A DNA stretch of 64,000 bases, from positions 1 to 64,000 of the forward strand of contig JASGUC010000042.1 in assembly GCA_030057915.1 (NCBI GenBank), written 5' to 3'. Source of the stretch: Pseudomonadota bacterium. GTDB taxonomy: Bacteria > Desulfobacterota > Syntrophia > Syntrophales > UBA8958. Within the stretch, counting starts at the first letter, position 1. Each line of letters opens with the position of its first letter. Under the pieces are notes generated by a model. It saw only the letters and a program-made list of their open reading frames with translations. It made no database searches and had not been told where the DNA came from. The translations under genes were made by a program, and so were the position numbers. This document shows positions 1 to 64,000 of this stretch, piece by piece.

Positions 1-963
1 GACATCGAGGTCGTGGCCGCCTTCGATATAGACGAGCGAAAGGTCGGTCGAACCATATCCGAGGCCATCTTCCAGCCGCCCAATTGCGCCGCGGTTTTCA
101 ATCCCCATATCCCCGCCGGCGGCGCCGTCGTCTCCATGGGAAGGATCCTGGACGGCATGGCCGGCCATATGGGCGACTATGACGGCAAATACACCTTTGT
201 CCCGGCCCGGCGGAAAGAGGCGACGAAAAGGGATGTCGTTGCCGAACTGAAGCGATCAGGGACGGAGATCCTCCTAAACTATCTGCCGGTGGGCTCGGAA
301 GAGGCGTCCCGCTTCTACGCGGAATGCGCCCTGGCGGCCGGGGTCGCCTTTATTAACTGCATCCCCGTTTTCATTGCCAGCGATCCCAAGTGGGCCCGAC
401 GTTTTGCGAAGCGCAACCTGCCCATTATCGGCGATGACGTAAAATCCCAGATGGGCGCCACGGTGATCCATCGGGTCATGACCCATCTCTTCCAGGCCCG
501 GGGCGTCAAGCTCGAAAGGACTTACCAGCTCAATACCGGCGGCAACACGGACTTTCTCAATATGCTGGATCGGCGTCGGCTGCAATCCAAAAGGCAATCC
601 AAGACCGAAGCCGTGCAGTCTCAGACCAAGATGCGTCTCGAGAGCGAAAACATCCATATCGGCCCCAGCGACTGGGTGCCCTGGCAGAAGGACAACAAGG
701 TCTGCTTCCTCCGGATGGAGGGACGGATCTTCGGCAATATCCCCATGAACCTGGAGATGCGCCTTTCCGTGGAGGACTCCCCCAATTCCGGAGGCGTCAT
801 CGTCGATGCCATCCGGTGCTGCAAACTGGCCCTGGACAGGGGTCAGGGGGGGGCGCTCCTCTCCCCTTCCGCCTATTTCATGAAGCATCCCCCCCGACAG
901 TATTTCGACGAAGGGGCCTACCAGATGCTCGAGGATTTTATCCAGGGAAAACGAGACGATTGA
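1..963 (+). CDS. ino1: myo-inositol-1-phosphate synthase, C-terminal part (5' end outside window)
   Basis: The reading frame is open from base 1 (DIEVVAAFDID...) so the gene begins before the window; the GTG at 13 is internal. The product resembles the inositol-3-phosphate synthase family, which converts glucose 6-phosphate to inositol phosphate using bound NAD. Visible family features are the NTGGNTDF motif near bases 532-555, followed by a Lys/Arg-rich stretch and the GPSDWVPW segment, and the late GGVIVDAIRCCKLA helix. The gene ends with TGA at 961-963. No following gene is on the same strand, so it is the last gene of its transcript. The product could supply inositol phosphate for phospholipids or solutes; the role is inferred from family membership. 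Confidence 0.9.
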   Translation, partial: DIEVVAAFDIDERKVGRTISEAIFQPPNCAAVFNPHIPAGGAVVSMGRILDGMAGHMGDYDGKYTFVPARRKEATKRDVVAELKRSGTEILLNYLPVGSEEASRFYAECALAAGVAFINCIPVFIASDPKWARRFAKRNLPIIGDDVKSQMGATVIHRVMTHLFQARGVKLERTYQLNTGGNTDFLNMLDRRRLQSKRQSKTEAVQSQTKMRLESENIHIGPSDWVPWQKDNKVCFLRMEGRIFGNIPMNLEMRLSVEDSPNSGGVIVDAIRCCKLALDRGQGGALLSPSAYFMKHPPRQYFDEGAYQMLEDFIQGKRDD

Positions 964-994
964 ATCCCGCCCGGAAGGGCGTGACGACAGGGTT

Positions 995-1243
995 CTAACG
1001 GCTAAAGACGCCGGCGCCGTCGTGAAGGTCGTCCCGGGCGATGGAGGCGGGGACGGCATGCTTCGGATCGAGGTAGCCCAGGGCCTCCACGAGGTGGGGG
1101 ATCTCCCCGGGATCGACCGGGCCGGGGACGCCGTGCGCGCCGTTGCAATAGCGGCGGTTGCGGGTGGGGACGTTGCCCCATGAGGAGGGAGGCGGCGGTG
1201 CCTTCCGGCAAGCATTCCGCCATGTTGGGGCGGCGTGGTTCCC
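995..1243 (-). other. open frame downstream of and in frame with the PspC stop; possible gene remnant
   Basis: Directly after the TAA of the PspC gene, the same minus-strand frame stays open for about 80 codons to a TAG at 997-995. Its later part (reading NVPTRNRRYCNGAHGVPG and on to DGAGVFSR) looks coding-like, with G/C-ending codons. There is no convincing ATG, GTG or ribosome binding site at its start. It may be the 3' remnant of a decayed gene, a readthrough extension, or chance in GC-rich DNA. I do not recognise the family. Confidence 0.25.
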
Positions 1244-1438
1244 TTACGGTTGCGGCCGCCGGGGGATCACCAGCCACATCGCGATGTAGGCGATAACGCC
1301 GACGCCAAAGGAAAAGAGGATCAAAAGGATGAAGAGGATCCGGAACAGGGTGGAGTCCTTGTCGAAAAACTCCCCCAGGCCGCCGCAGACGCCGCCGATC
1401 TTCTTGTCCTGATCGGACAGATAAAGCTTCTCTCCCAT
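1244..1438 (-). CDS. PspC-domain small membrane protein
   Basis: A 64-residue protein consisting of one PspC domain: the N-terminal KKIGGVCGGLGEFFDKD segment (residues 12-28), then one long hydrophobic segment (about 32-58) ending in IPRR. PspC proteins sit in the inner membrane and are linked to envelope stress in organisms with the Psp system; no pspA or pspF is visible here, so the role is open. The start is supported by GGAGGCGG on the minus strand 5-6 bases before ATG 1438. It is transcribed away from the neighbouring tRNA gene. Confidence 0.85.
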   Translation of the reverse strand: MGEKLYLSDQDKKIGGVCGGLGEFFDKDSTLFRILFILLILFSFGVGVIAYIAMWLVIPRRPQP

Positions 1439-1613
1439 AAAGCCGCCTCCTGCAATCGGGTCGATAGAATTGTAAAAGAAGCAATGATATCCGCGCCGCC
1501 GCCGACCATGGCGCCGCCGTTTTGGCTACTATATCGCATAAGGATTTTCAAGACGAAAATACAAGCCTACCGGTGGCCCTCCCGATACGGCGTATCCCCT
1601 GGGAAAAAAGAGG

Positions 1614-1642
1614 TTGACAGAACACGATGATCGCACTATATC
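1614..1642 (+). promoter_or_regulatory. sigma-70-type promoter of tRNA-Gln
   Basis: TTGACA at 1614-1619 and TATATC at 1637-1642 are separated by 17 bases. The -10 ends about 70 bases before the mature tRNA, leaving a short 5' leader to be processed. Confidence 0.75.
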
Positions 1643-1711
1643 TCCTGCTGCTCTTGGGGATAGAGGCAAGAGCGACCTGTCCCGATGGGAAGAAGGCATC
1701 GGAATCGACTC

Positions 1712-1785
1712 TGGGAGATCGTTCAACGGCAGGACAACGGACTCTGACTCCGTGAATCGTGGTTCGAATCCACGTCTCCCAGCCA
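1712..1785 (+). tRNA. tRNA-Gln (anticodon CUG)
   Basis: The 74-base gene folds as a cloverleaf. The acceptor arms TGGGAGA (1712-1718) and TCTCCCA (1775-1781) pair fully. The anticodon arm ACGGA/TCCGT encloses loop CTCTGAC with anticodon CTG. The T-arm carries GGTTCGAATCC, and G plus an encoded CCA follow at 1782-1785. It reads CAG codons. A glutaminyl-tRNA synthetase gene lies about 1 kb downstream. Confidence 0.96.
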
Positions 1786-1795
1786 GTAAAATCAA

Positions 1796-1828
1796 GGGTT
1801 TCCGGGTTTTCTCGGAAGCCCTTTTTCT
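1796..1828 (+). terminator. intrinsic terminator of tRNA-Gln
   Basis: Stem GGGTTTCCG (1796-1804) and CGGAAGCCC (1813-1821), with one G-T pair, is followed by TTTTTCTT. It starts 11 bases after the tRNA CCA end. Confidence 0.8.
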
Positions 1829-1988
1829 TGCCATTGTTTCTACATGTTTCCAAGGGAATTGCGCACATGATCTCGTTTTTTGGCCGCAGTCCCGATAATT
1901 TTTGTCGCCGGTGCGGTAGCATTCGATGGATCGCCACCAGAAGCAACGCTTACAGAATGTGGTTTATTGGCGATCATACGACTAATTG

Positions 1989-2035
1989 TTCCCTGAACCT
2001 CCCCACGGATAAAGGCGGGGGGGAGGTTCAGGGAA
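1989..2035. repeat. 15-bp perfect inverted repeat (strong hairpin) upstream of the DUF47 gene
   Basis: TTCCCTGAACCTCCC at 1989-2003 is the exact reverse complement of GGGAGGTTCAGGGAA at 2021-2035, around a 17-base G/C-rich loop. No T-run follows on either strand, so it is not a standard intrinsic terminator. Apart from the terminator, the roughly 300 bases between the tRNA and the DUF47 gene hold nothing else that I can identify. Confidence 0.8.
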
Positions 2036-2090
2036 GCGGGCCATTTTGTAAATAATCGATCCTTAAACGGCAAGGGAGGGGATGGAGACC

Positions 2091-2714
2091 ATGAGGCTAT
2101 TTCCGAAGGAGGTGCGGTTTTCCGATAGCTTCGAGGAACTGGCGGATAAGATCCAAGAAGGAAGCGCCCTTTTTTTGGCCATGTTGAAAGATTATCGGAA
2201 TTCGAAGGGAGCGGCGTCCCAGCTCAAGGAGATCGAACAGCAAGCGGACGTGATCGCCCATCGGATCTACCAGGATCTCCACAAGACCTTCATCACCCCC
2301 CTGGACCGGGAAGACATCTATTCCCTGGCGGACAAAATGGACAGCGTCATGGACATGATCGACGAGTCGGCCAGCAAGATGACTCTGTACCGGATCAGGG
2401 CGCCTCTACCCGCCCATATAGAACTCGCGGCGATCCTCGATAGCGCCGTCGCCCTCCTGAATAAAGCGATCCATGCCATGAGAGACCGCAGCACGAACAT
2501 CAGAACGATCCTGGAGGCCTGCGTGGAGGTCAATTCCCTGGAAAACGAGGCGGATCATGTGTTGCGGGAGGCCATGGCGGAACTCTTCGAGCGGGAAAGA
2601 GACGCCATCGAGCTGATCAAGAGTAAGGAGCTGCTGGAAAGAATAGAGGAGGCCACCGATATCTGCGAGGATGTCTCCAACATCCTCGAGGGTTTCATCC
2701 TGAAATACGGGTAA
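2091..2714 (+). CDS. DUF47 / PhoU-like protein (UPF0111 family)
   Basis: An all-helical protein of 207 residues that matches the DUF47 family of PhoU-like proteins, with the typical Glu/Asp-rich core (DREDIYSLADKMDSVMDMID, residues about 75-94) and ENEADHVLREAM in the second helical bundle. These residues usually bind metal clusters in PhoU-like folds. I start at ATG 2091 because AAGGGAGGG (2072-2080) sits 10 bases upstream; the alternative ATG at 2082 would be almost on top of that site. DUF47 genes normally sit beside a Pit-type phosphate transporter gene, which is absent here, so phosphate-uptake control is only a family-based guess. Confidence 0.88.
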   Translation: MRLFPKEVRFSDSFEELADKIQEGSALFLAMLKDYRNSKGAASQLKEIEQQADVIAHRIYQDLHKTFITPLDREDIYSLADKMDSVMDMIDESASKMTLYRIRAPLPAHIELAAILDSAVALLNKAIHAMRDRSTNIRTILEACVEVNSLENEADHVLREAMAELFERERDAIELIKSKELLERIEEATDICEDVSNILEGFILKYG

Positions 2715-2725
2715 TCGGTCGCCGC

Positions 2726-4411
2726 CTATCCGCCGCTGCCGGCGATCTTGGCCCAGGAGTCCCGGAGGGGGACGATGCGGTTCAGGACCGGTTTTCCCGG
2801 TTGCGAATCCCGGGCATCCACGCAGAAATATCCCAGACGTTCGAACTGATAACGCGTCCCCGGCGCCGCATCCCGGAGGCCCGCCTCCAATTGGCAGCCC
2901 GTGAGGGTCACCAGGGAGTCGGGATTCAGATCCCGGGTGAAATCGTCGTCCCGCGGTTCCGGGACCCGGAAGAGGCGGTCGTAGAGCCGCGCCTCCGCCG
3001 GCACGGCCCGCGCCGCCGCCACCCAGTGGATGACCCCGGGGACCTTCCGGCCGTCCGTCGGGGGGCCGCTTCGGGTCGCCGGGTCGTAAGTGCAGTGGAT
3101 CTCTTCTATGGCCCCGGTCCGCTCGTTTTTCACCATCCGTTCGAAGCGGATCACATAGGCGTTGCGGAGGCGAACCTCCCGGCCGGGACCGAGGCGGTGG
3201 TACTTCTTCGGCGGATCCTCCATGAAGTCGTCCGCTTCGATGTAGAGGGTCTTGGCAAAGGGCACGATGCGGGTCCCCAGCTCCGGTTTTTGGGGATGGT
3301 TGGGGGCGGTGAGTTCTTCGACCTTGTCGTCCGGGTAGTTGTCGATGACCACCCGGAGGGGGCGCAGGACTGCCATGGCGCGCGGCGCCCGTTCGTTGAG
3401 GTCATCCCGGACGCAATGCTCCAGCAGGGCCATGTCCACGAGATTTTCGTTCTTGGCCACGCCGATGGCGGCGGCGAAGTTCCTGATCGCCTCCGGCGTG
3501 TAACCCCGGCGCCGCATGCCCGCCACCGTGGGCATCCGGGGGTCGTCCCATCCGGATACACATCCCTTCTCCACCAGTTCGATGAGGCGGCGCTTGCTCA
3601 GGACGGTGTAACTCACGTTGAGCCGGGCGAACTCGATCTGCCGGGGACGGCGTCCCGGTATCAGTTGCGCCACGAACCAGTCATACAGCGGCCGGTTGTT
3701 CTCGAATTCCAGGGTGCAGATGGAATAGGTGATCCCCTCCAGGGCGTCGGAGAGGCAGTGGGCGAAATCGTACATGGGGTAGATCACCCAATCGACCCCG
3801 GTCCGGTAGTGGGGTTCCCGCTTGATGCGGTACATGATGGGGTCCCGCATGACGACATTGGGGGCGGCCATGTCGATCTTGGCCCGAAGGACATGCTCCC
3901 CGTCGGCGAATTCCCCGGCCCGCATCCGGGCGAAGAGGTCCTTGTTCTCCGCCGCCGTGCGGTTGCGGTAGGGGCTTTCCCGGCCCGGTTCGGTGAAACT
4001 GCCCCGGCACTCCCGAATCTCGTCGGCGCTCATGCTGTCCACGTAGGCCTTGCCGGCTTCGATCAGCTCCACGGCGAACTGGTAGAGCCGTTCAAAGTAA
4101 TCGGAGGCGTAATAGAGCCGGTCCTGCCAGTCGAAGCCCAGCCAGTGGATGTCGTCGATGATGGACTGGACGAACTCCAGGGATTCTCCGGCGGGATCGG
4201 TGTCGTCCATGCGGAGATTGCAGGTGCCGCCGTACTGGGCGGCGATCCCGAAGTTCAGGCATACGGCCTTGGCGTGGCCGATATGGATGTACCCGTTGGG
4301 CTCGGGAGGGAAGCGAACGGCGACGACGCCGTCGTTTTTGCCGGTTCTGAGGTCGTCCTCGATGATGTCGCGGATGAAATCGCTGGCGGCCGGGTTCGTT
4401 CCTTGGCTCAT
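2726..4411 (-). CDS. glnS: glutaminyl-tRNA synthetase
   Basis: The 561-residue product attaches glutamine to tRNA-Gln. It has the class I signature [11 protein letters not shown] (residues 36-46), the DDTDP segment, and a KMSKS-type loop VLSKRR near residue 270, followed by the anticodon-binding beta-barrel domains ending near [10 protein letters not shown]. The length matches bacterial GlnRS. The gene ends 12 bases from the convergent DUF47 gene. Many Desulfobacterota also make Gln-tRNA by transamidation (GatCAB); this gene shows that the organism has the direct route, at least for the CUG tRNA encoded nearby. Confidence 0.96.
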
Positions 4412-4541
4412 GATCGCGTCACTCCTGCGGATGGGTTGTGGGGGTCTATCATCGTTTTTATAAGAAAATTTCGGCTGCTATCTGGATATTTTACCTGAAA
4501 ATGCGTTCCTATGCGCTTGACTTCATTTACTAATCATTTTT

Positions 4542-4582
4542 CCTCCCCTTCAAAGGGAGGGTCAAGGTGGGGATGGGTCTCG
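4542..4582. repeat. small GC-rich palindromic intergenic element
   Basis: CCTCCCCTTCAAAGGGAGG at 4542-4560 followed by a GTCAAGGTGGGGATGGGT-type tail lies between glnS and def. This resembles a widespread type of intergenic palindromic repeat in proteobacterial genomes. In the direction of def transcription it is followed by A residues, not T, so it is not a terminator for def. Nothing else is seen in this 190-base gap. Confidence 0.45.
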
Positions 4583-4601
4583 CCGTCCCTTAGAGTCGAT
4601 T

Positions 4602-5177
4602 TCAGGCGGAATTCTTCTGAAAGAGATTATCGAAGAAGCCGCGCCTCTTTTTGGGGACGAAGACATCCCCTTCATGGTAATCGACGATCAGTATGCCTTC
4701 GAGGTGGTCCATCTCGTGCTGGACGATGCGGGCGATGAAATCTTCGTAGCGCCTGCTGACCTTCCGGCCGTGCATGTCGAAGCCCCGGACCTTGATCTCC
4801 GGGTAGCGGGCGACCTCCACCTTGATATCGGGACAGGACAGGCAGCCCTCGGCGAGGATTACCCGGTTGCCCCGTTGCTGGGTCAGGCGGGGGTTGATGA
4901 GCACCTCCACATCCCTATTTGTCCAGGCCCCGTCCAGGGCCCCGTCCTTCGTAAAGCCCCGGTTGCGGAAGATGATGATCTTCTTGGAGATGCCGATTTG
5001 CGGCGCCGCCAGCCCCGAGGCGTCGTTCCGCTCTAGGAATGTGTCAACGAGGGTTTTTACGCACTTCCGGGCTTCGCTGTCCAGGGGGATGGGAAGCTCG
5101 GCGCAGGGTTGTCTCAAGATGCGCGTTTCTTCTTCGTTTATCTGGTCATTGGACCATAGGGTCAGGACTTTGTTCAT
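4602..5177 (-). CDS. def: peptide deformylase
   Basis: The enzyme removes the N-formyl group from new proteins and needs a divalent metal. All three family motifs are present: GLAAPQIG, EGCLSCP (metal-ligand Cys) and QHEMDHLEG (two metal-ligand His and the catalytic Glu). I chose ATG 5177 (MNKVLTLW...), giving 191 residues, close to the family length; the longer frame adds 43 low-quality residues. The usual partner fmt is not next to it. It is divergent from the radical SAM gene, with a 131-base shared upstream region. Confidence 0.95.
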   Translation of the reverse strand: MNKVLTLWSNDQINEEETRILRQPCAELPIPLDSEARKCVKTLVDTFLERNDASGLAAPQIGISKKIIIFRNRGFTKDGALDGAWTNRDVEVLINPRLTQQRGNRVILAEGCLSCPDIKVEVARYPEIKVRGFDMHGRKVSRRYEDFIARIVQHEMDHLEGILIVDYHEGDVFVPKKRRGFFDNLFQKNSA

Positions 5178-5308
5178 GGTCTTACCGGGCCCTTTCGCTG
5201 CCGCGCCCATATCGCGCCGCCCGAGACGTTCCTCCGTCGTGACGCGGGCGGGAAAGGGCAATCGATATTGACGGCTTGGCCGTTCCCTATAGCACCGGGG
5301 AGACATTT

Positions 5309-6634
5309 ATGCAAGACGAAGAGCGACGGCGAATGACCTTGAACAAATGCCGCCGATTTGATAGGTGTCCCGACGATATGCAAAATCTTGTCAACCAGGC
5401 CATCGCCGCCATCGTCCGCCGGGAATTCTCGAATTCGCTGCGCTTCGCCGCCGGTCCGCCGCCGGCGCTCCCCGAGGCCGGGAAGGCGCCGCCCCGCCTG
5501 CTTTACCTTCATGTCCCCTTTTGTGAAAAGCTCTGCCCCTACTGCTCCTTCAACCGGTTCCTCTTCGATGCCCCCCGGTGTCGGCGTTACTTCCAGGCCC
5601 TGCGGCGGGAGATTCTTCTCTACCGGGATCGGGGCTACGATTTCGCCGGCGTGTATGTCGGCGGCGGGACGCCGACGGTGATGATCGACGAGTTGGCCGC
5701 CACCCTGGAGCAGGCCCGGGAGTGCTTCTCCATTCGCGAGATCTCCGTGGAGACCAATCCGAACCATCTGACGGAAGACCGTCTCGCCATTCTGAAGGCG
5801 GCGGGGGTGAACCGCCTGTCCGTGGGGGTCCAGAGCTTCGACGACGGTCTCCTGAAGGATGTGGACCGCCTGGAGAAATACGGCGCCGGCGCGGAGATCG
5901 CGGCCCGTTTGGCGGAGATCGGCGGTCGTTTCGACACCCTCAACGCCGATATGATGTTCAATTTCCCCTCCCAGACCCCGGAGATCCTGGCCCGGGATCT
6001 CGATGTCCTGATGGGGATCGGCGTCGATCAGGTGACCTATTATCCCCTCATGGTCTCCGACTCCACGCGACGACGGGTCACGGAGAAACTGGGCGAGGTC
6101 GATTACCGCCGGGAAGGGGAATACTACGCCCGGATCCGCCGCCGCCTCCTACCCGCCTACCGTCTCTCCTCGGCGTGGTGCTTTTCCCGGGCGAACGGCA
6201 TGATCGACGAGTATATAGTGGATTACAATGAATACGCCGGTCTGGGCAGCGGCGCCATCGGCTTTCTGGGGGGCGCCTGTTACGCCAATACATTCGACGT
6301 ATCCGAATACATCGACAGGATCGAGCGGGGGGAGCTGCCGCTGATGGCGGCGCGGATCTTCGGCGGGAAGGATCGGCTCCGCTACGATTTTCTGATGCGG
6401 CTCTTTGGAGGGCATCTGGACCTGCGGGACCTGCGGGACAAACACGGGGTCAACCCCTGGAACTGCCTCTGGTTCGAGATCCTGGCCCTCCTCCTGACGG
6501 GAAGCCTGCGCTATCGAAAGGGGAGGCTGACCCTGACGGAGAGGGGATGTTACAGGTGGGTGATCATGATGCGGGAGTTCTTCATCGCCGTAAACAATTT
6601 CCGTGACTATTGCCGGGCGCGCCTGGACGGCTGA
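5309..6634 (+). CDS. HemN/HemW-like radical SAM protein
   Basis: A 441-residue radical SAM protein with CEKLCPYC (Cys72, Cys76, Cys79), the CxxxCxxC signature that binds the SAM [4Fe-4S] cluster, preceded by LHVPF as in coproporphyrinogen oxidase-like proteins, and then GGGTPT. The C-terminal half resembles the HemN C-terminal domain. It could be HemW (heme chaperone), a heme-utilisation (HutW-type) protein or a true oxygen-independent coproporphyrinogen III oxidase; the sequence alone does not decide. ATG 5309 is preferred because GGGGAGA lies 6-8 bases upstream; the earlier ATG 5276 lacks a binding site. Confidence 0.82.
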   Translation: MQDEERRRMTLNKCRRFDRCPDDMQNLVNQAIAAIVRREFSNSLRFAAGPPPALPEAGKAPPRLLYLHVPFCEKLCPYCSFNRFLFDAPRCRRYFQALRREILLYRDRGYDFAGVYVGGGTPTVMIDELAATLEQARECFSIREISVETNPNHLTEDRLAILKAAGVNRLSVGVQSFDDGLLKDVDRLEKYGAGAEIAARLAEIGGRFDTLNADMMFNFPSQTPEILARDLDVLMGIGVDQVTYYPLMVSDSTRRRVTEKLGEVDYRREGEYYARIRRRLLPAYRLSSAWCFSRANGMIDEYIVDYNEYAGLGSGAIGFLGGACYANTFDVSEYIDRIERGELPLMAARIFGGKDRLRYDFLMRLFGGHLDLRDLRDKHGVNPWNCLWFEILALLLTGSLRYRKGRLTLTERGCYRWVIMMREFFIAVNNFRDYCRARLDG

Positions 6635-6653
6635 TCGGAGGAAGGAGGAGACC

Positions 6654-8072
6654 ATGGATGACCGGCGGCGGTTGTGGCTGCAACAGCTTCCCAAGATCGA
6701 TGAACTGATGCTCGTGCTCGAGGGACAGGGGGTGGCGGATCGGGCCCCCAGGCCCCTCCTCAAGGAGCTATGCCGTGCCGCGGTGGAAAGGCGGCGTCGG
6801 GCTATCCTCGCCGGAGATGGGCCAGGGGAGGAACGCCCGCCTTCCCCGACGGGGATCGTGGACGAAATAGCGGGACAAATAGACCGGCTGACCACCCGCC
6901 GGCTCCGACGGGTGGTCAATGCCACCGGGGTGATCCTCCACACCAACCTGGGTCGGGCCCCCCTGTCCGCCGCGGCCCGGGAATGCCTCCTCGATGTCGC
7001 CTGCGGTTACTCCAACCTCGAGTTCGATCTGGAGAGAGGCGCCCGGGGTCTGCGATACGATCATGTCCGGGAACTCCTCTGCCTCCTCACGGGGGCCGAG
7101 GACGCCCTGGTGGTCAACAACAATGCGGCGGCGGTCCTGCTGGCCCTCAATTCCCTGGCCGAGGGTGGGGAGGCCGTCGTATCACGGGGAGAACTTATTG
7201 AAATCGGGGGAGAATTTCGCATCCCCGAGGTCATGGAGAAGGGTGGGGTCCGCCTCCGCGAGGTCGGCACCACGAACAGGACCCGCCTCCAGGATTACCG
7301 GGAGGCGGTCAACCCGGAAACCCGCCTGCTCATGAAGGTCCACACGAGCAACTACAAGATCGTGGGCTTTACGGAGGAGACGTCCCTCCGGGACCTCGTA
7401 GCCCTGGGGCGGGAGCGCGGTCTCCCCGTGCTCGACGATCTGGGCAGCGGTTGTCTCATCGACCTGGACCGCTACGGACGACAGCGTGAGCCGACGGTGG
7501 AGGAGGTGGTCGCGGCGGGGACGGATGTCGTTACCTTCAGCGGCGACAAACTCCTGGGAGGCCCCCAGGCGGGGATCATCCTCGGGAAAAGGGCCCCTCT
7601 GGAGCGGATAAGGAAGAACCCCCTGAACCGGGCCCTGCGCATCGACAAACTGACCCTCGCCGCCCTGGAGGGGACGCTGATCGCTTATCTGAACCCGCGC
7701 CAGGCCCGGGCCGAGCTGCGGGTCCTCAAGGCCCTGACGGAGACCCCGGGCGAGGCCCAGGCCCGGGGGAAAAGACTCCTCCGGAAACTTCGGGCGGCGG
7801 GGATAAATGGCATCGACTTCTCCCTCCGGGAAGGAGTGGCGGCGGCGGGGGGAGGTTCCCTCCCCGGCCAGGAGATCCCCACCTTTCTCGTCTCCGTCAC
7901 GCCCCGGACCCTGTCCGCCTCCCGTCTGGAGGAGCGCCTCCGGGCTCTGCCGGTTCCCATTGTCGCCCGGATCGATGGGGAAGAGGTCCTCCTCGACATG
8001 CGCACCGTGGCCGAGGAGGAATTCGTTTTCATCGTGGCGGGATTGCGGAGTGTTATCTTGCCCGATGCCTGA
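6654..8072 (+). CDS. selA: L-seryl-tRNA(Sec) selenium transferase
   Basis: A PLP enzyme that converts seryl-tRNA(Sec) to selenocysteyl-tRNA(Sec) with selenophosphate. The 472-residue length and motifs fit SelA: HTNLGRAPLS near residue 96, VVNNNAAAVLL, and the PLP lysine in TFSGDKLLGG (Lys299). ATG 6654 has the strong site GGAGGAAGGAGG just upstream. The stop overlaps the start of the rluD-type gene, so the two are co-transcribed. It implies selenoprotein synthesis in this organism; selB, selC and selD are not in the window. Confidence 0.96.
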   Translation: MDDRRRLWLQQLPKIDELMLVLEGQGVADRAPRPLLKELCRAAVERRRRAILAGDGPGEERPPSPTGIVDEIAGQIDRLTTRRLRRVVNATGVILHTNLGRAPLSAAARECLLDVACGYSNLEFDLERGARGLRYDHVRELLCLLTGAEDALVVNNNAAAVLLALNSLAEGGEAVVSRGELIEIGGEFRIPEVMEKGGVRLREVGTTNRTRLQDYREAVNPETRLLMKVHTSNYKIVGFTEETSLRDLVALGRERGLPVLDDLGSGCLIDLDRYGRQREPTVEEVVAAGTDVVTFSGDKLLGGPQAGIILGKRAPLERIRKNPLNRALRIDKLTLAALEGTLIAYLNPRQARAELRVLKALTETPGEAQARGKRLLRKLRAAGINGIDFSLREGVAAAGGGSLPGQEIPTFLVSVTPRTLSASRLEERLRALPVPIVARIDGEEVLLDMRTVAEEEFVFIVAGLRSVILPDA

Positions 8073-9081
8073 TGACCGCCTGCCCGACCGCCGCTTTGTC
8101 GTGGGGGAAGAGGAGGAGGGGCTGCGCCTCGATGTCTTCCTGGCCCGCCGCCAGGATTCCCTCTCCCGCTCCCAGATCCCCCGGGCCCTGGCGGCGGGGA
8201 ACATCCTCCTCAACGGCGGGACGCCCAAGGCATCCGTCCGTCTGCGGGTGGGGGACGAAATCCTGCTGAGGATCCCCCCCCCTTCCCCGTGCACGGCGCT
8301 GCCGGAGGAGATGGCCCTGAAAATCGTCTATGAGGATTCCGCCCTGCTGGTGATCGACAAGCCACCGGGGCTGGCCGTCCATCCCGGGGCGGGCAATCCC
8401 CGGGGGACCCTGGTCAACGCCCTGCTCCACCACTGCCGGGACCTTTCCGGAATCGGCGGGGCGCTGCGTCCGGGCATCGTCCATCGTCTGGACAAGGACA
8501 CCTCGGGACTGCTGGTCGTCGCCAAATCCGATCCGGTCCACCAGGCGCTGGCGGCGGATTTTCAGGCCCGCCGGGTGGAAAAGCTCTACCTGGCCCTGGT
8601 GTGCGGGGAGATGCGGGACGATGAGGGGATCATCGACCTCCCGGTGGGGCGCCATCCCGGGGATCGACGGAAGATGTCCACCCGGAGCCCCCGGGGGAAA
8701 GAGGCCTTGACCCGCTGGCAGGTCCGGGAACGGTTCGGCGCGGTGACCTTGGTGGCCGCGGCCATCGAAACGGGGCGGACCCATCAGATTCGGGTGCATC
8801 TCAACGCCCTGGGACATCCCATCGTGGGCGACCAGGTATATGGCAATCCAAAAAAAATCATGGAGATAAAGGACCCCTCGCTGCGAGGACACCTCCGGGC
8901 GATGAAGCGACAGGCCCTGCATGCCTGCCGGATTGCCTTCACGCATCCCGTTGACGGACGCCGGCTATGCTTTTCGTCGCCTCTGCCGCCGGACATGGAG
9001 GAGCTGTGTCGATTTCTCAGGGGTGGGACGGGAGGCGCCCAGGTCCTGTCGGACTTGACCCGGCATCCAGAAAAAGGTTGA
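8065..9081 (+). CDS. rluD: RluA/RluD-family 23S rRNA pseudouridine synthase
   Basis: A 338-residue protein with an N-terminal S4 RNA-binding domain (residues about 18-75), then the RluA catalytic domain with HRLDKDTSG at 140-148; Asp143 is the expected nucleophile. GRTHQIRVHL in the C-terminal half is also typical. RluD modifies helix 69 of 23S rRNA; assignment to RluD rather than a paralogue rests on domain order and length. The ATG lies 8 bases inside the end of selA, implying translational coupling. Confidence 0.9.
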   Translation: MPDDRLPDRRFVVGEEEEGLRLDVFLARRQDSLSRSQIPRALAAGNILLNGGTPKASVRLRVGDEILLRIPPPSPCTALPEEMALKIVYEDSALLVIDKPPGLAVHPGAGNPRGTLVNALLHHCRDLSGIGGALRPGIVHRLDKDTSGLLVVAKSDPVHQALAADFQARRVEKLYLALVCGEMRDDEGIIDLPVGRHPGDRRKMSTRSPRGKEALTRWQVRERFGAVTLVAAAIETGRTHQIRVHLNALGHPIVGDQVYGNPKKIMEIKDPSLRGHLRAMKRQALHACRIAFTHPVDGRRLCFSSPLPPDMEELCRFLRGGTGGAQVLSDLTRHPEKG

Positions 9082-9190
9082 GGACAAGGGATTCCCGCTT
9101 TCTCGGGAAGAACCACATGGAGGACGCAACGGGGTTTTGCAAAGGCCTCGAGATGGAGGCGGGAACGTAGTTTTTCAAGGCGATCGATTC
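9082..9190. repeat. intergenic MITE-like repeat, degenerate
   Basis: TTCCCGCTTTCTCGG followed by a CATGGAGGA segment and GTTTTGCAAAGGCCTCG at 9134-9150 match the unit at 54451-54536. A second CAAGG-type end (GTTTTTCAAGG) follows near 9172. It fills the gap between rluD and pgeF. Confidence 0.6.
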
Positions 9191-9217
9191 ATCACTTGTT
9201 TTTTGGGGTTGTCAAGC

Positions 9218-10048
9218 ATGGGGAAACCGTCGTCCGACACGGGGATGTTCGTATGGAAGAAGAGCGGTCCGGTGGAATACTTCGCCTCTCCGGACTGGGA
9301 GGCCCGTCCCTTCGTGGTCCACGCCTTCTGCACCCGTCGGGGCGGGGTCAGCTCCGGGCGCTTCGCCGCTCTCAACATGAGCGGCCGGGAAGGGGAGACG
9401 GAGGCCAATGTCAACGCCAACTGGGATATCGTCGCCGCGGCCTTCGGCCTTGCCCGGCGGCAATTTTTCCGGGTCCATCAGGTCCACGGCGACAGGATTC
9501 ACGTTGTGGACGACGCGGATTTCCCCATTCACGACCGCCGTCCCCGGGAGTGCGACGCCGTGGTTACGAATCGGCCGGGACTTGCCCTGTGCATCCTCAC
9601 CGCCGACTGCGCTCCCGTATTGGTGGCGGATCCGGCGCGGCGGGTCGTCGCCGCCGTCCATGCCGGCTGGCGGGGTACGGCCCTGAATATTTCCGGGCAG
9701 GTCGTGAGGCTGCTGCGGGAACGTTTCGGGAGCCCCCCGGGGGAACTCCAGGCGGCGATAGGCCCCGCCATCGGCCCCTGCTGCTATGAGGTGGATGCCG
9801 TCGTCCGGGCGGCCATGGACGGGCATCCGGACCGGGAAGCCGTATTCGCGGCCCAACCGGCGCCGGGCAAGTGGCGGCTGGATTTGGCCCTTGCGAACCG
9901 CCTCCAGATGGAGGCGGCGGGCATTCCCGGGGGCAATATCCGGACGGCGGCCCTCTGCTCCTCCTGCCGGCAGGATCTTTTCTATTCCCATCGCGGCGCA
10001 GGGGGGCAAACGGGTCGGCTGCTCAATTTCATCATGATCTCGCCCTGA
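9218..10048 (+). CDS. pgeF: PgeF/YfiH-family protein (purine nucleosidase/laccase-domain, DUF152)
   Basis: A 276-residue member of the Cu-oxidase-4/YfiH family, members of which act as purine nucleoside phosphorylase or deaminase or edit peptidoglycan precursors (PgeF). Conserved features are TRRGGVSSG, VHQVHGD (metal His), TADCAPVL (metal Cys), VHAGWRGT (metal His) and IGPCCYEV, so the zinc site is complete. ATG 9218 is preceded by GGGGTT; a later ATG at 9245 is possible. It is separated from rluD by a 136-base repeat-bearing gap; the two families are commonly neighbours. Confidence 0.88.
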   Translation: MGKPSSDTGMFVWKKSGPVEYFASPDWEARPFVVHAFCTRRGGVSSGRFAALNMSGREGETEANVNANWDIVAAAFGLARRQFFRVHQVHGDRIHVVDDADFPIHDRRPRECDAVVTNRPGLALCILTADCAPVLVADPARRVVAAVHAGWRGTALNISGQVVRLLRERFGSPPGELQAAIGPAIGPCCYEVDAVVRAAMDGHPDREAVFAAQPAPGKWRLDLALANRLQMEAAGIPGGNIRTAALCSSCRQDLFYSHRGAGGQTGRLLNFIMISP

Positions 10049-10058
10049 AGAAAATTTC

Positions 10059-10087
10059 TTGACATCGCCGTTGTGATCGGCTAAATA
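10059..10087 (+). promoter_or_regulatory. sigma-70-type promoter upstream of rho
   Basis: TTGACA (10059-10064), a 17-base spacer and TAAATA (10082-10087) lie just after the pgeF stop. Transcripts from here would carry a leader of about 220 bases before the rho start codon. Apart from this promoter and a possible repeat remnant near 10096-10110, I see nothing recognisable in the 10049-10314 gap. Confidence 0.7.
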
Positions 10088-10314
10088 TACCGCCACTTTC
10101 AAAAGGCTCAGGCCGGCGCCTACCACTCGAAGCATTTCCGGCGTTCATACGAGCAGACCTTTTGCAATCCACAAAATCTTAGTATCTGCCTCGGCATGAT
10201 GGATTCTCTTTCATAACACTCTGATGGAAAAGCATAGCTAGCGACTCCTGGCCAGTCTCGGTGCCGTTGGCCTCCGGCGCCGCCAATAAACCCATAGATT
10301 TAGGACACTCACCC

Positions 10315-11562
10315 ATGAACATCGAAGATATCAAAAGGCTTCCCATCAGCGAGCTTGCCAGGCTGGCCAATGATCTCAATGTGGCCGGCGGCAGCGGCTT
10401 GCGCCGCCAGGATCTGATCTTTGCCATTCTTCAGGCCCAGACGGAAAAAAACGGCTTGATTTCCGGTACGGGGGTGCTGGAAATCCTCCCCGACGGATTC
10501 GGCTTTCTCCGGGCGGTGGATTACAACTATCTGCCCAGTCCCGACGACATCTACGTCTCGCCCTCCCAGATCCGCCGCTTCAACCTGCGAACCGGCGATA
10601 CGATTTCCGGCGAGGTGCGGCCGCCCAAGGAGGGGGAGAAGTATTTCGCCCTGCTCAAGGTCGATACGGTAAATCATGAATTGCCCGACGCGACCCGGGA
10701 CAAGATCCTCTTTGACAACCTCACGCCCCTGTATCCCGAGGACAAACTAAAACTCGAGTTGGATCCCGACAATCTCTCCACCCGGATCATGGACCTCTTC
10801 ACCCCCATCGGCAAGGGGCAGCGGGGGCTCATCGTTTCGCCGCCCCGAGCGGGAAAGACCATGCTTCTCCAGGATATCGCCCGGAGCATCGCCGCCAATC
10901 ACAAGGAAGTGACGCTGATGGTCCTCCTCATCGACGAACGACCGGAGGAGGTGACGGATATGCAGCGGAGCGTCCAGGGCGAGGTCGTTTCCTCCACCTT
11001 CGACGAACCGGCGACCCGGCATGTCCAGGTCGCGGAAATGGTGATCGAAAAGGCTAAACGGCTGGTGGAGCACAAAAAGGACGTGGTGATACTCCTCGAC
11101 AGCATCACCCGTCTGGCCCGGGCCTACAACACCGTCGTGCCGCCCAGCGGCAAGGTCCTCTCCGGGGGCGTGGACTCCAATGCCCTGCACAAGCCCAAAC
11201 GCTTTTTCGGCGCCGCCCGGAATATCGAAAACGGCGGCAGTCTCACCATCATCTCCACGGCGCTCATCGACACCGGGAGTCGCATGGACGAGGTGATCTT
11301 CGAGGAGTTCAAGGGGACGGGAAACATGGAACTGCATTTGGACCGTCGCATCGCCGACCGGCGGATCTTCCCCGCCTTCGATCTGATCCGTTCCGGGACC
11401 AGGAAAGAAGAACTCCTCATCCCGAGGAACAACCTCAACCGGATCTGGATCCTCCGGCGGCTGCTGCAGGAAATGAACCCGGTGGACGCCATGGATTTCA
11501 TCATCGACAAGATCAGAAAGACGGAGAGCAACCAGCTCTTCCTCGACTCAATGAATCAGTGA
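10315..11562 (+). CDS. rho: transcription termination factor Rho
   Basis: A 415-residue hexameric RNA-dependent ATPase. The N-terminal Rho domain (about 1-45) and CSD-like RNA-binding domain (residues 48-118, [16 protein letters not shown]) precede the ATPase core, with Walker A PPRAGKT (Lys181) and Walker [17 protein letters not shown]. There is no large N-terminal insertion. The GTG at 10261 is in frame but lacks a binding site; ATG 10315 begins the conserved [10 protein letters not shown] segment. Rho genes are often autoregulated through their leader; a 220-base leader exists here. rpmE follows under its own promoter. Confidence 0.97.
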
Positions 11563-11582
11563 GCGTCCCGATAAAATTTTCC

Positions 11583-11610
11583 TTGTATTTATTCCCGTGG
11601 CTTATATAAT
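11583..11610 (+). promoter_or_regulatory. promoter of rpmE
   Basis: A perfect -10 hexamer TATAAT (11605-11610) lies 16 bases after TTGTAT (11583-11588), ending 37 bases upstream of the rpmE start. Confidence 0.7.
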
Positions 11611-11647
11611 GCGACCCCATTTTCATCGGTAGAAAGGTTAAGACAAA

Positions 11648-11866
11648 ATGAAAGAAGGCATCCATCCACCCTATTACGAAACGACCATCACCTGCGTCTG
11701 CGGGAATGTGATCCCCACCCGCTCGACGAAAAAGGACATCAAGGTGGAGATCTGTTCCCAGTGCCATCCCTTCATGACGGGGAAACAGAAGATCATCGAT
11801 ACGGCCGGCCGGGTGGAGCGTTTTCAAAAGAAGTATGCCGGCGTCGTCAAAAAGGCAGGCAAATAG
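11648..11866 (+). CDS. rpmE: 50S ribosomal protein L31, zinc-binding form
   Basis: A 72-residue L31. The four cysteines in CVCGN (16, 18) and CSQCHPF (37, 40) form the zinc site that marks the C+ type used when zinc is available. ATG 11648 follows AAAGG. The rho-rpmE order is common in proteobacteria. Confidence 0.96.
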
Positions 11867-11969
11867 AGGCGAGGGGCAGCTCCCTTTCCTCGGCGGCCTG
11901 ATCCTCGAGCCGATGCCTCCGCGGAGCGCCGTCTCGGATTCCCTGTCGTCGCGCCGGCGGAGGCCGGAA

Positions 11970-12055
11970 TACAGCGTTTTCAAGGTCTTCTGGATGCCGG
12001 TTTTTGCCGGGGTGGGAGAAAAGCGTGGATTTTCAAGGATCTCATGCCGGATGCC
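11970..12055. repeat. MITE-like intergenic repeat
   Basis: GTTTTCAAGGTCTTCTGG, then CCGGTTTTTGCCGGGGT, then GGATTTTCAAGGATCTC. It is clearly homologous to the right part of the unit at 28697-28826 (CTGGAATCCGGTTTTGGCCG ... GTTTTTCAAAGCTC). The rest of the 370-base rpmE-prfA gap (11867-12235) is GC-rich and holds no gene I can support. Confidence 0.6.
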
Positions 12056-12235
12056 GGCGGCCCGCCCCGCCCCCGTAATGATCGCCGCCTCGGCGCCGAC
12101 CGGCTTCCTCCCGGCGGGGGGAAAGCGTCATCTCGCGCCGTTTCCCGTACTCGCCGCGCCGCAAACGCCGCCCGATGTTCGTGAATGCCCGCCAGGAGCG
12201 ATCCCGTCGTCGTTTTTTTAGAATCGTCGTTTCCC

Positions 12236-13309
12236 ATGTACCGCAGATTAAAAGAAATCGTAAGTAAATACGAAGAATTGCAGAAGTTATTGAGCGACGG
12301 GGAGGTCGTTGCCAAGCCTTCCCTGTATCAGAAATACGCCAAGGAACACGCCGATCTTCACGATCTCGTCGAGGTTTACCGGGCTTATGAAGAGGCGCGG
12401 CAACGGATCGAGGAAGGCCAACTCCTCTTGAAGGAAAACGACGAAGAACTCAAGGAGATCGTCCGGGAGGAGATGCCGCTTCTCAAGGAGCGGCTGCGAG
12501 AGTTGGAAGATCGCTTGAAGGTCCTCCTCCTGCCCCAGGATCCCAACGACGGCAAGAACGTCCTGCTCGAGATCCGGGCGGGAACCGGCGGCGACGAGGC
12601 GGGTCTTTTCGCCGCCGATCTCTTTCGGATGTACGGCCGCTATGCGGAGAGGCGTGGCTGGAAGATGGAGGTGATCAGCAACTCCCCGGCGGGGGGGGTC
12701 GGGGGGTTCAAGGAAATCATCGCCCTCATCGAAGGCCGGGGGGCTTACAGCCTCCTGAAATACGAAAGCGGCGTCCATCGCGTCCAGCGGGTCCCCGTAA
12801 CGGAGGCCCAGGGCCGCATCCACACCTCGGCGGTGACGGTGGCCATCCTCCCCGAGGCGGAGGAGGTCGATGTGACCATCGATCCCAACGACCTGCGCAT
12901 CGACGTCTTCCATTCCAGCGGCCATGGGGGCCAGTCGGTCAATACCACCGATTCCGCCGTCCGGATCACCCATCTGCCCACGGGGATCGTGGTGTCCTGC
13001 CAGGACGAGAAATCGCAGTTGAAAAACAAGAACAAGGCCATGAAGGTGCTGAGGTCCCGGCTGCTGGACGGCATCGTCCAACGCCAGAACGCGGAGATCT
13101 CTCAGACGCGAAAGACTCAGGTGGGCAGCGGGGACCGCAGCGAGCGGATCCGGACCTACAATTTCCCCCAGGGACGGGTGTCGGATCATCGCATCGGCCT
13201 CACCGTCTATAATATCGAGAATTTTCTCGACGGCGACATCCAGATGTTCATCGACGCCCTGACCGCCCATTTCCAGACGGAGGCCCTGCAGGGAGGAGCC
13301 CAGGGTTGA
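12236..13309 (+). CDS. prfA: peptide chain release factor 1
   Basis: A 357-residue RF1 that terminates translation at UAA and UAG. It has the GGQ peptidyl-hydrolysis motif at 231-233 ([14 protein letters not shown]) and the PVT tripeptide (187-189), the RF1-type stop-codon recognition signature. The coding DNA contains runs of G8 and G6 near 12697-12711 without a frame break. The ATG has only a weak upstream binding site. It heads the prfA-prmC-murA-hisD operon; its methylase PrmC is the next gene. Confidence 0.96.
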
Positions 13310-13346
13310 TGACGACGGCCGCGGGAAGGCGCGCCGCCCCCCGGAA

Positions 13347-14234
13347 ATGACAGCCGATCCCGCATCAATGACGATCCGGGGCGCCCTGAGGCAAGGGGCC
13401 GCCGCCCTGGCGGCGGCGGGGAGCGCGAGCCCCCGCCTGGACGCCGAGGTCCTCCTGGGCTTCGTTCTGGGCTGGGAGCGATCCCGGCTCTTTCTCCATC
13501 CCGAACGGGAATTGACGGAAGAGGAGGCGGAGGGATACGGCCGCTTGCTGGCCCGGCGCCGGGAGGGGGAGCCGGTGGCTTACATCATCGGCGAGAAGGA
13601 GTTCTGGTCGATCTCCCTCCGGGTGGATCCCCGGGTCCTCATCCCCCGCCCGGATACGGAGATCCTGGTGGAGGAGGCGTTGCGTCTCCTGCCCCCCCGG
13701 GGAGACCGGGCGCCCCGGCTTCTGGAGGTCGGCGTCGGCAGCGGCGCCGTGAGCATCGCCCTGGCCGCGTCCCGGGGTGATGTCCGATTGATCGCCACGG
13801 ACGTCTCCGCCGCCGCGGTGGCCCTGGCCAGAGACAACGCCGCCGCCGCGGGGGTCTCCGGGAGGATAGACTTCCTCGTCTGCTCCCTTTTTGCGGGTCT
13901 GAGAGGACCTTTCGACGGCATCGTCTCCAACCCTCCCTATATCGCCGACCATGAATTCGCCGATCTGCCGCCGGAGGCGCGCCGCTACGAACCCCCCGGC
14001 GCCCTTCGGGGAGGCCCGGACGGGACCTTCTTCCATAGGGAGATAATCGCCGGCGCCGAAGGTCTGCTCCGCCCCGGCGGTTTTTTGGCCCTGGAGATAG
14101 GGGCGGGTCAACGACACATTCTCGAGGAGCTATTGCGGAGGTCGCGGGCTTATGATAGCGTTTCCTTCCGCGGGGACTATGCCGGGCGCGACCGGGTGCT
14201 CCGGGCAAGGAGAAGCCAGAGATGGACAAGATAA
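13347..14234 (+). CDS. prmC: peptide chain release factor N5-glutamine methyltransferase
   Basis: A 295-residue SAM-dependent methylase that modifies the GGQ glutamine of release factors. It has an N-terminal helical domain, the SAM-binding motif [16 protein letters not shown] near residue 125, and the catalytic NPPY motif ([11 protein letters not shown]) near residue 193. It lies 37 bases after prfA, its substrate gene, and overlaps murA by 13 bases. An internal ATG at 13368 is an alternative start. Confidence 0.95.
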
Positions 14235-15475
14235 TCATTCAGGGCGGCCGGAGGCTCGAAGGCGAGATAGAGAACAGCGGCGCCAAAAACGCCGCGTTGC
14301 CCGTCATCGCCGCGTCGCTCCTGACGAAGGGCTGGAATTCCTTCGCCAACATCCCCAATCTGGTGGATATCCGGACCATAAAGACGCTCCTCGGAAGTTT
14401 CGGGGTGGTTTTTGCCCAGGAGGGGTCAACCCTCCGGGTCAACGCCGGAGACATCGTCTCGTGTCTGGCGGCCTACGATCTGGTCCGGACGATGCGGGCC
14501 TCGGTCCTCGTCCTGGGACCCCTGGTGGCGAGAATGGGCGAGGCGCGGGTTTCCCTGCCCGGCGGCTGCGCCATCGGCGCACGTCCCGTCAATCTCCATA
14601 TCCGGGCCCTTCAGGACATGGGCGCGGAGGTGGAATTGCAGGACGGCTATGTGGTCGCCAAGGCGCGACGCCTGAAGGGGGCGGAGATCTACTTCGACAT
14701 GGTTACCGTCACGGGGACGGAAAACATCATGATGGCGGCCACCCTGGCGGAGGGAACGACGATCTTGAAAAACGCCGCCCGGGAGCCGGAGGTGGTGAAT
14801 CTGGCGGATATCCTCATCGGGATGGGGGCCCGGATCGCCGGCGTCGGTACGGACGTGGTGCGCATCGACGGCGTTCCCTCCCTCCACCCGGTGGAGGGAG
14901 TGGTCATCGCCGACCGGATCGAGGCGGGGACCTTCATGATCGCCGCCGGGATCGTCGGCGGCGACGTCCGGATCAGGGGTTGTCATCCGGGGCATCACGA
15001 CGCCCTCATCGCCAAGCTTCGGGATGCCGGTCTGAAGATCGAGACGGGGGAAGATTTCGTCCGCGCCGTGGGCAGGGGCCGCCCGCGGAGCGTTGACGTA
15101 AAGACCCTGGCCTATCCCGGTTTTCCTACGGATCTCCAGGCCCAATTCATGTCCCTCATGACCGTGGCCGGAGGCCTCAGCGTCATTACGGAGACGATCT
15201 TCGAGAACCGTTTTATGCACGTCAGCGAATTGATGCGGATGGGGGCGGATATCGTCGTCCAGGGCGGCAGCGCCATCGTCAAGGGGACGCCGGCCCTGCA
15301 GGGCGCCCCGGTCATGGCCACGGACCTCCGGGCCTCGGCATCGTTGATCCTGGCGGGTTTGGCGGCGGAGGGGATAACGGAATTGTCGCGGGTTTATCAT
15401 CTCGATCGCGGCTACGAACGCATCGAGGAAAAATTCGCCCGGCTCGGGGCGGCCATCGAGCGGGTCAAGGCATAG
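14222..15475 (+). CDS. murA: UDP-N-acetylglucosamine 1-carboxyvinyltransferase
   Basis: It transfers enolpyruvate from PEP to UDP-GlcNAc, the first committed step of peptidoglycan synthesis. The 417-residue length is standard. [10 protein letters not shown] is at residues 18-27, and the catalytic cysteine that fosfomycin alkylates is present as Cys116 in [12 protein letters not shown]. The start overlaps prmC, implying translational coupling. Confidence 0.97.
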
Positions 15476-15489
15476 CGGAGATTGGGTCC

Positions 15490-16794
15490 ATGAAGCTGAT
15501 CGGCACGGATGAGGCAGGATTCTCGGAATATTTCCGGGGCATCATGAATCGCGGCGACGGCGGCGGTGAGTTGCGGACGGCGGTGGCGGAGATCGTCCGG
15601 GAGGTGGCGGAGCGCGGCGATGAAGCGCTGTTTGCATATACCTTGAAATTCGACGGCTATGATCTCAGCGGGGCGTCGGTGCAGATCTCCCGGGAGGAGA
15701 TAGAGGCCGCGGCCGCCCGGGCGGCCCCGGAGGACCGGGAGGTCCTGACGCTGGCCGCGTCCCGGGTGGAGAGGTTCCACCGCCGGCAATTGCCGGTGGA
15801 CTGGATGGACGAGGAGGAAGAGGGGGTGAGGATCGGCTGGCGGTTCACCCCCCTGGAACGGGTGGGCGTTTACGTCCCCGGCGGTCTGGCCGCATATCCC
15901 TCCACGGTGATCATGGCCGCCGTTCCGGCCCGGATCGCCGGGGTAGGGGAGATCGTCGCGGTGACGCCTCTCCGCCAGGGCACCCTCGACCCCCTGGTGG
16001 CCCTGGCCATGGAATTGGGCGGCGTGAACCGGGTCTTCAAGATCGGCGGCGCCCAGGCCGTGGCCGCCCTGGCCTACGGCACCGCCTCGGTGCCCCGGGT
16101 GGACAAGATCGTCGGGCCGGGAAACGCCTATGTGGCGACGGCCAAACAACTGGTCTTCGGCCGGGTGGACATCGACATGATCGCCGGTCCCAGCGAGGTC
16201 CTCGTCATCTGCGATGGCACGGCGCCGGTTTCCTTCGTCGCCGCCGATCTCCTTGCCCAGGCGGAGCATGACGAAATGGCCAGCGCCGTGGCGTTGACCC
16301 CCGACGGGGAACTTGCCCGGCGGATCGTGGCGGAGGTGTCGTCGCAGTTGGCGGGAATGCCCCGGGAGGCCATCGCCCGCCGGTCCCTGGGGAGATACGG
16401 CGCCGTCGTGGTCACCAAGGATCTCGAGGAGGCGGCGGCCCTGGCCAATCTCTTTGCCCCGGAGCATCTGGAACTGATGGTGGCGAATCCGGAAGAGATC
16501 GTACCCCGGCTCCGTCACGCCGGCGCCATCTTCATCGGCCCCTACACCCCGGAGGCCCTGGGAGACTACATGGCCGGTCCCAATCACATCCTCCCCACCG
16601 GCGGGACGGCAAGGTTTTCCTCCCCTTTGGGGGTCTATGATTTTGTCAAGCGGACGAGCATCCTCTCCTTCACCGGCCCTGCCTTTCGACGCTACGGCCC
16701 GCAGACGGAGCGTTATGCCATCCTGGAGGGACTCCACGCCCACGGCCGTTCCATCGCTATCCGCATGAACCACATGAACCATCGGGATGATTGA
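15490..16794 (+). CDS. hisD: histidinol dehydrogenase
   Basis: A 434-residue zinc enzyme that carries out the last two steps of histidine synthesis (histidinol to histidine with two NAD). It has the family signature IDMIAGPSEVLVI, GPGNAYVATAK for nucleotide binding, and the catalytic Glu-His pair in FAPEHLEL. It starts 14 bases after murA and closes this operon. hisG, often between murA and hisD in related genomes, is not here. Confidence 0.97.
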   Translation: MKLIGTDEAGFSEYFRGIMNRGDGGGELRTAVAEIVREVAERGDEALFAYTLKFDGYDLSGASVQISREEIEAAAARAAPEDREVLTLAASRVERFHRRQLPVDWMDEEEEGVRIGWRFTPLERVGVYVPGGLAAYPSTVIMAAVPARIAGVGEIVAVTPLRQGTLDPLVALAMELGGVNRVFKIGGAQAVAALAYGTASVPRVDKIVGPGNAYVATAKQLVFGRVDIDMIAGPSEVLVICDGTAPVSFVAADLLAQAEHDEMASAVALTPDGELARRIVAEVSSQLAGMPREAIARRSLGRYGAVVVTKDLEEAAALANLFAPEHLELMVANPEEIVPRLRHAGAIFIGPYTPEALGDYMAGPNHILPTGGTARFSSPLGVYDFVKRTSILSFTGPAFRRYGPQTERYAILEGLHAHGRSIAIRMNHMNHRDD

Positions 16795-16816
16795 GAGACG
16801 GCTGCGCAAATTGGAC

Positions 16817-16844
16817 TTGACAAAACATCGGCTTTGATTATTAT
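16817..16844 (+). promoter_or_regulatory. promoter of tRNA-Gly
   Basis: TTGACA (16817-16822) and TATTAT (16839-16844) with a 16-base spacer lie 21 bases before the tRNA. Confidence 0.75.
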
Positions 16845-16865
16845 GGCCCCGGCGTTTCCACATGG

Positions 16866-16940
16866 GCGGGCGTAATTCAGCGGTAGAATGTCAGCTTCCC
16901 AAGCTGAAAGTCGAGGGTTCGATTCCCTTCGCCCGCTCCA
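16866..16940 (+). tRNA. tRNA-Gly (anticodon CCC)
   Basis: Acceptor arms GCGGGCG (16866-16872) and CGCCCGC (16930-16936) pair fully. The anticodon stem TCAGC/GCTGA encloses loop TTCCCAA with anticodon CCC. The T-loop GGTTCGATTCC and an encoded CCA end at 16940. It reads GGG codons and lies upstream of rimP-nusA, comparable to metY before rimP-nusA in enterobacteria. Confidence 0.96.
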
Positions 16941-17040
16941 TTCCTTTCCTTGCATCTCGTCGCATAGACCTTGATTTTCGCTTGCATTTGCCGTGCGTTT
17001 ATGTTAGCGGGCTCTCAACATCATCGTTTTGTCGCGGATG

Positions 17041-17066
17041 AGTGGGCGGAGGCCCACTTTTTTTTT
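17041..17066 (+). terminator. intrinsic terminator/attenuator between tRNA-Gly and rimP
   Basis: A perfect 7-bp stem AGTGGGC (17041-17047) and GCCCACT (17052-17058) with a GGAG loop and a T9 tail (17058-17066) stands only 9 bases before the rimP start codon. It would end the tRNA transcript. Because no promoter is evident between it and rimP, readthrough probably feeds the large rimP-infB operon. Confidence 0.88.
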
Positions 17067-17075
17067 CACGGGTTT

Positions 17076-17564
17076 ATGAGTTTGATTAGAAAAGATATGG
17101 AAGAGCGGATCCGGGGAATTGTCGAACCGGCGATCATCGGGGCGGGGATGGAGCTTGTGTGCGTGGAGTGCTTCCGGATGAAATCCCGCTGGCTCGTTAG
17201 GATCTACATCGACAAGGAGGGGGGGGTCGCCATTGACGATTGCGCCCTGATCAGCGGGGAGGCGGGAGATCTCCTGGCGGTCCACGATGTGCCCCACGAA
17301 TCCTACACCCTGGAGGTCTCTTCCCCCGGCCTCGACCGCCCCCTGGTGAAGGATGAAGACTTCCGGAGATTCCGGGGCAGCAAGGTGACGGTGCGGACAG
17401 GGTGCAAGATTGACGGAGCGAGGAATTTCAAGGGCATCCTGCGGGAATACCTTACGAGCGAAGACGGGACGGGAACCATCGTTCTCGAGACAGAGGGGAG
17501 GCGGATCGCCATCCCCCGAGAAGAGGTGATCAGGGCCCGTCTCGAATACGTTTGGAACGATTGA
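17076..17564 (+). CDS. rimP: ribosome maturation factor RimP
   Basis: A 162-residue 30S assembly factor with the RimP N-terminal domain (VEPAIIGAGMELVCVEC) and the conserved VSSPGLDRPL segment before the C-terminal Sm-like domain. ATG 17076 was chosen as the first in-frame ATG after the terminator hairpin; 17097 is also possible, and both have weak binding sites. It is the first gene of the rimP-nusA-infB operon, with nusA 47 bases downstream. Confidence 0.92.
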   Translation: MSLIRKDMEERIRGIVEPAIIGAGMELVCVECFRMKSRWLVRIYIDKEGGVAIDDCALISGEAGDLLAVHDVPHESYTLEVSSPGLDRPLVKDEDFRRFRGSKVTVRTGCKIDGARNFKGILREYLTSEDGTGTIVLETEGRRIAIPREEVIRARLEYVWND

Positions 17565-17611
17565 CCAGGTTAAAGAATCGTCACAACCGATGACCGATGG
17601 AGGAAGATGGC

Positions 17612-18862
17612 ATGTTGTCGGAGTTGAAACGGCTGATCGAACAGATGAGCAAGGACCGGGGACTGGACAGGGAGATCATTGTCGAGGCCCTCGAGGCGGC
17701 GATGCTGAATGCCGCCCGTAAGAAGATGGGGACCCAAGTGGAGATCGAGGCCCATTACAACGAGGATGCGGGCGAAATAGAGGTCTTTCAGTTTAAGCGC
17801 GTCGAGGAGCAGGTCAAGGACCCCGACATGGAGATATCGCTTGCCGAGGCGCGGGAGATGGATGAGGAGGTGGAACTGGGGGACAGCCTGGGCATGAAGG
17901 TCGATACCTCGACGTTCGGCCGGATTGCGGTCCAGACCGCCAAGCAGATCATCATCCAGCGGGTCAAGGACGCGGAACGGGACAACGTTTACGAGGAATT
18001 CAAGAACCGCAAGTTTCAGCTCATCAACGGTTTCGTTCAGAGATTCGAGGGGGGAAGCATCATCGTCAATCTGGGCCGGGCGGAGGGCGTGATCCCCGTT
18101 TCGGAGCAGATCTACCGGGAGGTTTACAAGCGCGGGGAGAGAATCAGATCCTTCATCTGCGATGTAAAGAGGATTGCCAAGGGACCCCAGATCATCCTCT
18201 CCCGCACCCAGCCCGGTTTCCTGAAGGCCCTGTTCGAGGTGGAGGTGCCGGAGATCTCCGAAGGGCTGATCGAGATCGTCAGCGTGGCGAGGGAACCGGG
18301 GAAACGGGCGAAGATCGCCGTAAAGAGCAAGGACAAGGACATCGACCCGGTGGGGGCGTGCGTCGGCATGCGGGGCTCACGGGTCCAGAGCGTCGTCCAG
18401 GAATTGCGGGGCGAGAAGATCGATATCGTCCCCTACTCCGAAGATCCGGCTAAGTACGTTTATGCCGCCCTGGCGCCCGCCAAGGTCGATCGGGTCCTGA
18501 TCGACGTGGAGAACCGGAGCATGGAGGTCATCGTTCCCGATGACCAGCTTTCCCTGGCCATCGGGAAGAACGGCCAGAACGTGCGCCTGGCGGTCAAGTT
18601 GACGGGTTGGAAGATAGACGTGAAGAGCGAATCTTCCACCCTCCAACAGGAAGAGGACAGCCGCCGGGAACTCAAAGCCCTTCCCGACATAACGGAGCAG
18701 AACATAGACGGACTCGTCAAGGAAGGGATCAAGAGCCTGTCCCTGATTGCCGCCGTCGATGTCGAGGCCGTCATGGCCGTCCCCGGAGTGACCAGGGAAC
18801 AGGCGGAGGCGTGGATCGCGGCGGCGACGGGAATGATCGAGGAAGCGGCGGCGAGGAAATGA
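17612..18862 (+). CDS. nusA: transcription termination/antitermination factor NusA
   Basis: A 416-residue RNA polymerase-binding protein with an N-terminal domain, an S1 domain (residues about 125-195), two KH domains (the second with LAIGKNGQNVRLA) and a single C-terminal helix-hairpin-helix segment near GLVKEGIKSL...VPGVTREQAE. It lacks the second acidic repeat of enterobacterial NusA. Start ATG 17612 follows GGAGGAAG; the in-frame ATG 17597 is less well placed. The small ylxR and L7Ae-like genes often found between nusA and infB are absent. Confidence 0.96.
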   Translation: MLSELKRLIEQMSKDRGLDREIIVEALEAAMLNAARKKMGTQVEIEAHYNEDAGEIEVFQFKRVEEQVKDPDMEISLAEAREMDEEVELGDSLGMKVDTSTFGRIAVQTAKQIIIQRVKDAERDNVYEEFKNRKFQLINGFVQRFEGGSIIVNLGRAEGVIPVSEQIYREVYKRGERIRSFICDVKRIAKGPQIILSRTQPGFLKALFEVEVPEISEGLIEIVSVAREPGKRAKIAVKSKDKDIDPVGACVGMRGSRVQSVVQELRGEKIDIVPYSEDPAKYVYAALAPAKVDRVLIDVENRSMEVIVPDDQLSLAIGKNGQNVRLAVKLTGWKIDVKSESSTLQQEEDSRRELKALPDITEQNIDGLVKEGIKSLSLIAAVDVEAVMAVPGVTREQAEAWIAAATGMIEEAAARK

Positions 18863-18933
18863 AGCCTGGCGGGCGGGTGAGTCGTAAATTGAACAGGTTC
18901 GGGATATGAGGACGCAATAGCGGGAGAACCACT

Positions 18934-21597
18934 ATGTCGAAGAAGAGAGTCTATGAACTGGCCAAGGAATTGGGCGTGGAGAATAAGGAACTCATTGCCC
19001 GTCTGGAAAAAATGGGGATTTCCGTCAAATCGCACTCCAGCACCCTCGAGGACAGCGAGGTGGAGCGGGTTCGGAGGGAATATCCGGCGGCCGAGGCCCC
19101 CGGGATGGTAGAAAAGAGGGTCAAGGCCACGGTAATCAGACGACGGGCGGTTCGTCCTGTCGTCGAGGAGGAGGCTCCCGCCCCGGAGGAGAAACCGACA
19201 GCCGAGGAAGAGACGCCGGCGGTGGAGACGCCGGTTGCGCCGGCCGAGGAAGAGCCGGGGGAAAAGGAAGCCCCCCTGGAGGCGGAAGCCCCGGCCGCTC
19301 CGGTCGCCCCTTCCCCCGCGCCGCCCGTGATGGCGGAGGCCCCGCCCGCGCCGATGGCCCCGCCCGAACCCGCCCCGGCGGCCCCGTCCGCCCCGGCGGC
19401 CCCGCCCATCGCGGCGGCCCCGGCGGACGCCGTTTCCATCCCGCCCCCCGCCCCGCCCCCGTCGGCCCCCCGGGCTCTCAAACCGGAAAAGAAGGACGGG
19501 AGGCCTTCGCCCGCGCCCCGCAGGCCCCAGGATACGGCGGAGATCATTAGAAGGCCGCCGGTCAAGAAGATCGAGGTCGAGCCGGGCAAGGCGCCGGCGG
19601 CCCCCGGCGCCTTGAAGAAGCCCGTCAAGTGGGAGCCGGAAAAAGACAAGAAAAAAGCTAAAAAACCCGTGGAGGTGGTCCTTGCCGACCAGTTCCCCGC
19701 CCGCAAGAAGGCCTTGATCAAAAAGGTCGTGGACAAAAAGGTCCGGGTCGAGGATTTGGAGCGTGACGAACGGCCGGCCCGGTGGCGGGAGGAGAAGAAG
19801 GCCGGAGCGGCGAAGCTCAAGAAGACGGAGATAACGACGCCCAAGGCCATCAAGCGGCGCATCAAGGTCGCCGAAACCGTCACCGTCGGAGATCTGGCCA
19901 AGAAGATGGGGGTCAAGGCGGGGGAGGTGATCAACAAACTCATGGGGCTGGGGTTGATGGTGACGATCAACCAACCCCTCGATTTCGACACCGCGACGCT
20001 CGTCGCCGGGGAGTTCGGCTACCAGGTGGAATCCGCCGGCATGGATTTCGAGGATGCCTTCGGCGCCGCCGAGACGGGGGAGAGGAACCTCAAGCCCCGG
20101 GCGCCGGTCGTAACGATCATGGGACATGTGGATCATGGCAAGACGTCACTGCTGGACGCCATCCGGGAGACGAACGTCATCGCCCGGGAGGCGGGGGGGA
20201 TAACCCAGGCCATCGGCGCCTATCACGTCCGCCTCAAGGACCGGGACATCGTCTTCCTGGACACTCCCGGCCATGAGGCCTTCACGGCCATGCGGGCCCG
20301 GGGCGCCCAGGTGACGGATGTGGTCGTCCTGGTCGTGGCGGCGGACGATGGGGTGATGGACCAGACCGTGGAAGCCATCAACCACTCCCGGGTGGCCGGC
20401 GTTCCGATCATTGTGGCCATCAACAAGATGGACAAGCCGGGGGCGGATCCCCAGCGGATCAAGCAGGCCTTGACGGAATACGGCCTCGTCTCCGAGGAGT
20501 GGGGGGGCGAGACGATCTTCTGTGAGGTGTCCGCCAAGCAGCGGCTGGGGATCGAGGGCCTCCTGGAGATGATCCTCCTCCAGGCCGACATCCTTGAACT
20601 CCAGGCCGACCCGGACCGGCCGGCCCGGGGCGTCGTCATCGAATCGAAGCTCGACAAGGGCCGGGGGCCCGTGGCCACGGTCCTCATTCAGGAGGGGACC
20701 CTCCGGGAGGGCGACACCTTCGTTTCGAAGACGGAATACGGACGGGTCCGGGCCATGATCGACGATCAGGGGAGGCGGGTAAAGGAAGCGGGACCCTCCA
20801 TGCCGGTGGAGGTGATCGGTTTTTCCAGCGTCCCCCAGGTGAGCGCCGAGTTCCTCCGGGTGGATGACGAAAAGAGGGCGCGGACGATCGCCGATTACTG
20901 GACCCGGAAGGAAAGGGAAAAGGAATTGTCCGCCACCGCGAAGATCACCCTGGAGCAGCTCTATCAGAAGATCAAGGAGGGGGTGAAAGATTTCAACGTC
21001 ATCGTCAAGGCGGACGTCCAGGGCTCCATGGAGGCCATCGCCGAGGCCCTGAACAAACTGAGCACCGCCGACGTGAAACTCCGGATCATTCACATCTCCA
21101 CGGGGGCCATTACGGAGACGGATGTGATGCTGGCCTCTTCCGCCAATGCCATCATCATCGGCTTCAACGTTCGACCGGACGCCCGCGTGGCGGAACTGGC
21201 GGAACAGGAAGGCGTGGAAATCAAGCTCTACGACATCATCTACACCCTCTTGGAGGACGTCCGGGCGGCCATGGAGGGCCTGTTGGAGCCCATCTACAAA
21301 GAGGTCGTCCAGGGCCGGGCCGAGGTGCGCCAATTGTTCAAGATACCCAAAGTGGGCACGATTGCGGGTTGTTACGTTACGGACGGCAAGATTTCCCGGG
21401 CCGCCAATCTCAAGTTGGTGCGGGAGGGAGTGGTTGTTTACGACGGCCGGATCGCCTCGTTGAAACGGCAGAAGGACGATGCCCGGGAGGTGGCGACCGG
21501 TTACGAGTGCGGCATCGGCATCGAAAACTTCAACGACCTCCGCGAGGGGGACGTGATCGAGGCCTATGTCAACGAGCAAGTGGATCGCAAGCTATAG
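18934..21597 (+). CDS. infB: translation initiation factor IF-2
   Basis: An 887-residue GTPase that places initiator tRNA on the 30S subunit. Domain order: IF2_N (1-50), a Pro/Ala/Glu-rich linker (about 65-200), a Lys-rich segment, a second IF2_N (about 308-365), the G domain with GHVDHGKT at 397-404, DTPGHEAF and NKMD, then the IF2 beta-barrel and initiator-tRNA domains. The long low-complexity linker is usual in Desulfobacterota. ATG 18934 follows GGGAGAA. DUF503 starts 6 bases after the stop. Confidence 0.97.
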
Positions 21598-21603
21598 ACA
21601 TTT

Positions 21604-21951
21604 ATGATCGTGGGCGTGGGAATGGCGGAGCTGTGGCTTCCGGAATGTCGCTCCCTGAAGGAGAAGCGGTCCGTGCTGACCAAGCTCATAAAACGGACGC
21701 GGAACGCCTTCAATGTCTCCATTGCCGAGGTCGGGGACAACGACTCCTGGAAAAGGGCCCGGGTGGGGTTTTCCGTGGTGGGCAGCGACCGGCGGCACAT
21801 AAACGCCAAGATAGACCACATCTTCAACTATATGGAAGGGATGGAGATCGCCCAGGTGATCGGCGCTAATCTGGAGATAACCAGTTATTCGTCGTGGGTG
21901 GAAGAACAGGCCGGGCGGAGGGGAACGGCGGAAAAATATGACGACTTTTAA
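21604..21951 (+). CDS. DUF503 (YlxP-like) protein
   Basis: A 115-residue protein of the DUF503 family, recognised by the SLKEKRSVLTKLIKRTRNAFNVSIAEV signature near residues 17-43 and a ferredoxin-like fold length. The family typically sits between infB and rbfA, as here, and is thought to have a role in ribosome assembly or translation, not proven. It overlaps rbfA by 14 bases. Confidence 0.9.
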   Translation: MIVGVGMAELWLPECRSLKEKRSVLTKLIKRTRNAFNVSIAEVGDNDSWKRARVGFSVVGSDRRHINAKIDHIFNYMEGMEIAQVIGANLEITSYSSWVEEQAGRRGTAEKYDDF

Positions 21952-22354
21952 ACGGGCCCGGCGGGTGGCCGAACGGATCATGGCCGAGCTGTCGGAGATC
22001 CTGATTCGGGAGGTGAGCGATCCGCGCATGAAGGATCTCACCATCACCGGGGTTGAGGTGACCGACGATCTGCGGTTGGCGCGGATCTATTTCGTGGAGA
22101 TGGGGCAGGATGCCTGCCGTCCCGAGACCCGGCAGGCCCTGGAGAAGGCGAAGGGCTTTCTCCGCCGGGAATTGGGGAAACGGCTGGAACTCCGCTATGT
22201 CCCCGAGGTCGTCTTTTTCTTCGATCCGTCCTTTGCCTACGGAAGCCGCATCGAAAGGATATTGGCGGGAATCCGGACCGAAGGGGAGGCCGAGACGCCC
22301 GGGATCGATGCGAAACGCCCTGACCCCGCAAGACGAGGAACAGAAGGAGAATGA
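21938..22354 (+). CDS. rbfA: ribosome-binding factor A
   Basis: A 138-residue KH-fold protein needed for 16S rRNA maturation at helix 1. It shows RVAERIMAELSEIL at the N-terminus, DPRMKDLTITGVEVTDDLRLARIYF in the middle and a C-terminal charged tail. It overlaps DUF503 upstream and nrnA downstream (4 bases). Confidence 0.95.
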   Translation: MTTFKRARRVAERIMAELSEILIREVSDPRMKDLTITGVEVTDDLRLARIYFVEMGQDACRPETRQALEKAKGFLRRELGKRLELRYVPEVVFFFDPSFAYGSRIERILAGIRTEGEAETPGIDAKRPDPARRGTEGE

Positions 22355-23304
22355 TTAAGGAAATTATTGACCTCATCAATGGTTATGGGAAGTTTTTCAT
22401 TACGGCCCACGTGAAGCTGGACGGCGACGCCCTGGGTTCGGAGCTGGCGCTTTCCCGGCTGCTGGGAAACCTCGGCAAGGAGGCGGTGGTTTACAATCAG
22501 GACCCGACGCCCCGCAACTACCATTTCCTTCCCGGCGCCGGGGACATTGTCCATGTCCTGCCGCCGCTGGAGGACTTCGACGCCGCCTTCATCCTCGATT
22601 GCAGCGAACTGGAGCGGGTGGGCGACGCCGCGGCGGCCATCGGGAAGATTCGGCAACTGGTCAACATCGATCACCATGTCTCCAACGACGGTTTTTGCGA
22701 AATCCGGCTCGTCGATACGACGGCGAGTTCGACCGGAGAGATGATCTTTCGCCTCCTCACCGCGCTGGGGGCGGACATCGACCGGGAGATAGCGACCAAC
22801 CTCTATACGGCCATTCTCACCGATACGGGCGGGTTCCGCTACGGCAATACGGGTCGGGAAACGTTGGCGGCGGCGGGGGTTCTCGTTGGCCGGGGCGCCG
22901 ATCCCCAGTGGATATCGGAGAATATCTATGAAAAATTTCCCCGGGCCAGGATAATGCTCATGGCCCGGGTGATGCAGAGCCTCAGCTTCGATTGCGGGGA
23001 CCGGGTCGGCTCGCTCACGGTCCTGCGCCGGGATTTAGAGGAAACCGGCGCCCTTCCCGAGGATACGGACGGGCTGGTGGATCTGCCCCGGGCCATCGAC
23101 GGCGTCTCCGTGTCCGCTCTCTTCACGGAGATCGGGGAGCAGCGTTTCAAGATCAGCCTCCGCTCCAAGGGCGCCATGGATGTGGCCCGAGTCGCCGCCG
23201 TTTTCGGCGGCGGCGGCCATGTGAATGCGGCGGCCTGCCGGATCTCCGGGGACATCGCCACGGTGAAGAGGCTGCTCTTCGCCGCCATGGAGCTGCCGGA
23301 ATGA
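22351..23304 (+). CDS. nrnA: bifunctional oligoribonuclease / PAP phosphatase, DHH family
   Basis: A 317-residue DHH-DHHA1 phosphoesterase. The metal-binding motifs are AHVKLDGDALGSELAL near residue 20, the DHH signature in NIDHHVSND near residue 106 and the DHHA1 motif GGGGHVNAAA near residue 286. NrnA degrades short RNA to nucleotides and removes the 3' phosphate from pAp. Its place between rbfA and truB is the usual one. The stop overlaps the truB ATG (ATGA). Confidence 0.93.
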   Translation: MIKEIIDLINGYGKFFITAHVKLDGDALGSELALSRLLGNLGKEAVVYNQDPTPRNYHFLPGAGDIVHVLPPLEDFDAAFILDCSELERVGDAAAAIGKIRQLVNIDHHVSNDGFCEIRLVDTTASSTGEMIFRLLTALGADIDREIATNLYTAILTDTGGFRYGNTGRETLAAAGVLVGRGADPQWISENIYEKFPRARIMLMARVMQSLSFDCGDRVGSLTVLRRDLEETGALPEDTDGLVDLPRAIDGVSVSALFTEIGEQRFKISLRSKGAMDVARVAAVFGGGGHVNAAACRISGDIATVKRLLFAAMELPE

Positions 23305-24245
23305 CGATGCACGGGGTGGTCGTTATCGACAAGCCTCCGGGTCGGACTTCCCATGACGTGGTCCTGGCGGTGAGAAAGGCCCTGGGCGGCGTCCGGGCGG
23401 GCCATACGGGCACCCTCGATCCGCTTGCCACGGGGGTGCTGCCGGTGTGCGTCGGCGAGGCGACCAAGCTCGTCCCCTTTCTCGTCGGGGCGACCAAGGA
23501 ATACCGGGTGTCCATGCTCCTGGGCGTCCGCACGGATACCCTGGACATAGATGGCCGGGTGCTGGAGCGGCGCCCCCCGGAGGTGACGGCCGATGCCGTT
23601 TACGGGACGTTGAAACGCTTCGTGGGACGAATAGAGCAGACGCCCCCCCGCTATTCGGCGGTGAAGGTGCGGGGCCAGGCCCTCTACAAATGGGCGCGTC
23701 GGGGAATCGATGTGGAAGCGCCGCCGCGCCAGGTGGAGATTTACGCGCTGGACGTCGAGGAAGCGTCCCCGCCCTATGTGCGGTTTCGCCTTGTCTGTCA
23801 GGCGGGCGCGTATGTCCGTTCGCTCTGTGATGCCGCCGGCGAGCTTCTGGGATGCGGGGCCTGTGTGGCGGAGTTGCGGCGCCTCCGGAGCGGCGTCTTT
23901 TTCGAGGCGGCGGCGGTGGAGATAGGCCAGGCTGACCGTCGGGAAGAGCGCGAGCGGCTCTGCCGGGGCCTCATTCCCCTGGCGGCGGCGCTTCCGGAGC
24001 TGCCGGAGATCGTCCTGTCGGAGATCTGGCGGCGGAGGATCCGGGACGGTTGGCAACCTGGCGCGGAAATGGTGAATAATCGTGACGATATTCCTTTTCT
24101 TGCCCCGGGAGATATGGTAAAGCTCACCAGCAGGGATGGCGAACTGGCGGCGATCGCCCGGATGCAATGCGGCAGCTTGGACCTGCCGGGTCTGCCCGAC
24201 GATGTCCCCGTGATGAAATTGCTGCGGGTCTTTAACGAACATTGA
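23301..24245 (+). CDS. truB: tRNA pseudouridine-55 synthase
   Basis: A 314-residue enzyme making pseudouridine 55 in the T-loop of tRNAs. Motif I HGVVVIDKPPGRTSHDVV is at the start, and the catalytic aspartate lies in HTGTLDPLATGVLP near residue 38. A C-terminal PUA-like domain follows (about 240-310). A second ATG at 23307 is an alternative start. Translationally coupled to nrnA. Confidence 0.96.
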   Translation: MTMHGVVVIDKPPGRTSHDVVLAVRKALGGVRAGHTGTLDPLATGVLPVCVGEATKLVPFLVGATKEYRVSMLLGVRTDTLDIDGRVLERRPPEVTADAVYGTLKRFVGRIEQTPPRYSAVKVRGQALYKWARRGIDVEAPPRQVEIYALDVEEASPPYVRFRLVCQAGAYVRSLCDAAGELLGCGACVAELRRLRSGVFFEAAAVEIGQADRREERERLCRGLIPLAAALPELPEIVLSEIWRRRIRDGWQPGAEMVNNRDDIPFLAPGDMVKLTSRDGELAAIARMQCGSLDLPGLPDDVPVMKLLRVFNEH

Positions 24246-24282
24246 ATAAATCGAGATAACCACCAAAGAGGGAGGAACAAAC

Positions 24283-24549
24283 GTGTTAGATTCAGAAAGA
24301 AGGCAAGGAATCATTGCCCAATACAAACTCCATGAGAAGGATACCGGATCCCCGGAGGTCCAGATCGCCCTGCTAAGTGCGCGGATCGAGTATCTCACCG
24401 AGCATTTCAAGGTCCACAAAAAGGACCACCATTCCCGGCGGGGCCTGTTGAAGCTGGTCGGCCAGAGGAGGCGCCTGCTGGATTACATAAAGGAAAAGGA
24501 CATCGAACGTTACCGGACCGTGATCTCGCGGCTGGGACTGAGAAAATAG
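24283..24549 (+). CDS. rpsO: 30S ribosomal protein S15
   Basis: An 88-residue S15 with the conserved [16 protein letters not shown] and [22 protein letters not shown] segments. It starts at GTG 24283, seven bases after AGGGAGGA. rpsO-pnp order is conserved in proteobacteria. Confidence 0.97.
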
Positions 24550-24580
24550 CATAAGCGATTAGAGAGGATATGAAACTTTG

Positions 24581-26734
24581 ATGAAAGAAATATTCGAGGG
24601 CGAATTTGCGGGTAGAACCCTGTCGATAAAGGCCCGTTATCTGGCGGAGCAGGCCGATGGGGCCGCGTTGGTGACCTATGGAGATACGATGGTCCTCGTG
24701 ACGGTCGTTTCCCTGAAAACTGGGAGAGAGGGGCTCGATTTTCTGCCCCTGACCGTGGACTACCAGGAAATGACCTATGCCGCGGGGAAGATCCCCGGCG
24801 GCTTCTTCAAACGGGAGGGGAGGCCGAACGAGCGGGAGATCCTGACCTCCCGCATGATCGATCGCTCGATCCGTCCGCTCATCCCTAAAGGTTATAATTT
24901 CGAGACCCAGATCGTGGCCAGCGTCCTTTCCCTGGATACGGACCACGATCCGGGGGTGGCGGCCATGATCGGGGCCTCGGCGGCCCTGGCGATGTCCGAT
25001 GTCCCCTTCAAGGGGCCGGTGGCCGGGGTGCGGGTGGGGAGAAACGCCGGCCAACTGCTCTGCAACCCCGGGGCCGAAGCCCTGAAGGAGAGTGACTTCA
25101 ACATCTTCCTCGCCGGGAGAAGGATTGCCCCCGGTGCCGGAGGACGGGATTTCGACGTCAACCTGGTCATGCTGGAGGGGGAGGCGAACGAGATCGCCGA
25201 AGACGATCTGGTGGACGCCATCAATGCGGGCCTGGAGGCCATGCGTCCCATGATCGAACTCCAGGATCGAATGTGCCGGAAGATCGGGAAGGAAAAGCGG
25301 ATCGTAGCGGAAGCGACCCTGGACGAGGCATTGGCGCAAATGGTGGCCGACACGGTGACCGCGGGCCTGCGGGAGGCCTACCGGACCCCGAGGAAACAGG
25401 AGCGCTACGCCATGATCGATGCGCTCCGGGAGAAGGCCGTGAAGACCTGTGGCATGAAGGCCTCTCCCGATGGCGATGCCGCCCCGGTTCCCGATCCCGT
25501 CCTGGTTTCCCAGGTTTTACGCAGCTTCGACGCCCTGGACCGCCGCATCCTCCGCGAGAAGATACTCCGGGAGAAACGGCGCATCGACGGTCGCTCCTTC
25601 ACGGACATCCGGCCCATATCCTCGGAGGTCGGCCTGCTGCCCCGGGTCCATGGTTCCGCCCTTTTCAACCGGGGCGAGACCCAGGCCCTGGCGGCCATGA
25701 CCCTGGGGACTTCTTCCGACGAGCAGCGGATCGATTTCATCGGCGGCGAGGAACGGCGGGCCTTCATCCTCCACTACAATTTCCCTCCCTACTCGGTGGG
25801 CGAGGCGAAGCGCCTCGGCAGCCCGGGCCGGCGGGAGATCGGACACGGCAATCTGGCCCGCCGGGCCCTGTCTGCGGTGCTGCCGCCGCCGGAGTCATTT
25901 CCCTATACGATCCGCATCGTTTCCGAAATCCTCTCCTCCAACGGTTCGTCCTCCATGGCGACGGTCTGCGGTGGCTGTCTGTCCCTCATGGACGGCGGGG
26001 TACCCATCAGGGCCGCCGTGGGCGGCATAGCCATGGGCCTTCTCCAGGAAGGAGACGAGGTGGTAATCCTGTCGGACATCCTGGGGGATGAAGACCATGC
26101 CGGCGATATGGACTTCAAGGTCTGCGGCACCAAGGAAGGCGTAACGGCGATGCAGATGGACATCAAGATCGACAACCTCACGGAGGAGATCCTGCGGCGG
26201 GCCCTCGGGCAGGCCCGGGAGGGGAGAATCCATATCATCGACCGGATGCTCGAGACGCTGGCCGCCCCCCGGCCCGACATCTCCATTTACGCGCCCCGGA
26301 TCACCACCGTCAAGGTGAAACCCGAGAAGGTCCGGGACGTCATTGGCAGCGGCGGCAAGAATATCCGCCAGATCGTCAGCGAGACCGGGGTGACCATCGA
26401 CGTGGAAGACGACGGCACGGTAACCATCGCCTCCGTGGACGCGGAGGCGGCGGCCAGGGCCGTGGCCATGGTCCGGTGGCTTACCGAGGAAGCGGAGATC
26501 GGCAAGGTCTATACCGGAACGGTGAAAAAGGTGGTGGATTTTGGCGCCTTCGTGGAGATCCTGCCGGGTACGGAAGGTCTGGTGCATATCTCCCAGTTGG
26601 CCAAGAACCGGGTCAACAAGGTGACGGATGTGGTCAACGAGGGCGACGAAGTCATGGTCAAGGTCCTCGAGATCGACAAGCAGGGCAAGATTCGCCTGAG
26701 CAGGAAGGAAGCCTTGGAGGCGAATGTATCGTAA
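24581..26734 (+). CDS. pnp: polyribonucleotide nucleotidyltransferase (PNPase)
   Basis: A 717-residue 3'-5' phosphorolytic exoribonuclease. It has two RNase PH domains (about 1-235 and 320-550) separated by a helical domain, then a KH domain ([13 protein letters not shown], near residue 590) and a C-terminal S1 domain ([18 protein letters not shown] to the end). ATG 24581 is preferred to the TTG just before it. It overlaps the M16 peptidase gene by 11 bases. Confidence 0.97.
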
Positions 26735-27980
26735 GACGATTCTGGACAACGGCATGCGCATCATCTCGGAGGAGATCGACCATGTCCGTTCCGTTTCCAT
26801 CGGTATCTGGGTCGAGTGCGGTTCCCGTTACGAAGACGAGGAGTCCAACGGGACCGCCCATTTTATCGAACACATGCTCTTCAAGGGCACGGACCGGCGG
26901 AGCGCCTTCGACATCGCCGCGGACATCGATTCCGTCGGCGGCATCATGAACGCCTTCACCAGTAAGGAGCTTACGTCCTTTTATATCAAGATCCCCGATT
27001 ATCACCTGGAGCTGGCTCTCGATTTGCTCGCCGATATCTTCATCAATTCCAGGTTCGACGATCAGGAGATCCTCAAGGAGAAGTCGGTGGTTCTCCAGGA
27101 GATCAGCATGCTGGAAGATTCGCCCGACGATTACATCCACGACTTCTTCGAGGCCAATTTCTGGCAGGCCGACCGGCTGGGGATGCCGGTCCTGGGCGCC
27201 CGGGAACGGGTCGAGGGGTTTACCCGGGATTCCCTGCGGGGGTTTTTTCACCATCGTTATCGAGGCCGGCGGGTCATCCTGACGGCGGCGGGCCGCCTGC
27301 AACATGACCGCCTCGTGGCGCTCGCCGACAGGGCCTTCGGGGCGCTGGCCGGCGAGGCGGAACCATGGGAGTTTACGACACCCGTCGTTTCCGCAAATAT
27401 TTCCGTCCTGGAGAAGGACCTCGAACAGGCGCACCTGATGATCGGGACCCTCGCCCCATCGTCGCGGAGCGAAAGGCGCCATGCGGCCTTCCTCATGAAC
27501 GCCGTTCTGGGAGGGAGCATGAGTTCCCGTCTCTTTCAGGAAATCCGGGAAAAGAGGGGCCTGGCTTACGCCGTGCATTCCTACATCACCCCGTATATGG
27601 ATACGGGGCTGCTGGCCGTTTATGTGGGGACGGGGAAGGAGGAGACGCCGGAGGTCCTGGGCCTGATCTTCAACGAACTGATGCGCCTGACCGGAGAGGG
27701 TCTTGTGGAGAGGGAACTCCGGGGGGCGAAGGAACTCATCAAGGGCAATTTCCTCCTGTCCATGGAAAGCACGGATAACCGGATGAGCCGCCTGGCGAAG
27801 AACGAGATATGTTTCGGACGCCACGTGCCGCCCGAAGAGGTGACGGCGGCCATCGACGCCGTCACCGAGGGGGATGTCCTGGCCCTGGCGCGGGAGCTTT
27901 TCAACCCCAGCACGATCTCCATCTCCGCCATCGGTCCGGTGTCGGAGCGGGATCTCACGCTCCACGTCCTGAACGGATAG
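26724..27980 (+). CDS. M16 family zinc peptidase (YmxG/PqqL-type)
   Basis: A 418-residue peptidase of the mitochondrial-processing-peptidase type. The inverted zinc motif HFIEH in [15 protein letters not shown] (near residues 48-52) and the downstream Glu are present, as is the second-half R/Y pair in [15 protein letters not shown]. This single-chain form commonly follows pnp in Desulfobacterota and Firmicutes; its substrate is unknown. It lacks a signal peptide, so it is probably cytoplasmic. Confidence 0.92.
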
Positions 27981-28014
27981 GCGCCAGGCGCCAGGCGGCG
28001 GGTCGCGGACGACA

Positions 28015-28458
28015 ATGGATGAGATTGAGATAGAGATCGTTCAGTCGCCGGGGTGCGCGGACCTGCCGCTGCCCCGATACATGACGGAGCAGGCCGCCGG
28101 GATGGATATTTACGCCGCCGTCGAGGAGGAGACGAGGATTGCGCCCGGTTGCCGGGCGGCGATTGCCACCGGTCTGTCCATCGCCCTCCCCCCCGGTTAC
28201 GAGGCCCAGATCCGGCCCCGGAGCGGTCTGGCGATAAAGCACGGCGTGACCATCGTCAACGCCCCCGGGACCATCGACGCCGATTACCGGGGCGAGATCG
28301 AGCTTCTCCTCGTCAACCTCGGCGAAGAACCCTTCACGATCCGGCGCGGGGACCGGGTGGCCCAGATGGTGATCCAGCGGGTGAGCCGCGGCCGATGGCG
28401 CCGTCGGGAAGCGCTTCCCCCCACGTCGCGCGGCGCCGGGGGCTTCGGCCATACCTGA
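28015..28458 (+). CDS. dut: deoxyuridine 5'-triphosphate nucleotidohydrolase
   Basis: A 147-residue dUTPase that hydrolyses dUTP to dUMP. All five motifs are seen: [31 protein letters not shown] (catalytic Asp and uracil-binding Tyr), [10 protein letters not shown], and the C-terminal P-loop-like RGAGGFGHT. It ends the long rimP-dut operon. Confidence 0.96.
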
Positions 28459-28482
28459 CGCCCCCGGAGGACGGACGCTTGG

Positions 28483-28684
28483 ATACCTTTGAAAAATGTC
28501 ATTTCGAGGAGTGCGAGCGATGTCATTTCGAAGGAGCGAAGCGACCGAGAAATCCTAAGAGCCCTCATTGCATTGGGGACATGGATTTCTCCCTTCGGTC
28601 GAAATGACAAAATGGACTTTGCACTTTGGGCTTTGGATCTTCTTCGGTCGAAATGACAAAAATGGCGGTTATTCAAAGCTCTCG
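28483..28684. repeat. MITE-like repeat unit a, containing a TGTCATTTCGA palindrome
   Basis: It begins ACCTTTGAAAAATG and ends TTATTCAAAGCTCTC (inverted ends). Inside is a palindromic block, TGTCATTTCGA...GAGAAATCC (28521-28555) against GGATTTCTC...TCGAAATGACA (28583-28609), with partial copies on both sides (28498-28521 and 28642-28658). Similar CATTTCGA-type palindromes are common in bacterial intergenic DNA. Confidence 0.8.
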
Positions 28685-28696
28685 TCTTTGCCATGT

Positions 28697-28826
28697 GAGA
28701 CCTTTGAAAAACGCCGTTGCCGACCCTCTGACGTTATTTCGGTGTAAGACAAAAGCCGTGTCTCCAAGATGTTCTGGAATCCGGTTTTGGCCGGGGTCAC
28801 GGAAAGTGTGGTTTTTCAAAGCTCTT
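28697..28826. repeat. MITE-like repeat unit b
   Basis: A 130-base unit starting GAGACCTTTGAAAAACGCC and ending GTTTTTCAAAGCTCT, its approximate inverse. The right part is homologous to 11970-12055. Confidence 0.8.
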
Positions 28827-28851
28827 GCTTGGGAGCCCCGCCTTCCGAGGA

Positions 28852-28983
28852 GAGACCTTTGAAAAGCAGCGCCTTTCGGTTGTCCAGGCAAAACCCGGGG
28901 GGCGGGACGCCTGGAAAACACTGAACCCCGGCTTCCGCTTGCATGGCCTTGAGGTGTCTGACGAGGCATTTTTCAAAGGTCTC
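28852..28983. repeat. MITE-like repeat unit c
   Basis: A 132-base unit starting GAGACCTTTGAAAA (28852) and ending TTTTTCAAAGGTCTC (28969-28983), the exact inverse over 13 bases. Units a, b and c stand in a row and fill the 608-base gap before the DUF39 gene; no gene is seen there. Confidence 0.85.
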
Positions 28984-29066
28984 GAAGAGGGCGGGGGGAG
29001 CGGCTGGATTGCCTTCGCCTTGGGGTGGGAGTTTTAGAAAGGGCAGTGGTTTTTGAGGTCAACTCT

Positions 29067-30236
29067 ATGAAGAAAAGCAGGGTGAGCAAAACCTACCAGG
29101 AAATCAACGAGAAGATCCGTCAGGGCCGGGCGGTGGTGTTGACCGCCGAAGAGATGATCGACATGGTGGAACGTCACGGCGAGGCGGAGGCGGCCCGACG
29201 GGTGGACGTGGTGACGACGGGGACCTTCAGCCCCATGTGCTCCTCCGGGGCCTTCCTCAACTTCGGTCATACCTCCCCGAAGATCAGGGCCTCTCGGGTA
29301 TGGCTCAACGATGTTCCGGCTTATGGCGGCCTGGCGGCGGTGGACTGTTACCTGGGGGCGACGGAGGTGGCGGAGGGGGACCCCCTCAACAGCGTCTATC
29401 CCGGCGAATTCAACTACGGCGGCGGACACGTGATCGAGGACCTCGTGGCGGGCAACGTCGTCCGGCTCCGTCTGGAAGGCTACGGCACGGACTGCTATCC
29501 CGCCCGGAAGCAGGAGCGGAACATGACCCTTTCGGACATGCGGGACGCCATCCTCTTCAATCCCCGCAATGCCTACCAGAATTACAGTTGCGCCGTGAAC
29601 GTGTCGGACAAGACGATCTACACCTATATGGGGATGCTTCGCCCCCGCATGGCCAACGCCAACTATGCCACCTCGGGGCAGTTGAGCCCCCTGCTCAACG
29701 ATCCCTATTACCGCACGATCGGTCTGGGGACGCGGATATTTCTCGGGGGCGCGCAGGGCTATGTGGCCTGGCAGGGGACGCAGCACAATCCCCGGGTCCG
29801 GCGCGGGGAAAACGGCGTGCCCCGGGAGGGGGCCGGGACCCTGGCCACCATAGGCAATCTCAAGGAGATGTCGCCCCGGTGGCTGGTGGGGGCCAGTATG
29901 CTCGGCTACGGGGTTTCGCTGTACGTGGGGATCGGGATCCCCATCCCCATCCTCGACGAGGAGATGGCTCGCTTTACGGCCGTCCGGGACGCCGATATCT
30001 ACGTCCAGATTTACGATTACAGCATGGATTATCCCAAGGGTGACCTCAAGAGCCTGGGAGAGATAAGCTACGGGGAGCTGCGGACGGGGGAAATCGTCCT
30101 CAACGGGAAGAAGGTTTCCGCCGCCCCCCTGTCCAGTTATTATAAGGCCAGGGAAATAGCGATGATTCTGAAGGAGTGGATCGAGCAGGGCGCCTTTCTC
30201 CTGGGCGAGCCCCAACATCTTCTGCCCTCGGTTTGA
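29067..30236 (+). CDS. DUF39 protein, probable L-aspartate semialdehyde sulfurtransferase (homocysteine synthesis)
   Basis: A 389-residue member of the DUF39/HcyS6 family. In methanogens and sulfate-reducing bacteria, members of this family make homocysteine from aspartate semialdehyde and sulfide, usually with a NIL-ferredoxin or CBS partner. Candidate active-site cysteines are in FSPMCSSGAFLNFGH, AVDCYLGATEV, GTDCYPARKQE and NYSCAVN. There is no fused CBS or ferredoxin domain, and no partner gene next to it. ATG 29067 was chosen because TGAGGT lies 7 bases upstream; the in-frame extension to 29025 lies in repeat-like DNA. The specific reaction is inferred from family knowledge. Confidence 0.85.
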   Translation: MKKSRVSKTYQEINEKIRQGRAVVLTAEEMIDMVERHGEAEAARRVDVVTTGTFSPMCSSGAFLNFGHTSPKIRASRVWLNDVPAYGGLAAVDCYLGATEVAEGDPLNSVYPGEFNYGGGHVIEDLVAGNVVRLRLEGYGTDCYPARKQERNMTLSDMRDAILFNPRNAYQNYSCAVNVSDKTIYTYMGMLRPRMANANYATSGQLSPLLNDPYYRTIGLGTRIFLGGAQGYVAWQGTQHNPRVRRGENGVPREGAGTLATIGNLKEMSPRWLVGASMLGYGVSLYVGIGIPIPILDEEMARFTAVRDADIYVQIYDYSMDYPKGDLKSLGEISYGELRTGEIVLNGKKVSAAPLSSYYKAREIAMILKEWIEQGAFLLGEPQHLLPSV

Positions 30237-30282
30237 TGGACGGAACAATTAGCCCGGGATGAATCGGGATGGATTATCTTAG

Positions 30283-30311
30283 TTGCTAAAATAGTTTTTT
30301 TATCTTATAGT
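30283..30311 (+). promoter_or_regulatory. promoter of the ftsB-like/pilMNOPQ operon
   Basis: TTGCTA (30283-30288), a 17-base AT-rich spacer and TATAGT (30306-30311) lie 33 bases before the FtsB-like start codon. Confidence 0.65.
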
Positions 30312-30343
30312 GCGACGAAATTTGATCATTAAAAGCAGGCATC

Positions 30344-30610
30344 ATGAGGATCGGGCGTTATGCGATAGCGTTGGCTCTCTTCATCGGCGCCATGATGGCG
30401 TTCGGCAACCGGGGCCTGATCGATAACCTTGAGCTGCGCAAGCAATTGCAGTCCTTAGTCAGGGCGAATCAGGATATAGATAACGAAAACAAGCAGTTGC
30501 GAAAAACGGCATATAGCTTGCGGTCCGATCTTCAATATATAGAGATGGTTGCCCGCAAGGATCTCGAGCTGGTCAGGAAAGGGGATCTGGTTTACCGGGA
30601 TGCCCGATAG
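30344..30610 (+). CDS. FtsB/DivIC-like septum-formation initiator family protein
   Basis: An 88-residue protein with one N-terminal membrane helix (about residues 5-20) followed by a coiled coil (28-62, with LRKQLQSLVRANQDIDNENKQLRK) and the family-typical YIEMVARKDLELVRKGD segment. This is the FtsB/DivIC plan: a bitopic divisome scaffold with its coiled coil in the periplasm. It precedes pilM by 21 bases, so the division-type gene and the pilus genes appear to share a transcript. Confidence 0.82.
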   Translation: MRIGRYAIALALFIGAMMAFGNRGLIDNLELRKQLQSLVRANQDIDNENKQLRKTAYSLRSDLQYIEMVARKDLELVRKGDLVYRDAR

Positions 30611-30631
30611 ACACGAAATTCCGCGAGAACG

Positions 30632-31825
30632 ATGATCGACTTCAAATCCCTATTTGCCAGGAAGAAAGATCAGGCGGCGACGCCGACGACGCCCGCGCCG
30701 GCCCGGGAAGGCGGATCGGGTAAAAAACTGCAAAAGCTCTTCCAGTTGGACCTCAAGAATCTCTTTTCCAAAAAAAAACAGTTCGTCGGGCTCGATATCG
30801 GCTCCAACTCCCTGAAGCTTGTGGAAATCCTCGGCAGCCCGGGGGCATATACGGTGAACCGCTTCCTCATGGTCCCCCTGGCCCGGGGGGTCATTCACGA
30901 GGGGGTGGTCATAAACGTGGAACTCCTCGCCGAGACGATCAAATGGCTTTTCCAGAATTCCGGCTGCGAGAAGAAGGGGATCGTCGCCTCCCTCTCGGGC
31001 CACAATGTCATCGTCAAGAGGGCGCCCTTCCCGCGGATGGAAGAGAAGGACCTTCAGGAGACCATCCGGGACGAAGCGGGGAAATACCTTCCCTTCGACA
31101 ATATGGACGACGTCAATTTCGATTTTCAGGTCCTGGGCCCCGCGGCGGGAAACCCCAACCTTGACGAAGTCATCATCGTGGCCGCCAAGAAGGAGGCCAT
31201 GGACGGATATGTGGAGGCCATCGGGTTGGCGGGCCTCAACCTGGCCATAGTCGATGTCGATTCCTTCGCCCTGGAGACCATGTACATGGAGAATTACGAT
31301 TACGAAGAGAATGACATCGTGGTCATCGCCAATATCGGCGCCGGCATCACCAACCTCAACGTCCTGCGGAACGCCACCTCCATCTTCACCCGGGATTTCA
31401 CCATGGGGGGCAACATGATCACCGAGGCCATCGAGTCCCAGTATGGGGTAGGGACCGAGGAGGCGGAAAAGATCAAGATTTACGGCCCCGAAGGGAATGA
31501 GTACGCCAAGGGAGAATTCTTCCGGGACACCCTCATGTATCTGACCGATCCCCTCTGCGGAGAGATAGAGCGCTCCATCGAGTACTTTCGCTCCCTCCAT
31601 AGCGATGAAGACATCAAGACGATCCTCCTGGCCGGCGGCGGCGCCAATATCCCCGGCATTGCCAACGACCTGGCCCAGCGGATGTCCGTGCCGGTGGAGA
31701 TCATCAATCCGTTTCGGAAAATCGGCTACAACCGTAAGCATCTGGACGAGGACTACGTAAAGGAGATCGCCCCCATCGCCGCCGTCGGGGTGGGACTGGC
31801 GCTGAGAAAGCTGGGGGACAAATGA
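30632..31825 (+). CDS. pilM: type IV pilus inner-membrane platform protein PilM
   Basis: A 397-residue actin-like ATPase of the pilus alignment subcomplex, cytoplasmic and bound to the PilN N-terminus. Nucleotide-binding motifs are FVGLDIGSNSLKLVE (near residue 51), ANIGAGITNLNV and LAGGGANIPGI. The first ~48 residues are a basic, Pro/Ala/Lys-rich extension not needed for the core fold. The stop overlaps the pilN start (ATGA). Confidence 0.95.
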   Translation: MIDFKSLFARKKDQAATPTTPAPAREGGSGKKLQKLFQLDLKNLFSKKKQFVGLDIGSNSLKLVEILGSPGAYTVNRFLMVPLARGVIHEGVVINVELLAETIKWLFQNSGCEKKGIVASLSGHNVIVKRAPFPRMEEKDLQETIRDEAGKYLPFDNMDDVNFDFQVLGPAAGNPNLDEVIIVAAKKEAMDGYVEAIGLAGLNLAIVDVDSFALETMYMENYDYEENDIVVIANIGAGITNLNVLRNATSIFTRDFTMGGNMITEAIESQYGVGTEEAEKIKIYGPEGNEYAKGEFFRDTLMYLTDPLCGEIERSIEYFRSLHSDEDIKTILLAGGGANIPGIANDLAQRMSVPVEIINPFRKIGYNRKHLDEDYVKEIAPIAAVGVGLALRKLGDK

Positions 31826-32370
31826 TCCGGATCAACCTCCTCCCCTACCAGGAAAAGGCGGAAAAGGAGACTCAGGCCAGGCAGATCATCGTCATTGCTG
31901 GCGCCCTTGCCGTCTTCCTGCTGATCGTCGGGGTGCTGCATCTGTGGATCGTCATGTCGATTAGCGCCCTGGAAAAGGATGTCAAGACCAAGGAAGAGCG
32001 GATTGTCGTCCTCAACAAGCTCATCGGCGAGGTGGATCAGATCCGCAACGAGAAGAGGATCCTCGAGAAGAAACTGGAAGTCATAGATAATCTCGAAAAG
32101 AATCGCAATTATCCGGTGCGTCTCTTCGCCGAGGTGGCCTCTCAGGTGCCGAGCAAGGACGTCTGGCTGGAAAAACTTGCCCAGAAGGGCCCGTCCCTGG
32201 AGGTGGAGGGCAAGGCCCGGGACACCTTCGCCGTCGTCCGGTTTATAAAGAACATGGAAGGCTCCATGTATATCCAGTCGGTGGAACTGGTTTCCTCCAA
32301 GCAGATCGAGATTTCGGGCATCCAACTGCAGCAGTTTGTCCTGACCTGCGTCCTGAAAAGTGGTGTGTAA
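31822..32370 (+). CDS. pilN: type IV pilus assembly protein PilN
   Basis: A 182-residue bitopic protein. The INLLPY motif at residues 4-9 is the conserved PilM-binding segment. A membrane helix (about 22-45) and periplasmic coiled coil follow, then the ferredoxin-like domain. It pairs with PilO in the alignment complex. Confidence 0.93.
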   Translation: MIRINLLPYQEKAEKETQARQIIVIAGALAVFLLIVGVLHLWIVMSISALEKDVKTKEERIVVLNKLIGEVDQIRNEKRILEKKLEVIDNLEKNRNYPVRLFAEVASQVPSKDVWLEKLAQKGPSLEVEGKARDTFAVVRFIKNMEGSMYIQSVELVSSKQIEISGIQLQQFVLTCVLKSGV

Positions 32371-32373
32371 CTC

Positions 32374-33102
32374 ATGGCGATCACCGCGGAAGATCTGAAA
32401 AAACTCTCTCCCAAGATGCTGGCCCTGCTTTTGACGGTGGTCTTTCTGCTCCTGGGATATTTCTACTGGTTCTTCCTCTTCAATGACGCCTGGGAGAAGC
32501 GCACGGCCCTCCAGGCCAAGACGGAGGACCTGGCCCGGCAGATCGCGGACAAGGAGCGGATTGCCGCGCAAAAAGACAAATTTCTCAAGGAAGTGAAGGC
32601 GCTGAAGGAGGCGTTCGCCGTCGCCCTCGCCAAACTTCCGGACCAGCGGGAGATACCGGGGCTCTTTCAGGCGGTTTCCGTGGCCGGGCGGGAGGCGGGA
32701 ATCGATTTCCTGCTCTTCGAGCCAAAGCCCCCCGAGAAACCGGCGACGCCGGAGGGAAAGGGTGCGGAGGTCAGGGCCAACCTCAAGCCCTCGGACCAGC
32801 GGGCCGAGCAGAAGCCGGGAACGCCGTCCAAGGGAGGGGCCGCACCCGCCGGCGCCGCGGATCGGTTCTACGAGGAAATACCCGTGAAGGTCATCGTCAA
32901 CGGCGGATTTGTCAACACGGTCTTTTTCTTCGACAAGGTGTCCCGTCTGCCCAGGATCGTCAATATCGAGGGCGTCTCCATTGGCGACGCCAAGGATGTC
33001 CCCGGCCGGGGACGCTTGACCGTCACGTCTTGCGAGATAAAAACCTACATGTTCACCGAAAAAATGGATAAAGGCGGCAGAGGCGATGACAAGAAAAGGT
33101 GA
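32374..33102 (+). CDS. pilO: type IV pilus assembly protein PilO
   Basis: A 242-residue bitopic protein with a membrane helix (about 14-33), a coiled coil (45-85) and a periplasmic ferredoxin-like domain that contains a Pro/Lys-rich insert (about 116-160, KPPEKPATPEGKGAEV and on). It forms heterodimers with PilN and contacts PilP. It overlaps pilP by 17 bases. Confidence 0.92.
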   Translation: MAITAEDLKKLSPKMLALLLTVVFLLLGYFYWFFLFNDAWEKRTALQAKTEDLARQIADKERIAAQKDKFLKEVKALKEAFAVALAKLPDQREIPGLFQAVSVAGREAGIDFLLFEPKPPEKPATPEGKGAEVRANLKPSDQRAEQKPGTPSKGGAAPAGAADRFYEEIPVKVIVNGGFVNTVFFFDKVSRLPRIVNIEGVSIGDAKDVPGRGRLTVTSCEIKTYMFTEKMDKGGRGDDKKR

Positions 33103-33670
33103 AGCGATTGCGGTCCTCATTATGGCCGTTTTCATTTTTTCCGCCGGATCTGCGGGTGCCCGGACGGGAGACGCCGTCGCGTCCCCTCCCCGAGGCGTCG
33201 CCGCGTCCACTCCACCGGGCGCCGCCACCCCCCCCGATGCCAGGCCGCCCGTCGCGGCGGAGTCATCCCTGATCTTTCGCTACGACCCGAAGGGGAAACC
33301 CGATCCCTTCAAGCCTTTCCTGGAGGCGGAACTGGCCTTGAGAAAATTGAAGGAGCTGGAGCGACAGCGTCTCCAGAGGAGCCTTCCCCTGTCCCCCTTG
33401 CAGCGGGCGCCCCTGGACCAGTTCCGGCTGGTGGGCGTCGGGGGCGCGCCGAAGGGCCGAACCGCCCTGGTCCAGGATCAGGCCGGAAAGTATTATACCC
33501 TGAACAAGGGCGTGCCCATCGGGACAAATAACGGTCGGGTGACGGAGATTCTGGCGGACCGGGTGATAATCGAGGAACCCGTGGCCGGCGACGTCGGCAA
33601 GAAGGGAAAGAGGGGAGTAAAGCGGATCGAAATGAAGCTTGGCAGGGTCAAGGATGAGGGGAAACCATGA
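33086..33670 (+). CDS. pilP: type IV pilus lipoprotein-like protein PilP
   Basis: A 194-residue PilP family protein with a hydrophobic signal segment (about 8-24), a disordered Pro/Ala linker (26-58) and the C-terminal homology-region beta domain (LDQFRLVGVGG...YYTLNKGVPIGTNNGRVTEI). No lipobox cysteine is visible after the signal, unlike classical PilP, so it may be a soluble periplasmic or membrane-anchored form. It links PilNO to the PilQ secretin. Confidence 0.9.
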   Translation: MTRKGEAIAVLIMAVFIFSAGSAGARTGDAVASPPRGVAASTPPGAATPPDARPPVAAESSLIFRYDPKGKPDPFKPFLEAELALRKLKELERQRLQRSLPLSPLQRAPLDQFRLVGVGGAPKGRTALVQDQAGKYYTLNKGVPIGTNNGRVTEILADRVIIEEPVAGDVGKKGKRGVKRIEMKLGRVKDEGKP

Positions 33671-35337
33671 AAGAGTATAAATTGTTGGCGGGTTTTGCCC
33701 TTTTGTGTCTGTTGTGGGCGTTGACGACGGCGGGAAGCGCCGGGGGCCAGGGGACGGAAGGCGGCGCCCCGGGGGTAGAGACTGGTTATCTGGAGGAGAT
33801 ACGCTTCGAACGCCTGCCGGGGAAAGAACGGGTGAGCATAATCGCCACGCGCCGGACCGGGGTGGAGATCGAGGATGTGGCCGGCAGGGACGTGGTGGTG
33901 CACATGGAGGATACCCATGTCCCGACGGATTTAAGAAAATTCTGGGGTGAGAAGCATTTGCACAACGTGATCCATGCCGTACCGGAACAGGGGTGGCGCA
34001 AGGGCCGGCCGGCGGCCCGGATCGTCATCGCCCTACGGGAGGCGGTCCCCCACGGCGTCCGGCAGGAGGGCAACGCCGTAATCATCGATTTCAATGTGGC
34101 GGCCCTGCCCGCCGCCGCGCAAGGACCGACGAGCCCGGCGGCGGCCCCCTCCTCCGGGGGCGGCGGGGAGGCCGCAACGGCGGCTTCGGGGAGCGCGACC
34201 GTGGACATCCCGAAGATGTCCGTGGATTTTCAGGAAGCGGATATTCGCGGCGTCTTCCGTCTCCTGGCAGAACAGGGGAAGGTCAACCTTGTCGTCAGTC
34301 CCGAAGTGAAGGGGAACGTGACGGTGCGGATGGACGACGTCTCCTGGGAACAGATCCTCGCCACGATCCTCGAAATCAACGGGCTGCGCCAGAAGCGGAG
34401 TGGGAATGTCATCAGCGTCATGACCGCCGAGCGGGAGAAAAAGGACGAGGAAGACCGCATCGCCACGATCCAGAAACGCCAGAAGCTTGAGGAAGAGGCC
34501 AAGAAGGCGGCTATCAGCAAGAACCTGGAGATGGGCCGATTGAAACAGTTGATGATCGAGGCCAAGATCCTGGAGGTCACCGAGGGGTTCATCCGCAATC
34601 TTGGCGTCCAATGGGGTGCCGGGGTTCAGTTGGGTTTGTCCGGCAACGATTATTCCATGGGTCTTTTGGGCGGCACGGCGTCGCTTGCCACCCCCATCAC
34701 GAAGCTCAACTCCGGCGTTTCCCTGACCCGCGACGCCTTGGCCATGAGCCTGGGGACGACCCTGGCGCCCACCCTGGGGATCATCCTCGGAGGCTCCAAC
34801 GCCGTCCTGGAGGCCCGCATCCACGCCATGGAGACCAATTCCTCCGGCCGGGTCCTCTCAGCTCCCCGGGTCCTCACCCAGGATTCCCAGAAGGCGGTCA
34901 TCGAACAGGGTGAGGAAATCCCCATCGTTACCCCCGCCTCGGCCAACAATCCCGCCTCAACCACCTACAAACCGGCCACCCTCAAGTTGGAGGTTACCCC
35001 CGAGATCAAGGATGACAACCACATCCTCATGACCATCAAGGCCAAGAACGACCGGCCCAACAAGGCGGAAAAGGACGCCGCCACGGGGAACATGCCCGTT
35101 TATACCAGCAGCGTCGATTCCAAGGTGGTGGTCATGGACGGCGATACGATCGTAATCGGCGGCATCCTGAAGACGGAGGACACCAAGAACGTCGGCGGCG
35201 TTCCCTGGCTCTCCCAGATCCCCTTCCTGGGCTGGCTCTTCAAGTACGAGTATGTGGAAAAGACGAAACGGGAACTCCTCATCTTTCTCACCCCGCGCAT
35301 CGTCAAGCCCAGCGAGGCGAGCTTCACGAGGATGTAG
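33667..35337 (+). CDS. pilQ: type IV pilus secretin PilQ
   Basis: A 556-residue outer-membrane secretin. It has a signal peptide (1-26), one AMIN-like domain (about 36-140), an STN/N0 domain (VDFQEADIRGVFRLLAEQGK, near 185) and the secretin domain with the SAPRVLTQDSQKAVIEQG signature and a C-terminal FLTPRIV. It is shorter than pseudomonad PilQ, having fewer N-terminal repeats. It starts inside the end of pilP (ATGA-type overlap). Confidence 0.95.
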   Translation: MKEYKLLAGFALLCLLWALTTAGSAGGQGTEGGAPGVETGYLEEIRFERLPGKERVSIIATRRTGVEIEDVAGRDVVVHMEDTHVPTDLRKFWGEKHLHNVIHAVPEQGWRKGRPAARIVIALREAVPHGVRQEGNAVIIDFNVAALPAAAQGPTSPAAAPSSGGGGEAATAASGSATVDIPKMSVDFQEADIRGVFRLLAEQGKVNLVVSPEVKGNVTVRMDDVSWEQILATILEINGLRQKRSGNVISVMTAEREKKDEEDRIATIQKRQKLEEEAKKAAISKNLEMGRLKQLMIEAKILEVTEGFIRNLGVQWGAGVQLGLSGNDYSMGLLGGTASLATPITKLNSGVSLTRDALAMSLGTTLAPTLGIILGGSNAVLEARIHAMETNSSGRVLSAPRVLTQDSQKAVIEQGEEIPIVTPASANNPASTTYKPATLKLEVTPEIKDDNHILMTIKAKNDRPNKAEKDAATGNMPVYTSSVDSKVVVMDGDTIVIGGILKTEDTKNVGGVPWLSQIPFLGWLFKYEYVEKTKRELLIFLTPRIVKPSEASFTRM

Positions 35338-35569
35338 GACGGCTCTTTCATCCCGGCGCCATCGCCATCGCCTGTTTTCTGGATGTCGGGTCAAGCCCGA
35401 CAGGGCATGGGCGGAGGCCTGACGGACCCCTTGGCGCCGCCGTCTGCCCCGCCCCGAACAGACCTTCGATCTCTCCCGGTTATGCCGCCATCACGGCGGA
35501 GGCGGCGCCCGCCCTCCCACCATGGCCCCTGAGTGTCCCGTTTCCGGGGATGGGGAGACAAAATATCCC

Positions 35570-35598
35570 TTGACGAGAGAAGGCCGCTCTCCTATACT
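35570..35598 (+). promoter_or_regulatory. promoter of the minor pilin/pilY1 operon
   Basis: TTGACG (35570-35575), a 17-base spacer and TATACT (35593-35598). The transcript would carry a roughly 100-base leader before the first minor pilin. The remainder of the 366-base gap after pilQ holds a TGTCGGG/CCCGACA hairpin at 35384-35402 without a T tail and nothing else recognised. Confidence 0.75.
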
Positions 35599-35703
35599 AC
35601 CGCACGTCAAGGGGAAGTTTCCGGAAGTATCTTCTTATAATAATTCATATATGTTGTTCTATTTCACGACGCACGGGAAGCCAGGAACGAGGGGAAGCAA
35701 GGC

Positions 35704-36192
35704 GTGAACAGGGAAAGCGGGTTTTCGCTGGTCGAGCTGATCATCGTCATCGGCATCATCGGCATTATGTCCGCCATAGGGGTCTATAGCTGGCAGCGTT
35801 ACGTCGCGAACGCCAATCTGCGCACGGCGGCCAGGGAACTGGTGGCGGATTTCAACTTCATGAAGGCCAACGCCTCCGCAAAACCTGACCTGACTTGGTC
35901 CATCTCCTTCAACCGGGACGTAAACCCCAGCACCTACACCCTCGGGGCGCAAGACGCCAACGGTAACAACGCCAGCGGCTTCCCCCAGACCAAGACGCCC
36001 GCCGCCGCGGGGGCCGCCGTTGACCTCACCTCCCTGCCCGGCGGCGGTGCAACCTACACCCTGACCTTTCTGGCTCGGGGGACCCTGAGCCCGACGGTAG
36101 GCACGATAACCATGCAGAACAATCGTGGGTCCACAGCCAGTATCACCTACAATATAACAGGTAAGACCTATGTCACGTTCAATATGCAATGA
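35704..36192 (+). CDS. minor pilin, FimT/GspH-like
   Basis: A 162-residue prepilin with a short leader MNRESG and the prepilin peptidase site G-FSLVE, followed by the pilin N-terminal helix (SLVELIIVIGIIGIMSAIGVY). The C-terminal part has the GspH/FimT-like beta pattern. It starts with GTG, preceded by GAGGGGAAG. It heads a five-gene set of minor pilins with PilY1 that would prime pilus assembly. It overlaps the next gene by 23 bases. Confidence 0.9.
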   Translation: MNRESGFSLVELIIVIGIIGIMSAIGVYSWQRYVANANLRTAARELVADFNFMKANASAKPDLTWSISFNRDVNPSTYTLGAQDANGNNASGFPQTKTPAAAGAAVDLTSLPGGGATYTLTFLARGTLSPTVGTITMQNNRGSTASITYNITGKTYVTFNMQ

Positions 36193-36616
36193 CCGGGGGG
36201 CCTCGCTCCTGGAGGTTGTCATCGCCATATTCTTGACTGCCGTCGGGATAATGGCTATAATCTCCCTGCAGCCGTCGGCATGGCGGACGACGGCCCGGGC
36301 GGACTACCTGGGACGCGCCGCGGGGATCCTACACAAGACGATGCAAGAGGCCGAGGCGCGGATAATGAATCCCTGTAATACCGTGACTTTAGGGCAGACC
36401 ACGACGACGGTTACGGTAAGCAATCAGGCCGGCGTTGCCGGGGACGCCTCCTACACCGTGGCCACGACCATCGCCCAGGATGGGATGAACGCAAGGGCCT
36501 TTGTTGTGACCGTCACGGTGACATGGCCGCCCCTGAACAATACGGGCATTACGGAAAGCATGACCGTGACCCGACAGGAGACCCACAGATATCCAACGGG
36601 GTGCGCGGACGCATGA
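36170..36616 (+). CDS. minor pilin, PilV-like
   Basis: A 148-residue prepilin with cleavage site G-ASLLE (RGASLLEVVIAIFLTAVGIMAI). The Ala at the first mature position replaces the more usual Phe, a change seen in PilV-type minor pilins. Two cysteines (PCNTV and TGCADA) may form a disulfide. It overlaps the following PilW gene by an ATGA. Confidence 0.85.
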   Translation: MSRSICNDRGASLLEVVIAIFLTAVGIMAIISLQPSAWRTTARADYLGRAAGILHKTMQEAEARIMNPCNTVTLGQTTTTVTVSNQAGVAGDASYTVATTIAQDGMNARAFVVTVTVTWPPLNNTGITESMTVTRQETHRYPTGCADA

Positions 36617-37329
36617 AGAACGTAAAGGGCTTTTCCCTGGCCGAGGTAATGGTCGCCATGGCTATCGGGATGCTGATGCTGATGGTGGTCTATACGGCGG
36701 TAAACATGGGGCAGAAGTCATCGGCGGGGATCGAGGGCAAGGTGGCGGCCCAGCAGGATGCCCGGGCGGCCCTGGACCTCATGGCGATGGAGTTGCGCAT
36801 GGCGTCCTACAACCCCACCCTTGCCCCTTCCATCTGGGTCAATCCGACTTCGTGCAGCGGGGCCTCCGCCAGCTCCACCTATCGGGGGATCACGGCCGCG
36901 ACGGCCAGCTCCATCTCCGTGGAAATGGACCTCAACGGAAACGGTGTCATCGGCGATGCGAGCAATGAGATCATCACCTACGCTTACGACCCCGCCAACG
37001 GCTATATCACCAGAAGCACCAATTGCGGCGGGGCGCAGCCCTTTCTGGGGGACAAGGCGGCCAACGAGGACAAGAGGACCGTCCTTGTGGTCAACGATGA
37101 CGCCGGGGCTCCCGTTTTCCGTTACTATGACGGGGCCTTCTCCGGTGCCGGCGTCGGCACGGAGATACCCGCCGCCAGCCTCCCGGGGAGGATACCGGAC
37201 ATCCGGCGGATAGAGATCACCCTCGTCGTCGATACGCACGACCAGGATCCCCACACCGGCAGCCGGAGACGGCTCGTTTACTCTACAAGCGTCATTCCGA
37301 GGAATCATGCGGTCACCTATACTAACTGA
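36613..37329 (+). CDS. minor pilin, PilW-like
   Basis: A 238-residue prepilin with site G-FSLAE (MKNVKGFSLAEVMVAMAIGMLML) and the long PilW-type C-terminal domain. It has two cysteines (TSCSG and TNCGG) and an Asp/Asn-rich DLNGNGVIGDASNE segment that could bind calcium. ATG 36613 is chosen because it starts the canonical prepilin leader. Confidence 0.87.
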   Translation: MKNVKGFSLAEVMVAMAIGMLMLMVVYTAVNMGQKSSAGIEGKVAAQQDARAALDLMAMELRMASYNPTLAPSIWVNPTSCSGASASSTYRGITAATASSISVEMDLNGNGVIGDASNEIITYAYDPANGYITRSTNCGGAQPFLGDKAANEDKRTVLVVNDDAGAPVFRYYDGAFSGAGVGTEIPAASLPGRIPDIRRIEITLVVDTHDQDPHTGSRRRLVYSTSVIPRNHAVTYTN

Positions 37330-37336
37330 GGGAAAA

Positions 37337-37852
37337 ATGGCGGCCAGGAAAGGGAGGCCCTTAGGAAACCAAGCGGGCTTTGCCCTGGTGGCGGCGATCA
37401 TCGCCAGTCTGATTCTCCTTGCCATCGGCATGTTGGTCATAAATCTGTCCACGAAGGACCTGGTCTCCAGTTCCGTAAGCGTGGGCAACAACAAGGCCCT
37501 GGCGGCCGTGGAGAGCGGGGCCCACCGGCTGACGCAGGACTTCGACCCCGATCCCGACACCTGGACTGCCGGTAACAATTACAGCACGAACTGCTCGGCC
37601 GCCGCGCCCGCGTATATCTGGCGGACCATTGCCGGCGGGGTGGACGGAAACACCCAGTTTGCCGTATGTGCTCCGACGAGGAGTAACCTCGCCCCCGTGC
37701 CCATCCCCGGATATGCCCTGGGGTCCGGCGGTTGGGGAATGGTCCGTTACGACACCAGGATCGTGGGGAAAAACGATTCCTACGGCTCCCAGGTCAGCGT
37801 GGATCTGGGCATCGGTTACGGTCCCGTGCCGATCGGGACCTCATCGAGATAG
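37337..37852 (+). CDS. minor pilin, PilX-like
   Basis: A 171-residue prepilin-like protein. After a basic leader (MAARKGRPLGNQAG) comes FALVAAIIASLILLAIGMLVI; the Glu at position +5 is replaced by Ala, as is common in PilX proteins, which cap the minor-pilin complex. ATG 37337 follows GAGGG; an earlier in-frame ATG at 37307 lies inside pilW. Confidence 0.83.
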   Translation: MAARKGRPLGNQAGFALVAAIIASLILLAIGMLVINLSTKDLVSSSVSVGNNKALAAVESGAHRLTQDFDPDPDTWTAGNNYSTNCSAAAPAYIWRTIAGGVDGNTQFAVCAPTRSNLAPVPIPGYALGSGGWGMVRYDTRIVGKNDSYGSQVSVDLGIGYGPVPIGTSSR

Positions 37853-37864
37853 GAGGGAGACGCT

Positions 37865-40800
37865 ATGTTCAGAAGAGTCATCATGGTGGTGGGACTATTG
37901 ACGTTCCTGTCCCTGGGCGCCACCGTCGCCCGGGCCTCGGACGAAGACCTCTTCATGACGGTGACGACCCCCGACGCCCTGATAATCCTCGACCTGTCGG
38001 GGAGTATGGACTGGAACCCTGCCGGCGGGTCCAATATCTACGGCGTTGACACCTGCAAACCCGACACGACGAACTGCTGCAGCTCCGGCTACTGCAGCAG
38101 TTCCAAGAGCGGATGCAGCACTAACTGCAGCCGGATCGCCATCGCCAAGCGGGCCATCTTCAGCCTCCTTGACGACGACAATGATGGCAGCATCACCTCG
38201 GCGGACATCTCGAGCCTCGGGATCCGGCTCGGCTTCATGCGCTACTACAACTGTGGCAGCCACGCGATCAGCAACAAGCCTTACACCGATTCCAGCGCAT
38301 GCATCAAGCTCTCCTGGGGGATCACCCAGGCAGACAACACGACGACCACCCCCTACGCGAACATCTACTGCAACGGCGCCACCTGCGCCTCGACGGTAAG
38401 CTCCTGCGTCAAGACGACTCCGGCCAGGGAATGCGTCGCCGGCTACGGCGTCACCGGCGGCACCCCCATGGCCTACTCCCTCCGGGAGGCCAAGAATTAC
38501 CTCGACGCCCACAAGGCCCTGGACAACTCCGCCACCTGTCGCCAGAAGTCCGTCATCATCATCACCGACGGGGCGGATACCTATGCCTGCGACGGCAACG
38601 GCAGCTCCACCGGCGTCAAACAGCGCCGGGCCCCCGTATTCTATTCCAAGGCCCTGGCCGATGCGGGCTACAAGGTATATGTCGTCGGTTTCGGCGATTC
38701 TCTGAACGCCGACGACAGACGGACCCTCAACTGGATGGCCTACTACGGGGGGACGCGGAATCCAAACGATACCCAGTCGGCGGTGCCCTCCGGCTACGTC
38801 CTGCCCACGACCGCATGCGGCGCCTCCGGCAGCGATCCCAAGGACTTCGACCTCAGCGGCTACGCCTTCATGGCCAGCGACCCCGCCACCCTGGCCGCGG
38901 CCCTCAAGAGCGCCCTTTCCTCCATCGTGGAGGCCAACTACTCCTTTTCCTCCCAGGCCTCTGTCGCTGCCGCCCGAATCCAGGAGGAGAACTATATCTT
39001 CGAGGCCTCCTTCGAACCGAGAAACACTGTCGGCGCCAATAAAGAGCCGTTTTGGATTGGCCATCTGAAGAAATTCGCCCTGAACACCGACGGCACGCTG
39101 ATCACCCCCCATTGCTGGGACGCGGGGGCAAAGCTGCGGGACCAGCCGGCGTCCGAGCGGAACATGTGGACCTACAAGGGGGGAGACTCCCTTACGGCCT
39201 TTACGACGGCCAACATCACCGCCGCCGATCTCGGCGTGACGACGAACACGAGGAGGAACGAGGTGGTCGGTTTCTACCGTGGCGAGTCCGGCTATAACCT
39301 GGAGAACTGGAAGTTGGGGGACATCTTTCACGGCAACCCCGTCATCGTCAAGACCCCGAACCGTTACTTCTACGATCCCCGCCAGTGCGGGGCGACGGCC
39401 TACGCCGAGTTCGCCGCCGACTCCAACCATATCCGGACGGCGAGCAACGGCAAGCAGCTCGTTCTGGTCGGGGCCAACGACGGTCAACTCCACGCCTTCA
39501 CAACGGGGACGAGCGCCGCCTGTGAATCGGGAGGGGAGGAAAAATGGAGCTTTATCCCCCCCAATCTTCTCCAGAAGATGGCCCCCATCGCCCACAATGA
39601 CCATTCCGACCGTACCACCCTGGCCTCCCACGCTTACTTCAACGACGGTCAACTGGAGATAGCGGATGTCTGGCTGCCTTCGACGGCGGCTACCGGGGTT
39701 AGCAAAGACCACACCGAATGGAAGACCATCGCCATCATCGGGCAGGGACAGGGTTCGGGAAACTATCTCTGGAGTTCCTCCTCCACCTGTCATTCCACGA
39801 GCACATCGGGATTCAGCGCCGCATACTCCGCGAGCTATCCCTACTACTGCGGCTATTGGGCCCTCGACGTCACCGTCCCCGTAACCACCAGCGTCAAACC
39901 CGGCTATCTGTGGCATCTGGGCGGGAACAGCGCCATCTCGTCCTCCCGGGGACCCTATCTCGGCGAGCCCTGGGGCAAGATGGTGACGGGACGCGTCAAC
40001 ATCGCCGGCAAGGAACGGTGGGTCGGCTTCATCGGTGGCGGCTACAACGCCAGTTCGTGCCTGTCGGCGAACGGCGTCACGTCTTATGCCTGTGACACCT
40101 CGGACGGATTGAGTCCCGGGAAGGGTTTCTTCGTCGTCGATCTGAAGGACGGGAGCATCATCTGGAGCTTCACCCACGGGGAGACCGCCACGGCCACCAC
40201 CAGCCCGGACATGGACTTTTCCCTCGCCGCGACGCCCCTGGCCCTGGACATGGACAACGACGGGTTCATCGACACGGTCTATGTGGGCGACCTGGGGGGC
40301 AACATGTGGCGTTTCCGCCTCTGCCCCCGGGATCCCGTCTGCCATGCCTGCGGTCTGGATACCTACTACGACGACGCCCCCACCGGATATACGCAGGAAT
40401 GTGGGACCTGCACCACCGCCAACTGGGCGGGGAGTCTCCTGTATCGGACGACCGCCACGGAAAGGGGCGCCGGGCTGTCCCCGGTCAGCAACACCCACAA
40501 GCAGATCTTCAACACGGCGACGGCCACCACGGACATGAGTGGCAACCTGTGGCTATATTTCGGCACCGGGGAAAACAACGATGCGGCCGCCAAACCCGTG
40601 GATACAGACTATACGAAGAACCGGCTCTACGGCATCAAGGATGCGATGTTCAACCGCTACGGGGCTACTTCAGCATGCGCCGCCGACACCGATAAGTGCC
40701 GCGGTCTATCCTGCGTGGGCGGCTACTGTTACGGCAGCCCTATCGAAGGCTGCGGTGTCTATTGCCCGGGCAGTGCCCGCACGACCGCCGATCTCACCAA

Positions 40801-41275
40801 TGTCACCTCCACGAGCACCGTCTATGTGGACTCTTCCAACGTCTCCGGGTGGTACATCAATCTCTCGACCAATGCCCTTTCGAGGTCCGACAACACGACG
40901 ATCACGAACCCCGTCGGAGAAAAGATGATCTCCGATCCGACCGTATTCGGCGGGGTGGTCTATTTTTCCACCTACGTCCCCGCCCAGGGGGAGGACACCG
41001 CCTGCGGCCAGGCGGGGGACGCCTTCCTCTACGCTCTGAAATTTACCAGCGGCAGCGGCGCCGGGCAGGGTGGCGCACGGACGAGCTACATCGGCCACGG
41101 CATCGGATCCGCCCCGGTGATATCCATGCGTCCGGGAGGGACAGGTGTGACGGACATCTATGCCACGGCCAGCGGCGGGGCCGGGACGAGCGCCCTGACC
41201 CAGAAACTGGGGAGCGCCCCTTCCTCGGCCAGTATGACCAATATCATCTACTGGCGGGACCGCCGGGTGCAGTAA
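37865..41275 (+). CDS. pilY1: PilY1-type pilus tip adhesin with vWA domain
   Basis: A 1136-residue secreted protein with a signal peptide cut near Ala24. A vWA domain follows, with the MIDAS motif DLSGS at 43-47. Within it there is an EF-hand-like loop DDDNDGSITSAD. The C-terminal half is the PilY1 seven-bladed propeller with the calcium site DMDNDGFID (compare the Asp-rich loop of Pseudomonas PilY1). Many paired cysteines in the vWA region (NCCSSGYCSS and others) suggest disulfides. It is encoded directly after the minor pilins, with which it should form the tip complex controlling extension, retraction and adhesion. Confidence 0.93.
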   Translation: MFRRVIMVVGLLTFLSLGATVARASDEDLFMTVTTPDALIILDLSGSMDWNPAGGSNIYGVDTCKPDTTNCCSSGYCSSSKSGCSTNCSRIAIAKRAIFSLLDDDNDGSITSADISSLGIRLGFMRYYNCGSHAISNKPYTDSSACIKLSWGITQADNTTTTPYANIYCNGATCASTVSSCVKTTPARECVAGYGVTGGTPMAYSLREAKNYLDAHKALDNSATCRQKSVIIITDGADTYACDGNGSSTGVKQRRAPVFYSKALADAGYKVYVVGFGDSLNADDRRTLNWMAYYGGTRNPNDTQSAVPSGYVLPTTACGASGSDPKDFDLSGYAFMASDPATLAAALKSALSSIVEANYSFSSQASVAAARIQEENYIFEASFEPRNTVGANKEPFWIGHLKKFALNTDGTLITPHCWDAGAKLRDQPASERNMWTYKGGDSLTAFTTANITAADLGVTTNTRRNEVVGFYRGESGYNLENWKLGDIFHGNPVIVKTPNRYFYDPRQCGATAYAEFAADSNHIRTASNGKQLVLVGANDGQLHAFTTGTSAACESGGEEKWSFIPPNLLQKMAPIAHNDHSDRTTLASHAYFNDGQLEIADVWLPSTAATGVSKDHTEWKTIAIIGQGQGSGNYLWSSSSTCHSTSTSGFSAAYSASYPYYCGYWALDVTVPVTTSVKPGYLWHLGGNSAISSSRGPYLGEPWGKMVTGRVNIAGKERWVGFIGGGYNASSCLSANGVTSYACDTSDGLSPGKGFFVVDLKDGSIIWSFTHGETATATTSPDMDFSLAATPLALDMDNDGFIDTVYVGDLGGNMWRFRLCPRDPVCHACGLDTYYDDAPTGYTQECGTCTTANWAGSLLYRTTATERGAGLSPVSNTHKQIFNTATATTDMSGNLWLYFGTGENNDAAAKPVDTDYTKNRLYGIKDAMFNRYGATSACAADTDKCRGLSCVGGYCYGSPIEGCGVYCPGSARTTADLTNVTSTSTVYVDSSNVSGWYINLSTNALSRSDNTTITNPVGEKMISDPTVFGGVVYFSTYVPAQGEDTACGQAGDAFLYALKFTSGSGAGQGGARTSYIGHGIGSAPVISMRPGGTGVTDIYATASGGAGTSALTQKLGSAPSSASMTNIIYWRDRRVQ

Positions 41276-41353
41276 CGACGACAACCTGCGGGAGCGGCGG
41301 GAGGGGAGGCAAGGCAAGGTCAAGCCCGCCCCCCCCTTTCACTGAGGTGAAAT

Positions 41354-42244
41354 TTGGCAAAGGCAAGAGAAAAGACGGCCCCGAAATCTGCATCCAAGCC
41401 CACGGGGAAGACAGCGGGGAAGGCGGTGGGTAAGGCGGCGGGGAAGGCGGCCGGGAAGGCCGTTGCCCGCAAAAGGCCCGGTTGGATGGGGAACATCGTT
41501 GCCCTGGTCGTCTTCATCGCCGCGATAGTCGCGTGGCAGTGGACCCGCGCCCCCGAGTCGCCCGGCCCGCCGGCGGAGGAGGCGGTCACGACGGCCGGGA
41601 CGGCCCAAATGGAGACGCCCCGGGACGGGGGAACGGCGTCCCTCCCCAGAAGGGAGGCAGCAGGACCGGTGATCGAAGCCGTCCGGATAACCCCCGCCAA
41701 TCCGGTGGCGACGGAGGCCATCACCGCCGTCGCCTTTCTTATCGGCGGCGACACTGGGGGGGCGGAATTCACCTATCAGTGGAAGCGCAACGGAGAGATC
41801 ATCCCCGGCGCCACTGCCGACGTCCTGAAGGCGCCGTCCCTCAAACGGGGGGATAGGGTCAGCGTGGAGGTGAGGGCCCGGCGCCACGGCATGACCAGCC
41901 CCCCGGTGGAAAGTCAGGTCGTGATCAGCAACCAGCCGCCCTCGCTGGAGATGAAGATCATGACCCCCCGGGTCCTCCTGGGAGAGCCCTTCGAGATCCA
42001 GTTGACCGCGGGCGGGAAGACGGCTAAGGGGGAGGGGTGTGTCTTCGCCCTCCAGCCCCCCCTCGTGGCGGGCATGACGATCGACGCCCGCACGGGAAGA
42101 ATCGTCTGGACGCCGGCGCGGGCCTACACCGGAAAGGTCCTCTTCGGCGCTGCCGTCACCGACGCGGATGGGAACAGCGCAAGCAGGGTCTTTGAACTGG
42201 ACCTGGGCACGGCGTCGGGCGCGGCCCCGGAACGGCAACCCTGA
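41354..42244 (+). CDS. membrane-anchored Ig/cadherin-like-domain protein with Lys/Ala-rich cytoplasmic tail
   Basis: A 296-residue protein that I do not assign to a named family. It starts at TTG 41354 after TGAGGTGAAA. Residues 1-43 are Lys/Ala/Gly-rich with a four-residue GKAx period, resembling histone H1-like tails. One membrane helix follows (about 45-62). The outside part has two beta-sandwich-like segments: one around residues 100-195 with FTYQWKRNGEIIPGA, and a second (about 196-285) with the MTIDARTGRIVWTP pattern of cadherin/He_PIG-type Ig folds. Position between pilY1 and pilB suggests a pilus accessory role. Confidence 0.7.
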   Translation: MAKAREKTAPKSASKPTGKTAGKAVGKAAGKAAGKAVARKRPGWMGNIVALVVFIAAIVAWQWTRAPESPGPPAEEAVTTAGTAQMETPRDGGTASLPRREAAGPVIEAVRITPANPVATEAITAVAFLIGGDTGGAEFTYQWKRNGEIIPGATADVLKAPSLKRGDRVSVEVRARRHGMTSPPVESQVVISNQPPSLEMKIMTPRVLLGEPFEIQLTAGGKTAKGEGCVFALQPPLVAGMTIDARTGRIVWTPARAYTGKVLFGAAVTDADGNSASRVFELDLGTASGAAPERQP

Positions 42245-42275
42245 TCGGTCTGTCGTTCGGGGGGACGGGGACAAG

Positions 42276-43811
42276 ATGACGCACCAGGCGAAGAAACCAA
42301 GACGCGAGGAAGCAACCCCCCGTATTTTCTTCAGTTCGGGCTATCCAATCCCGGACGACCTCCTCCATAACCTCAGCTACGAATTCCTCCGACGGGAGCT
42401 GTGGACCCCCTTGGGGAAGAAGGACGGGCGTATCCAGGTCGCCGTTGACGAGCCGGAAAACCTCCTGAAAAAGGACATGATCGAGAACCTGCTCCGGACC
42501 AAGGCGGTGGACTACCTGGGCGCCGCCCGGGAAGATATCCTGAAGTTCATCGATCATTTCTATGGCGTCGAGGAGAGAGGACGGGACAGCGGGGCCGTCG
42601 TCTCCGAATCGGACAGCAAGATCGTCCGGCTGGTCAACGAGATGATCAACGAGGCCTGCCAGCGCCGGGCTTCGGACATCCATGTGGAGCCGGACGGGAA
42701 GGACCGTCAGGTTTACATCCGCTTTCGCATCGACGGGGAATGTATCGGCTTCAAGGCCCATCCCTACGATTTTCGTGCGGCCATCGTTTCCCGGATCAAG
42801 ATCATGGCGAATCTGGACATCACCGAACGTCGTCTGCCCCAGGACGGCAAGATCCAGTACAAGCGTCCCAACGGCGAGGAGATCGAACTCCGGGTGGCGA
42901 CCATTCCCACCCACGGTTACGTCGAAGACGTGGTCATGCGCATCCTTACCCGGGGTAAGATCATGACCATGGGCGAACTCCAGATGGAGCCGGATACCAG
43001 GGAGAGGTTCGAAGCCCTCCTGAAGAAGCCCTACGGTCTCATCCTCCTTGTCGGGCCCACCGGTTCGGGAAAGACGACCACGGCCCACGCCGCCCTGCAT
43101 ATCTTAAACCGGCCGGGGGTCAAGATCTGGACCGTGGAAGACCCGGTGGAGATAACCCAGAAGGGGATCCGCCAGGTCCAGGCGCACCACAAGATCGGCC
43201 TGGACTTCAGCAGCGCCATGCGGGCCTTCCTCCGGGCCGATCCGGACATCATCATGGTGGGGGAGATGCGGGACTACGAAACGGCCAAGATGGGCGTCGA
43301 TGCCTCCACGACCGGGCATCTGGTCCTCTCCACCCTGCACACGAACAACGCCCCGGAAACCATCATCCGCCTCCTCGACATGGGCATCGACCCCTTCGCC
43401 TTCGCCGACTCCCTCCTGTGCGTCATGGCGCAGCGCCTGGTGCGGCGCCTCTGCCGTCATTGCCGTGCCCCCTATCGACCCGATCCGGGAGAGTTGGCCG
43501 ATCTGGCCAGGAACTATGGGGAAAGAGAATTCCAGCGCCAGGTCCAAGGCGACGCCGAGGGGCCGACCCTGTACCGGGCCGTGGGATGTCCCGAGTGTCA
43601 CGGCACGGGCTATCGGGGGATGATGGGACTCTACGAGCTGTTGATCGCCACGGACCCGATCAAACAGATGATCATCGGCCGGAAATCCATCGCCGCCGTG
43701 AGAAGGACGGCCATGGGGCAGGGGATGCGGACCCTGATGCAAAGTGGCATCCTGAAGGTCCTCGGGGGCGATACGGATTTCGTCGAGGTCCTGAGCGTCT
43801 GCATGCGTTAA
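42276..43811 (+). CDS. pilB: type IV pilus assembly ATPase, PilB/GspE family
   Basis: A 511-residue hexameric ATPase powering pilus extension. Walker A is GPTGSGKTTT, followed by the Asp box (VKIWTVEDPVE), Walker B (RADPDIIMVGEMRD) and His box (TGHLVLSTLHTNN). A zinc-type cysteine set, CRHC and CPECHGTG, separates PilB/GspE from PilT. The N-terminal region is shorter than in classical PilB (no full-length T2SSE_N). ATG 42276 follows GGGGAC; the longer frame is not supported. Confidence 0.92.
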   Translation: MTHQAKKPRREEATPRIFFSSGYPIPDDLLHNLSYEFLRRELWTPLGKKDGRIQVAVDEPENLLKKDMIENLLRTKAVDYLGAAREDILKFIDHFYGVEERGRDSGAVVSESDSKIVRLVNEMINEACQRRASDIHVEPDGKDRQVYIRFRIDGECIGFKAHPYDFRAAIVSRIKIMANLDITERRLPQDGKIQYKRPNGEEIELRVATIPTHGYVEDVVMRILTRGKIMTMGELQMEPDTRERFEALLKKPYGLILLVGPTGSGKTTTAHAALHILNRPGVKIWTVEDPVEITQKGIRQVQAHHKIGLDFSSAMRAFLRADPDIIMVGEMRDYETAKMGVDASTTGHLVLSTLHTNNAPETIIRLLDMGIDPFAFADSLLCVMAQRLVRRLCRHCRAPYRPDPGELADLARNYGEREFQRQVQGDAEGPTLYRAVGCPECHGTGYRGMMGLYELLIATDPIKQMIIGRKSIAAVRRTAMGQGMRTLMQSGILKVLGGDTDFVEVLSVCMR

Positions 43812-43934
43812 ACGCCCGCCGGGAAAATCCCCGTTTTCTTTCTTGACTCTCTGGGGGGGCTGTGTTAGCGTGACGCGTCGCCGAATATTATCATAAAAAC
43901 AATAAGATATAATGCTTGCCCCTCCGGAGGCGCC

Positions 43935-44561
43935 TTGGAATTTTATCGACAGGCCCGCGATCTACTCGACGAGGAAGACTATGACCGCTCCTTGCATCTG
44001 GCGCGGGAACGGTTGCGGGCCGTTCCGGGGGACGTGCCGGCGATCCTGGTCCTGTGCCGCTCCTGGCTGGGACTGGGACGCCCGGACGAGGCGATGACCG
44101 CCTTCGCGGCGATCGAGCCTATGAACGAGGAGATCGCCCGGCTCTTGAAGCTGCTGGGGGACGCCTTCCGGGGACAGGGCGACCGCGAGCGGGCGATGCG
44201 CTGCTATCAGCGGAGCGTGGCCCTCCTTTCCGATGTCGGGGAACTGCGGGAGGCCCGGGACTCCCTGGCGGCCCTGGCGGAGGAGGACGACGAACCGGCG
44301 GCCGGAATCGCCGGCGGGGAAGGATTCCAGACCCTCACCATGGCGGAACTCTACATCCGGCAGGGTCACTACGAAGGGGCCCGGGGTATCCTCCAGGCGA
44401 TCCTTAGCCGGGCGCCGGAGCGCCTGGAGGTCCGGCGACGCCTCGAGGAGGTCCTGGCGCTGATAAACGAAAAAAACAACGATCTTCCTATTGACAAAAA
44501 ATCCACGGTTGTGCATGAACTGTCGCGGTGGTTGATCAAACTTGGCGAGAAGAGGCGATGA
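43935..44561 (+). CDS. TPR-repeat protein
   Basis: A 208-residue soluble protein made of tetratricopeptide-like helical pairs: YRQARDLLDEEDYDRSLHLARE near the start, AIEPMNEEIARLLKLLGDAFRGQGDRERAMRCYQRS, and a last pair LTMAELYIRQGHYEGARGILQAILSRAPE. It starts at TTG 43935, five bases after CCGGAGG. No signal peptide. It overlaps the M24 peptidase gene by an ATGA, so the two are coupled; no function can be named. Confidence 0.75.
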   Translation: MEFYRQARDLLDEEDYDRSLHLARERLRAVPGDVPAILVLCRSWLGLGRPDEAMTAFAAIEPMNEEIARLLKLLGDAFRGQGDRERAMRCYQRSVALLSDVGELREARDSLAALAEEDDEPAAGIAGGEGFQTLTMAELYIRQGHYEGARGILQAILSRAPERLEVRRRLEEVLALINEKNNDLPIDKKSTVVHELSRWLIKLGEKRR

Positions 44562-45655
44562 CGGACGACAAGGCGACGGCGGTGGGCGGAAATAGGATCG
44601 AACGGGTCTATGAGAGGATCGACCCGGAGGAATTCGACGCCCTCCTCTTTTTTGACATGAGGAATATCCGCTATTTGACCGGTTTTACCGGCAGCGACGG
44701 GGTCTTGCTTCTCCGGCCCGACCGGGGAGCACTGCTGGTGGACGGACGGTATATCACCCAGGCCGCGGAGCAATCCCCGCACTGCGAAGTAGTCCGGTAC
44801 GCCGACAAGGTCAGCGGCATCGCGGCGGCGCTGACGGAATGGGAGGCGCGGCGAGTGGGTTTCGAGGCCTCCGCCCTGACCGTGGAACTATATGAAAGAA
44901 TCCGGGAACGGGTGGGGACGGCGCGGCTCACGTCGCTGGACGGGAGGCTTTCCTGCCTCCGGGGTCGTAAGGACGCCGAAGAGATCTCCTCTATCCGGCG
45001 GGCCATCGATATCGCCACGGAGACCCTTACGGCCCTCCTGCCGTTCCTGAATGCGGGCTGGTCGGAAAGAGAGATCGCCCTAGAGCTTGATTGCCGAATG
45101 CGGGCGCTGGGTTCCGAGGAGAATTCCTTTCCCACCATCGTGGCCTCCGGGCCGAACGCCGCCCTGCCCCACGCCCGGCCCGGGAACAGGGTACTGGCCG
45201 CCGGCGACCCTGTCATCATCGATTTCGGCGCCGTTTACCGCGGTTATCGCTCCGATGAGACGTGTTCCCTTGTGGTGGGCCGACCCGATGGGGAGTATCT
45301 AAAGGCCTACGCTGTGGTGAAGGAGGCCCATGACCGGGCGATCGCCGCCGTCCGGGCGGGGGTCTCGGGCCGGGAGATCGACGGCGTCGCCCGGCGGCAT
45401 ATCGAGGAGCGGGGATACGGGCCGTACTTCACCCACGGGACGGGGCACGGCGTGGGGTTGGATGTTCATGAGGACCCGCGGCTGTCGCCCCTTTCCGACC
45501 AGATCCTTGCCCCGGGGATGGTGGTGACGGTGGAGCCGGGGATCTACCTGCCGGGCCGGTGGGGGATACGGATCGAAGACATGGTACTGGTGGGGGAGGA
45601 CGGCTGCGAGGTGTTGACCAGGATACCGAAAGAGCTGAGAATCATTGGTTCATAA
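44558..45655 (+). CDS. M24 family aminopeptidase (Xaa-Pro peptidase, PepQ/PepP-like)
   Basis: A 365-residue pita-bread peptidase. The N-terminal creatinase-like domain (about 1-135) precedes the catalytic domain. All five metal ligands are visible: Asp in VIIDFGAVYRG, Asp in YRSDETCS, His in THGTGHGVGLDVHE, Glu in TVEPGIYLP and Glu in GIRIEDMVLV. It probably removes N-terminal residues before proline. In related genomes it often precedes efp, which is not found here; gcvH follows instead. Confidence 0.93.
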   Translation: MTDDKATAVGGNRIERVYERIDPEEFDALLFFDMRNIRYLTGFTGSDGVLLLRPDRGALLVDGRYITQAAEQSPHCEVVRYADKVSGIAAALTEWEARRVGFEASALTVELYERIRERVGTARLTSLDGRLSCLRGRKDAEEISSIRRAIDIATETLTALLPFLNAGWSEREIALELDCRMRALGSEENSFPTIVASGPNAALPHARPGNRVLAAGDPVIIDFGAVYRGYRSDETCSLVVGRPDGEYLKAYAVVKEAHDRAIAAVRAGVSGREIDGVARRHIEERGYGPYFTHGTGHGVGLDVHEDPRLSPLSDQILAPGMVVTVEPGIYLPGRWGIRIEDMVLVGEDGCEVLTRIPKELRIIGS

Positions 45656-45682
45656 TAATATATTCCGAAGGGTGCACTAAAT

Positions 45683-46081
45683 ATGAAGGTATTCCCAGAC
45701 GATTTGCTTTACAGTCGCGAGCATGTATGGGTCAGGGTCGAGGGAGATCTGGCCACCATCGGCATTACCGATTACGCTCAGGAGAAGCTTGGGGAGGTGC
45801 TGGCGGTGGAGCTGCCTGAGGTGGATGGGGAGGTGGAACGGGATGAACCCTTCGGCGCGGTCGAGTCCTCCAAGGGCGCCGTCGAACTGATTTCCCCTGT
45901 GTCCGGGAATGTGCTGAACGTCAACGAGGATCTCATCGACGATATCGGCATCGTCAACAGCGACCCCCACGACACCGGCTGGATGATCGTCGTGGAGATG
46001 CTCGATATCGACGAACTGGACGATCTTCTCGATGCCCGGGGTTATCACGACTTCATCCTCCAGGAAACGGAAGAGGACTGA
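45683..46081 (+). CDS. gcvH: glycine cleavage system H protein (lipoyl carrier)
   Basis: A 132-residue H protein. The lipoyl-lysine motif is intact in AVESSKGAVELISP (Lys near residue 64), with family segments HVWVRVEGDLATIGITDYAQ and a C-terminal helix. It shuttles the aminomethyl group between P, T and L proteins, or acts as a lipoate relay. gcvP, gcvT and lpd are not here; the next gene encodes a lipoate ligase-like protein 5 bases downstream, which fits modification of this very protein. Confidence 0.95.
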   Translation: MKVFPDDLLYSREHVWVRVEGDLATIGITDYAQEKLGEVLAVELPEVDGEVERDEPFGAVESSKGAVELISPVSGNVLNVNEDLIDDIGIVNSDPHDTGWMIVVEMLDIDELDDLLDARGYHDFILQETEED

Positions 46082-46086
46082 TCCGG

Positions 46087-47031
46087 GTGGCCGACTGGCG
46101 GCTCCTCCCGTTCGGCCGGTATCCCGCCCGGGAAAACATGGCCATCGACGAGGCCGTCTTCCGGGAAGTGGGACGCAACGGGGGGCCGCCAACGCTCCGC
46201 TTCTACGGATGGTCCGCCCCGGCCGTTTCCATCGGTTATTTTCAAGCCGTCGCGACACAGATAGACCCGGAGGCCTGCCGGGAGGCGGGCGTGGCGTTGG
46301 TCCGCCGCCCCACGGGAGGCAAGGCGGTTTATCATGATGGCGACCTGACCTACGCCGTGGTCGCCCCGGAGAAAAATCCCCTTTTCCCGCCAACGCTTAT
46401 CGGGACCTATGAGGCCATCGGCCGTTGCCTGGTCCGGGGTTTGGGCCTTCTTGGCCTCGAGGCCGCGCTGGCGGACGGGGAAGGGGTCGGCGAGGGAGGA
46501 GGGGAATCCTTGGCGCACGATTTGCCCCTTGGGGATGAAGACGAGCGGAAAGACGCCGCCCCGGCCCCGAGGGGAGGCGCGGGAGGCGCTCCCCGGGGCG
46601 GTCCGGAGAGGACGATGGCGAGGTTGACCCCGGCGGCCTGTTTCGCCCTTCCCTCCCGTCATGAACTCCTCGTCGCCGGACGGAAGATCTGCGGCAGCGC
46701 CCAGATTCGTTCCCGACGGGCCTTTTTGCAGCAGGGATCGCTTCTCATGGATTTCGATCCCCACAAGACCGCCGCCGTCCTTACGGGCCGGGGAGGGGCG
46801 CGGGAGGAGCAGGCCCGGATACTTAGAGACCGGGCGACGGCCCTTCATGAACACCTGCCCGGCGCCGTGACGGCAGAGATGGTTGCCGCCGCCCTGAAGG
46901 CGGCGTTTCAGGAACTCTGGAGGGTTTCGTTCGTCCCGGGGTCGTTGACTCCGGCGGAGGAGACGCTGGCCGGGCGTTTGCTGACAACCAAGTACGGCCG
47001 GGAATCATGGACCCTGAAAGGCCCGAGGTGA
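46087..47031 (+). CDS. lipoate-protein ligase A / octanoyltransferase LipM-like protein
   Basis: A 314-residue member of the BPL/LplA fold. Conserved segments are RRPTGGKAVYHDGDLTYAVV (73-92) and AGRKICGSAQIRSRRAFLQQGSLL (197-220), with Lys200 as the expected lipoate-binding residue. Residues about 132-180 are an unusual Gly/Asp/Glu- and Pro-rich insert between them. It starts with GTG close after gcvH. It could be a lipoate ligase or an octanoyltransferase (LipM); the C-terminal extension is short, so which one is not settled. Confidence 0.85.
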   Translation: MADWRLLPFGRYPARENMAIDEAVFREVGRNGGPPTLRFYGWSAPAVSIGYFQAVATQIDPEACREAGVALVRRPTGGKAVYHDGDLTYAVVAPEKNPLFPPTLIGTYEAIGRCLVRGLGLLGLEAALADGEGVGEGGGESLAHDLPLGDEDERKDAAPAPRGGAGGAPRGGPERTMARLTPAACFALPSRHELLVAGRKICGSAQIRSRRAFLQQGSLLMDFDPHKTAAVLTGRGGAREEQARILRDRATALHEHLPGAVTAEMVAAALKAAFQELWRVSFVPGSLTPAEETLAGRLLTTKYGRESWTLKGPR

Positions 47032-47546
47032 ACAGCCGCCTTTTTTGTCGCGACGACGCCCGCGGGGGCGCCGCCCGATAAATTCTTCGCCATTCCCTTA
47101 TTTTTTTTGTTGCGCTTTCGCCCCAAATCATATAAGCAACAATCTCCTTGAAGGAGGGATTCCCGGCAAGGGCATCCCGGCCCTCGGCAACCGGTGGCGC
47201 CGCCTCCGGAGAGCCGTTGGAAGTGCCAAAAAACGATAGGCATTTCCGGGCAATTCAGGAATTTGTCGCAAGGCAAGGGGTGTGATTCAATATCGGCAAC
47301 AAAACAGGGTAGGTCACGGCACAGGGATGTTTGCAGGCGCCGTACCTCCCTTTTTTTGCGCCCGTCGATCGTTCCCGGGTCAGCGCCCCGCCCAGGGAGT
47401 CCGTTGGTTCAATCGCCGGAATGGATGCCGGCTCCGTTTCGAGGCCCGGGGGCGGCGGGATGGTCCGGGCCCGGTGGGTCCTTCGTTGCGGGGCGAGAGG
47501 CCCCTTGACGTGTAGAGCGAAAAAGATATGGAAAGGATTGGGAATT
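47032..47546. other. 515-base non-coding region, possible structured leader upstream of rpsU
   Basis: No gene is supported. A possible promoter (TTGTTG, 18 bases, TATAAG) lies near 47109-47138. After it are hairpins: CTCCT/AGGAG; GGGAT/ATCCC around 47157-47178; a long GC-rich stem GGCCCGG/CCGGGCC around 47440-47470; and GGGGC/GCCCC near 47500. I could not match it to a riboswitch class I know. It may be the long leader of the rpsU transcript or contain a small RNA. Confidence 0.3.
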
Positions 47547-47738
47547 TTGGAAGTAAAGGTATTCGATAACGATGTGGAGAAGGCATTGAAGATCCTCAAG
47601 AACAAGCTTTCCAAAAGCGGCTTGTTCAAGGAATTGAAATTGCGACGCGCCTACGAGAAGCCTTCGGTGCGCAAAAAAAGAAAGGCGATCGAAGCCCGGC
47701 GGCGGTTCGCTAAAGTACAGAGAAGGAAGTCTTCATAG
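47547..47738 (+). CDS. rpsU: 30S ribosomal protein S21
   Basis: A 63-residue S21 with the family pattern VFDNDVEKALKILKNKLSKSGLFKELKLRRAYEKPSVRKKRK and a basic tail. It starts at TTG 47547, nine bases after AAAGGA; the in-frame extension upstream is not S21-like. The LOG-family gene begins 3 bases after the stop. Confidence 0.93.
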   Translation: MEVKVFDNDVEKALKILKNKLSKSGLFKELKLRRAYEKPSVRKKRKAIEARRRFAKVQRRKSS

Positions 47739-47741
47739 GCT

Positions 47742-48395
47742 TTGGAAGAAAAACAGTATCTCGTCGATGCCCTGACTATTCAGGAGTCGTGGCGGATCTT
47801 CCGGATCATGGCGGAGTTTGTCGATTCCATCGAGACCATGTCGGGGATCAAGCACGCGGTAAGCATCTTTGGCTCGGCGCGGGTCAAGGCGGGGGATCCC
47901 TATTACGAAAAAACGGTGACACTGGCCCGGCTGCTGGCTAAGGAGGGCTTCAGCGTCATCACCGGGGGCGGTCCGGGGATCATGGAGGCCGCCAACAAAG
48001 GGGCCGCCGAAGGGGGCGGCAAGTCGGTGGGCTTGAACATCCGCCTGCCCTTTGAGCAGAAACCCAATCCGTACGCCAATGTCCAAATCGACTACAAGTA
48101 TTTCTTCATCCGCAAGGTCATGTTCGTCAAGTACGCCCTGGCCTATATCATCCTCCCCGGCGGTTACGGCACCCTCGACGAACTATTCGAGGCCCTGACG
48201 CTGATCCAGACCAGGAGGATCAGGAGCTTCCCCGTAATCCTCGTGGGGAGCGAGTACTGGAAGGGCCTCCTCGACTGGCTGAAAAGGAGCATGCTCCGGG
48301 CGGAAATGATCCTGCCCGATGATCTCCACTGTTTCCAGGTCATCGATGACCCGGAAGCGGTGGTGCGGCACATCAAGAAATTCGTTATCGTCTGA
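47742..48395 (+). CDS. LOG family protein (lysine decarboxylase-like nucleotide phosphoribohydrolase)
   Basis: A 217-residue Rossmann-fold protein of the LOG/TIGR00730 family, with GGGPGIMEAANKGA and PGGYGTLDELFEAL, the two motifs that form the catalytic site cleaving the N-glycosidic bond of nucleotide monophosphates. The start is TTG 47742, which keeps the conserved N-terminal ESWRIFRIMAEFV segment. Family members release cytokinin-type bases or act on AMP; the substrate here is unknown. Confidence 0.9.
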   Translation: MEEKQYLVDALTIQESWRIFRIMAEFVDSIETMSGIKHAVSIFGSARVKAGDPYYEKTVTLARLLAKEGFSVITGGGPGIMEAANKGAAEGGGKSVGLNIRLPFEQKPNPYANVQIDYKYFFIRKVMFVKYALAYIILPGGYGTLDELFEALTLIQTRRIRSFPVILVGSEYWKGLLDWLKRSMLRAEMILPDDLHCFQVIDDPEAVVRHIKKFVIV

Positions 48396-48409
48396 GCCAA
48401 TTGCAAAAC

Positions 48410-48589
48410 CGTCGGACATTCCCTTTTGTCATTCCGTGTTTGATACGGGCGCCGGTAAATTCCATTCATTCTTGAGTCTCTCCTGCATCGGAGCGGCGGA
48501 TTTGATGCGCCTTGCTCTTGACCTGCCTGACGAGGGCGATCCCTCGAAATGACGGCATGGGTCGGCGGCGGCGTTTTTCAAAGGTCTCG
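48410..48589. repeat. MITE-like intergenic repeat
   Basis: The right end is TTTTTCAAAGGTCTCG (48574-48589), the same inverted terminus as in the units near 28.9 kb. The left end is degenerate (CAATTGCAAAACCG). It includes CCTTTTGTCATTCCGTGT and CTCGAAATGACGG segments. It occupies most of the 290-base gap before holA; no gene seen. Confidence 0.65.
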
Positions 48590-48685
48590 AAACCATTCGG
48601 ATGTTTTCATCCTTCGTTTTGTCTGCCCCAGGCGCGGGCGTTGCCGATGACGGGGCGGTTTCCAGGGGGGGAGCGATGAGGAGCC

Positions 48686-50104
48686 ATGTTGGACGCGGGC
48701 GATAAGGGGTCCGCCGATGAGGTCGCCAGGATTATCCGCGAGATACGGGCGGGAAAGATCGCGCCGGCCTATCTCCTCCACGGGGAGGAGTTTCTCGTTC
48801 GCGAGGCCCTGGACAGGATCGTCGCCGCCCTGGTTCCCGAGGCGGATCGGGCGTTCAATCTCTTTTTTACGGCGCCGGAACAGACGGACGTGGACCGGCT
48901 CTGCAGGGACCTCGGCACCGCGCCCCTCCTCCCCGGAACCAAGGTTGTCGTGGTCCGACAGGCGCCGTTCCTCCTTGCCGGTCGCCAATCGCCGGCGCCC
49001 ATCGTCGAGAAGATCAAGGAATGCCTGAGGGAAGAGCCCCGGAAGGCGGCCCGGGAGTTCATGACCTTTCTTGGGATCGCGGGCTGGAGTCTGGCGGATC
49101 TCCAGGATGACGGCTGGCGGCGGATCGACGCGGCGGAGTGGTCCCGCCTTCTGCCAGGAGAGGAGGGGATCGACGATCTGGAAAAATGGCTTCCCCGCGT
49201 CCTGGATATCTGCTCCGACCAAGAAGGCCTCTCCCCGGCGCGTAAAACCGATCCGGTCCGTTTGGAGGAACTCCTCATGTCGGGTCTGCCGCCGGGAAAT
49301 GTCTTGATTCTTACCGCCCCGAACATCGACAAACGCAAGCGCCTAGTGAAGATTATCGCCGAAAAGGGCCGGGTGGTTCAGTTTTCCGCCGCCCGGGGCG
49401 AGGCCCGGCAGCAGAGCCTGGTGATGGCGAAAACGAGAGCGCTGCTGGACAGATACGGGAAGACCCTCACCGCCGAGGCCTGGCAGGCGCTGGGTCGGCG
49501 GACGGGTTTCGAACTGACTCCTTCCGTCCAGGCCCTGGAGAAACTGGCGGTTTTCACCGGGGAGCGGCGGGAGATCCGGCCGGAGGATGTGGAAGAGGTC
49601 ATCGGGAAGACGAAGGAGGAAAGCGTCTTCGCGCTGACCGCCGCCCTGGGGGAGCGGGCCGCCGCCCGGGCCCTGCGGATCCTCCGGGAACTCCTCGTGG
49701 ACCAGGGCGCGCAGCCGCTGGTCGTGCTGGCCATGCTGGTCCGGGAGGTCCGCTTTCTCCTCCATGCCCGGATCTTCCTCCACGGCGGCCGCCTGCCGTC
49801 CTGGCGGCCGGGAATGGATTATGGGCGGTTTCAGGCCCGAATTATGCCGGAGATCAAGGCCCTGGTCGCCGACCGGGAGGAAAAAGGCGAGGCGGGCGAT
49901 CTGGCGGGCGAAAATCCCTATGTGATCTACCAGGCCTGCCGGCGGGCCGGGGACTTCTCCGAGGAGGCCTTGATCTCCTGCCTGCAGGAGCTGGCCCGTC
50001 TGGATCTGCGGTTGAAAACCACGGGCCGGAATCCCCATCTCCTGCTCGAAGACTTTATCCTGAATTTCTGTGACCCCGATAAAGTAGGCGTCAGAGCTTC
50101 ATGA
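48686..50104 (+). CDS. holA: DNA polymerase III delta subunit
   Basis: A 472-residue clamp-loader subunit. It opens with the HolA pattern APAYLLHGEEFLVREALDRIV and LGTAPLLPGTKVVVVR, and the C-terminal domain has LRILRELLVDQGAQPLVVLAMLVREVRFLL. Typical HolA is about 340 residues; here about 90-100 residues (roughly 105-195) are inserted between domains I and II. The insert contains DLEKWLPRVLDICSDQ and looks structured. ATG 48686 follows GAGGAG. It converges with the NYN gene, with 14 bases of overlap. Confidence 0.92.
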   Translation: MLDAGDKGSADEVARIIREIRAGKIAPAYLLHGEEFLVREALDRIVAALVPEADRAFNLFFTAPEQTDVDRLCRDLGTAPLLPGTKVVVVRQAPFLLAGRQSPAPIVEKIKECLREEPRKAAREFMTFLGIAGWSLADLQDDGWRRIDAAEWSRLLPGEEGIDDLEKWLPRVLDICSDQEGLSPARKTDPVRLEELLMSGLPPGNVLILTAPNIDKRKRLVKIIAEKGRVVQFSAARGEARQQSLVMAKTRALLDRYGKTLTAEAWQALGRRTGFELTPSVQALEKLAVFTGERREIRPEDVEEVIGKTKEESVFALTAALGERAAARALRILRELLVDQGAQPLVVLAMLVREVRFLLHARIFLHGGRLPSWRPGMDYGRFQARIMPEIKALVADREEKGEAGDLAGENPYVIYQACRRAGDFSEEALISCLQELARLDLRLKTTGRNPHLLLEDFILNFCDPDKVGVRAS

Positions 50105-50627
50105 GTCGTTTTTGGCGCTCCCGCTCCCGACGGGAGATCTTTCTTGCCGGTCCTTTCTTTTTCGTTCCCCTTTTGCCGGTTTCCGGCTCTTCCTCCCGGC
50201 CGTCGCGCCCGCCTTCCATCGGGGAAGCCGGGGTGGGCCCGTGAACGCCGGCGACAATGGCGGCGAAGGTGGGTGACGCCACCACCGCGCCGCCGGACCT
50301 CTCCACAAAGTTGCCGATGTCCCGATCCGAAGTTACCACCACGAGTTCCTCGCCCGATCTCTCCGCCAGGCGCTTGATGACTTCATCGGCCTTTTCCCCC
50401 CGACGGGAATAGAGGATGTCGATGCCTCCGACCCGGTCCCTTTCTTCATGCGCGGAACCCCCTTCCCAGCCGTCGAACACCACCGTCAGGTGGCATCCCT
50501 TCCGTTGCCGGTAAGGGATGAGAAAGCGAAGCAGGGCCTGGCGGCCCTCTTCGAGGGTGAGACGCTCCGCCCTCCGGAGCTGATCCCACTGGCGGATGAG
50601 ATTGTAACCATCAACGATTATGTGCAT
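50091..50627 (-). CDS. NYN-domain protein, YacP/Rae1-like endoribonuclease family
   Basis: A 178-residue PIN/NYN-fold protein. The acidic residues expected for metal binding are seen in MHIIVDGYNLI (Asp6), VVFDGWEGG, GEKADEVIKRLAE and VVVTSDRDIGNFVE. The C-terminal tail (about 145-178) is a highly basic Lys/Arg/Glu-rich extension that may bind RNA. Bacillus Rae1 cleaves mRNA on the ribosome; the substrate here is unknown. The ATG is on the minus strand at 50627; longer frames run into repeat DNA. Confidence 0.85.
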   Translation of the reverse strand: MHIIVDGYNLIRQWDQLRRAERLTLEEGRQALLRFLIPYRQRKGCHLTVVFDGWEGGSAHEERDRVGGIDILYSRRGEKADEVIKRLAERSGEELVVVTSDRDIGNFVERSGGAVVASPTFAAIVAGVHGPTPASPMEGGRDGREEEPETGKRGTKKKGPARKISRRERERQKRLMKL

Positions 50628-50850
50628 GAAACGCCACTTTTTCCTTGTCTTGACCGATAGGGTTATGCTATTTCCCCCGCCCAGGGACGATATCGACCTC
50701 CTCTCTGGCAAGGATGGGCGATACCGGGCCGCGACGGGGCCCGTGGGGTCCGGACGGGGCGGAGGCGTTACCCGTATGTTAGCACCGTCCGCCCCTTCCA
50801 GGCAAACCAAAAAGGCCGAAACCTTTATCTTTGTGAGGCAAATGTCAAAA

Positions 50851-50982
50851 GAGACCTTTGAATGACGACCTGTCCTGTCATGCCAGGCCTGAATCGGCAT
50901 TCGGAAGATGCTCGAAAACACTGGACTCCCGCTTTCGCGGGAATGGCAAAAGGAGGTTTTCAGGGCAATTATTCAAAGGTTT
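50851..50982. repeat. MITE-like intergenic repeat
   Basis: A 132-base unit beginning GAGACCTTTGAATGAC and ending TTATTCAAAGGTTTC, inverted ends. The centre holds TCCCGCTTTCGCGGGAATGG. It lies in the 423-base gap between the NYN gene and the acyl-CoA ligase, which holds no other feature I can support. Confidence 0.8.
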
Positions 50983-51050
50983 CCAAAAGGGCAAGTGTAA
51001 ACGGTTAGTTGTGCTATGAGGGAAAACTAAAAGAAAAAGGAGGAACTTCC

Positions 51051-52697
51051 ATGGCGGAAAAAGTGTATGCACCGGGCGAACCGTACAAGTATCAACTGTT
51101 GATCAAGCATATCCTCGAGATGCCCCTGGCCTTTGCCCCGAACCAGGAAATCGTTTACCGGGACAAGGTCCGCCTTACCTACCGGACCCTCAACGAACGG
51201 ATTCAGCGCCTGGCCAACGGCCTGGAAACAATCGGCGTCGGGCCCGGGGACCGGGTCTGCATCTTCGATTACGACAGTCATCGTTATCTGGAGTGTTTCT
51301 TCGCCGTACCCATGATGGGCGCCATCATGCATACCCAGAACTGGCGCCTTTCCCCCGAACAGATCCTCTATACGATGAATCATGCGGAGGACAAGATCGT
51401 TCTGATCCATCAGGATTTCGTGCCCCTTCTCGAGGCGATCCGGGATAAGCTGACGACGGTCAAAAAGGTCATCCTGATTACCGACGACGGCAACAGACCC
51501 ACAACAAAGGTGCCTTTCGACGGGGAGTACGAGGAAATGCTGGCGGCGTCGGCGCCGGTGTATGATTTCCCCGATCTGGACGAGAATACCCAGGCGACGA
51601 TCTTTTACACCACCGGCACCACCGGCCTGCCCAAGGGGGTCCATTTCTCCCACCGCCAGTTGGTCCTCCACGCCCAGGCCCTTCTTCTGGCCACCGGCTC
51701 TTATTCCTCCATCGGCCGCTGCCAATCCAGTGACGTCTATATGCCCATCACCCCCATGTTCCACGTCCATGCCTGGGGCTTTCCCTGGGCGGCCACCATG
51801 CTGGGGGTCAAACAGGTCTATCCGGGACGTTACGAACCGGCCATGCTCCTGAAGCTCATCCTTACGGAACGGGTCACCTTTTCCCACTGCGTACCGACGA
51901 TCATTCAGATGCTGGTGTCCAGCCCGGCGGCGAAACAGTACGATCTTTCCTTCTGGAAGGTTATCATCGGGGGCGCCCGGCTCACCAAGGGCCTGGCCCT
52001 GGAGGCCATGAAACTGGGCATCCAGATCTTCGCTGCCTATGGCATGTCGGAGACCTGCCCCCTGCTTACGGCGGCCAATCTCAAGCCCTGGATGCTGAAC
52101 AACTCCATGGAGGAGAACGCCGACACCCTGGTCAAGACCGGCCTGCCAGCGCCCCTGGTATATGTGCGCCTCAAGGATCCCCAGGGCCGGGACGTGCCTC
52201 ATGACGGCGTGGCCACGGGAGAAGTCTGCGTGCGCGCCCCCTGGCTGACGGAGAGCTATTACAAGGATCCGGACCGCTCCCAGGAACTCTGGACGGACGG
52301 CTGGCTTCACACCGGGGATGTGGGCCTCATCGACACGGAGGGCTACCTCCAGGTTACGGACCGGATCAAGGATGTGATCAAAACAGGCGGCGAATGGATC
52401 TCCTCCCTGGAGTTGGAGAACATCATGTCCGGCCACGAGGCGGTCATGGAGGCGGCGGCCATCGGTCTCCCTGATGCCAAATGGGGAGAGCGGCCCTTCC
52501 TGGTGGCGGCGTTGAAACCCGATTACGTCGGCAAGGTCACAGGCGAGGAACTGCGCCAGTTCATTCTGAAGGCCTCGGAAGCGGGGAAGATCCCCAAATA
52601 CGGCGTTCCGGATCGGGTGGAGATCGTGGAAACCATTCCCAAAACCAGCGTCGGCAAGATCAACAAGGTGGCGCTGCGCAAAACCTACATCATTTGA
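51051..52697 (+). CDS. medium/long-chain fatty acyl-CoA ligase (AMP-forming)
   Basis: A 548-residue ANL-superfamily enzyme that activates a carboxylic acid with ATP and CoA. It has the P-loop [13 protein letters not shown], the YGMSET motif, the GWLHTGDVG hinge region and the C-terminal catalytic lysine in [15 protein letters not shown]. It is closest in general form to AlkK/FadD3-type ligases; the chain length cannot be told. ATG 51051 follows AAAAGGAGGA. Isolated from beta-oxidation genes in this window, but fits an anaerobe living on fatty or aromatic acids. Confidence 0.92.
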
Positions 52698-52742
52698 AAA
52701 GCGGGGAGCGGCCCGGCTTTCATAAAGGATTTTCCTAACCCG

Positions 52743-52790
52743 AAGGACGGGGGGCGGCCCGGAGGCCGCTCCTCGTCCTTTCCTCCCTTT
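52743..52790 (+). terminator. probable terminator of the acyl-CoA ligase gene
   Basis: AAGGACG at 52743-52749 pairs with CGTCCTT at 52774-52780. Inside it GCGGCC pairs with GGCCGC around a CGGA loop. A pyrimidine tract TCCTCCCTTTCC follows instead of a pure T-run. Confidence 0.5.
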
Positions 52791-52797
52791 CCGCCTC

Positions 52798-52957
52798 GAG
52801 ACCTTTGAAAATCGACCATTTCCTGCCGCCCCGGTATAATCCGGGGACGGGAATGCCTCGAAAACCAAACATTCCGGCTTCCGCCGGCACGGCGACAGGG
52901 GCGCTGAACAAATCCATGTCGTCGCCTTTTTCCTTGGCCGTTCAAAAGGAAGGCCTC
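52798..52957. repeat. MITE-like intergenic repeat
   Basis: It begins GAGACCTTTGAAAATCG at 52798 and ends GTTCAAAAGGAAGGCCTC, a degenerate inverse. It is the first of three repeats in the 708-base gap 52698-53405, which holds no gene I can support. Confidence 0.65.
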
Positions 52958-53008
52958 CCGTAAGCACTCGATAATGCTAATAATATTTTTTACGATCATG
53001 AACTTGGG

Positions 53009-53088
53009 CTAAGTGGCTGGAAACAGGACGTGCCTCAGTTTTAGTAGATCATTCAAGATCAACTACTTACATTGAGAACAAATTTGCC
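53009..53088 (+). repeat. 80-bp inverted-repeat copy 1 (left of the NMO and rpe genes)
   Basis: CTAAGTGGCTGGAAACAGGA at its start; 74 of 80 bases match the reverse complement of 55263-55342. It contains an internal imperfect palindrome around AGTAGATC...GATCAACTACT. The pair flanks the NMO and rpe genes. Confidence 0.9.
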
Positions 53089-53220
53089 GTGACCCGGGGG
53101 TGAATATGCTTGACCACGGGGCGGAAGGGATGTAAGGAAACACCGGCGAAAACGAGGCGGTTGGCAGGGAGGGGCGCGGCGCCCTGCGAATTGCCACCCT
53201 TGGCCGACGCCCGCCAACGG

Positions 53221-53298
53221 AGGCCCTTGAAAAACACGGTTTCCGACTCCCGCCCATCGGGCCGGCGGAAGCGGGAAGACGGCATTTTCAAGACCTCC
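53221..53298. repeat. short MITE-like intergenic repeat
   Basis: AGGCCCTTGAAAAACAC at the left and ATTTTCAAGACCTCC at the right form inverted ends of a 78-base unit. A related GGTTTTCCAAGATCTCGAG end follows at about 53337-53355. Confidence 0.65.
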
Positions 53299-53405
53299 TG
53301 GACTCGGGGCTTCCGCCGGGGCCGCGGGAGAGCCTGGGTTTTCCAAGATCTCGAGAGAGATGAGGCGGCTTCTTGTCGTGTCGATAAGGTTTCAGGAGTA
53401 GGGAT

Positions 53406-54443
53406 GTGAAAACAAGGATTACGGAACTTTTGGGGATCCGATACCCCATTTTCCTCTCGGGAATGAGTTGGATCAGCGTTCCTATGATGGTGGCCGCCGT
53501 GTCCAATGCCGGGGGTCTGGGCATCCTGGCGACGGGGCCCATGGATCCGGAGGAGACCCGGAAGGCGATTCGGGAAATCCGTTCGCTTACGGACAAACCT
53601 TTCGGCTGCAATGCCACCCTGTTGATGCCGGGGGCGATGGCTAACGCGAAGGTCCTTCTTCAGGAGCAGGTGCCGGTGATCAATTTCGCCCTGGGCAAGG
53701 GCGACTGGCTGGTCCGGGAGGCCCACAAGTACGGAGGCAAGGTATTCGCCACGGTGGTCAACGCCCGGCACGCCCGGCGGGCCCAGGATTACGGCGCCGA
53801 CGGCGTCATCGCCACGGGCAACGAGGCGGCGGCCCACGGCGAGGCGGTGACGACCATGGTTCTCGTCCCCAGCCTGGCGGACGTCCTGGATATACCCGTG
53901 GTGGCGGCAGGTGGCATTGCCGACGGCCGAGGGTTGGCGGCGGCCCTGGCCCTGGGGGCGGAGGGGGTGGCCATGGGCACCCGGTTCATGACGACGCGGG
54001 AGAGCCCTCTCCACAGAAATTACAAGGCCCTGTCCATCCAAATGGGGGTAACGGATACCCTTTACTCCAAGCGGTTCGACGGGATCTGGTGCCGCGTCCT
54101 CAAGACCGAGGCGGCGGAAAAGGCCCTCAAGAGGAGGATTGATCTTCTCGCCGCCTTCGTCAATTCCCGGGATGTCGCCCGGCAGATGAAGATGCCCTAT
54201 GGGAAACTCTTAATCGGCATTCTTGCCTCGGGATGGGGAAACGCCATGAAAATGGCTAATATGGCCAATGGTTTCAAGGCCTTTCAACTGGCCACGGAAG
54301 AAGGGGACCTGAACCGGGGTCTCCTGCCCGTGGGACAGGCCACCGGTCTCATCCACGACGAGCCCACGGTCGCCGAGCTGGTGGAAAGGATCGTCGCCGA
54401 GGCCCGACAGGCGCGGGAAGGATTGGCGGCCAGGCTCGATTAG
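53406..54443 (+). CDS. nitronate monooxygenase / FabK-like flavoprotein
   Basis: A 345-residue FMN TIM-barrel protein of the NMO/2-nitropropane dioxygenase family. It begins ITELLGIRYPIFLSGMSW, then has GGLGILATG, the segment ATGNEAAAHG where the catalytic His is kept, and the FMN-phosphate site AAGGIADGRGLAAALALGAEGVAMGTRF. In anaerobes such proteins are often enoyl reductase-like or of unknown substrate, and oxygen-dependent nitronate oxidation is unlikely here. It starts with GTG 53406. It lies between repeats and is not in an operon with neighbours. Confidence 0.87.
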   Translation: MKTRITELLGIRYPIFLSGMSWISVPMMVAAVSNAGGLGILATGPMDPEETRKAIREIRSLTDKPFGCNATLLMPGAMANAKVLLQEQVPVINFALGKGDWLVREAHKYGGKVFATVVNARHARRAQDYGADGVIATGNEAAAHGEAVTTMVLVPSLADVLDIPVVAAGGIADGRGLAAALALGAEGVAMGTRFMTTRESPLHRNYKALSIQMGVTDTLYSKRFDGIWCRVLKTEAAEKALKRRIDLLAAFVNSRDVARQMKMPYGKLLIGILASGWGNAMKMANMANGFKAFQLATEEGDLNRGLLPVGQATGLIHDEPTVAELVERIVAEARQAREGLAARLD

Positions 54444-54450
54444 GGGATAT

Positions 54451-54536
54451 TGACCTCAAAATTATTGAAAACACTGGCTTCCCGCTTTCTCGGTAATGAC
54501 TGCATGGAGGCTGGAGTGGAGTTTTTCAAAGGTTTC
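54451..54536. repeat. MITE-like intergenic repeat
   Basis: GACCTCAAAATTATTGAAAACAC at 54452-54474 (partial left end), TTCCCGCTTTCTCGG in the centre and GTTTTTCAAAGGTTTCG at the right (54521-54537). It fills the gap between the convergent NMO and rpe genes and is a close relative of 9082-9150. Confidence 0.7.
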
Positions 54537-54561
54537 GCTTCGTAATCAGAACCGCCCTCGT

Positions 54562-55206
54562 TCATCCTTTCAGGGCGGTGATGGCCTGGCGGTAATCCGG
54601 GCTGGAGAAAACGGCGTTGCCGGCGACGAAGGCCGTCGCCCCGGCGGCGGCGGCGGTGTCGATGTTGGCGACGGTAATGCCGCCATCAACCTCGAGCACG
54701 ACATGGGGGGCCGTCTCGTCGATCATCCTTCTTGCCGCCTGTATCTTGGGAATCATGGTGGGAATGAATTTCTGGCCGCCGAAGCCGGGGTTGACGGTCA
54801 TGACGAGGAGCAGATCGATATCGGCCAGCACCGGCTCGATCATGGCCGGCGGAGTGGCGGGATTGATCGACACGCCGGCCTTGACTCCCTTCTCCTTGAT
54901 GTAGGCGATGGCGCGGTGGAGATGAACGACCGCCTCCGCATGGACGGTGAGGAAGTCGCTGCCCGCCGCCAGAAAGGCGTCCAGATAGCGGTCGGGCTCG
55001 GCGATCATGAGGTGGACGTCGAAGGGCAGCCGGGTGATCCTCCGCAGGGAGGCCACGACGCCCGGCCCGATGGTAAGATTTGGAACGAAATGTCCGTCCA
55101 TGACGTCGATATGGATCCAGTCCGCCCCGGCCGCCTCGACGGCGCGGATCTCCTCCCCCAGGCGGCTGAAGTCGGCGGATAGAATGGAAGGGGCAATGAT
55201 GCGCAT
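54562..55206 (-). CDS. rpe: ribulose-phosphate 3-epimerase
   Basis: A 214-residue TIM-barrel enzyme interconverting ribulose 5-phosphate and xylulose 5-phosphate. It has SILSADF, the metal-site HIDVMDGHFVPNLTIGP, FDVHLMI, VNPGFGGQKF and EVDGGI. The start is placed at ATG 55206 (MRIIAPSILSADF); the six-residue upstream extension is unlikely. Confidence 0.96.
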   Translation of the reverse strand: MRIIAPSILSADFSRLGEEIRAVEAAGADWIHIDVMDGHFVPNLTIGPGVVASLRRITRLPFDVHLMIAEPDRYLDAFLAAGSDFLTVHAEAVVHLHRAIAYIKEKGVKAGVSINPATPPAMIEPVLADIDLLLVMTVNPGFGGQKFIPTMIPKIQAARRMIDETAPHVVLEVDGGITVANIDTAAAAGATAFVAGNAVFSSPDYRQAITALKG

Positions 55207-55262
55207 GGCTTGCCTATAGCGCATCGGCGCGGCGGAGTCAATGCCGTAACCGTCGCGGCCAG

Positions 55263-55342
55263 GGTAAACTTGTTCTCAATGGAAGTAGTTGATCGCGAAT
55301 GATCTACTAAAACTGAGGCAAGTCCTGTTTCCAGCCACTTAG
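55263..55342 (-). repeat. 80-bp inverted-repeat copy 2 (right of the NMO and rpe genes)
   Basis: The reverse complement matches 53009-53088 at 74 of 80 positions. At this copy the outer ends AAACTTGTTCT (55265-55275) and AGAACAAATTT (55347-55357) are themselves an imperfect inverted pair, suggesting a 90-95-base element with its own short terminal repeats. It sits in the 312-base gap between rpe and waaA, where no gene is seen. Confidence 0.9.
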
Positions 55343-55518
55343 AGATAGAACAAATTTACCTTGCCGTCGCGGCCGCACGGATTCGGCGCGAGGGGATCTG
55401 GGCCTGGAAGGAAGCCGCGCCTGAAATCGTCCGGCGGTCGCACGGATAAACGGGACGGGTTGCGGCCGTCGGACGACTGCTTCTCGGCGCTCCCAGACAA
55501 GACGAAAAAGGATTCGGG

Positions 55519-56844
55519 ATGCTTTTTTTTCTCTACAATGTGGTCCTTGGCGCCGCGGCCCTGGTCGCCCTTCCCTATTACGGGTTGAAGATGGCGCTTA
55601 CGGGGAAGTACCGGCGCAGCCTGGGGGCCAAATTGGGGAGAGCGCCGGCGGCGGCGTATGAGGGGATGAAGGGGCGCCCGCGGATCTGGATTCACGCCGT
55701 TTCCGTCGGCGAGGTGACGGCGGCGGCCCCCATCGTGGCGGCCCTGCGAGAGCTGCGACCCGAGGCGTGCATCGTCCTGTCCACCAGCACGGAAACAGGC
55801 CAGGACATGGCCCGCAGCCTGGTCAGGGATGCCACGGCGATCATCTATTATCCCCTCGACATCCCCGCGGTGGTGGAAAAGGTCCTGGATCGGGTCCGAC
55901 CCGATGTCTTTGCCATGACCGAGACGGAAATCTGGCCCAATTTTCTCCGCGCCTGCCATCGGCGAGGCGTCCGCATCGTGATGATCAACGGCCGGATCTC
56001 CCCCCGTTCCTTTCGCCGTTACCGCCGGACCCGCCGCTTCTGGGAGAGAGTCCTGGCCCTGGTGGATCGGGTCGGCGTCATTTCCGCCGTGGACGGCGAG
56101 CGTCTCCTGTCCTTGGGCCTCCCCCCCGAGCGGATGGAAATCCTGGGAAACGCCAAATACGACGGTCTGGCGGCCAAGGTGTCCCCGGGGCTCCGGGAGG
56201 AGATCGCCCGGCGGCTCAACCTATCTCCCCGGGACGAAGGGCCGGTTTTTGTGGCGGGGAGCACCCATGAAGGCGAGGAGACGGTGGTGCTGGAGGTTTA
56301 CCGGGAACTCCTCCGGGATATCCCCGCCCTGAAGCTCATCCTGATCCCCCGCCACGTGGAGCGGGGGGCGGCGGTCCGGGAGCTGTGCCGCCGCCATGGC
56401 TGCACGGACCTCATCACCCTGCGGGAGATCGCCTCGGGAAAAGAGCGGACCACGGAAAGGGTGATCGTGGTGGATGTCATCGGCGAACTCTTCAAGATCT
56501 ACAGCCTGGCGACGGTGGTCTTCTGCGGCGGCAGTCTCGTCCCCCGGGGAGGGCAGAACATCCTCGAGCCCGCGGCCTGGGGGAAAGTCGTCTGCTACGG
56601 GCCGTCCATGGAGGATTTTCTCGACGAGAAGGAACTGCTGGAAAAGGTTGGGGCGGGGGCGCCCGTCGCGGACGGCCGGGAACTCCTGGCGGCCGTCCGC
56701 GGGCTCGTCGCCCGGCCTGACGTATTGGCCGCTCGCGGAGAAGCGGCCCGGGCGGCCGTCGTCGCCAACCAGGGGGCGTCGCGACGGCATGCCGCCCTCA
56801 TCATGGGGGCCCTCGACGACGCGTCGTCCCCCCGCCCCCGGTGA
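55519..56844 (+). CDS. waaA: 3-deoxy-D-manno-octulosonic acid transferase
   Basis: A 441-residue GT-B glycosyltransferase adding Kdo to lipid A precursors at the inner membrane. It has an N-terminal membrane anchor (1-20), the catalytic IWIHAVSVGEVTAAAP region (Glu near residue 65), AMTETEIWPNF, GSTHEGEE and the C-terminal CMP-Kdo-binding GGSLVPRGGQNILEPAAWG. The organism therefore makes an LPS outer membrane. The last codons (SSPRPR) lie in the first unit of a tandem repeat. Confidence 0.95.
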   Translation: MLFFLYNVVLGAAALVALPYYGLKMALTGKYRRSLGAKLGRAPAAAYEGMKGRPRIWIHAVSVGEVTAAAPIVAALRELRPEACIVLSTSTETGQDMARSLVRDATAIIYYPLDIPAVVEKVLDRVRPDVFAMTETEIWPNFLRACHRRGVRIVMINGRISPRSFRRYRRTRRFWERVLALVDRVGVISAVDGERLLSLGLPPERMEILGNAKYDGLAAKVSPGLREEIARRLNLSPRDEGPVFVAGSTHEGEETVVLEVYRELLRDIPALKLILIPRHVERGAAVRELCRRHGCTDLITLREIASGKERTTERVIVVDVIGELFKIYSLATVVFCGGSLVPRGGQNILEPAAWGKVVCYGPSMEDFLDEKELLEKVGAGAPVADGRELLAAVRGLVARPDVLAARGEAARAAVVANQGASRRHAALIMGALDDASSPRPR

Positions 56845-56923
56845 TGCCGTCTCCCCGCCCCCGGTGATGCCGTCTTCCTGTTCCCGCTGTTCCCGGTGAG
56901 GCCGTCTCCCCGTCCCCGGTGAG
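56821..56923 (+). repeat. short tandem repeat (about 23-base unit) overlapping the end of waaA
   Basis: Units: 56821-56845 (GCGTCGTCC...GGTGAT), 56846-56868 (GCCGTCTCCCCGCCCCCGG then TGAT), 56869-56900 (a longer, diverged unit) and 56901-56923 (GCCGTCTCCCCGTCCCCGG then TGAG). The waaA stop codon TGA at 56842-56844 is inside the first unit. Confidence 0.85.
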
Positions 56924-56993
56924 GCCGTACGCCTGGCGGCCGGAGGCGAAGAATCGACCCCAGCGGCGCGTTGAGGGGGGCCTTTGCAAGGAT

Positions 56994-57126
56994 GAGGCCT
57001 TTGAAAAACGCCGTTGCCGGCGCCCGATCGTCATGCCGGCGGAAGTTGGCAGCCCGTGTTTTCAGGCGTCCTCCGGCTGCCGTCTCAAGCTCGGCATGAC
57101 CAGACGGGTCGTCTTGCAAGGGTGTC
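56994..57126. repeat. MITE-like intergenic repeat
   Basis: The left end GAGGCCTTTGAAAAACGCC (56994-57012) and a degenerate right end TCTTGCAAGGGTGTC. The interior has paired GTCATGCCGG/GGCATGAC-type segments. It fills the gap between waaA and the oxidoreductase operon. Confidence 0.7.
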
Positions 57127-57128
57127 GT

Positions 57129-57152
57129 GGGGGGAGCGTCCCCCCCCCCCCA
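57129..57152. repeat. G6/C12 inverted homopolymer runs downstream of the beta-subunit gene
   Basis: GGGGGG (57129-57134), a short loop AGCGT and a run of 12 C (57140-57151) form a potential hairpin 5 bases beyond the TAA of the beta-subunit gene. There is no T-tail in the direction of that gene. Confidence 0.75.
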
Positions 57153-57156
57153 CCCT

Positions 57157-58056
57157 TTACTCCTGGGCCCGCCGCAGGTACTCCTGCCACTTGCCGTCCA
57201 CCCAGCGCTGCGTCTGGTGGAGCTGCTCGATGTTCATCCTCCGGAATCTGCCCTGTTTTTCCAGATAGTTGATCACCGGCAGGCGGTTGCCTCTTTCGGC
57301 CATGGACTTGCTCCGGCCGGTGAAGCGGAAACGCCCGTTTTCGATCTCGAAGAGGGGGGCGATGCCCGTTTCCACGGCCAGGCGTCCCATCTTCACCGTA
57401 TCCTTGGGCGGATAGGCCCACCCCGGGGGGCAGGGGATGTAGAGATGGATGTAGCGGGTGCCCCGGATCTTCTTGGCCTTGACGAACTTGTCGTAAAGAT
57501 CGATGGGATAGGATGGCGACGCCGTGGCCAGATAGGCGATGTCATGGGCCTCCATGATCTTGATGAAGTCCTTCTTGTGCTGCTGCTTCGTCGCGATGGG
57601 GGTGGTGGTCGTGAGGGCCCCCAGGGGGGTGGCGCTGGAGCGCTGGGTCCCCGTGTTCATGTAGCCCTCGTTGTCGTAACAGACGTAGATGAAATCCGTG
57701 CCCCGTTCGGCGGCCCCGCTCAAGGCCTGGATGCCCATGTCGAAGGTGCCACCGTCGCCGGCGATGGCCATGACGGTGATGTCCGACCGGTTCATCGCCT
57801 GGAGGCCCGCCACCAGGCCGGAAGCCGAGGCGGCGGTGCTGGCGAAGGAATTGTTAAGGCAGGGGATCATCACCGGCGTGCTGGGATAGATGCCGTGGAG
57901 GACGCACAGACAGCTTGCGGGCAGGGTGACGATGGTGTTCTCCCGCAGGGCCTTGAGGGCGTAGCGGTAGGCGAGGGAAAGGCCGCAGCCCTGACAGGCC
58001 CGGGTTCCCGGGAGGATGTACTCCTTTGCGTTGATTTTAAATAGATTTTCCGGCAT
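57157..58056 (-). CDS. 2-oxoacid:ferredoxin oxidoreductase, beta subunit (POR/VOR type)
   Basis: A 299-residue thiamine diphosphate subunit. ACQGCGLSLAYR (Cys21, Cys24), followed by SCLC, gives the Fe-S ligands expected of PorB/VorB. The TPP-magnesium motif starts at GDGGTFDMG and ends near DNEGYMNTG. It catalyses decarboxylation of a 2-oxoacid to acyl-CoA with ferredoxin, or the reverse. It is the last gene of a gamma-delta-alpha-beta operon, 4 bases after the alpha gene. The substrate is not fixed by sequence; the upstream leucine-type leader points to branched-chain 2-oxoacids. Confidence 0.9.
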   Translation of the reverse strand: MPENLFKINAKEYILPGTRACQGCGLSLAYRYALKALRENTIVTLPASCLCVLHGIYPSTPVMIPCLNNSFASTAASASGLVAGLQAMNRSDITVMAIAGDGGTFDMGIQALSGAAERGTDFIYVCYDNEGYMNTGTQRSSATPLGALTTTTPIATKQQHKKDFIKIMEAHDIAYLATASPSYPIDLYDKFVKAKKIRGTRYIHLYIPCPPGWAYPPKDTVKMGRLAVETGIAPLFEIENGRFRFTGRSKSMAERGNRLPVINYLEKQGRFRRMNIEQLHQTQRWVDGKWQEYLRRAQE

Positions 58057-58060
58057 TTTT

Positions 58061-59269
58061 TCACCCCGTGAAGCAGTTGAGCCATGATGTTGGCTGTTCG
58101 TGAATCCCCTTTTCCATTGCCTGCCAGGACGCCCGGGCGGCGTCGGCGAGTTCCCGGGCCTTGACGTCCCGGCCGCCGAGGCCGGCGATGTAGTTATGGA
58201 TCGGCGCCTGGCGCTCCGCCCGGTAAAGGGCGGCCTTGAGGTCGGAGCATAGGGGGCCTTCGTACCCGTAACTGATCCCCTTCTCGAAGATCACGATCCC
58301 CCGGGCCTTCTGGAATGCCTCCCGCAGGGCCTGGGCCGGGAAGGGCCGGAAGACGCGGACGCCGACGGTCCCGGCCCTTATGCCCTCCTGTCGCAACATG
58401 TCGGCGGCCTTCGTAGCCTCGCTGGCCATGGAGCCCAGCCCCACGAGATAGAATTCCGCATCCTCGGTGAGGTATTCCCAGAACAATCCCCCGTGATCCC
58501 GGCCGAAGACCGAGGCGAAGTCCCGGTTCGTCTCCTGGATGACCGCGGGCGTCTTCTCCAGGGCCGCCTGGAGCTTGTAGCGCATCTCCATATAGCCGTC
58601 GCAGAGGACGCCGGCGCTGTTTTCCCGCCGCCAGGGAAACAGGACGGGGTTGAGGTTCCGGGGGTCCTCCGGGGAGAGGATGGTATGGGGCTGGTAGGGC
58701 GGCAGGAATTCCCGGACCCGGGCCGCCGCCGGGACGGCGACGGGCATCATGGTGTGGGACAGAACGAAGCCGTCGTAACAGACCATCACCGGGACATACA
58801 CCGCCTCGGCGATGCGGTAGGCCTGGATCACCGTATCGAGGATCTCCTGGTTGTTGCGGCAGTATATCTGGATCCAGCCGGTGTCGCGCTGGGCGAGGGA
58901 GTCCTGCTGGTCGTTGAAGATCGTCCAGGGGGCCCCGACGCCGCGGTTCACGCAGCACATGACGATGGGAAGCCGGGAACCGGCGGCCCAGTGGAGCTGT
59001 TCGTGCATGTAGAGGAGGCCGTTGGCGCTGGTGGCGGTGAAGACCCGGGCGCCCACCGTGGAAGCGGAGATGCATACGGTCAGGGCCGTATGTTCCCCTT
59101 CGACCCGGACGTATTCGGCCCTCAACTCGCCGCCTTCGATGTATTGGGAGAGGATCTCCGCCAGTTGGGACTGGGGGGTGATGGGGTAGGCGGCGACGAC
59201 CTGCACGGCGCTCAGTTTGGCCCCGATGGCCGCCGCGGAGTTGCCGGTCATGATCTGGACATCATTCAT
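58061..59269 (-). CDS. 2-oxoacid:ferredoxin oxidoreductase, alpha subunit (POR/VOR type)
   Basis: A 402-residue subunit with the pyrimidine-binding domain of the TPP fold: GNSAAAIGAKLSAVQVVAAYPITPQS at the N-terminus, EHTALTVCISASTVGARVFTATSANGL, then the domain II and C-terminal segment (VRVFRPFPAQALREAF). YPITPQS is characteristic of PorA/VorB-type alpha chains. It overlaps the delta gene by 8 bases. Confidence 0.92.
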   Translation of the reverse strand: MNDVQIMTGNSAAAIGAKLSAVQVVAAYPITPQSQLAEILSQYIEGGELRAEYVRVEGEHTALTVCISASTVGARVFTATSANGLLYMHEQLHWAAGSRLPIVMCCVNRGVGAPWTIFNDQQDSLAQRDTGWIQIYCRNNQEILDTVIQAYRIAEAVYVPVMVCYDGFVLSHTMMPVAVPAAARVREFLPPYQPHTILSPEDPRNLNPVLFPWRRENSAGVLCDGYMEMRYKLQAALEKTPAVIQETNRDFASVFGRDHGGLFWEYLTEDAEFYLVGLGSMASEATKAADMLRQEGIRAGTVGVRVFRPFPAQALREAFQKARGIVIFEKGISYGYEGPLCSDLKAALYRAERQAPIHNYIAGLGGRDVKARELADAARASWQAMEKGIHEQPTSWLNCFTG

Positions 59270-59558
59270 TGTCTTCGCCCTCCCTAACCATGGTGATGGC
59301 CTTGGCCGGGCATTCCTCGGCGCAGATGCCGCAGCCCTTGCAGTAATCCAGGTCGATTTCCACCGTTATCCCCGCCTTGACCACCCCTTCGGGACAGTAT
59401 AGCCAGCAGAGGAAGCAGGCGGCCTTTTTCTTTACGGCGGGGATGCAGCGGCTGTGGTCGATGACGGGGCGTAGGCTTCGCCAGTCCCCCGTCTTGCCTC
59501 CCTCGCCGATGGCCACGGTGCACATGGCCGAGATGCTGTCGTCTCTTTTTACGTTCAT
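59262..59558 (-). CDS. 2-oxoacid:ferredoxin oxidoreductase, delta subunit (2x[4Fe-4S] ferredoxin)
   Basis: A 98-residue ferredoxin-like subunit. The second cluster motif DYCKGCGICAEECP is canonical (Cx2Cx2Cx3CP). The first cluster reads C-x9-C-x2-C-x3-CP (CIPAVKKKAACFLCWLYCP); usual PorD has Cx2 at the first step, so a Lys/Ala-rich insertion seems to have occurred. The start at ATG 59558 overlaps the gamma stop (ATGA). It carries electrons between the catalytic subunits and ferredoxin. Confidence 0.9.
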   Translation of the reverse strand: MNVKRDDSISAMCTVAIGEGGKTGDWRSLRPVIDHSRCIPAVKKKAACFLCWLYCPEGVVKAGITVEIDLDYCKGCGICAEECPAKAITMVREGEDNE

Positions 59559-60121
59559 GGTTTGTCTCCGAGTTTGGTTTCTTCGTAAGCCGCCTTCACG
59601 GTGGCGAAATTCCTCGCCCCCTGCCCCGGCGGGAGTTTGTGGTTCAGGGCCTTTTCGAGATTGTCCAGGGAGACGAGGCCCGTGGCCCGGGCAAAGGCCC
59701 CCAGCATGGGGGTGTTGACCACCGGCGCCCCCTCCTTGCTCAAATGATGCCTGAGGGCGATGGCGGCGGCATCCACAACGGCCAGGCGGCAGTCCCCCTT
59801 CGTCTCCCATTTCTCCAGAGGCTTCCGAGAGTTGATTATGAGCGCGCCGTCCTTCCGGAGCCGGCTGTAGATGTCCACGACCCGAAAGAGACTTTCGTCG
59901 AGGACCACGGCGATATCCGCCGCCTCGATCTGCGAGAAGATGCGGATCTCCTCCTGGGCGATGCGGGTGGAGGCGGCAACCGGCGCTCCCCTCCTTTCCG
60001 GGCCGAAGGTGGGCGCCGAAGTCACGCCCCGGAAATCCTGGAGATAGGCCGCCTCGGCCAGCATCTGGGCGGCGATTACCACCCCCTGTCCCCCTCTTCC
60101 ATGCCAGATGATTTCGTACAT
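59555..60121 (-). CDS. 2-oxoacid:ferredoxin oxidoreductase, gamma subunit
   Basis: A 188-residue subunit with the gamma signature IIWHGRGGQGVVIAAQMLAEAA and FGPERRGAPVAASTRI. It is the first structural gene of the operon. ATG 60121 follows AAAAAAGGAAGGGAC on the minus strand. A terminator-like hairpin ends 26 bases before the start codon, so expression should depend on readthrough. Confidence 0.93.
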   Translation of the reverse strand: MYEIIWHGRGGQGVVIAAQMLAEAAYLQDFRGVTSAPTFGPERRGAPVAASTRIAQEEIRIFSQIEAADIAVVLDESLFRVVDIYSRLRKDGALIINSRKPLEKWETKGDCRLAVVDAAAIALRHHLSKEGAPVVNTPMLGAFARATGLVSLDNLEKALNHKLPPGQGARNFATVKAAYEETKLGDKP

Positions 60122-60145
60122 GCTTGTCCCTTCCTTTTTTGTGAG

Positions 60146-60184
60146 ATAAAAATAAAAAGGCCACGGATTTTCCACCCGTGGCCT
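60146..60184 (-). terminator. attenuator terminator upstream of the oxidoreductase operon
   Basis: Reading the minus strand, AGGCCACGG (60184-60176) pairs with CCGTGGCCT (60166-60158) and is followed by TTTTATTTTTAT. The loop holds GGGTGG, which can instead pair with CCACCC at 60236-60231. It lies between the leader ORF and the gamma gene. Confidence 0.88.
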
Positions 60185-60212
60185 CTTAGGAATCGTCGTT
60201 GGTTGTGCTCGT

Positions 60213-60326
60213 TTAAGTCCTAAAAACGCCGGGTGGTGGGTACAGGCCCACCAGAAGAAGAGCGAGGCGCAACAACCCGAAGCGTTTGTTCAGCGTCTCC
60301 AATGCCCTTTTTTCGTTACCCGTCAC
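60213..60326 (-). CDS. leucine-rich leader peptide of the oxidoreductase operon
   Basis: A 37-codon ORF starting with GTG (60326), 11 bases after AAAGG, and ending with TAA at 60215-60213. The product has 9 leucines, 7 of them within GLLRLALLLVGL (residues 17-28), encoded by TTG, CTC, CTT and CTG. The DNA of its 3' part makes a hairpin TGGTGGG (60253-60247)/CCCACCA (60240-60234). This is the layout of a leucine-type attenuation leader. It ends 29 bases before the terminator stem. The ORF itself is too short for codon statistics; the call rests on the whole arrangement. Confidence 0.72.
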   Translation of the reverse strand: MTGNEKRALETLNKRFGLLRLALLLVGLYPPPGVFRT

Positions 60327-60357
60327 GTTTCGTATCGCCTTTGAGAAAGTTTTGGGC

Positions 60358-60386
60358 AGCGTAAAATAAAAAACCGGGCTTGTCAA
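60358..60386 (-). promoter_or_regulatory. promoter of the leader/oxidoreductase operon
   Basis: TTGACA (60386-60381 on the minus strand), a 17-base spacer and TACGCT (60363-60358). It would start transcription near 60350, about 25 bases before the leader GTG. Confidence 0.6.
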
Positions 60387-60467
60387 TAGGAAAAATCCTG
60401 GAAATCACTCCCCCATTGACCTGAGGAGGCTTTTTTTGTTAAGGTTCCCGAAAAAAAGGAGGATGCA

Positions 60468-61259
60468 ATGGATCTGGGATTGAAGAACAAGGTGGCCCTG
60501 GTGGCCGGAGGGAGCATGGGACTGGGACGGGCGGTAGCCCTGGAGATGGCCCGGGAGGGGGCGAAGGTGGCCATTTGCGCCCTCGACGATCCTTCCCTGC
60601 CGGCGGCGGAGAAGCTCCTGCGCGATGAAACCGGCGCGGAGACGCTGGCGGTGGCGGCGGATGTGGCGGATCCTCTCCAGGCCACCCAGTTTGTCCGCAA
60701 GGCCCGGGCCCACTTCGGGACGGTGGATATCCTGGTCAACAACGCAGGCGGACCGCCGGCGATGAACTTTCTGGAGATCGACGATGCCATGTGGATCAAC
60801 GGTTTCCACCTGAACCTCCTGAGCACCATCGTCATGACCCGGGAGGTCGTCCCGACGATGAAGGAAAAGCGCTGGGGGCGGATCATCAACATGACCTCCA
60901 TCTCGGTGAAACAGCCTATCGACGGCCTGATCCTGTCCAATACGGTCCGTTCCGGGGTCATCGGCCTGGCCAAGACCCTCTCCACGGAACTGGCCCCGTT
61001 CAATATCACGGTGAACAGCGTCTGCCCCGGCTACACCCTGACGGACCGGGTGCGGAATCTGGCCAAGGTGATGGCGGAAAAGGAAAAAGGCACCCCCGAG
61101 GCGGTCATCGAGCGCTGGGAGGCGGCGATCCCCATGGGACGCCTGGGAACCCCAGAGGAATTCGCGGCCCTGGTGACCTTCCTGGCCTCGGAGCAGGCGG
61201 GCTACATCACCGGCGCGGCGATCCAGATCGACGGTGGCTGGTACAAGGGGGTCATGTAA
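60468..61259 (+). CDS. SDR-family oxidoreductase, FabG-like (BKR_3-type, atypical active site)
   Basis: A 263-residue Rossmann-fold protein. The cofactor motif is AGGSMGLG (residues 14-21) rather than TGxxxGxG, and NNAGG is intact. At the active site, where classical SDRs have YxxxK, the sequence is LILSNTVRSGVIGLAKTLS, so both Tyr and Lys are replaced. This matches a known FabG-like SDR subgroup that lacks the standard tetrad. C-terminal GRLGTPEEFAALVTFLAS and ITGAAIQIDGG are standard. ATG 60468 follows AAAGGAGG. The substrate is unknown. Confidence 0.88.
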   Translation: MDLGLKNKVALVAGGSMGLGRAVALEMAREGAKVAICALDDPSLPAAEKLLRDETGAETLAVAADVADPLQATQFVRKARAHFGTVDILVNNAGGPPAMNFLEIDDAMWINGFHLNLLSTIVMTREVVPTMKEKRWGRIINMTSISVKQPIDGLILSNTVRSGVIGLAKTLSTELAPFNITVNSVCPGYTLTDRVRNLAKVMAEKEKGTPEAVIERWEAAIPMGRLGTPEEFAALVTFLASEQAGYITGAAIQIDGGWYKGVM

Positions 61260-61271
61260 ACAAGCGCTTGT
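61260..61271. promoter_or_regulatory. 12-bp perfect palindrome, candidate operator
   Basis: ACAAGCGCTTGT starts right after the SDR stop codon and 78 bases before the WD40-caspase gene. The AAGCGCTT core with a central CG resembles binding sites of LacI-family regulators; no regulator gene is nearby. Confidence 0.35.
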
Positions 61272-61349
61272 ACGTAAATGACATTTTCTTCCAGGAGCAG
61301 CCGGTAAGGGGTTGTTATTTGCATCGCTAACCGGAAAGGAGACGATGAT

Positions 61350-63890
61350 ATGAAACGCTGGGCGGTGGCGATCATGGCAATTGGCCTGATCATCGGGGGC
61401 TGTGCGACTACGAATGGGAATGGAAGAGGAAGCGGTGCGAAGGTCGAGCTGGCATTGGCGGCAAAGGTGATCCTTGATGTCGAAGAGTCGGATCAACGCG
61501 GGATCCCAAAGCGCATGGAAGGGCATGCCGCGCTGGCTGCCCTGGTCAGTGCCGTCGCCATATCTCCCGATGGACGCTATGCCGCGTCCGGCCTTAGTGA
61601 TAAAACGATTATGCTTTGGGATATCTCTTCCGGAACCTGCATGCATATTCTCAGCGGTCACCGCGGATCGGTGATATCGCTTGCCTTTTCTCACGACAAT
61701 CGGCAACTCGCTTCCGGAGGCATGGACGGCACCGTTGTCCGCTGGGACATTCTGACGGGAAAAGAGATTTCTTCCCATAAGGATGCTTCCGAGCCCGTCA
61801 ATGCCCTTGCTTTCAGCCAGAACGACAAGGTGTTGATTTCTGCAAACCACAAGCAGGAGATATACATCACGGGCATCTCCCCTGGTGGGATGAACGGTGC
61901 GTTCAAGGTGGGAGAGAGGTCGTCCGCCGGCACTAATCTGGATTTCACTCCCTATGCCTTCTCTGGAGACGGGCGCCATGTCCTGACGGTACATGAAGGA
62001 GTTTCGCTATCGCTGTGGGATGTGACCGCCCGGCGGGAGGTCAAGAAAATTTCCGGAGATTATGGCACCATCACGGCGCTGGCGTTTTCTCCGGACGGTC
62101 GCCGGGCCCTGGTGGGGAATTCCCGAGGGAGGCTGAAACTCATCGATATAGGCGCGGATAAAGAGATCCTCACCTTTTCGGGTCATTCCGGATTAGTGCG
62201 CAGCGTAGCCTTTTCCACGGACGGTAAGAACGCCTTTTCCGGCAGCTACGACGAAACGGTAAAGATGTGGGATACGGTCACCGGTAAAGAGATCAGGACA
62301 TTCCGCGGTCACGCCAACAATGTAAGAAGCATTGCCGTCGCCCCTGACGGCTTGCTCCTCATATCGGGCAGCACGGACACCACCTCCCGGATCTGGAATG
62401 TAAAAACCGGGCAAGAGATCGTTACCATGGTCAAATTCATCAAATATCTGCCCCCGATGTTCATGAAGGCCGATGTGGCGGCAAGGGAGGATGAATTCAA
62501 AGACCTGCGTGATGCCTGGGTAATTTTGACTCCGGACGGCTACTATGCAGGATCGGCAAGCGCCCTCGGCAACATGAAGGTAACCAAAGGCGCGTGGTTT
62601 TACCTGATCGACCAGTTTTACGATGTCTTCTACCGTCCGGACATAATCGCCGCCAGGCTGCACGGCGAAGACACCACGGGTCTGGTTACGCTCACCATGG
62701 AAGATGCCCTGAAGAATCCCCCTCCGGAGGTGAAGCTGTCGAACGTTCCGAGGAACTCGGGGGAGACAACCCTAAAAATCAAATATAAAGTGGAAAGCAA
62801 CGGGGGTGGAATCGGCGAGATCCGCATCTTCCATAACGGCAAATTGGTGAAATCAGACGGCTATTACCGGGAAACGAAAAGACCGGCGGCGGACAAGGTG
62901 GGGTTGGCGTATTATTCCGGACAAGCGGTGCGGGAGGAAATGCGGAGCATCGTTATTGCGGGCCGACAGCAAGGCAAGGCCAGCATGATCGAGGCGCCGC
63001 CGAAGGGAGACTCCGTGGCCGGCGAGGTGGCGATCCATCCCGTGCCGGGAGAGAATGAGGTCGGCATTGCCGCCTTCAACAAGGACAATACCGTCCAGAG
63101 TATGATCAAGACGGCGACTTTCGCTTCCACACTCAAGGCGGAGGAGCCCCGACTGTTTGTCCTGTCTGTTGGCATCGATGAATATAAAGCGTCGGATGAA
63201 AACCTGCGTTTTGCCGTGAAGGACGCCGAAAGTTTCGCACGCCTAATCGAGACAGAATCACTGACTCAATACAAAGCCAGCGGGATCCATGTGCGGATAC
63301 TGAAGAACGGGGAGGCCACCAAGTCTGGGATAAAAACGGCGATCGCGGAGATGACGCGGGCCGTTAAACCGAATGATGTCTTCCTCTTCTTCATTGCCGG
63401 ACATGGGGTTCTGCACGGAGGGCTATACGCGATCGTGACCCACGACTTCGGGGGAAGCTTGCACCAGGACTGTCTGATCACTTCCAATGAGATTATGGAA
63501 TTGTCAAAGGATATCAAATCGCTCAAGCAGATATTCATTCTGGATACCTGTCATGCCGGAGGACTCGACACCTTCATCGGCGGCCTTTACGACGCCCGCA
63601 TGTCGGTACTGGCCCGTAACATGGGTTTGCATATGTTCGCTTCGGCCAGTTCTACTCAGAAAGCCCTGGACGGTTTCAAGGGCAAGAATGGCATGTTCAC
63701 CTATGCCCTGTTGGAAGCCCTTGACAACAATCGGAGCGTCGATGCCAACAAGGATGGCCGGGTGAGCATTTATGAACTCGGAAGTTATGCCAAAATGCTG
63801 ACCATCAAGTATTCTCGTGAGTCGGGGTATCAGCAGACGCCGGTCGTCAACAATTTTGGCAAGGATGTTCCGGTTTACATCCTCCATTGA
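61350..63890 (+). CDS. lipoprotein with WD40 repeats and C-terminal caspase-like (C14) protease domain
   Basis: An 846-residue protein. The signal peptide ends in a lipobox LIIGGC with the lipidated Cys at residue 18, followed by Ala-Thr (outer-membrane type). WD40 repeats run from about 55 to 365 (for example ILSGHRGSVISLAFSHDNRQ, FSGHSGLVRSVAFSTDGK and FRGHANNVRSIAVAPDG). A middle beta-rich region (about 450-600) precedes a caspase-fold domain (about 610-846) starting RLFVLSVGIDEYK, with catalytic His685 in FFIAGHG and Cys734 in ILDTCHAGG. An EF-hand-like loop DANKDGRVSIYE lies near residues 796-807. ATG 61350 follows AAAGGAGA. Probably a sensor-protease anchored at the envelope; the trigger and substrate are unknown. 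Confidence 0.9.
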   Translation: MKRWAVAIMAIGLIIGGCATTNGNGRGSGAKVELALAAKVILDVEESDQRGIPKRMEGHAALAALVSAVAISPDGRYAASGLSDKTIMLWDISSGTCMHILSGHRGSVISLAFSHDNRQLASGGMDGTVVRWDILTGKEISSHKDASEPVNALAFSQNDKVLISANHKQEIYITGISPGGMNGAFKVGERSSAGTNLDFTPYAFSGDGRHVLTVHEGVSLSLWDVTARREVKKISGDYGTITALAFSPDGRRALVGNSRGRLKLIDIGADKEILTFSGHSGLVRSVAFSTDGKNAFSGSYDETVKMWDTVTGKEIRTFRGHANNVRSIAVAPDGLLLISGSTDTTSRIWNVKTGQEIVTMVKFIKYLPPMFMKADVAAREDEFKDLRDAWVILTPDGYYAGSASALGNMKVTKGAWFYLIDQFYDVFYRPDIIAARLHGEDTTGLVTLTMEDALKNPPPEVKLSNVPRNSGETTLKIKYKVESNGGGIGEIRIFHNGKLVKSDGYYRETKRPAADKVGLAYYSGQAVREEMRSIVIAGRQQGKASMIEAPPKGDSVAGEVAIHPVPGENEVGIAAFNKDNTVQSMIKTATFASTLKAEEPRLFVLSVGIDEYKASDENLRFAVKDAESFARLIETESLTQYKASGIHVRILKNGEATKSGIKTAIAEMTRAVKPNDVFLFFIAGHGVLHGGLYAIVTHDFGGSLHQDCLITSNEIMELSKDIKSLKQIFILDTCHAGGLDTFIGGLYDARMSVLARNMGLHMFASASSTQKALDGFKGKNGMFTYALLEALDNNRSVDANKDGRVSIYELGSYAKMLTIKYSRESGYQQTPVVNNFGKDVPVYILH

Positions 63891-63930
63891 GACGCAAGGG
63901 GTCTGACGGCATCGCCATGGCGGCTGTTTA

Positions 63931-64000
63931 AAACATGATCGATGATCTCGTAAAAACTCAAAAAGTCCCTTTTTTGTCATCCCGTGCCCCTTATCGCGAT
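63931..64000. repeat. intergenic repeat at the window end
   Basis: ATGATCTCGTAAAAACTCAA followed by AAGTCCCTTTTTTGTCATCCCG resembles a common type of intergenic repeat carrying TTTTGTCAT before a CCCG palindrome; it shares CCTTTTGTCATTCC with the gap at 48.4 kb. It is cut by the window end. Confidence 0.45.

Follow-up and report, generated by a model that had tools for sequence, protein, structure and literature searches.

PilY1 is part of the priming complex and is also found at the tip of the pilus; to our knowledge, little is known about how it is stabilised or positioned outside a few model bacteria. Among the closest described systems are those of Myxococcus xanthus. According to the passages available from PMC8833165, TfcP, encoded in cluster_1, stabilises PilY1.1 at low calcium, before its incorporation. 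A recent survey, in the part available, counts TfcP and MXAN_1370 as additional proteins in PilY1 clusters (PMC13190605); MXAN_1370 (M. xanthus cluster_3, T2SS-T3SS_pil_N) is likewise an extra non-pilin gene in such a cluster, and its function is there said not to be understood. The gene studied here, which we call X, lies directly after pilY1 in a pilus locus of the window, the whole stretch of 64,000 nucleotides that was analysed, from a genome of the order Syntrophales. Its features are as follows.

33667-35337, plus strand: PilQ secretin.
35704-37852, plus strand: minor pilin genes (fimU/gspH-like, pilV-, pilW- and pilX-like).
37865-41275, plus strand: pilY1 (T4P_PilY1), directly upstream of X, the conserved neighbour.
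41344-41349, plus strand: GAGGTG, the likely ribosome-binding site of X judging from the sequence, preceding the TTG start at 41354.
41354-42244, plus strand: X, encoding a membrane-anchored envelope protein of 296 aa with two Ig/cadherin-like domains.
41354-41479, plus strand: N-terminal tail of X, residues 1-42, net charge +12, predicted to be disordered and, from its charge, cytoplasmic.
41403-41460, plus strand: 12-bp tandem repeat, 4.8 copies, encoding the GKAx period.
41486-41545, plus strand: single membrane helix of X, residues 45-64 (AlphaFold2 helix; hydropathy maximum at 43-61).
41666-41938, plus strand: first beta-sandwich (Ig-like) domain of X, residues ~105-195 (AlphaFold2, fold comparison).
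41939-42199, plus strand: second beta-sandwich domain of X, He_PIG (PF05345), residues 196-282 (Pfam, AlphaFold2).
42276-43811, plus strand: PilB-type assembly ATPase (T2SSE with MshEN), a non-conserved neighbour of X.

The individual minor pilin names are assumed by us from gene order. The N_methyl family scored above its cut-off in the ORF at 36523, just below it in that at 36170 and not at all in that at 37307, the ORF at 35704 being outside the scan; PilX_N, at E 0.56, was the sole match of the 37307 ORF. Residues 97-114 of PilY1 (38153-38206) gave a weak EF-hand-like match (E 0.003, below cut-off), a possible calcium site. A scan of 41100-42400 showed no promoter-like site and one terminator-like site, on the minus strand, versus 1.1 expected. 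Motifs similar to the putative ribosome-binding site, GAGGT ahead of GTG, were present in the related X copies of G001 and G005.

As far as the available passages go, TfcP and X are alike in being accessory genes within a minor-pilin/pilY1 cluster, the TfcP product being periplasmic (PMC8833165, PMC13190605). In contrast, the tfcP gene precedes pilY1.1 and its product, a cytochrome c, is soluble and has a type I signal peptide, whereas the X gene follows pilY1 and its product is an Ig-like, membrane-anchored protein lacking CxxCH. X would be comparable to TfcP in role but is not homologous to it. The domain given for MXAN_1370 also differs from those of X.

An AlphaFold2 model of X was built on a 16-row alignment (A2). 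Tail residues 17-41 (pLDDT below 50) and the linker at 74-99 came out disordered, and the beta-rich regions at ~105-195 and 196-283 reached pLDDT values mostly above 90. He_PIG matched residues 196-282 with 31.4 bits against a Pfam cut-off of 24, and 14 of the 16 members of A2 matched it at E <= 0.01; Cadherin_5 and Big_9 matches in X stayed below their Pfam cut-offs. These cadherin-like bacterial Ig domains thus correspond to the second of the two X domains, and their family name carries no function. No NCBIfam family matched X at E <= 0.01, and ZirU_fam was touched by 7 of the 16 A2 members (best E 0.0002). The PilY1 beta-propeller family PF05567 had no match in X at E <= 1, and the whole protein contains a single Cys and no CxxCH haem motif. 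Foldseek and VIA-align placed the X domains among unrelated, generic Ig/cadherin/C3 rows, with Rib Long 6s5w as the top match for a single domain (Z 9.8, 99 residues, 2.9 A). Sequence conservation among the relatives of X sits in the two folded domains: P114, W143, N146, D167, V171 and P196 are invariant positions in A2, and X itself has the first-domain W143, N146, D167 and V171. In the He_PIG loop the other 11 aligned Syntrophales copies have a P-D pair, which is missing from X (residues 219-228, 42008-42037).

A single-sequence search of 41 Syntrophales genomes recovered 13 X copies in 12 of them, the own genome counted, and a profile search found X in 19 of 155 genomes of the order. pilY1 is directly upstream in 11 of the 13 copies, in some of them (G001, G026, G034) only as a contig-end fragment, and all four minor pilin homologues precede it in the same order in G007a, G007b, G038, G003 and G016. 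On the downstream side, we found pilB in two of the 13 (G000, G038), a convergent pilQ in three (G001, G006, G007a), and a different gene or the contig end in the others; three (G005, G007b, G016) end too near X to show the next gene. A preliminary description of this DNA had presented X as an envelope protein of the pilus locus, with one membrane helix and then Ig/cadherin-like segments, encoded between pilY1 and pilB and possibly linked to the PilB ATPase. Its account of the gene position, of the helix and of what are now two confident beta-sandwich domains stands, as does the expectation of orthologues beside pilus genes. Of the proposed pilY1-pilB interval, however, the pilY1 side recurs and the pilB side does not, so that PilB was rejected as conserved context of X and a link to it is not supported.

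Five further copies came from the wider set of the order: those of G121 and G132 follow pilY1, that of G139 follows pilB, and those of G136 and G137 have no pilY1 in the fetched stretch. All in all, X comes directly after pilY1 in 13 of the 18 copies whose neighbours were examined (G143 and G144 being outside this set), and is apart from it in G019, G012, G136 and G137. Since a PF05567 census of the 41 genomes missed PilY1 in G026 and G034, a PilY1 profile made from this order was used instead. PilY1 was found in 17 of the 19 genomes with X versus 67 of the 136 without it (Fisher P 0.001); the two X genomes in which it was not found, G012 and G144, are both incomplete drafts. X is absent from 67 of the 84 PilY1 genomes of the order. 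One of the genomes without X, G004, belongs to the same genus, and there pilY1 and a convergent pilQ lie ~430 bp apart (L071, ~3061-3487) with no X-like ORF between, which shows X to be dispensable. G007 has two PilY1-X pairs, in one of which PilY1 is interrupted. At that locus (L024, G007:C152), next to an intact X, two adjoining matches in different open frames make up PilY1 (contig positions 15229-16257 and 16259-16801), which would reflect a broken gene or an assembly error. Distances between X proteins and between PilY1 proteins, compared over seven pairs, did not correlate significantly (Mantel r 0.17, a value reached in 1337 of 5000 permutations), in a comparison weakened by the inclusion of the interrupted G007a PilY1.

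We then widened the survey to the phylum, presumably Desulfobacterota, where the X profile matched in 88 of 395 genomes, some of the matches being mere He_PIG domains shared with giant proteins. From these genomes 60 loci were picked by hand, one per genome, with matches to about E 1e-12 and frames below 500 aa; a few qualifying matches on tiny contigs (G161, G527) were left out. PilY1 was sought at these loci with a local profile of 18 sequences, and weaker He_PIG matches in 14 frames above 1000 aa served as controls. The fetched stretch held a same-strand PilY1 at 41 of the 60 loci versus 0 of the 14 controls, which had less flanking DNA since the gene is long and were scanned for PilY1 in ORFs of at least 150 aa rather than 80. 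In 27 of the 60 loci PilY1 ends no more than 1200 nt upstream of the X match; among the other same-strand loci are some with minor pilins between PilY1 and X and some with PilY1 downstream. Five further loci have PilY1 on the opposite strand, and in the remaining 14, some of them short contigs, PilY1 was not found. L106, L113, L142 and L147 each have two same-strand PilY1 genes in the fetched 12-13 kb, with the gene for a predicted X lipoprotein between them. Named genomes, when scanned, yielded 16 loci. The copies from Nitrospira (L063, L064) and Candidatus Manganitrophaceae (L069) come immediately after a PilY1-like frame; two Myxococcota copies (L065, L066) lie on short contigs, where we recognised no pilus genes.

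The way in which X is anchored varies among these relatives. An automatic rule sorted the 60 loci into 38 predicted lipoproteins, 15 transmembrane (TM) forms and 7 unclear cases; by eye, the TM rows include L127, which is lipoprotein-like, L139, which is doubtful, and L145 and L146, which resemble cleaved signal peptides. Lipoprotein signals also start the Nitrospira and Manganitrophaceae copies. None of the 38 predicted lipoproteins has an Asp after the lipid-bearing Cys, and in E. coli a Cys not followed by Asp favours the outer membrane. A tree of 65 rows was computed from the folded part, with weak support for 26 of its 62 inner branches. The anchor label has to change at least five times on it, two of the changes being forced by strongly supported branches, and basic-tailed TM forms fall into at least two separate regions. 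Not included in the tree were 11 of the 60 loci, judged to be wrong-frame, truncated or doubtful (L123, L127, L130, L139, L145, L146, L150, L152, L156, L160 and L164), together with the cut G005 copy and L155, dropped as short; for L153 and L157 the lipoprotein label was assigned by eye.

The tail of the window protein is the feature that had suggested histone H1-like proteins, whose tails are lysine/alanine-rich with a short period. Residues 1-42 comprise 10 K, 3 R and 1 acidic residue, 64% of them being K, A or G, and contain four GKA triplets; the first 43 residues give 17 lag-4 matches, a number reached by none of 20,000 shuffles. The four-residue period is due to the 12-bp tandem repeat at 41403-41460. 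The tail thus resembles H1-like tails in composition and short period, and differs from them in being joined to a membrane helix and in the rarity of the repeat: GKAx occurs in one of the 13 Syntrophales copies, that of the window genome, with one GKA triplet also in G019. A search of the tail against its own genome, of a type that penalises biased composition, returned only itself at E <= 1 and so offered no second GKAx protein at that threshold. Tails of the 13 copies run from 15 to 69 residues and from +4 to +19, the shortest being those of G016 and G034 (15 residues each, +5 and +4), and no conserved tail sequence was found across them. In L031 (G026) the tail has a different Lys/Ala-rich repeat of ~20 residues, which suggests that repeats arise independently in basic X tails.

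We compared tail charges in one pipeline on the fetched DNA, taking ATG starts only, so that the window X lay outside the test, and leaving out L139. A charge of +8 or more was found in 14 of the 15 TM-form X tails (the remaining one has +4) versus 8 of 94 tails of other single-TM ORFs, whose median was +3; the P value of 2e-8 is not a strict probability, the rows being related. A strongly basic cytoplasmic tail therefore appears to be common to most inner-membrane-anchored members of the family. Judged from these sequences, positive charge rather than sequence is maintained in the TM forms, which fits a topology signal or an electrostatic contact, and no part of X is less conserved than the GKAx period. 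Its form in the window genome may be a local expansion of the 12-bp repeat in a region kept basic. The preliminary description was right about the Lys/Ala/Gly-rich start and its period. Loss of the tail in close relatives, which it named as evidence against its reading, is partly seen: they have other basic tails in place of the GKAx repeat. As the core function, H1-like DNA binding is not supported, with GKAx in a single copy and 38 of the 60 selected relatives predicted to be lipoproteins with no cytoplasmic part. Since such a lipoprotein has nothing in the cytoplasm, the tail cannot carry the shared function of the family.

The most economical account, and one towards which we lean with modest conviction, is that X faces the periplasm as an accessory of the PilY1/minor-pilin complex, attached through an anchor that can be exchanged, its partner being inferred from gene order only. 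X would belong to the PilY1/minor-pilin (tip and priming) cluster of the type IV pilus. Its tandem Ig/cadherin-like domains, probably located in the periplasm, would bind PilY1 or the minor-pilin complex before or during loading into the machine and might serve PilY1 stability or presentation. In Syntrophales the N-terminal helix would hold X in the inner membrane and leave the basic tail on the cytoplasmic side, where the tail would fix the topology and may adhere to anionic phospholipids; a lipid anchor would replace the helix in many other relatives. This account is suggested because PilY1 lies beside or near X in the order, in the phylum, in Nitrospira and in Manganitrophaceae, and TfcP offers a precedent for an accessory from a PilY1 cluster that stabilises PilY1. 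It is weakened because PilY1 often occurs without X and some X genes are away from pilY1, because the X/PilY1 distance correlation was not significant, and because tandem Ig domains are generic.

It seems unlikely that X is instead a surface or envelope adhesin that travels with the pilus genes and acts with PilY1 in attachment, not in pilus assembly. The cadherin/Ig-like fold would suit an adhesin, and so would an outer-membrane location of the lipoproteins, as the E. coli rule would have it. According to the passages available from PMC10553843, syntrophic partners express PilY1 as well as an adhesin that has an Ig-like domain; linkage of the two genes is not stated there. However, the Syntrophales X would be anchored in the inner membrane with ~230 residues outside, probably too short to pass the outer membrane.

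We give rather less credence to the idea that the basic tail is itself functional, as an electrostatic tether that joins a periplasmic PilY1 partner to an acidic cytoplasmic surface such as anionic lipids at the cell poles, nucleoid DNA or the PilM/PilB side of the machine. The excess of charge over other single-TM ORFs from the same DNA and the recurrence of basic-tailed TM forms in separate tree regions are what such a tether would predict, but the predicted lipoprotein forms do without any tail, the tail sequence is not conserved, the G016 and G034 tails are very short, PilB rarely adjoins X, and high charge may merely enforce an N-in topology. More doubtful again is a broader version, in which a widespread family of PilY1 partners exchanged its anchor several times and its inner-membrane form gained a polycationic disordered tail that couples the priming complex to an acidic cytoplasmic surface (lipid poles, DNA or motor). 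Least probable is that X is a passenger, a generic He_PIG protein kept beside pilY1 by inherited gene order and with no pilus role: its absence from G004 and most PilY1 genomes of the order and its separation from pilY1 in several genomes would agree with this, but the association with PilY1 holds for both anchor forms, extends over many families of the phylum and to Nitrospira and Manganitrophaceae, and was seen in none of the 14 controls.

The PilY1 accessory reading would add to a known kind of protein, accessories of PilY1 clusters having been described already; what is new here would be a different fold and an exchangeable anchor. Among the matches listed from the open-licence literature, we found no description of a family of Ig proteins linked to PilY1. 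That anchors have been exchanged in nature suggests that the Ig pair is essential and a tail of the window type is not, and it is a warning that a basic tail expanded by repeats need not mean DNA binding. As a neighbour of pilY1 in Nitrospira and in many families of the phylum, X offers a direct candidate, open to testing, for a factor that stabilises or positions PilY1.

Follow-up and report, generated by a model that had tools for sequence, protein, structure and literature searches.

A porCDAB-type operon encoding a 2-oxoacid:ferredoxin oxidoreductase (OFOR), on the minus strand of the window (the whole 64,000-nt stretch of DNA analysed here), is very probably controlled by a classical ribosome-mediated transcription attenuator that senses charged Leu-tRNA and is homologous to the leader of leuA. 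This high confidence attaches to the attenuator and leaves out any claim on the direction or substrate of the enzyme. The anatomy of the leader, its conservation, the covariation of its alternative helices and its sharing with leuA are documented below. The mechanism is the already known classical one; what appears, from sequence comparison, to be new is such a leader on an OFOR operon in Syntrophales, relatives of Syntrophus, which would extend leader-peptide attenuation to this order and also to a class of enzymes with no described attenuator in the literature covered. The occurrence of the leader before both OFOR and leuA operons points to leucine synthesis as the use of the oxidoreductase, probably through addition of CO2 to a branched-chain acid. 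The amino acid to which an attenuator responds can be read from it, which here gives a direct hint at the physiological direction of the oxidoreductase and at its product, where the sequence of the enzyme cannot tell the substrate.

Anatomy of the leader

The initial annotation had described, along the minus strand, a TTGACA promoter, a GTG-started 37-codon ORF with seven Leu in 12 residues, a 7-bp hairpin (TGGTGGG/CCCACCA) inside that ORF and a terminator with a T-rich tail before the gamma gene, and each of these elements was located (Table 1). Nearly all leaders of orthologs likewise carry TTGACA and, at a similar distance, a TANNNT-like −10; a generic promoter scan of the region left the TTGACA/TACGCT pair unscored because its −10 is weak. 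When the leader region was shuffled 3000 times with dinucleotides preserved, a short ORF with at least seven Leu within 12 residues arose twice. The terminator, which sits between the leader ORF and the gamma gene, has a stem of 14 bp and not the 9 bp first assigned to it. Likewise, the proposed pairing of CCACCCG with CGGGTGG is present, but forms one end of a longer helix (60236-60218/60191-60172).

Table 1. Features of the leader and of the OFOR operon in the window.
Feature	Position	Strand	Description and basis
Promoter	60358-60386	-	TTGACA 60386-60381, 17-nt spacer, TACGCT 60363-60358; read directly, predicted
Leader peptide ORF	60213-60326	-	GTG start, 37 codons, MTGNEKRALETLNKRFGLLRLALLLVGLYPPPGVFRT; putative; Leu run GLLRLALLLVGL
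Hairpin 1:2	60234-60253	-	TGGTGGG 60253-60247 with CCCACCA 60240-60234; fold, covariation
Segment 2 (antiterminator 5′ strand)	60218-60236	-	CCACCCGGCGTTTTTAGGA; fold, pairing tests
Segment 3 (antiterminator 3′ strand and terminator 5′ arm)	60172-60191	-	TCCTAAGAGGCCACGGGTGG; fold, pairing tests
Intrinsic terminator 3:4	60155-60187	-	14 bp and T-rich tail; −23.1 kcal/mol, z −6.6
OFOR gamma subunit (PorC/KorC family)	59555-60121	-	TIGR02175, 184 bits, above cut-off; PF01558
OFOR delta subunit (4Fe-4S ferredoxin)	59262-59558	-	Fer4 domains above cut-off
OFOR alpha subunit	58061-59269	-	PF01855, PF17147
OFOR beta subunit (TPP)	57157-58056	-	PF02775

Folding from the Leu codons onward gave hairpin 1:2 together with the terminator (−40.3 kcal/mol, z −3.0). 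The hairpin starts in the last Leu codons, which run into its 5′ arm (60253-60247). When 60238-60170 was folded as an isolated segment, without the 5′ arm of 1:2, segments 2 and 3 formed the long helix (−23.0 kcal/mol, z −3.8). Because this antiterminator takes the 5′ arm of the terminator into its own helix, the two pairings are mutually exclusive. Helices 1:2 and 2:3 overlap by 3 nt in the window leader, and in some relatives the relation is mostly one of adjacency.

The steps of ribosome stalling and readthrough are drawn from established attenuation. With ample leucine, the ribosome would run to the stop codon and cover segment 2 (60236-60218), and the terminator 3:4 would form. With leucine in short supply, the ribosome would stall in the Leu run, where it covers the 5′ arm of hairpin 1:2; pairing of segment 2 with segment 3 (60191-60172) would follow, and the operon would be transcribed with no terminator formed. 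Amino-acid attenuators raise expression when their amino acid is scarce. The leader has the parts expected of this class: a short Leu-rich ORF predicted to be translated, a terminator, an antiterminator that excludes it and a hairpin 1:2 that could act as protector.

Conservation of the leader RNA and its sharing with leuA

The same leader was found upstream of orthologous gamma genes across the order Syntrophales, in relatives that are mostly metagenome-assembled genomes. The homologous ORFs start with ATG or GTG and have a mean Leu content of 24% in 37 OFOR leaders; for the leader peptides in general, a Leu content of 24-26% was obtained. The peptides differ in sequence (MTSIGARRELLSLKGLLCLALLLLLRTYRSPVVFRI; MTERRRDELVNETLLLSLVLCLALLLMGLNPSPVVFRKS; MTGEYKRSNSILFELLLCLLLLVLSLSIARRF), and in nearly all of them the Leu run is followed by the RNA consensus GCCCGTCGTTTTTAGG...CCTAAAGGCCATGGG...CCATGGCCTTTT.

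Both alternative helices are supported by covariation and by partner-swap tests. In the terminator, 97.9% of cells are paired (24 leaders/species), with a UA/CG double change in six. Hairpin 1:2 covaries at two pairs, where both sides have changed in eight and four of the 24 sequences, and the antiterminator is 83.8% paired in the same number of leaders, as against 38-57% in slid registers. Among 66 leaders, uncorrected for relatedness, native 2:3 partners pair at −21.0 kcal/mol, swapped partners at −18.7 kcal/mol (z −8.5) and shuffled partners at −11.1 kcal/mol; the preference for native over swapped partners holds within the OFOR (z −5.5) and leuA (z −4.5) classes, again uncorrected for relatedness. 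The original proposal called for Leu codons and covarying helices to be sought in relatives and named lack of conservation of the leader ORF or helices among the outcomes that would refute it; no refuting outcome appeared. The conservation of the ORF, the Leu run and the helices, and the covariation of the latter, bear out the reading as a classical attenuator, and the elements and comparative signal at this locus are real and not due to chance.

Leucine specificity, which had been proposed from the Leu codons, could be assessed through the genes that the leader precedes. A covariance model built from 24 OFOR leaders only was run on 155 genomes of Syntrophales and matched 142 of them. Among the 150 matches listed, 59 lie before OFOR gamma genes, 81 before leuA and eight elsewhere, mostly at contig edges; no further copy was found within the genome of the window (G000). 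The leuA leaders head leuA-leuC-leuD-leuB operons, in which leuA was assigned by family model and the other genes were named by eye. The presence of a homologous leader before leuA in these genomes identifies leucine independently as the signal, and the leader common to both operons places the OFOR operon in the leucine regulon of Syntrophales. Other orders of the phylum have leuA leaders of this type too (L109, L112 and L114), whereas no OFOR copy was seen outside Syntrophales; the OFOR leader therefore probably derives from the leuA leader.

Records with a name among the matches are Syntrophus, Smithella and Syntrophaceae metagenome-assembled genomes, and one metagenome-assembled genome that bears the label Verrucomicrobia; the NCBI lineage is Thermodesulfobacteriota, Syntrophia, Syntrophales. 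Weak scores of the model were not counted as evidence of a leucine leader, since most weak matches outside Syntrophales are other attenuators that share the terminator sequence, such as aromatic leaders before DAHP-synthase-like genes. One genome (G047) has two near-identical OFOR-type leaders, on contigs C48 and C79; because both end at contig edges, its OFOR operon is probably duplicated and unassembled.

The oxidoreductase and its proposed role

The genes downstream of the leader have the order gamma-delta-alpha-beta, as initially described. The gamma gene starts at an ATG (60121) with a good Shine-Dalgarno sequence, and the start of delta and its 4-nt overlap with gamma were deduced from the reading frame. 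TIGR02175 and the Pfam domains, all above cut-off, assign the operon to the pyruvate/2-ketoisovalerate:ferredoxin oxidoreductase family. Within this family, the alpha subunit scores 426.7 bits with PorA_Arch, 368.5 with the alpha model of 2-ketoisovalerate oxidoreductase (VOR) and 342.1 with Pyrococcus-type POR alpha, all below cut-off. The beta subunit scores 367.6 bits with VOR beta and 343.4 with the pyruvate synthase PorB equivalog, both under the curated cut-off of 405. NCBIfam score differences amount to 7-33 bits, in a comparison in which no alpha or beta model reaches its cut-off. Three relatives show the same lean, with VOR above PorB for beta and above Pyrococcus-type POR for alpha, but with PorA_Arch higher still. 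The operon is a stand-alone four-gene unit whose neighbours give no clue to the substrate; it contains no acyl-CoA ligase, and a plasmid search gave no match.

The genome of the window, estimated to be 100% complete, and six of its seven congeners have no LeuA, the nearest protein being citramalate synthase. In the set of 108 genomes with a completeness of 90% or more, the OFOR occurs in 19 of the 24 that are LeuA-less and in 39 of the 84 that have LeuA (Fisher p 0.005, uncorrected for phylogeny); G047 was counted as OFOR-bearing because contig edges cut off its leaders. Counted by hand per genus, the association weakens to 13/14 and 24/36, respectively. Five near-complete genomes (G002, G004, G010, G042 and G088) have neither LeuA nor this OFOR, and in some, therefore, leucine must come from elsewhere.

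An OFOR under an attenuator should supply the scarce amino acid, which for leucine means carboxylation of isovaleryl-CoA. There is roughly an even chance that the enzyme is anabolic, converting isovaleryl-CoA, CO2 and reduced ferredoxin to 2-oxoisocaproate, which would yield leucine by transamination, beside or instead of LeuA. The initial annotation had likewise favoured a branched-chain 2-oxoacid and, tentatively, the carboxylating direction; the absence of LeuA from the genome of the window and most congeners, the higher frequency of the OFOR in LeuA-less genomes and the lean toward VOR support this indirectly, and stop short of proof. The proposed reaction and direction are those of isovalerate carboxylation to leucine in rumen anaerobes, known from labelling (Allison, cited in PMC7356843); its assignment to the gene set described here is one that we infer. 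With this assignment, the long-standing question of the gene behind the carboxylation could be put to the test on concrete genes, and there would be a candidate explanation for leucine synthesis in LeuA-less syntrophs.

A real attenuator could also control a pyruvate synthase (acetyl-CoA + CO2 to pyruvate), with leucine as a proxy for the demand for pyruvate-family amino acids; fatty-acid-degrading syntrophs would need pyruvate only for biosynthesis. We regard a leucine-regulated pyruvate synthase as rather unlikely, though as a serious rival. It agrees with archaeal PorA as the best single alpha model and with 9bt4, a pyruvate:ferredoxin oxidoreductase, as the nearest solved structure, although the nearest structures do not settle the substrate. 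Enzymes of the OFOR class are also often promiscuous. However, the genome of the window encodes a paralogous OFOR on contig C17 that does pass the PorB cut-off (428.1 versus 405 bits) and is not under this leader. Moreover, gamma orthologs are absent from many near-complete Syntrophales genomes, codons for leucine only would be odd for an enzyme making a general precursor, and the operon is enriched where LeuA is absent.

Catabolic oxidation of branched-chain 2-oxoacids from leucine degradation, with the attenuator serving another purpose, is very unlikely. In archaea, VOR enzymes do function in peptide fermentation and can run in both directions (Heider 1996, cited in PMC7238569), but an attenuator of this kind raises expression at leucine scarcity, the opposite of what a leucine degrader needs, and leuA is under the same switch. 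It is also very unlikely that duplication of the leuA leader left an inert relic here, now a constitutive terminator. In two decayed OFOR leaders (L024 and L180), the terminator is retained but both the Leu run and helix 2:3 are gone, and in two genomes the OFOR lies behind an hflX-like gene without a leader. Most copies, that of the window included, are nevertheless complete, and native partners in helix 2:3 pair more strongly than swapped ones. A leader acting through ribosome arrest by its specific peptide, or as a sensor of translation in general in place of tRNA-Leu, is very unlikely too, and the arrest reading was rejected: the leader has a PPPG stretch and the C-terminus is conserved within some groups, but the conserved nucleotides CGCCCGTCGTTTTTAGG are read in three frames across homologous leaders (PVVFR, ARRF-stop and RPSFLG), showing that conservation acts on the RNA and not on the peptide, apart from the Leu run, which is kept together with the helices.

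Known systems and other leaders

The leucine attenuator resembles the gamma-proteobacterial leuL, ilvL and trpL attenuators in its ORF rich in the regulating amino acid, its 1:2, 2:3 and 3:4 pairings and the geometry of codons relative to segment 1. It differs from them in its host, a member of the Thermodesulfobacteriota (Syntrophales), and in its target, a ferredoxin oxidoreductase operon. None of the Rfam leader models matched the window leader at gathering score, and only chance matches appeared at E values up to 10. A survey of RNA regulons lists Rfam leader attenuators for only four amino acids, suggests a gamma-proteobacterial origin for them and reports T-boxes in Geobacter (PMC3766115). 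The T-box riboswitch also senses amino-acid supply through tRNA; its covariance model matched neither the leader nor G000, and this identity was rejected. The Syntrophales leuA leader shares the RNA consensus and the Leu run and is found by the same covariance model, but it controls leuA-leuC-leuD-leuB, reads the conserved segment in another frame and occurs in other orders as well. Archaeal PorCDAB and VorCDAB have the same four-subunit gene order and domains; unlike these, the window subunits fall below both cut-offs, lean toward VOR (beta and one alpha comparison) and are under leucine attenuation. As the initial annotation had supposed, no paper on an attenuator before an OFOR was found in a search of largely open-access literature.

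A second OFOR in Syntrophales has a leader of its own. Leader ORFs with a stretch of three or four Trp codons in a row (e.g. MDVQIRQPNLWWWRSLHRKAGVQVCGG) were seen upstream of iorA, which encodes the alpha subunit of indolepyruvate:ferredoxin oxidoreductase (IOR), in L192 (G138), L200, L201, L203, L204, L205 and L206. Of eight close orthologs, seven have such a leader, and in five of these a terminator can be recognised; most of the leaders are followed by one of the GCCGTGG/CCACGGC type. The Trp leader before IorA counts in favour of the role proposed for the OFOR of the window. A broader proposal, to which we give somewhat less than an even chance, is that leucine and, through IOR, tryptophan are produced in Syntrophales by reductive carboxylation of acyl-CoA with dedicated OFORs, each under an attenuator responding to its own product. 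In this tentative scheme, the leucine enzyme would have replaced LeuA in several lineages, including the genus of the window, and the attenuator would identify the genes for isovalerate carboxylation, a route so far known from biochemistry only.

Leaders rich in Phe, Tyr and Trp (e.g. NIGFYGYWFYTYFASVCPLLRRTC) and with a similar style of terminator were observed in Syntrophales (L183, L184, L190 and L199) and in other orders (L115 and L116), preceding DAHP-synthase-like and then aroB- and pheA-like genes, all named by eye. A Phe-rich leader, MILYGIGRADFNFFGFFFFFGEVCLLPS, lies before genes for a periplasmic binding protein, an ABC-type protein and an AMP-binding enzyme (L191, G021:C93), possibly for uptake and activation of phenylacetate. 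A weak match to the model corresponds to a possible Lys/Arg-rich leader before a dapA-like gene (L185, G064:C38). Elsewhere in the window, on the plus strand at 61350-63890 and downstream of a divergent SDR gene, an ORF of 846 aa was read by eye as lipoprotein-like, as containing repeats of the WD40-like type and as resembling a caspase in a C-terminal stretch (CHAGG).
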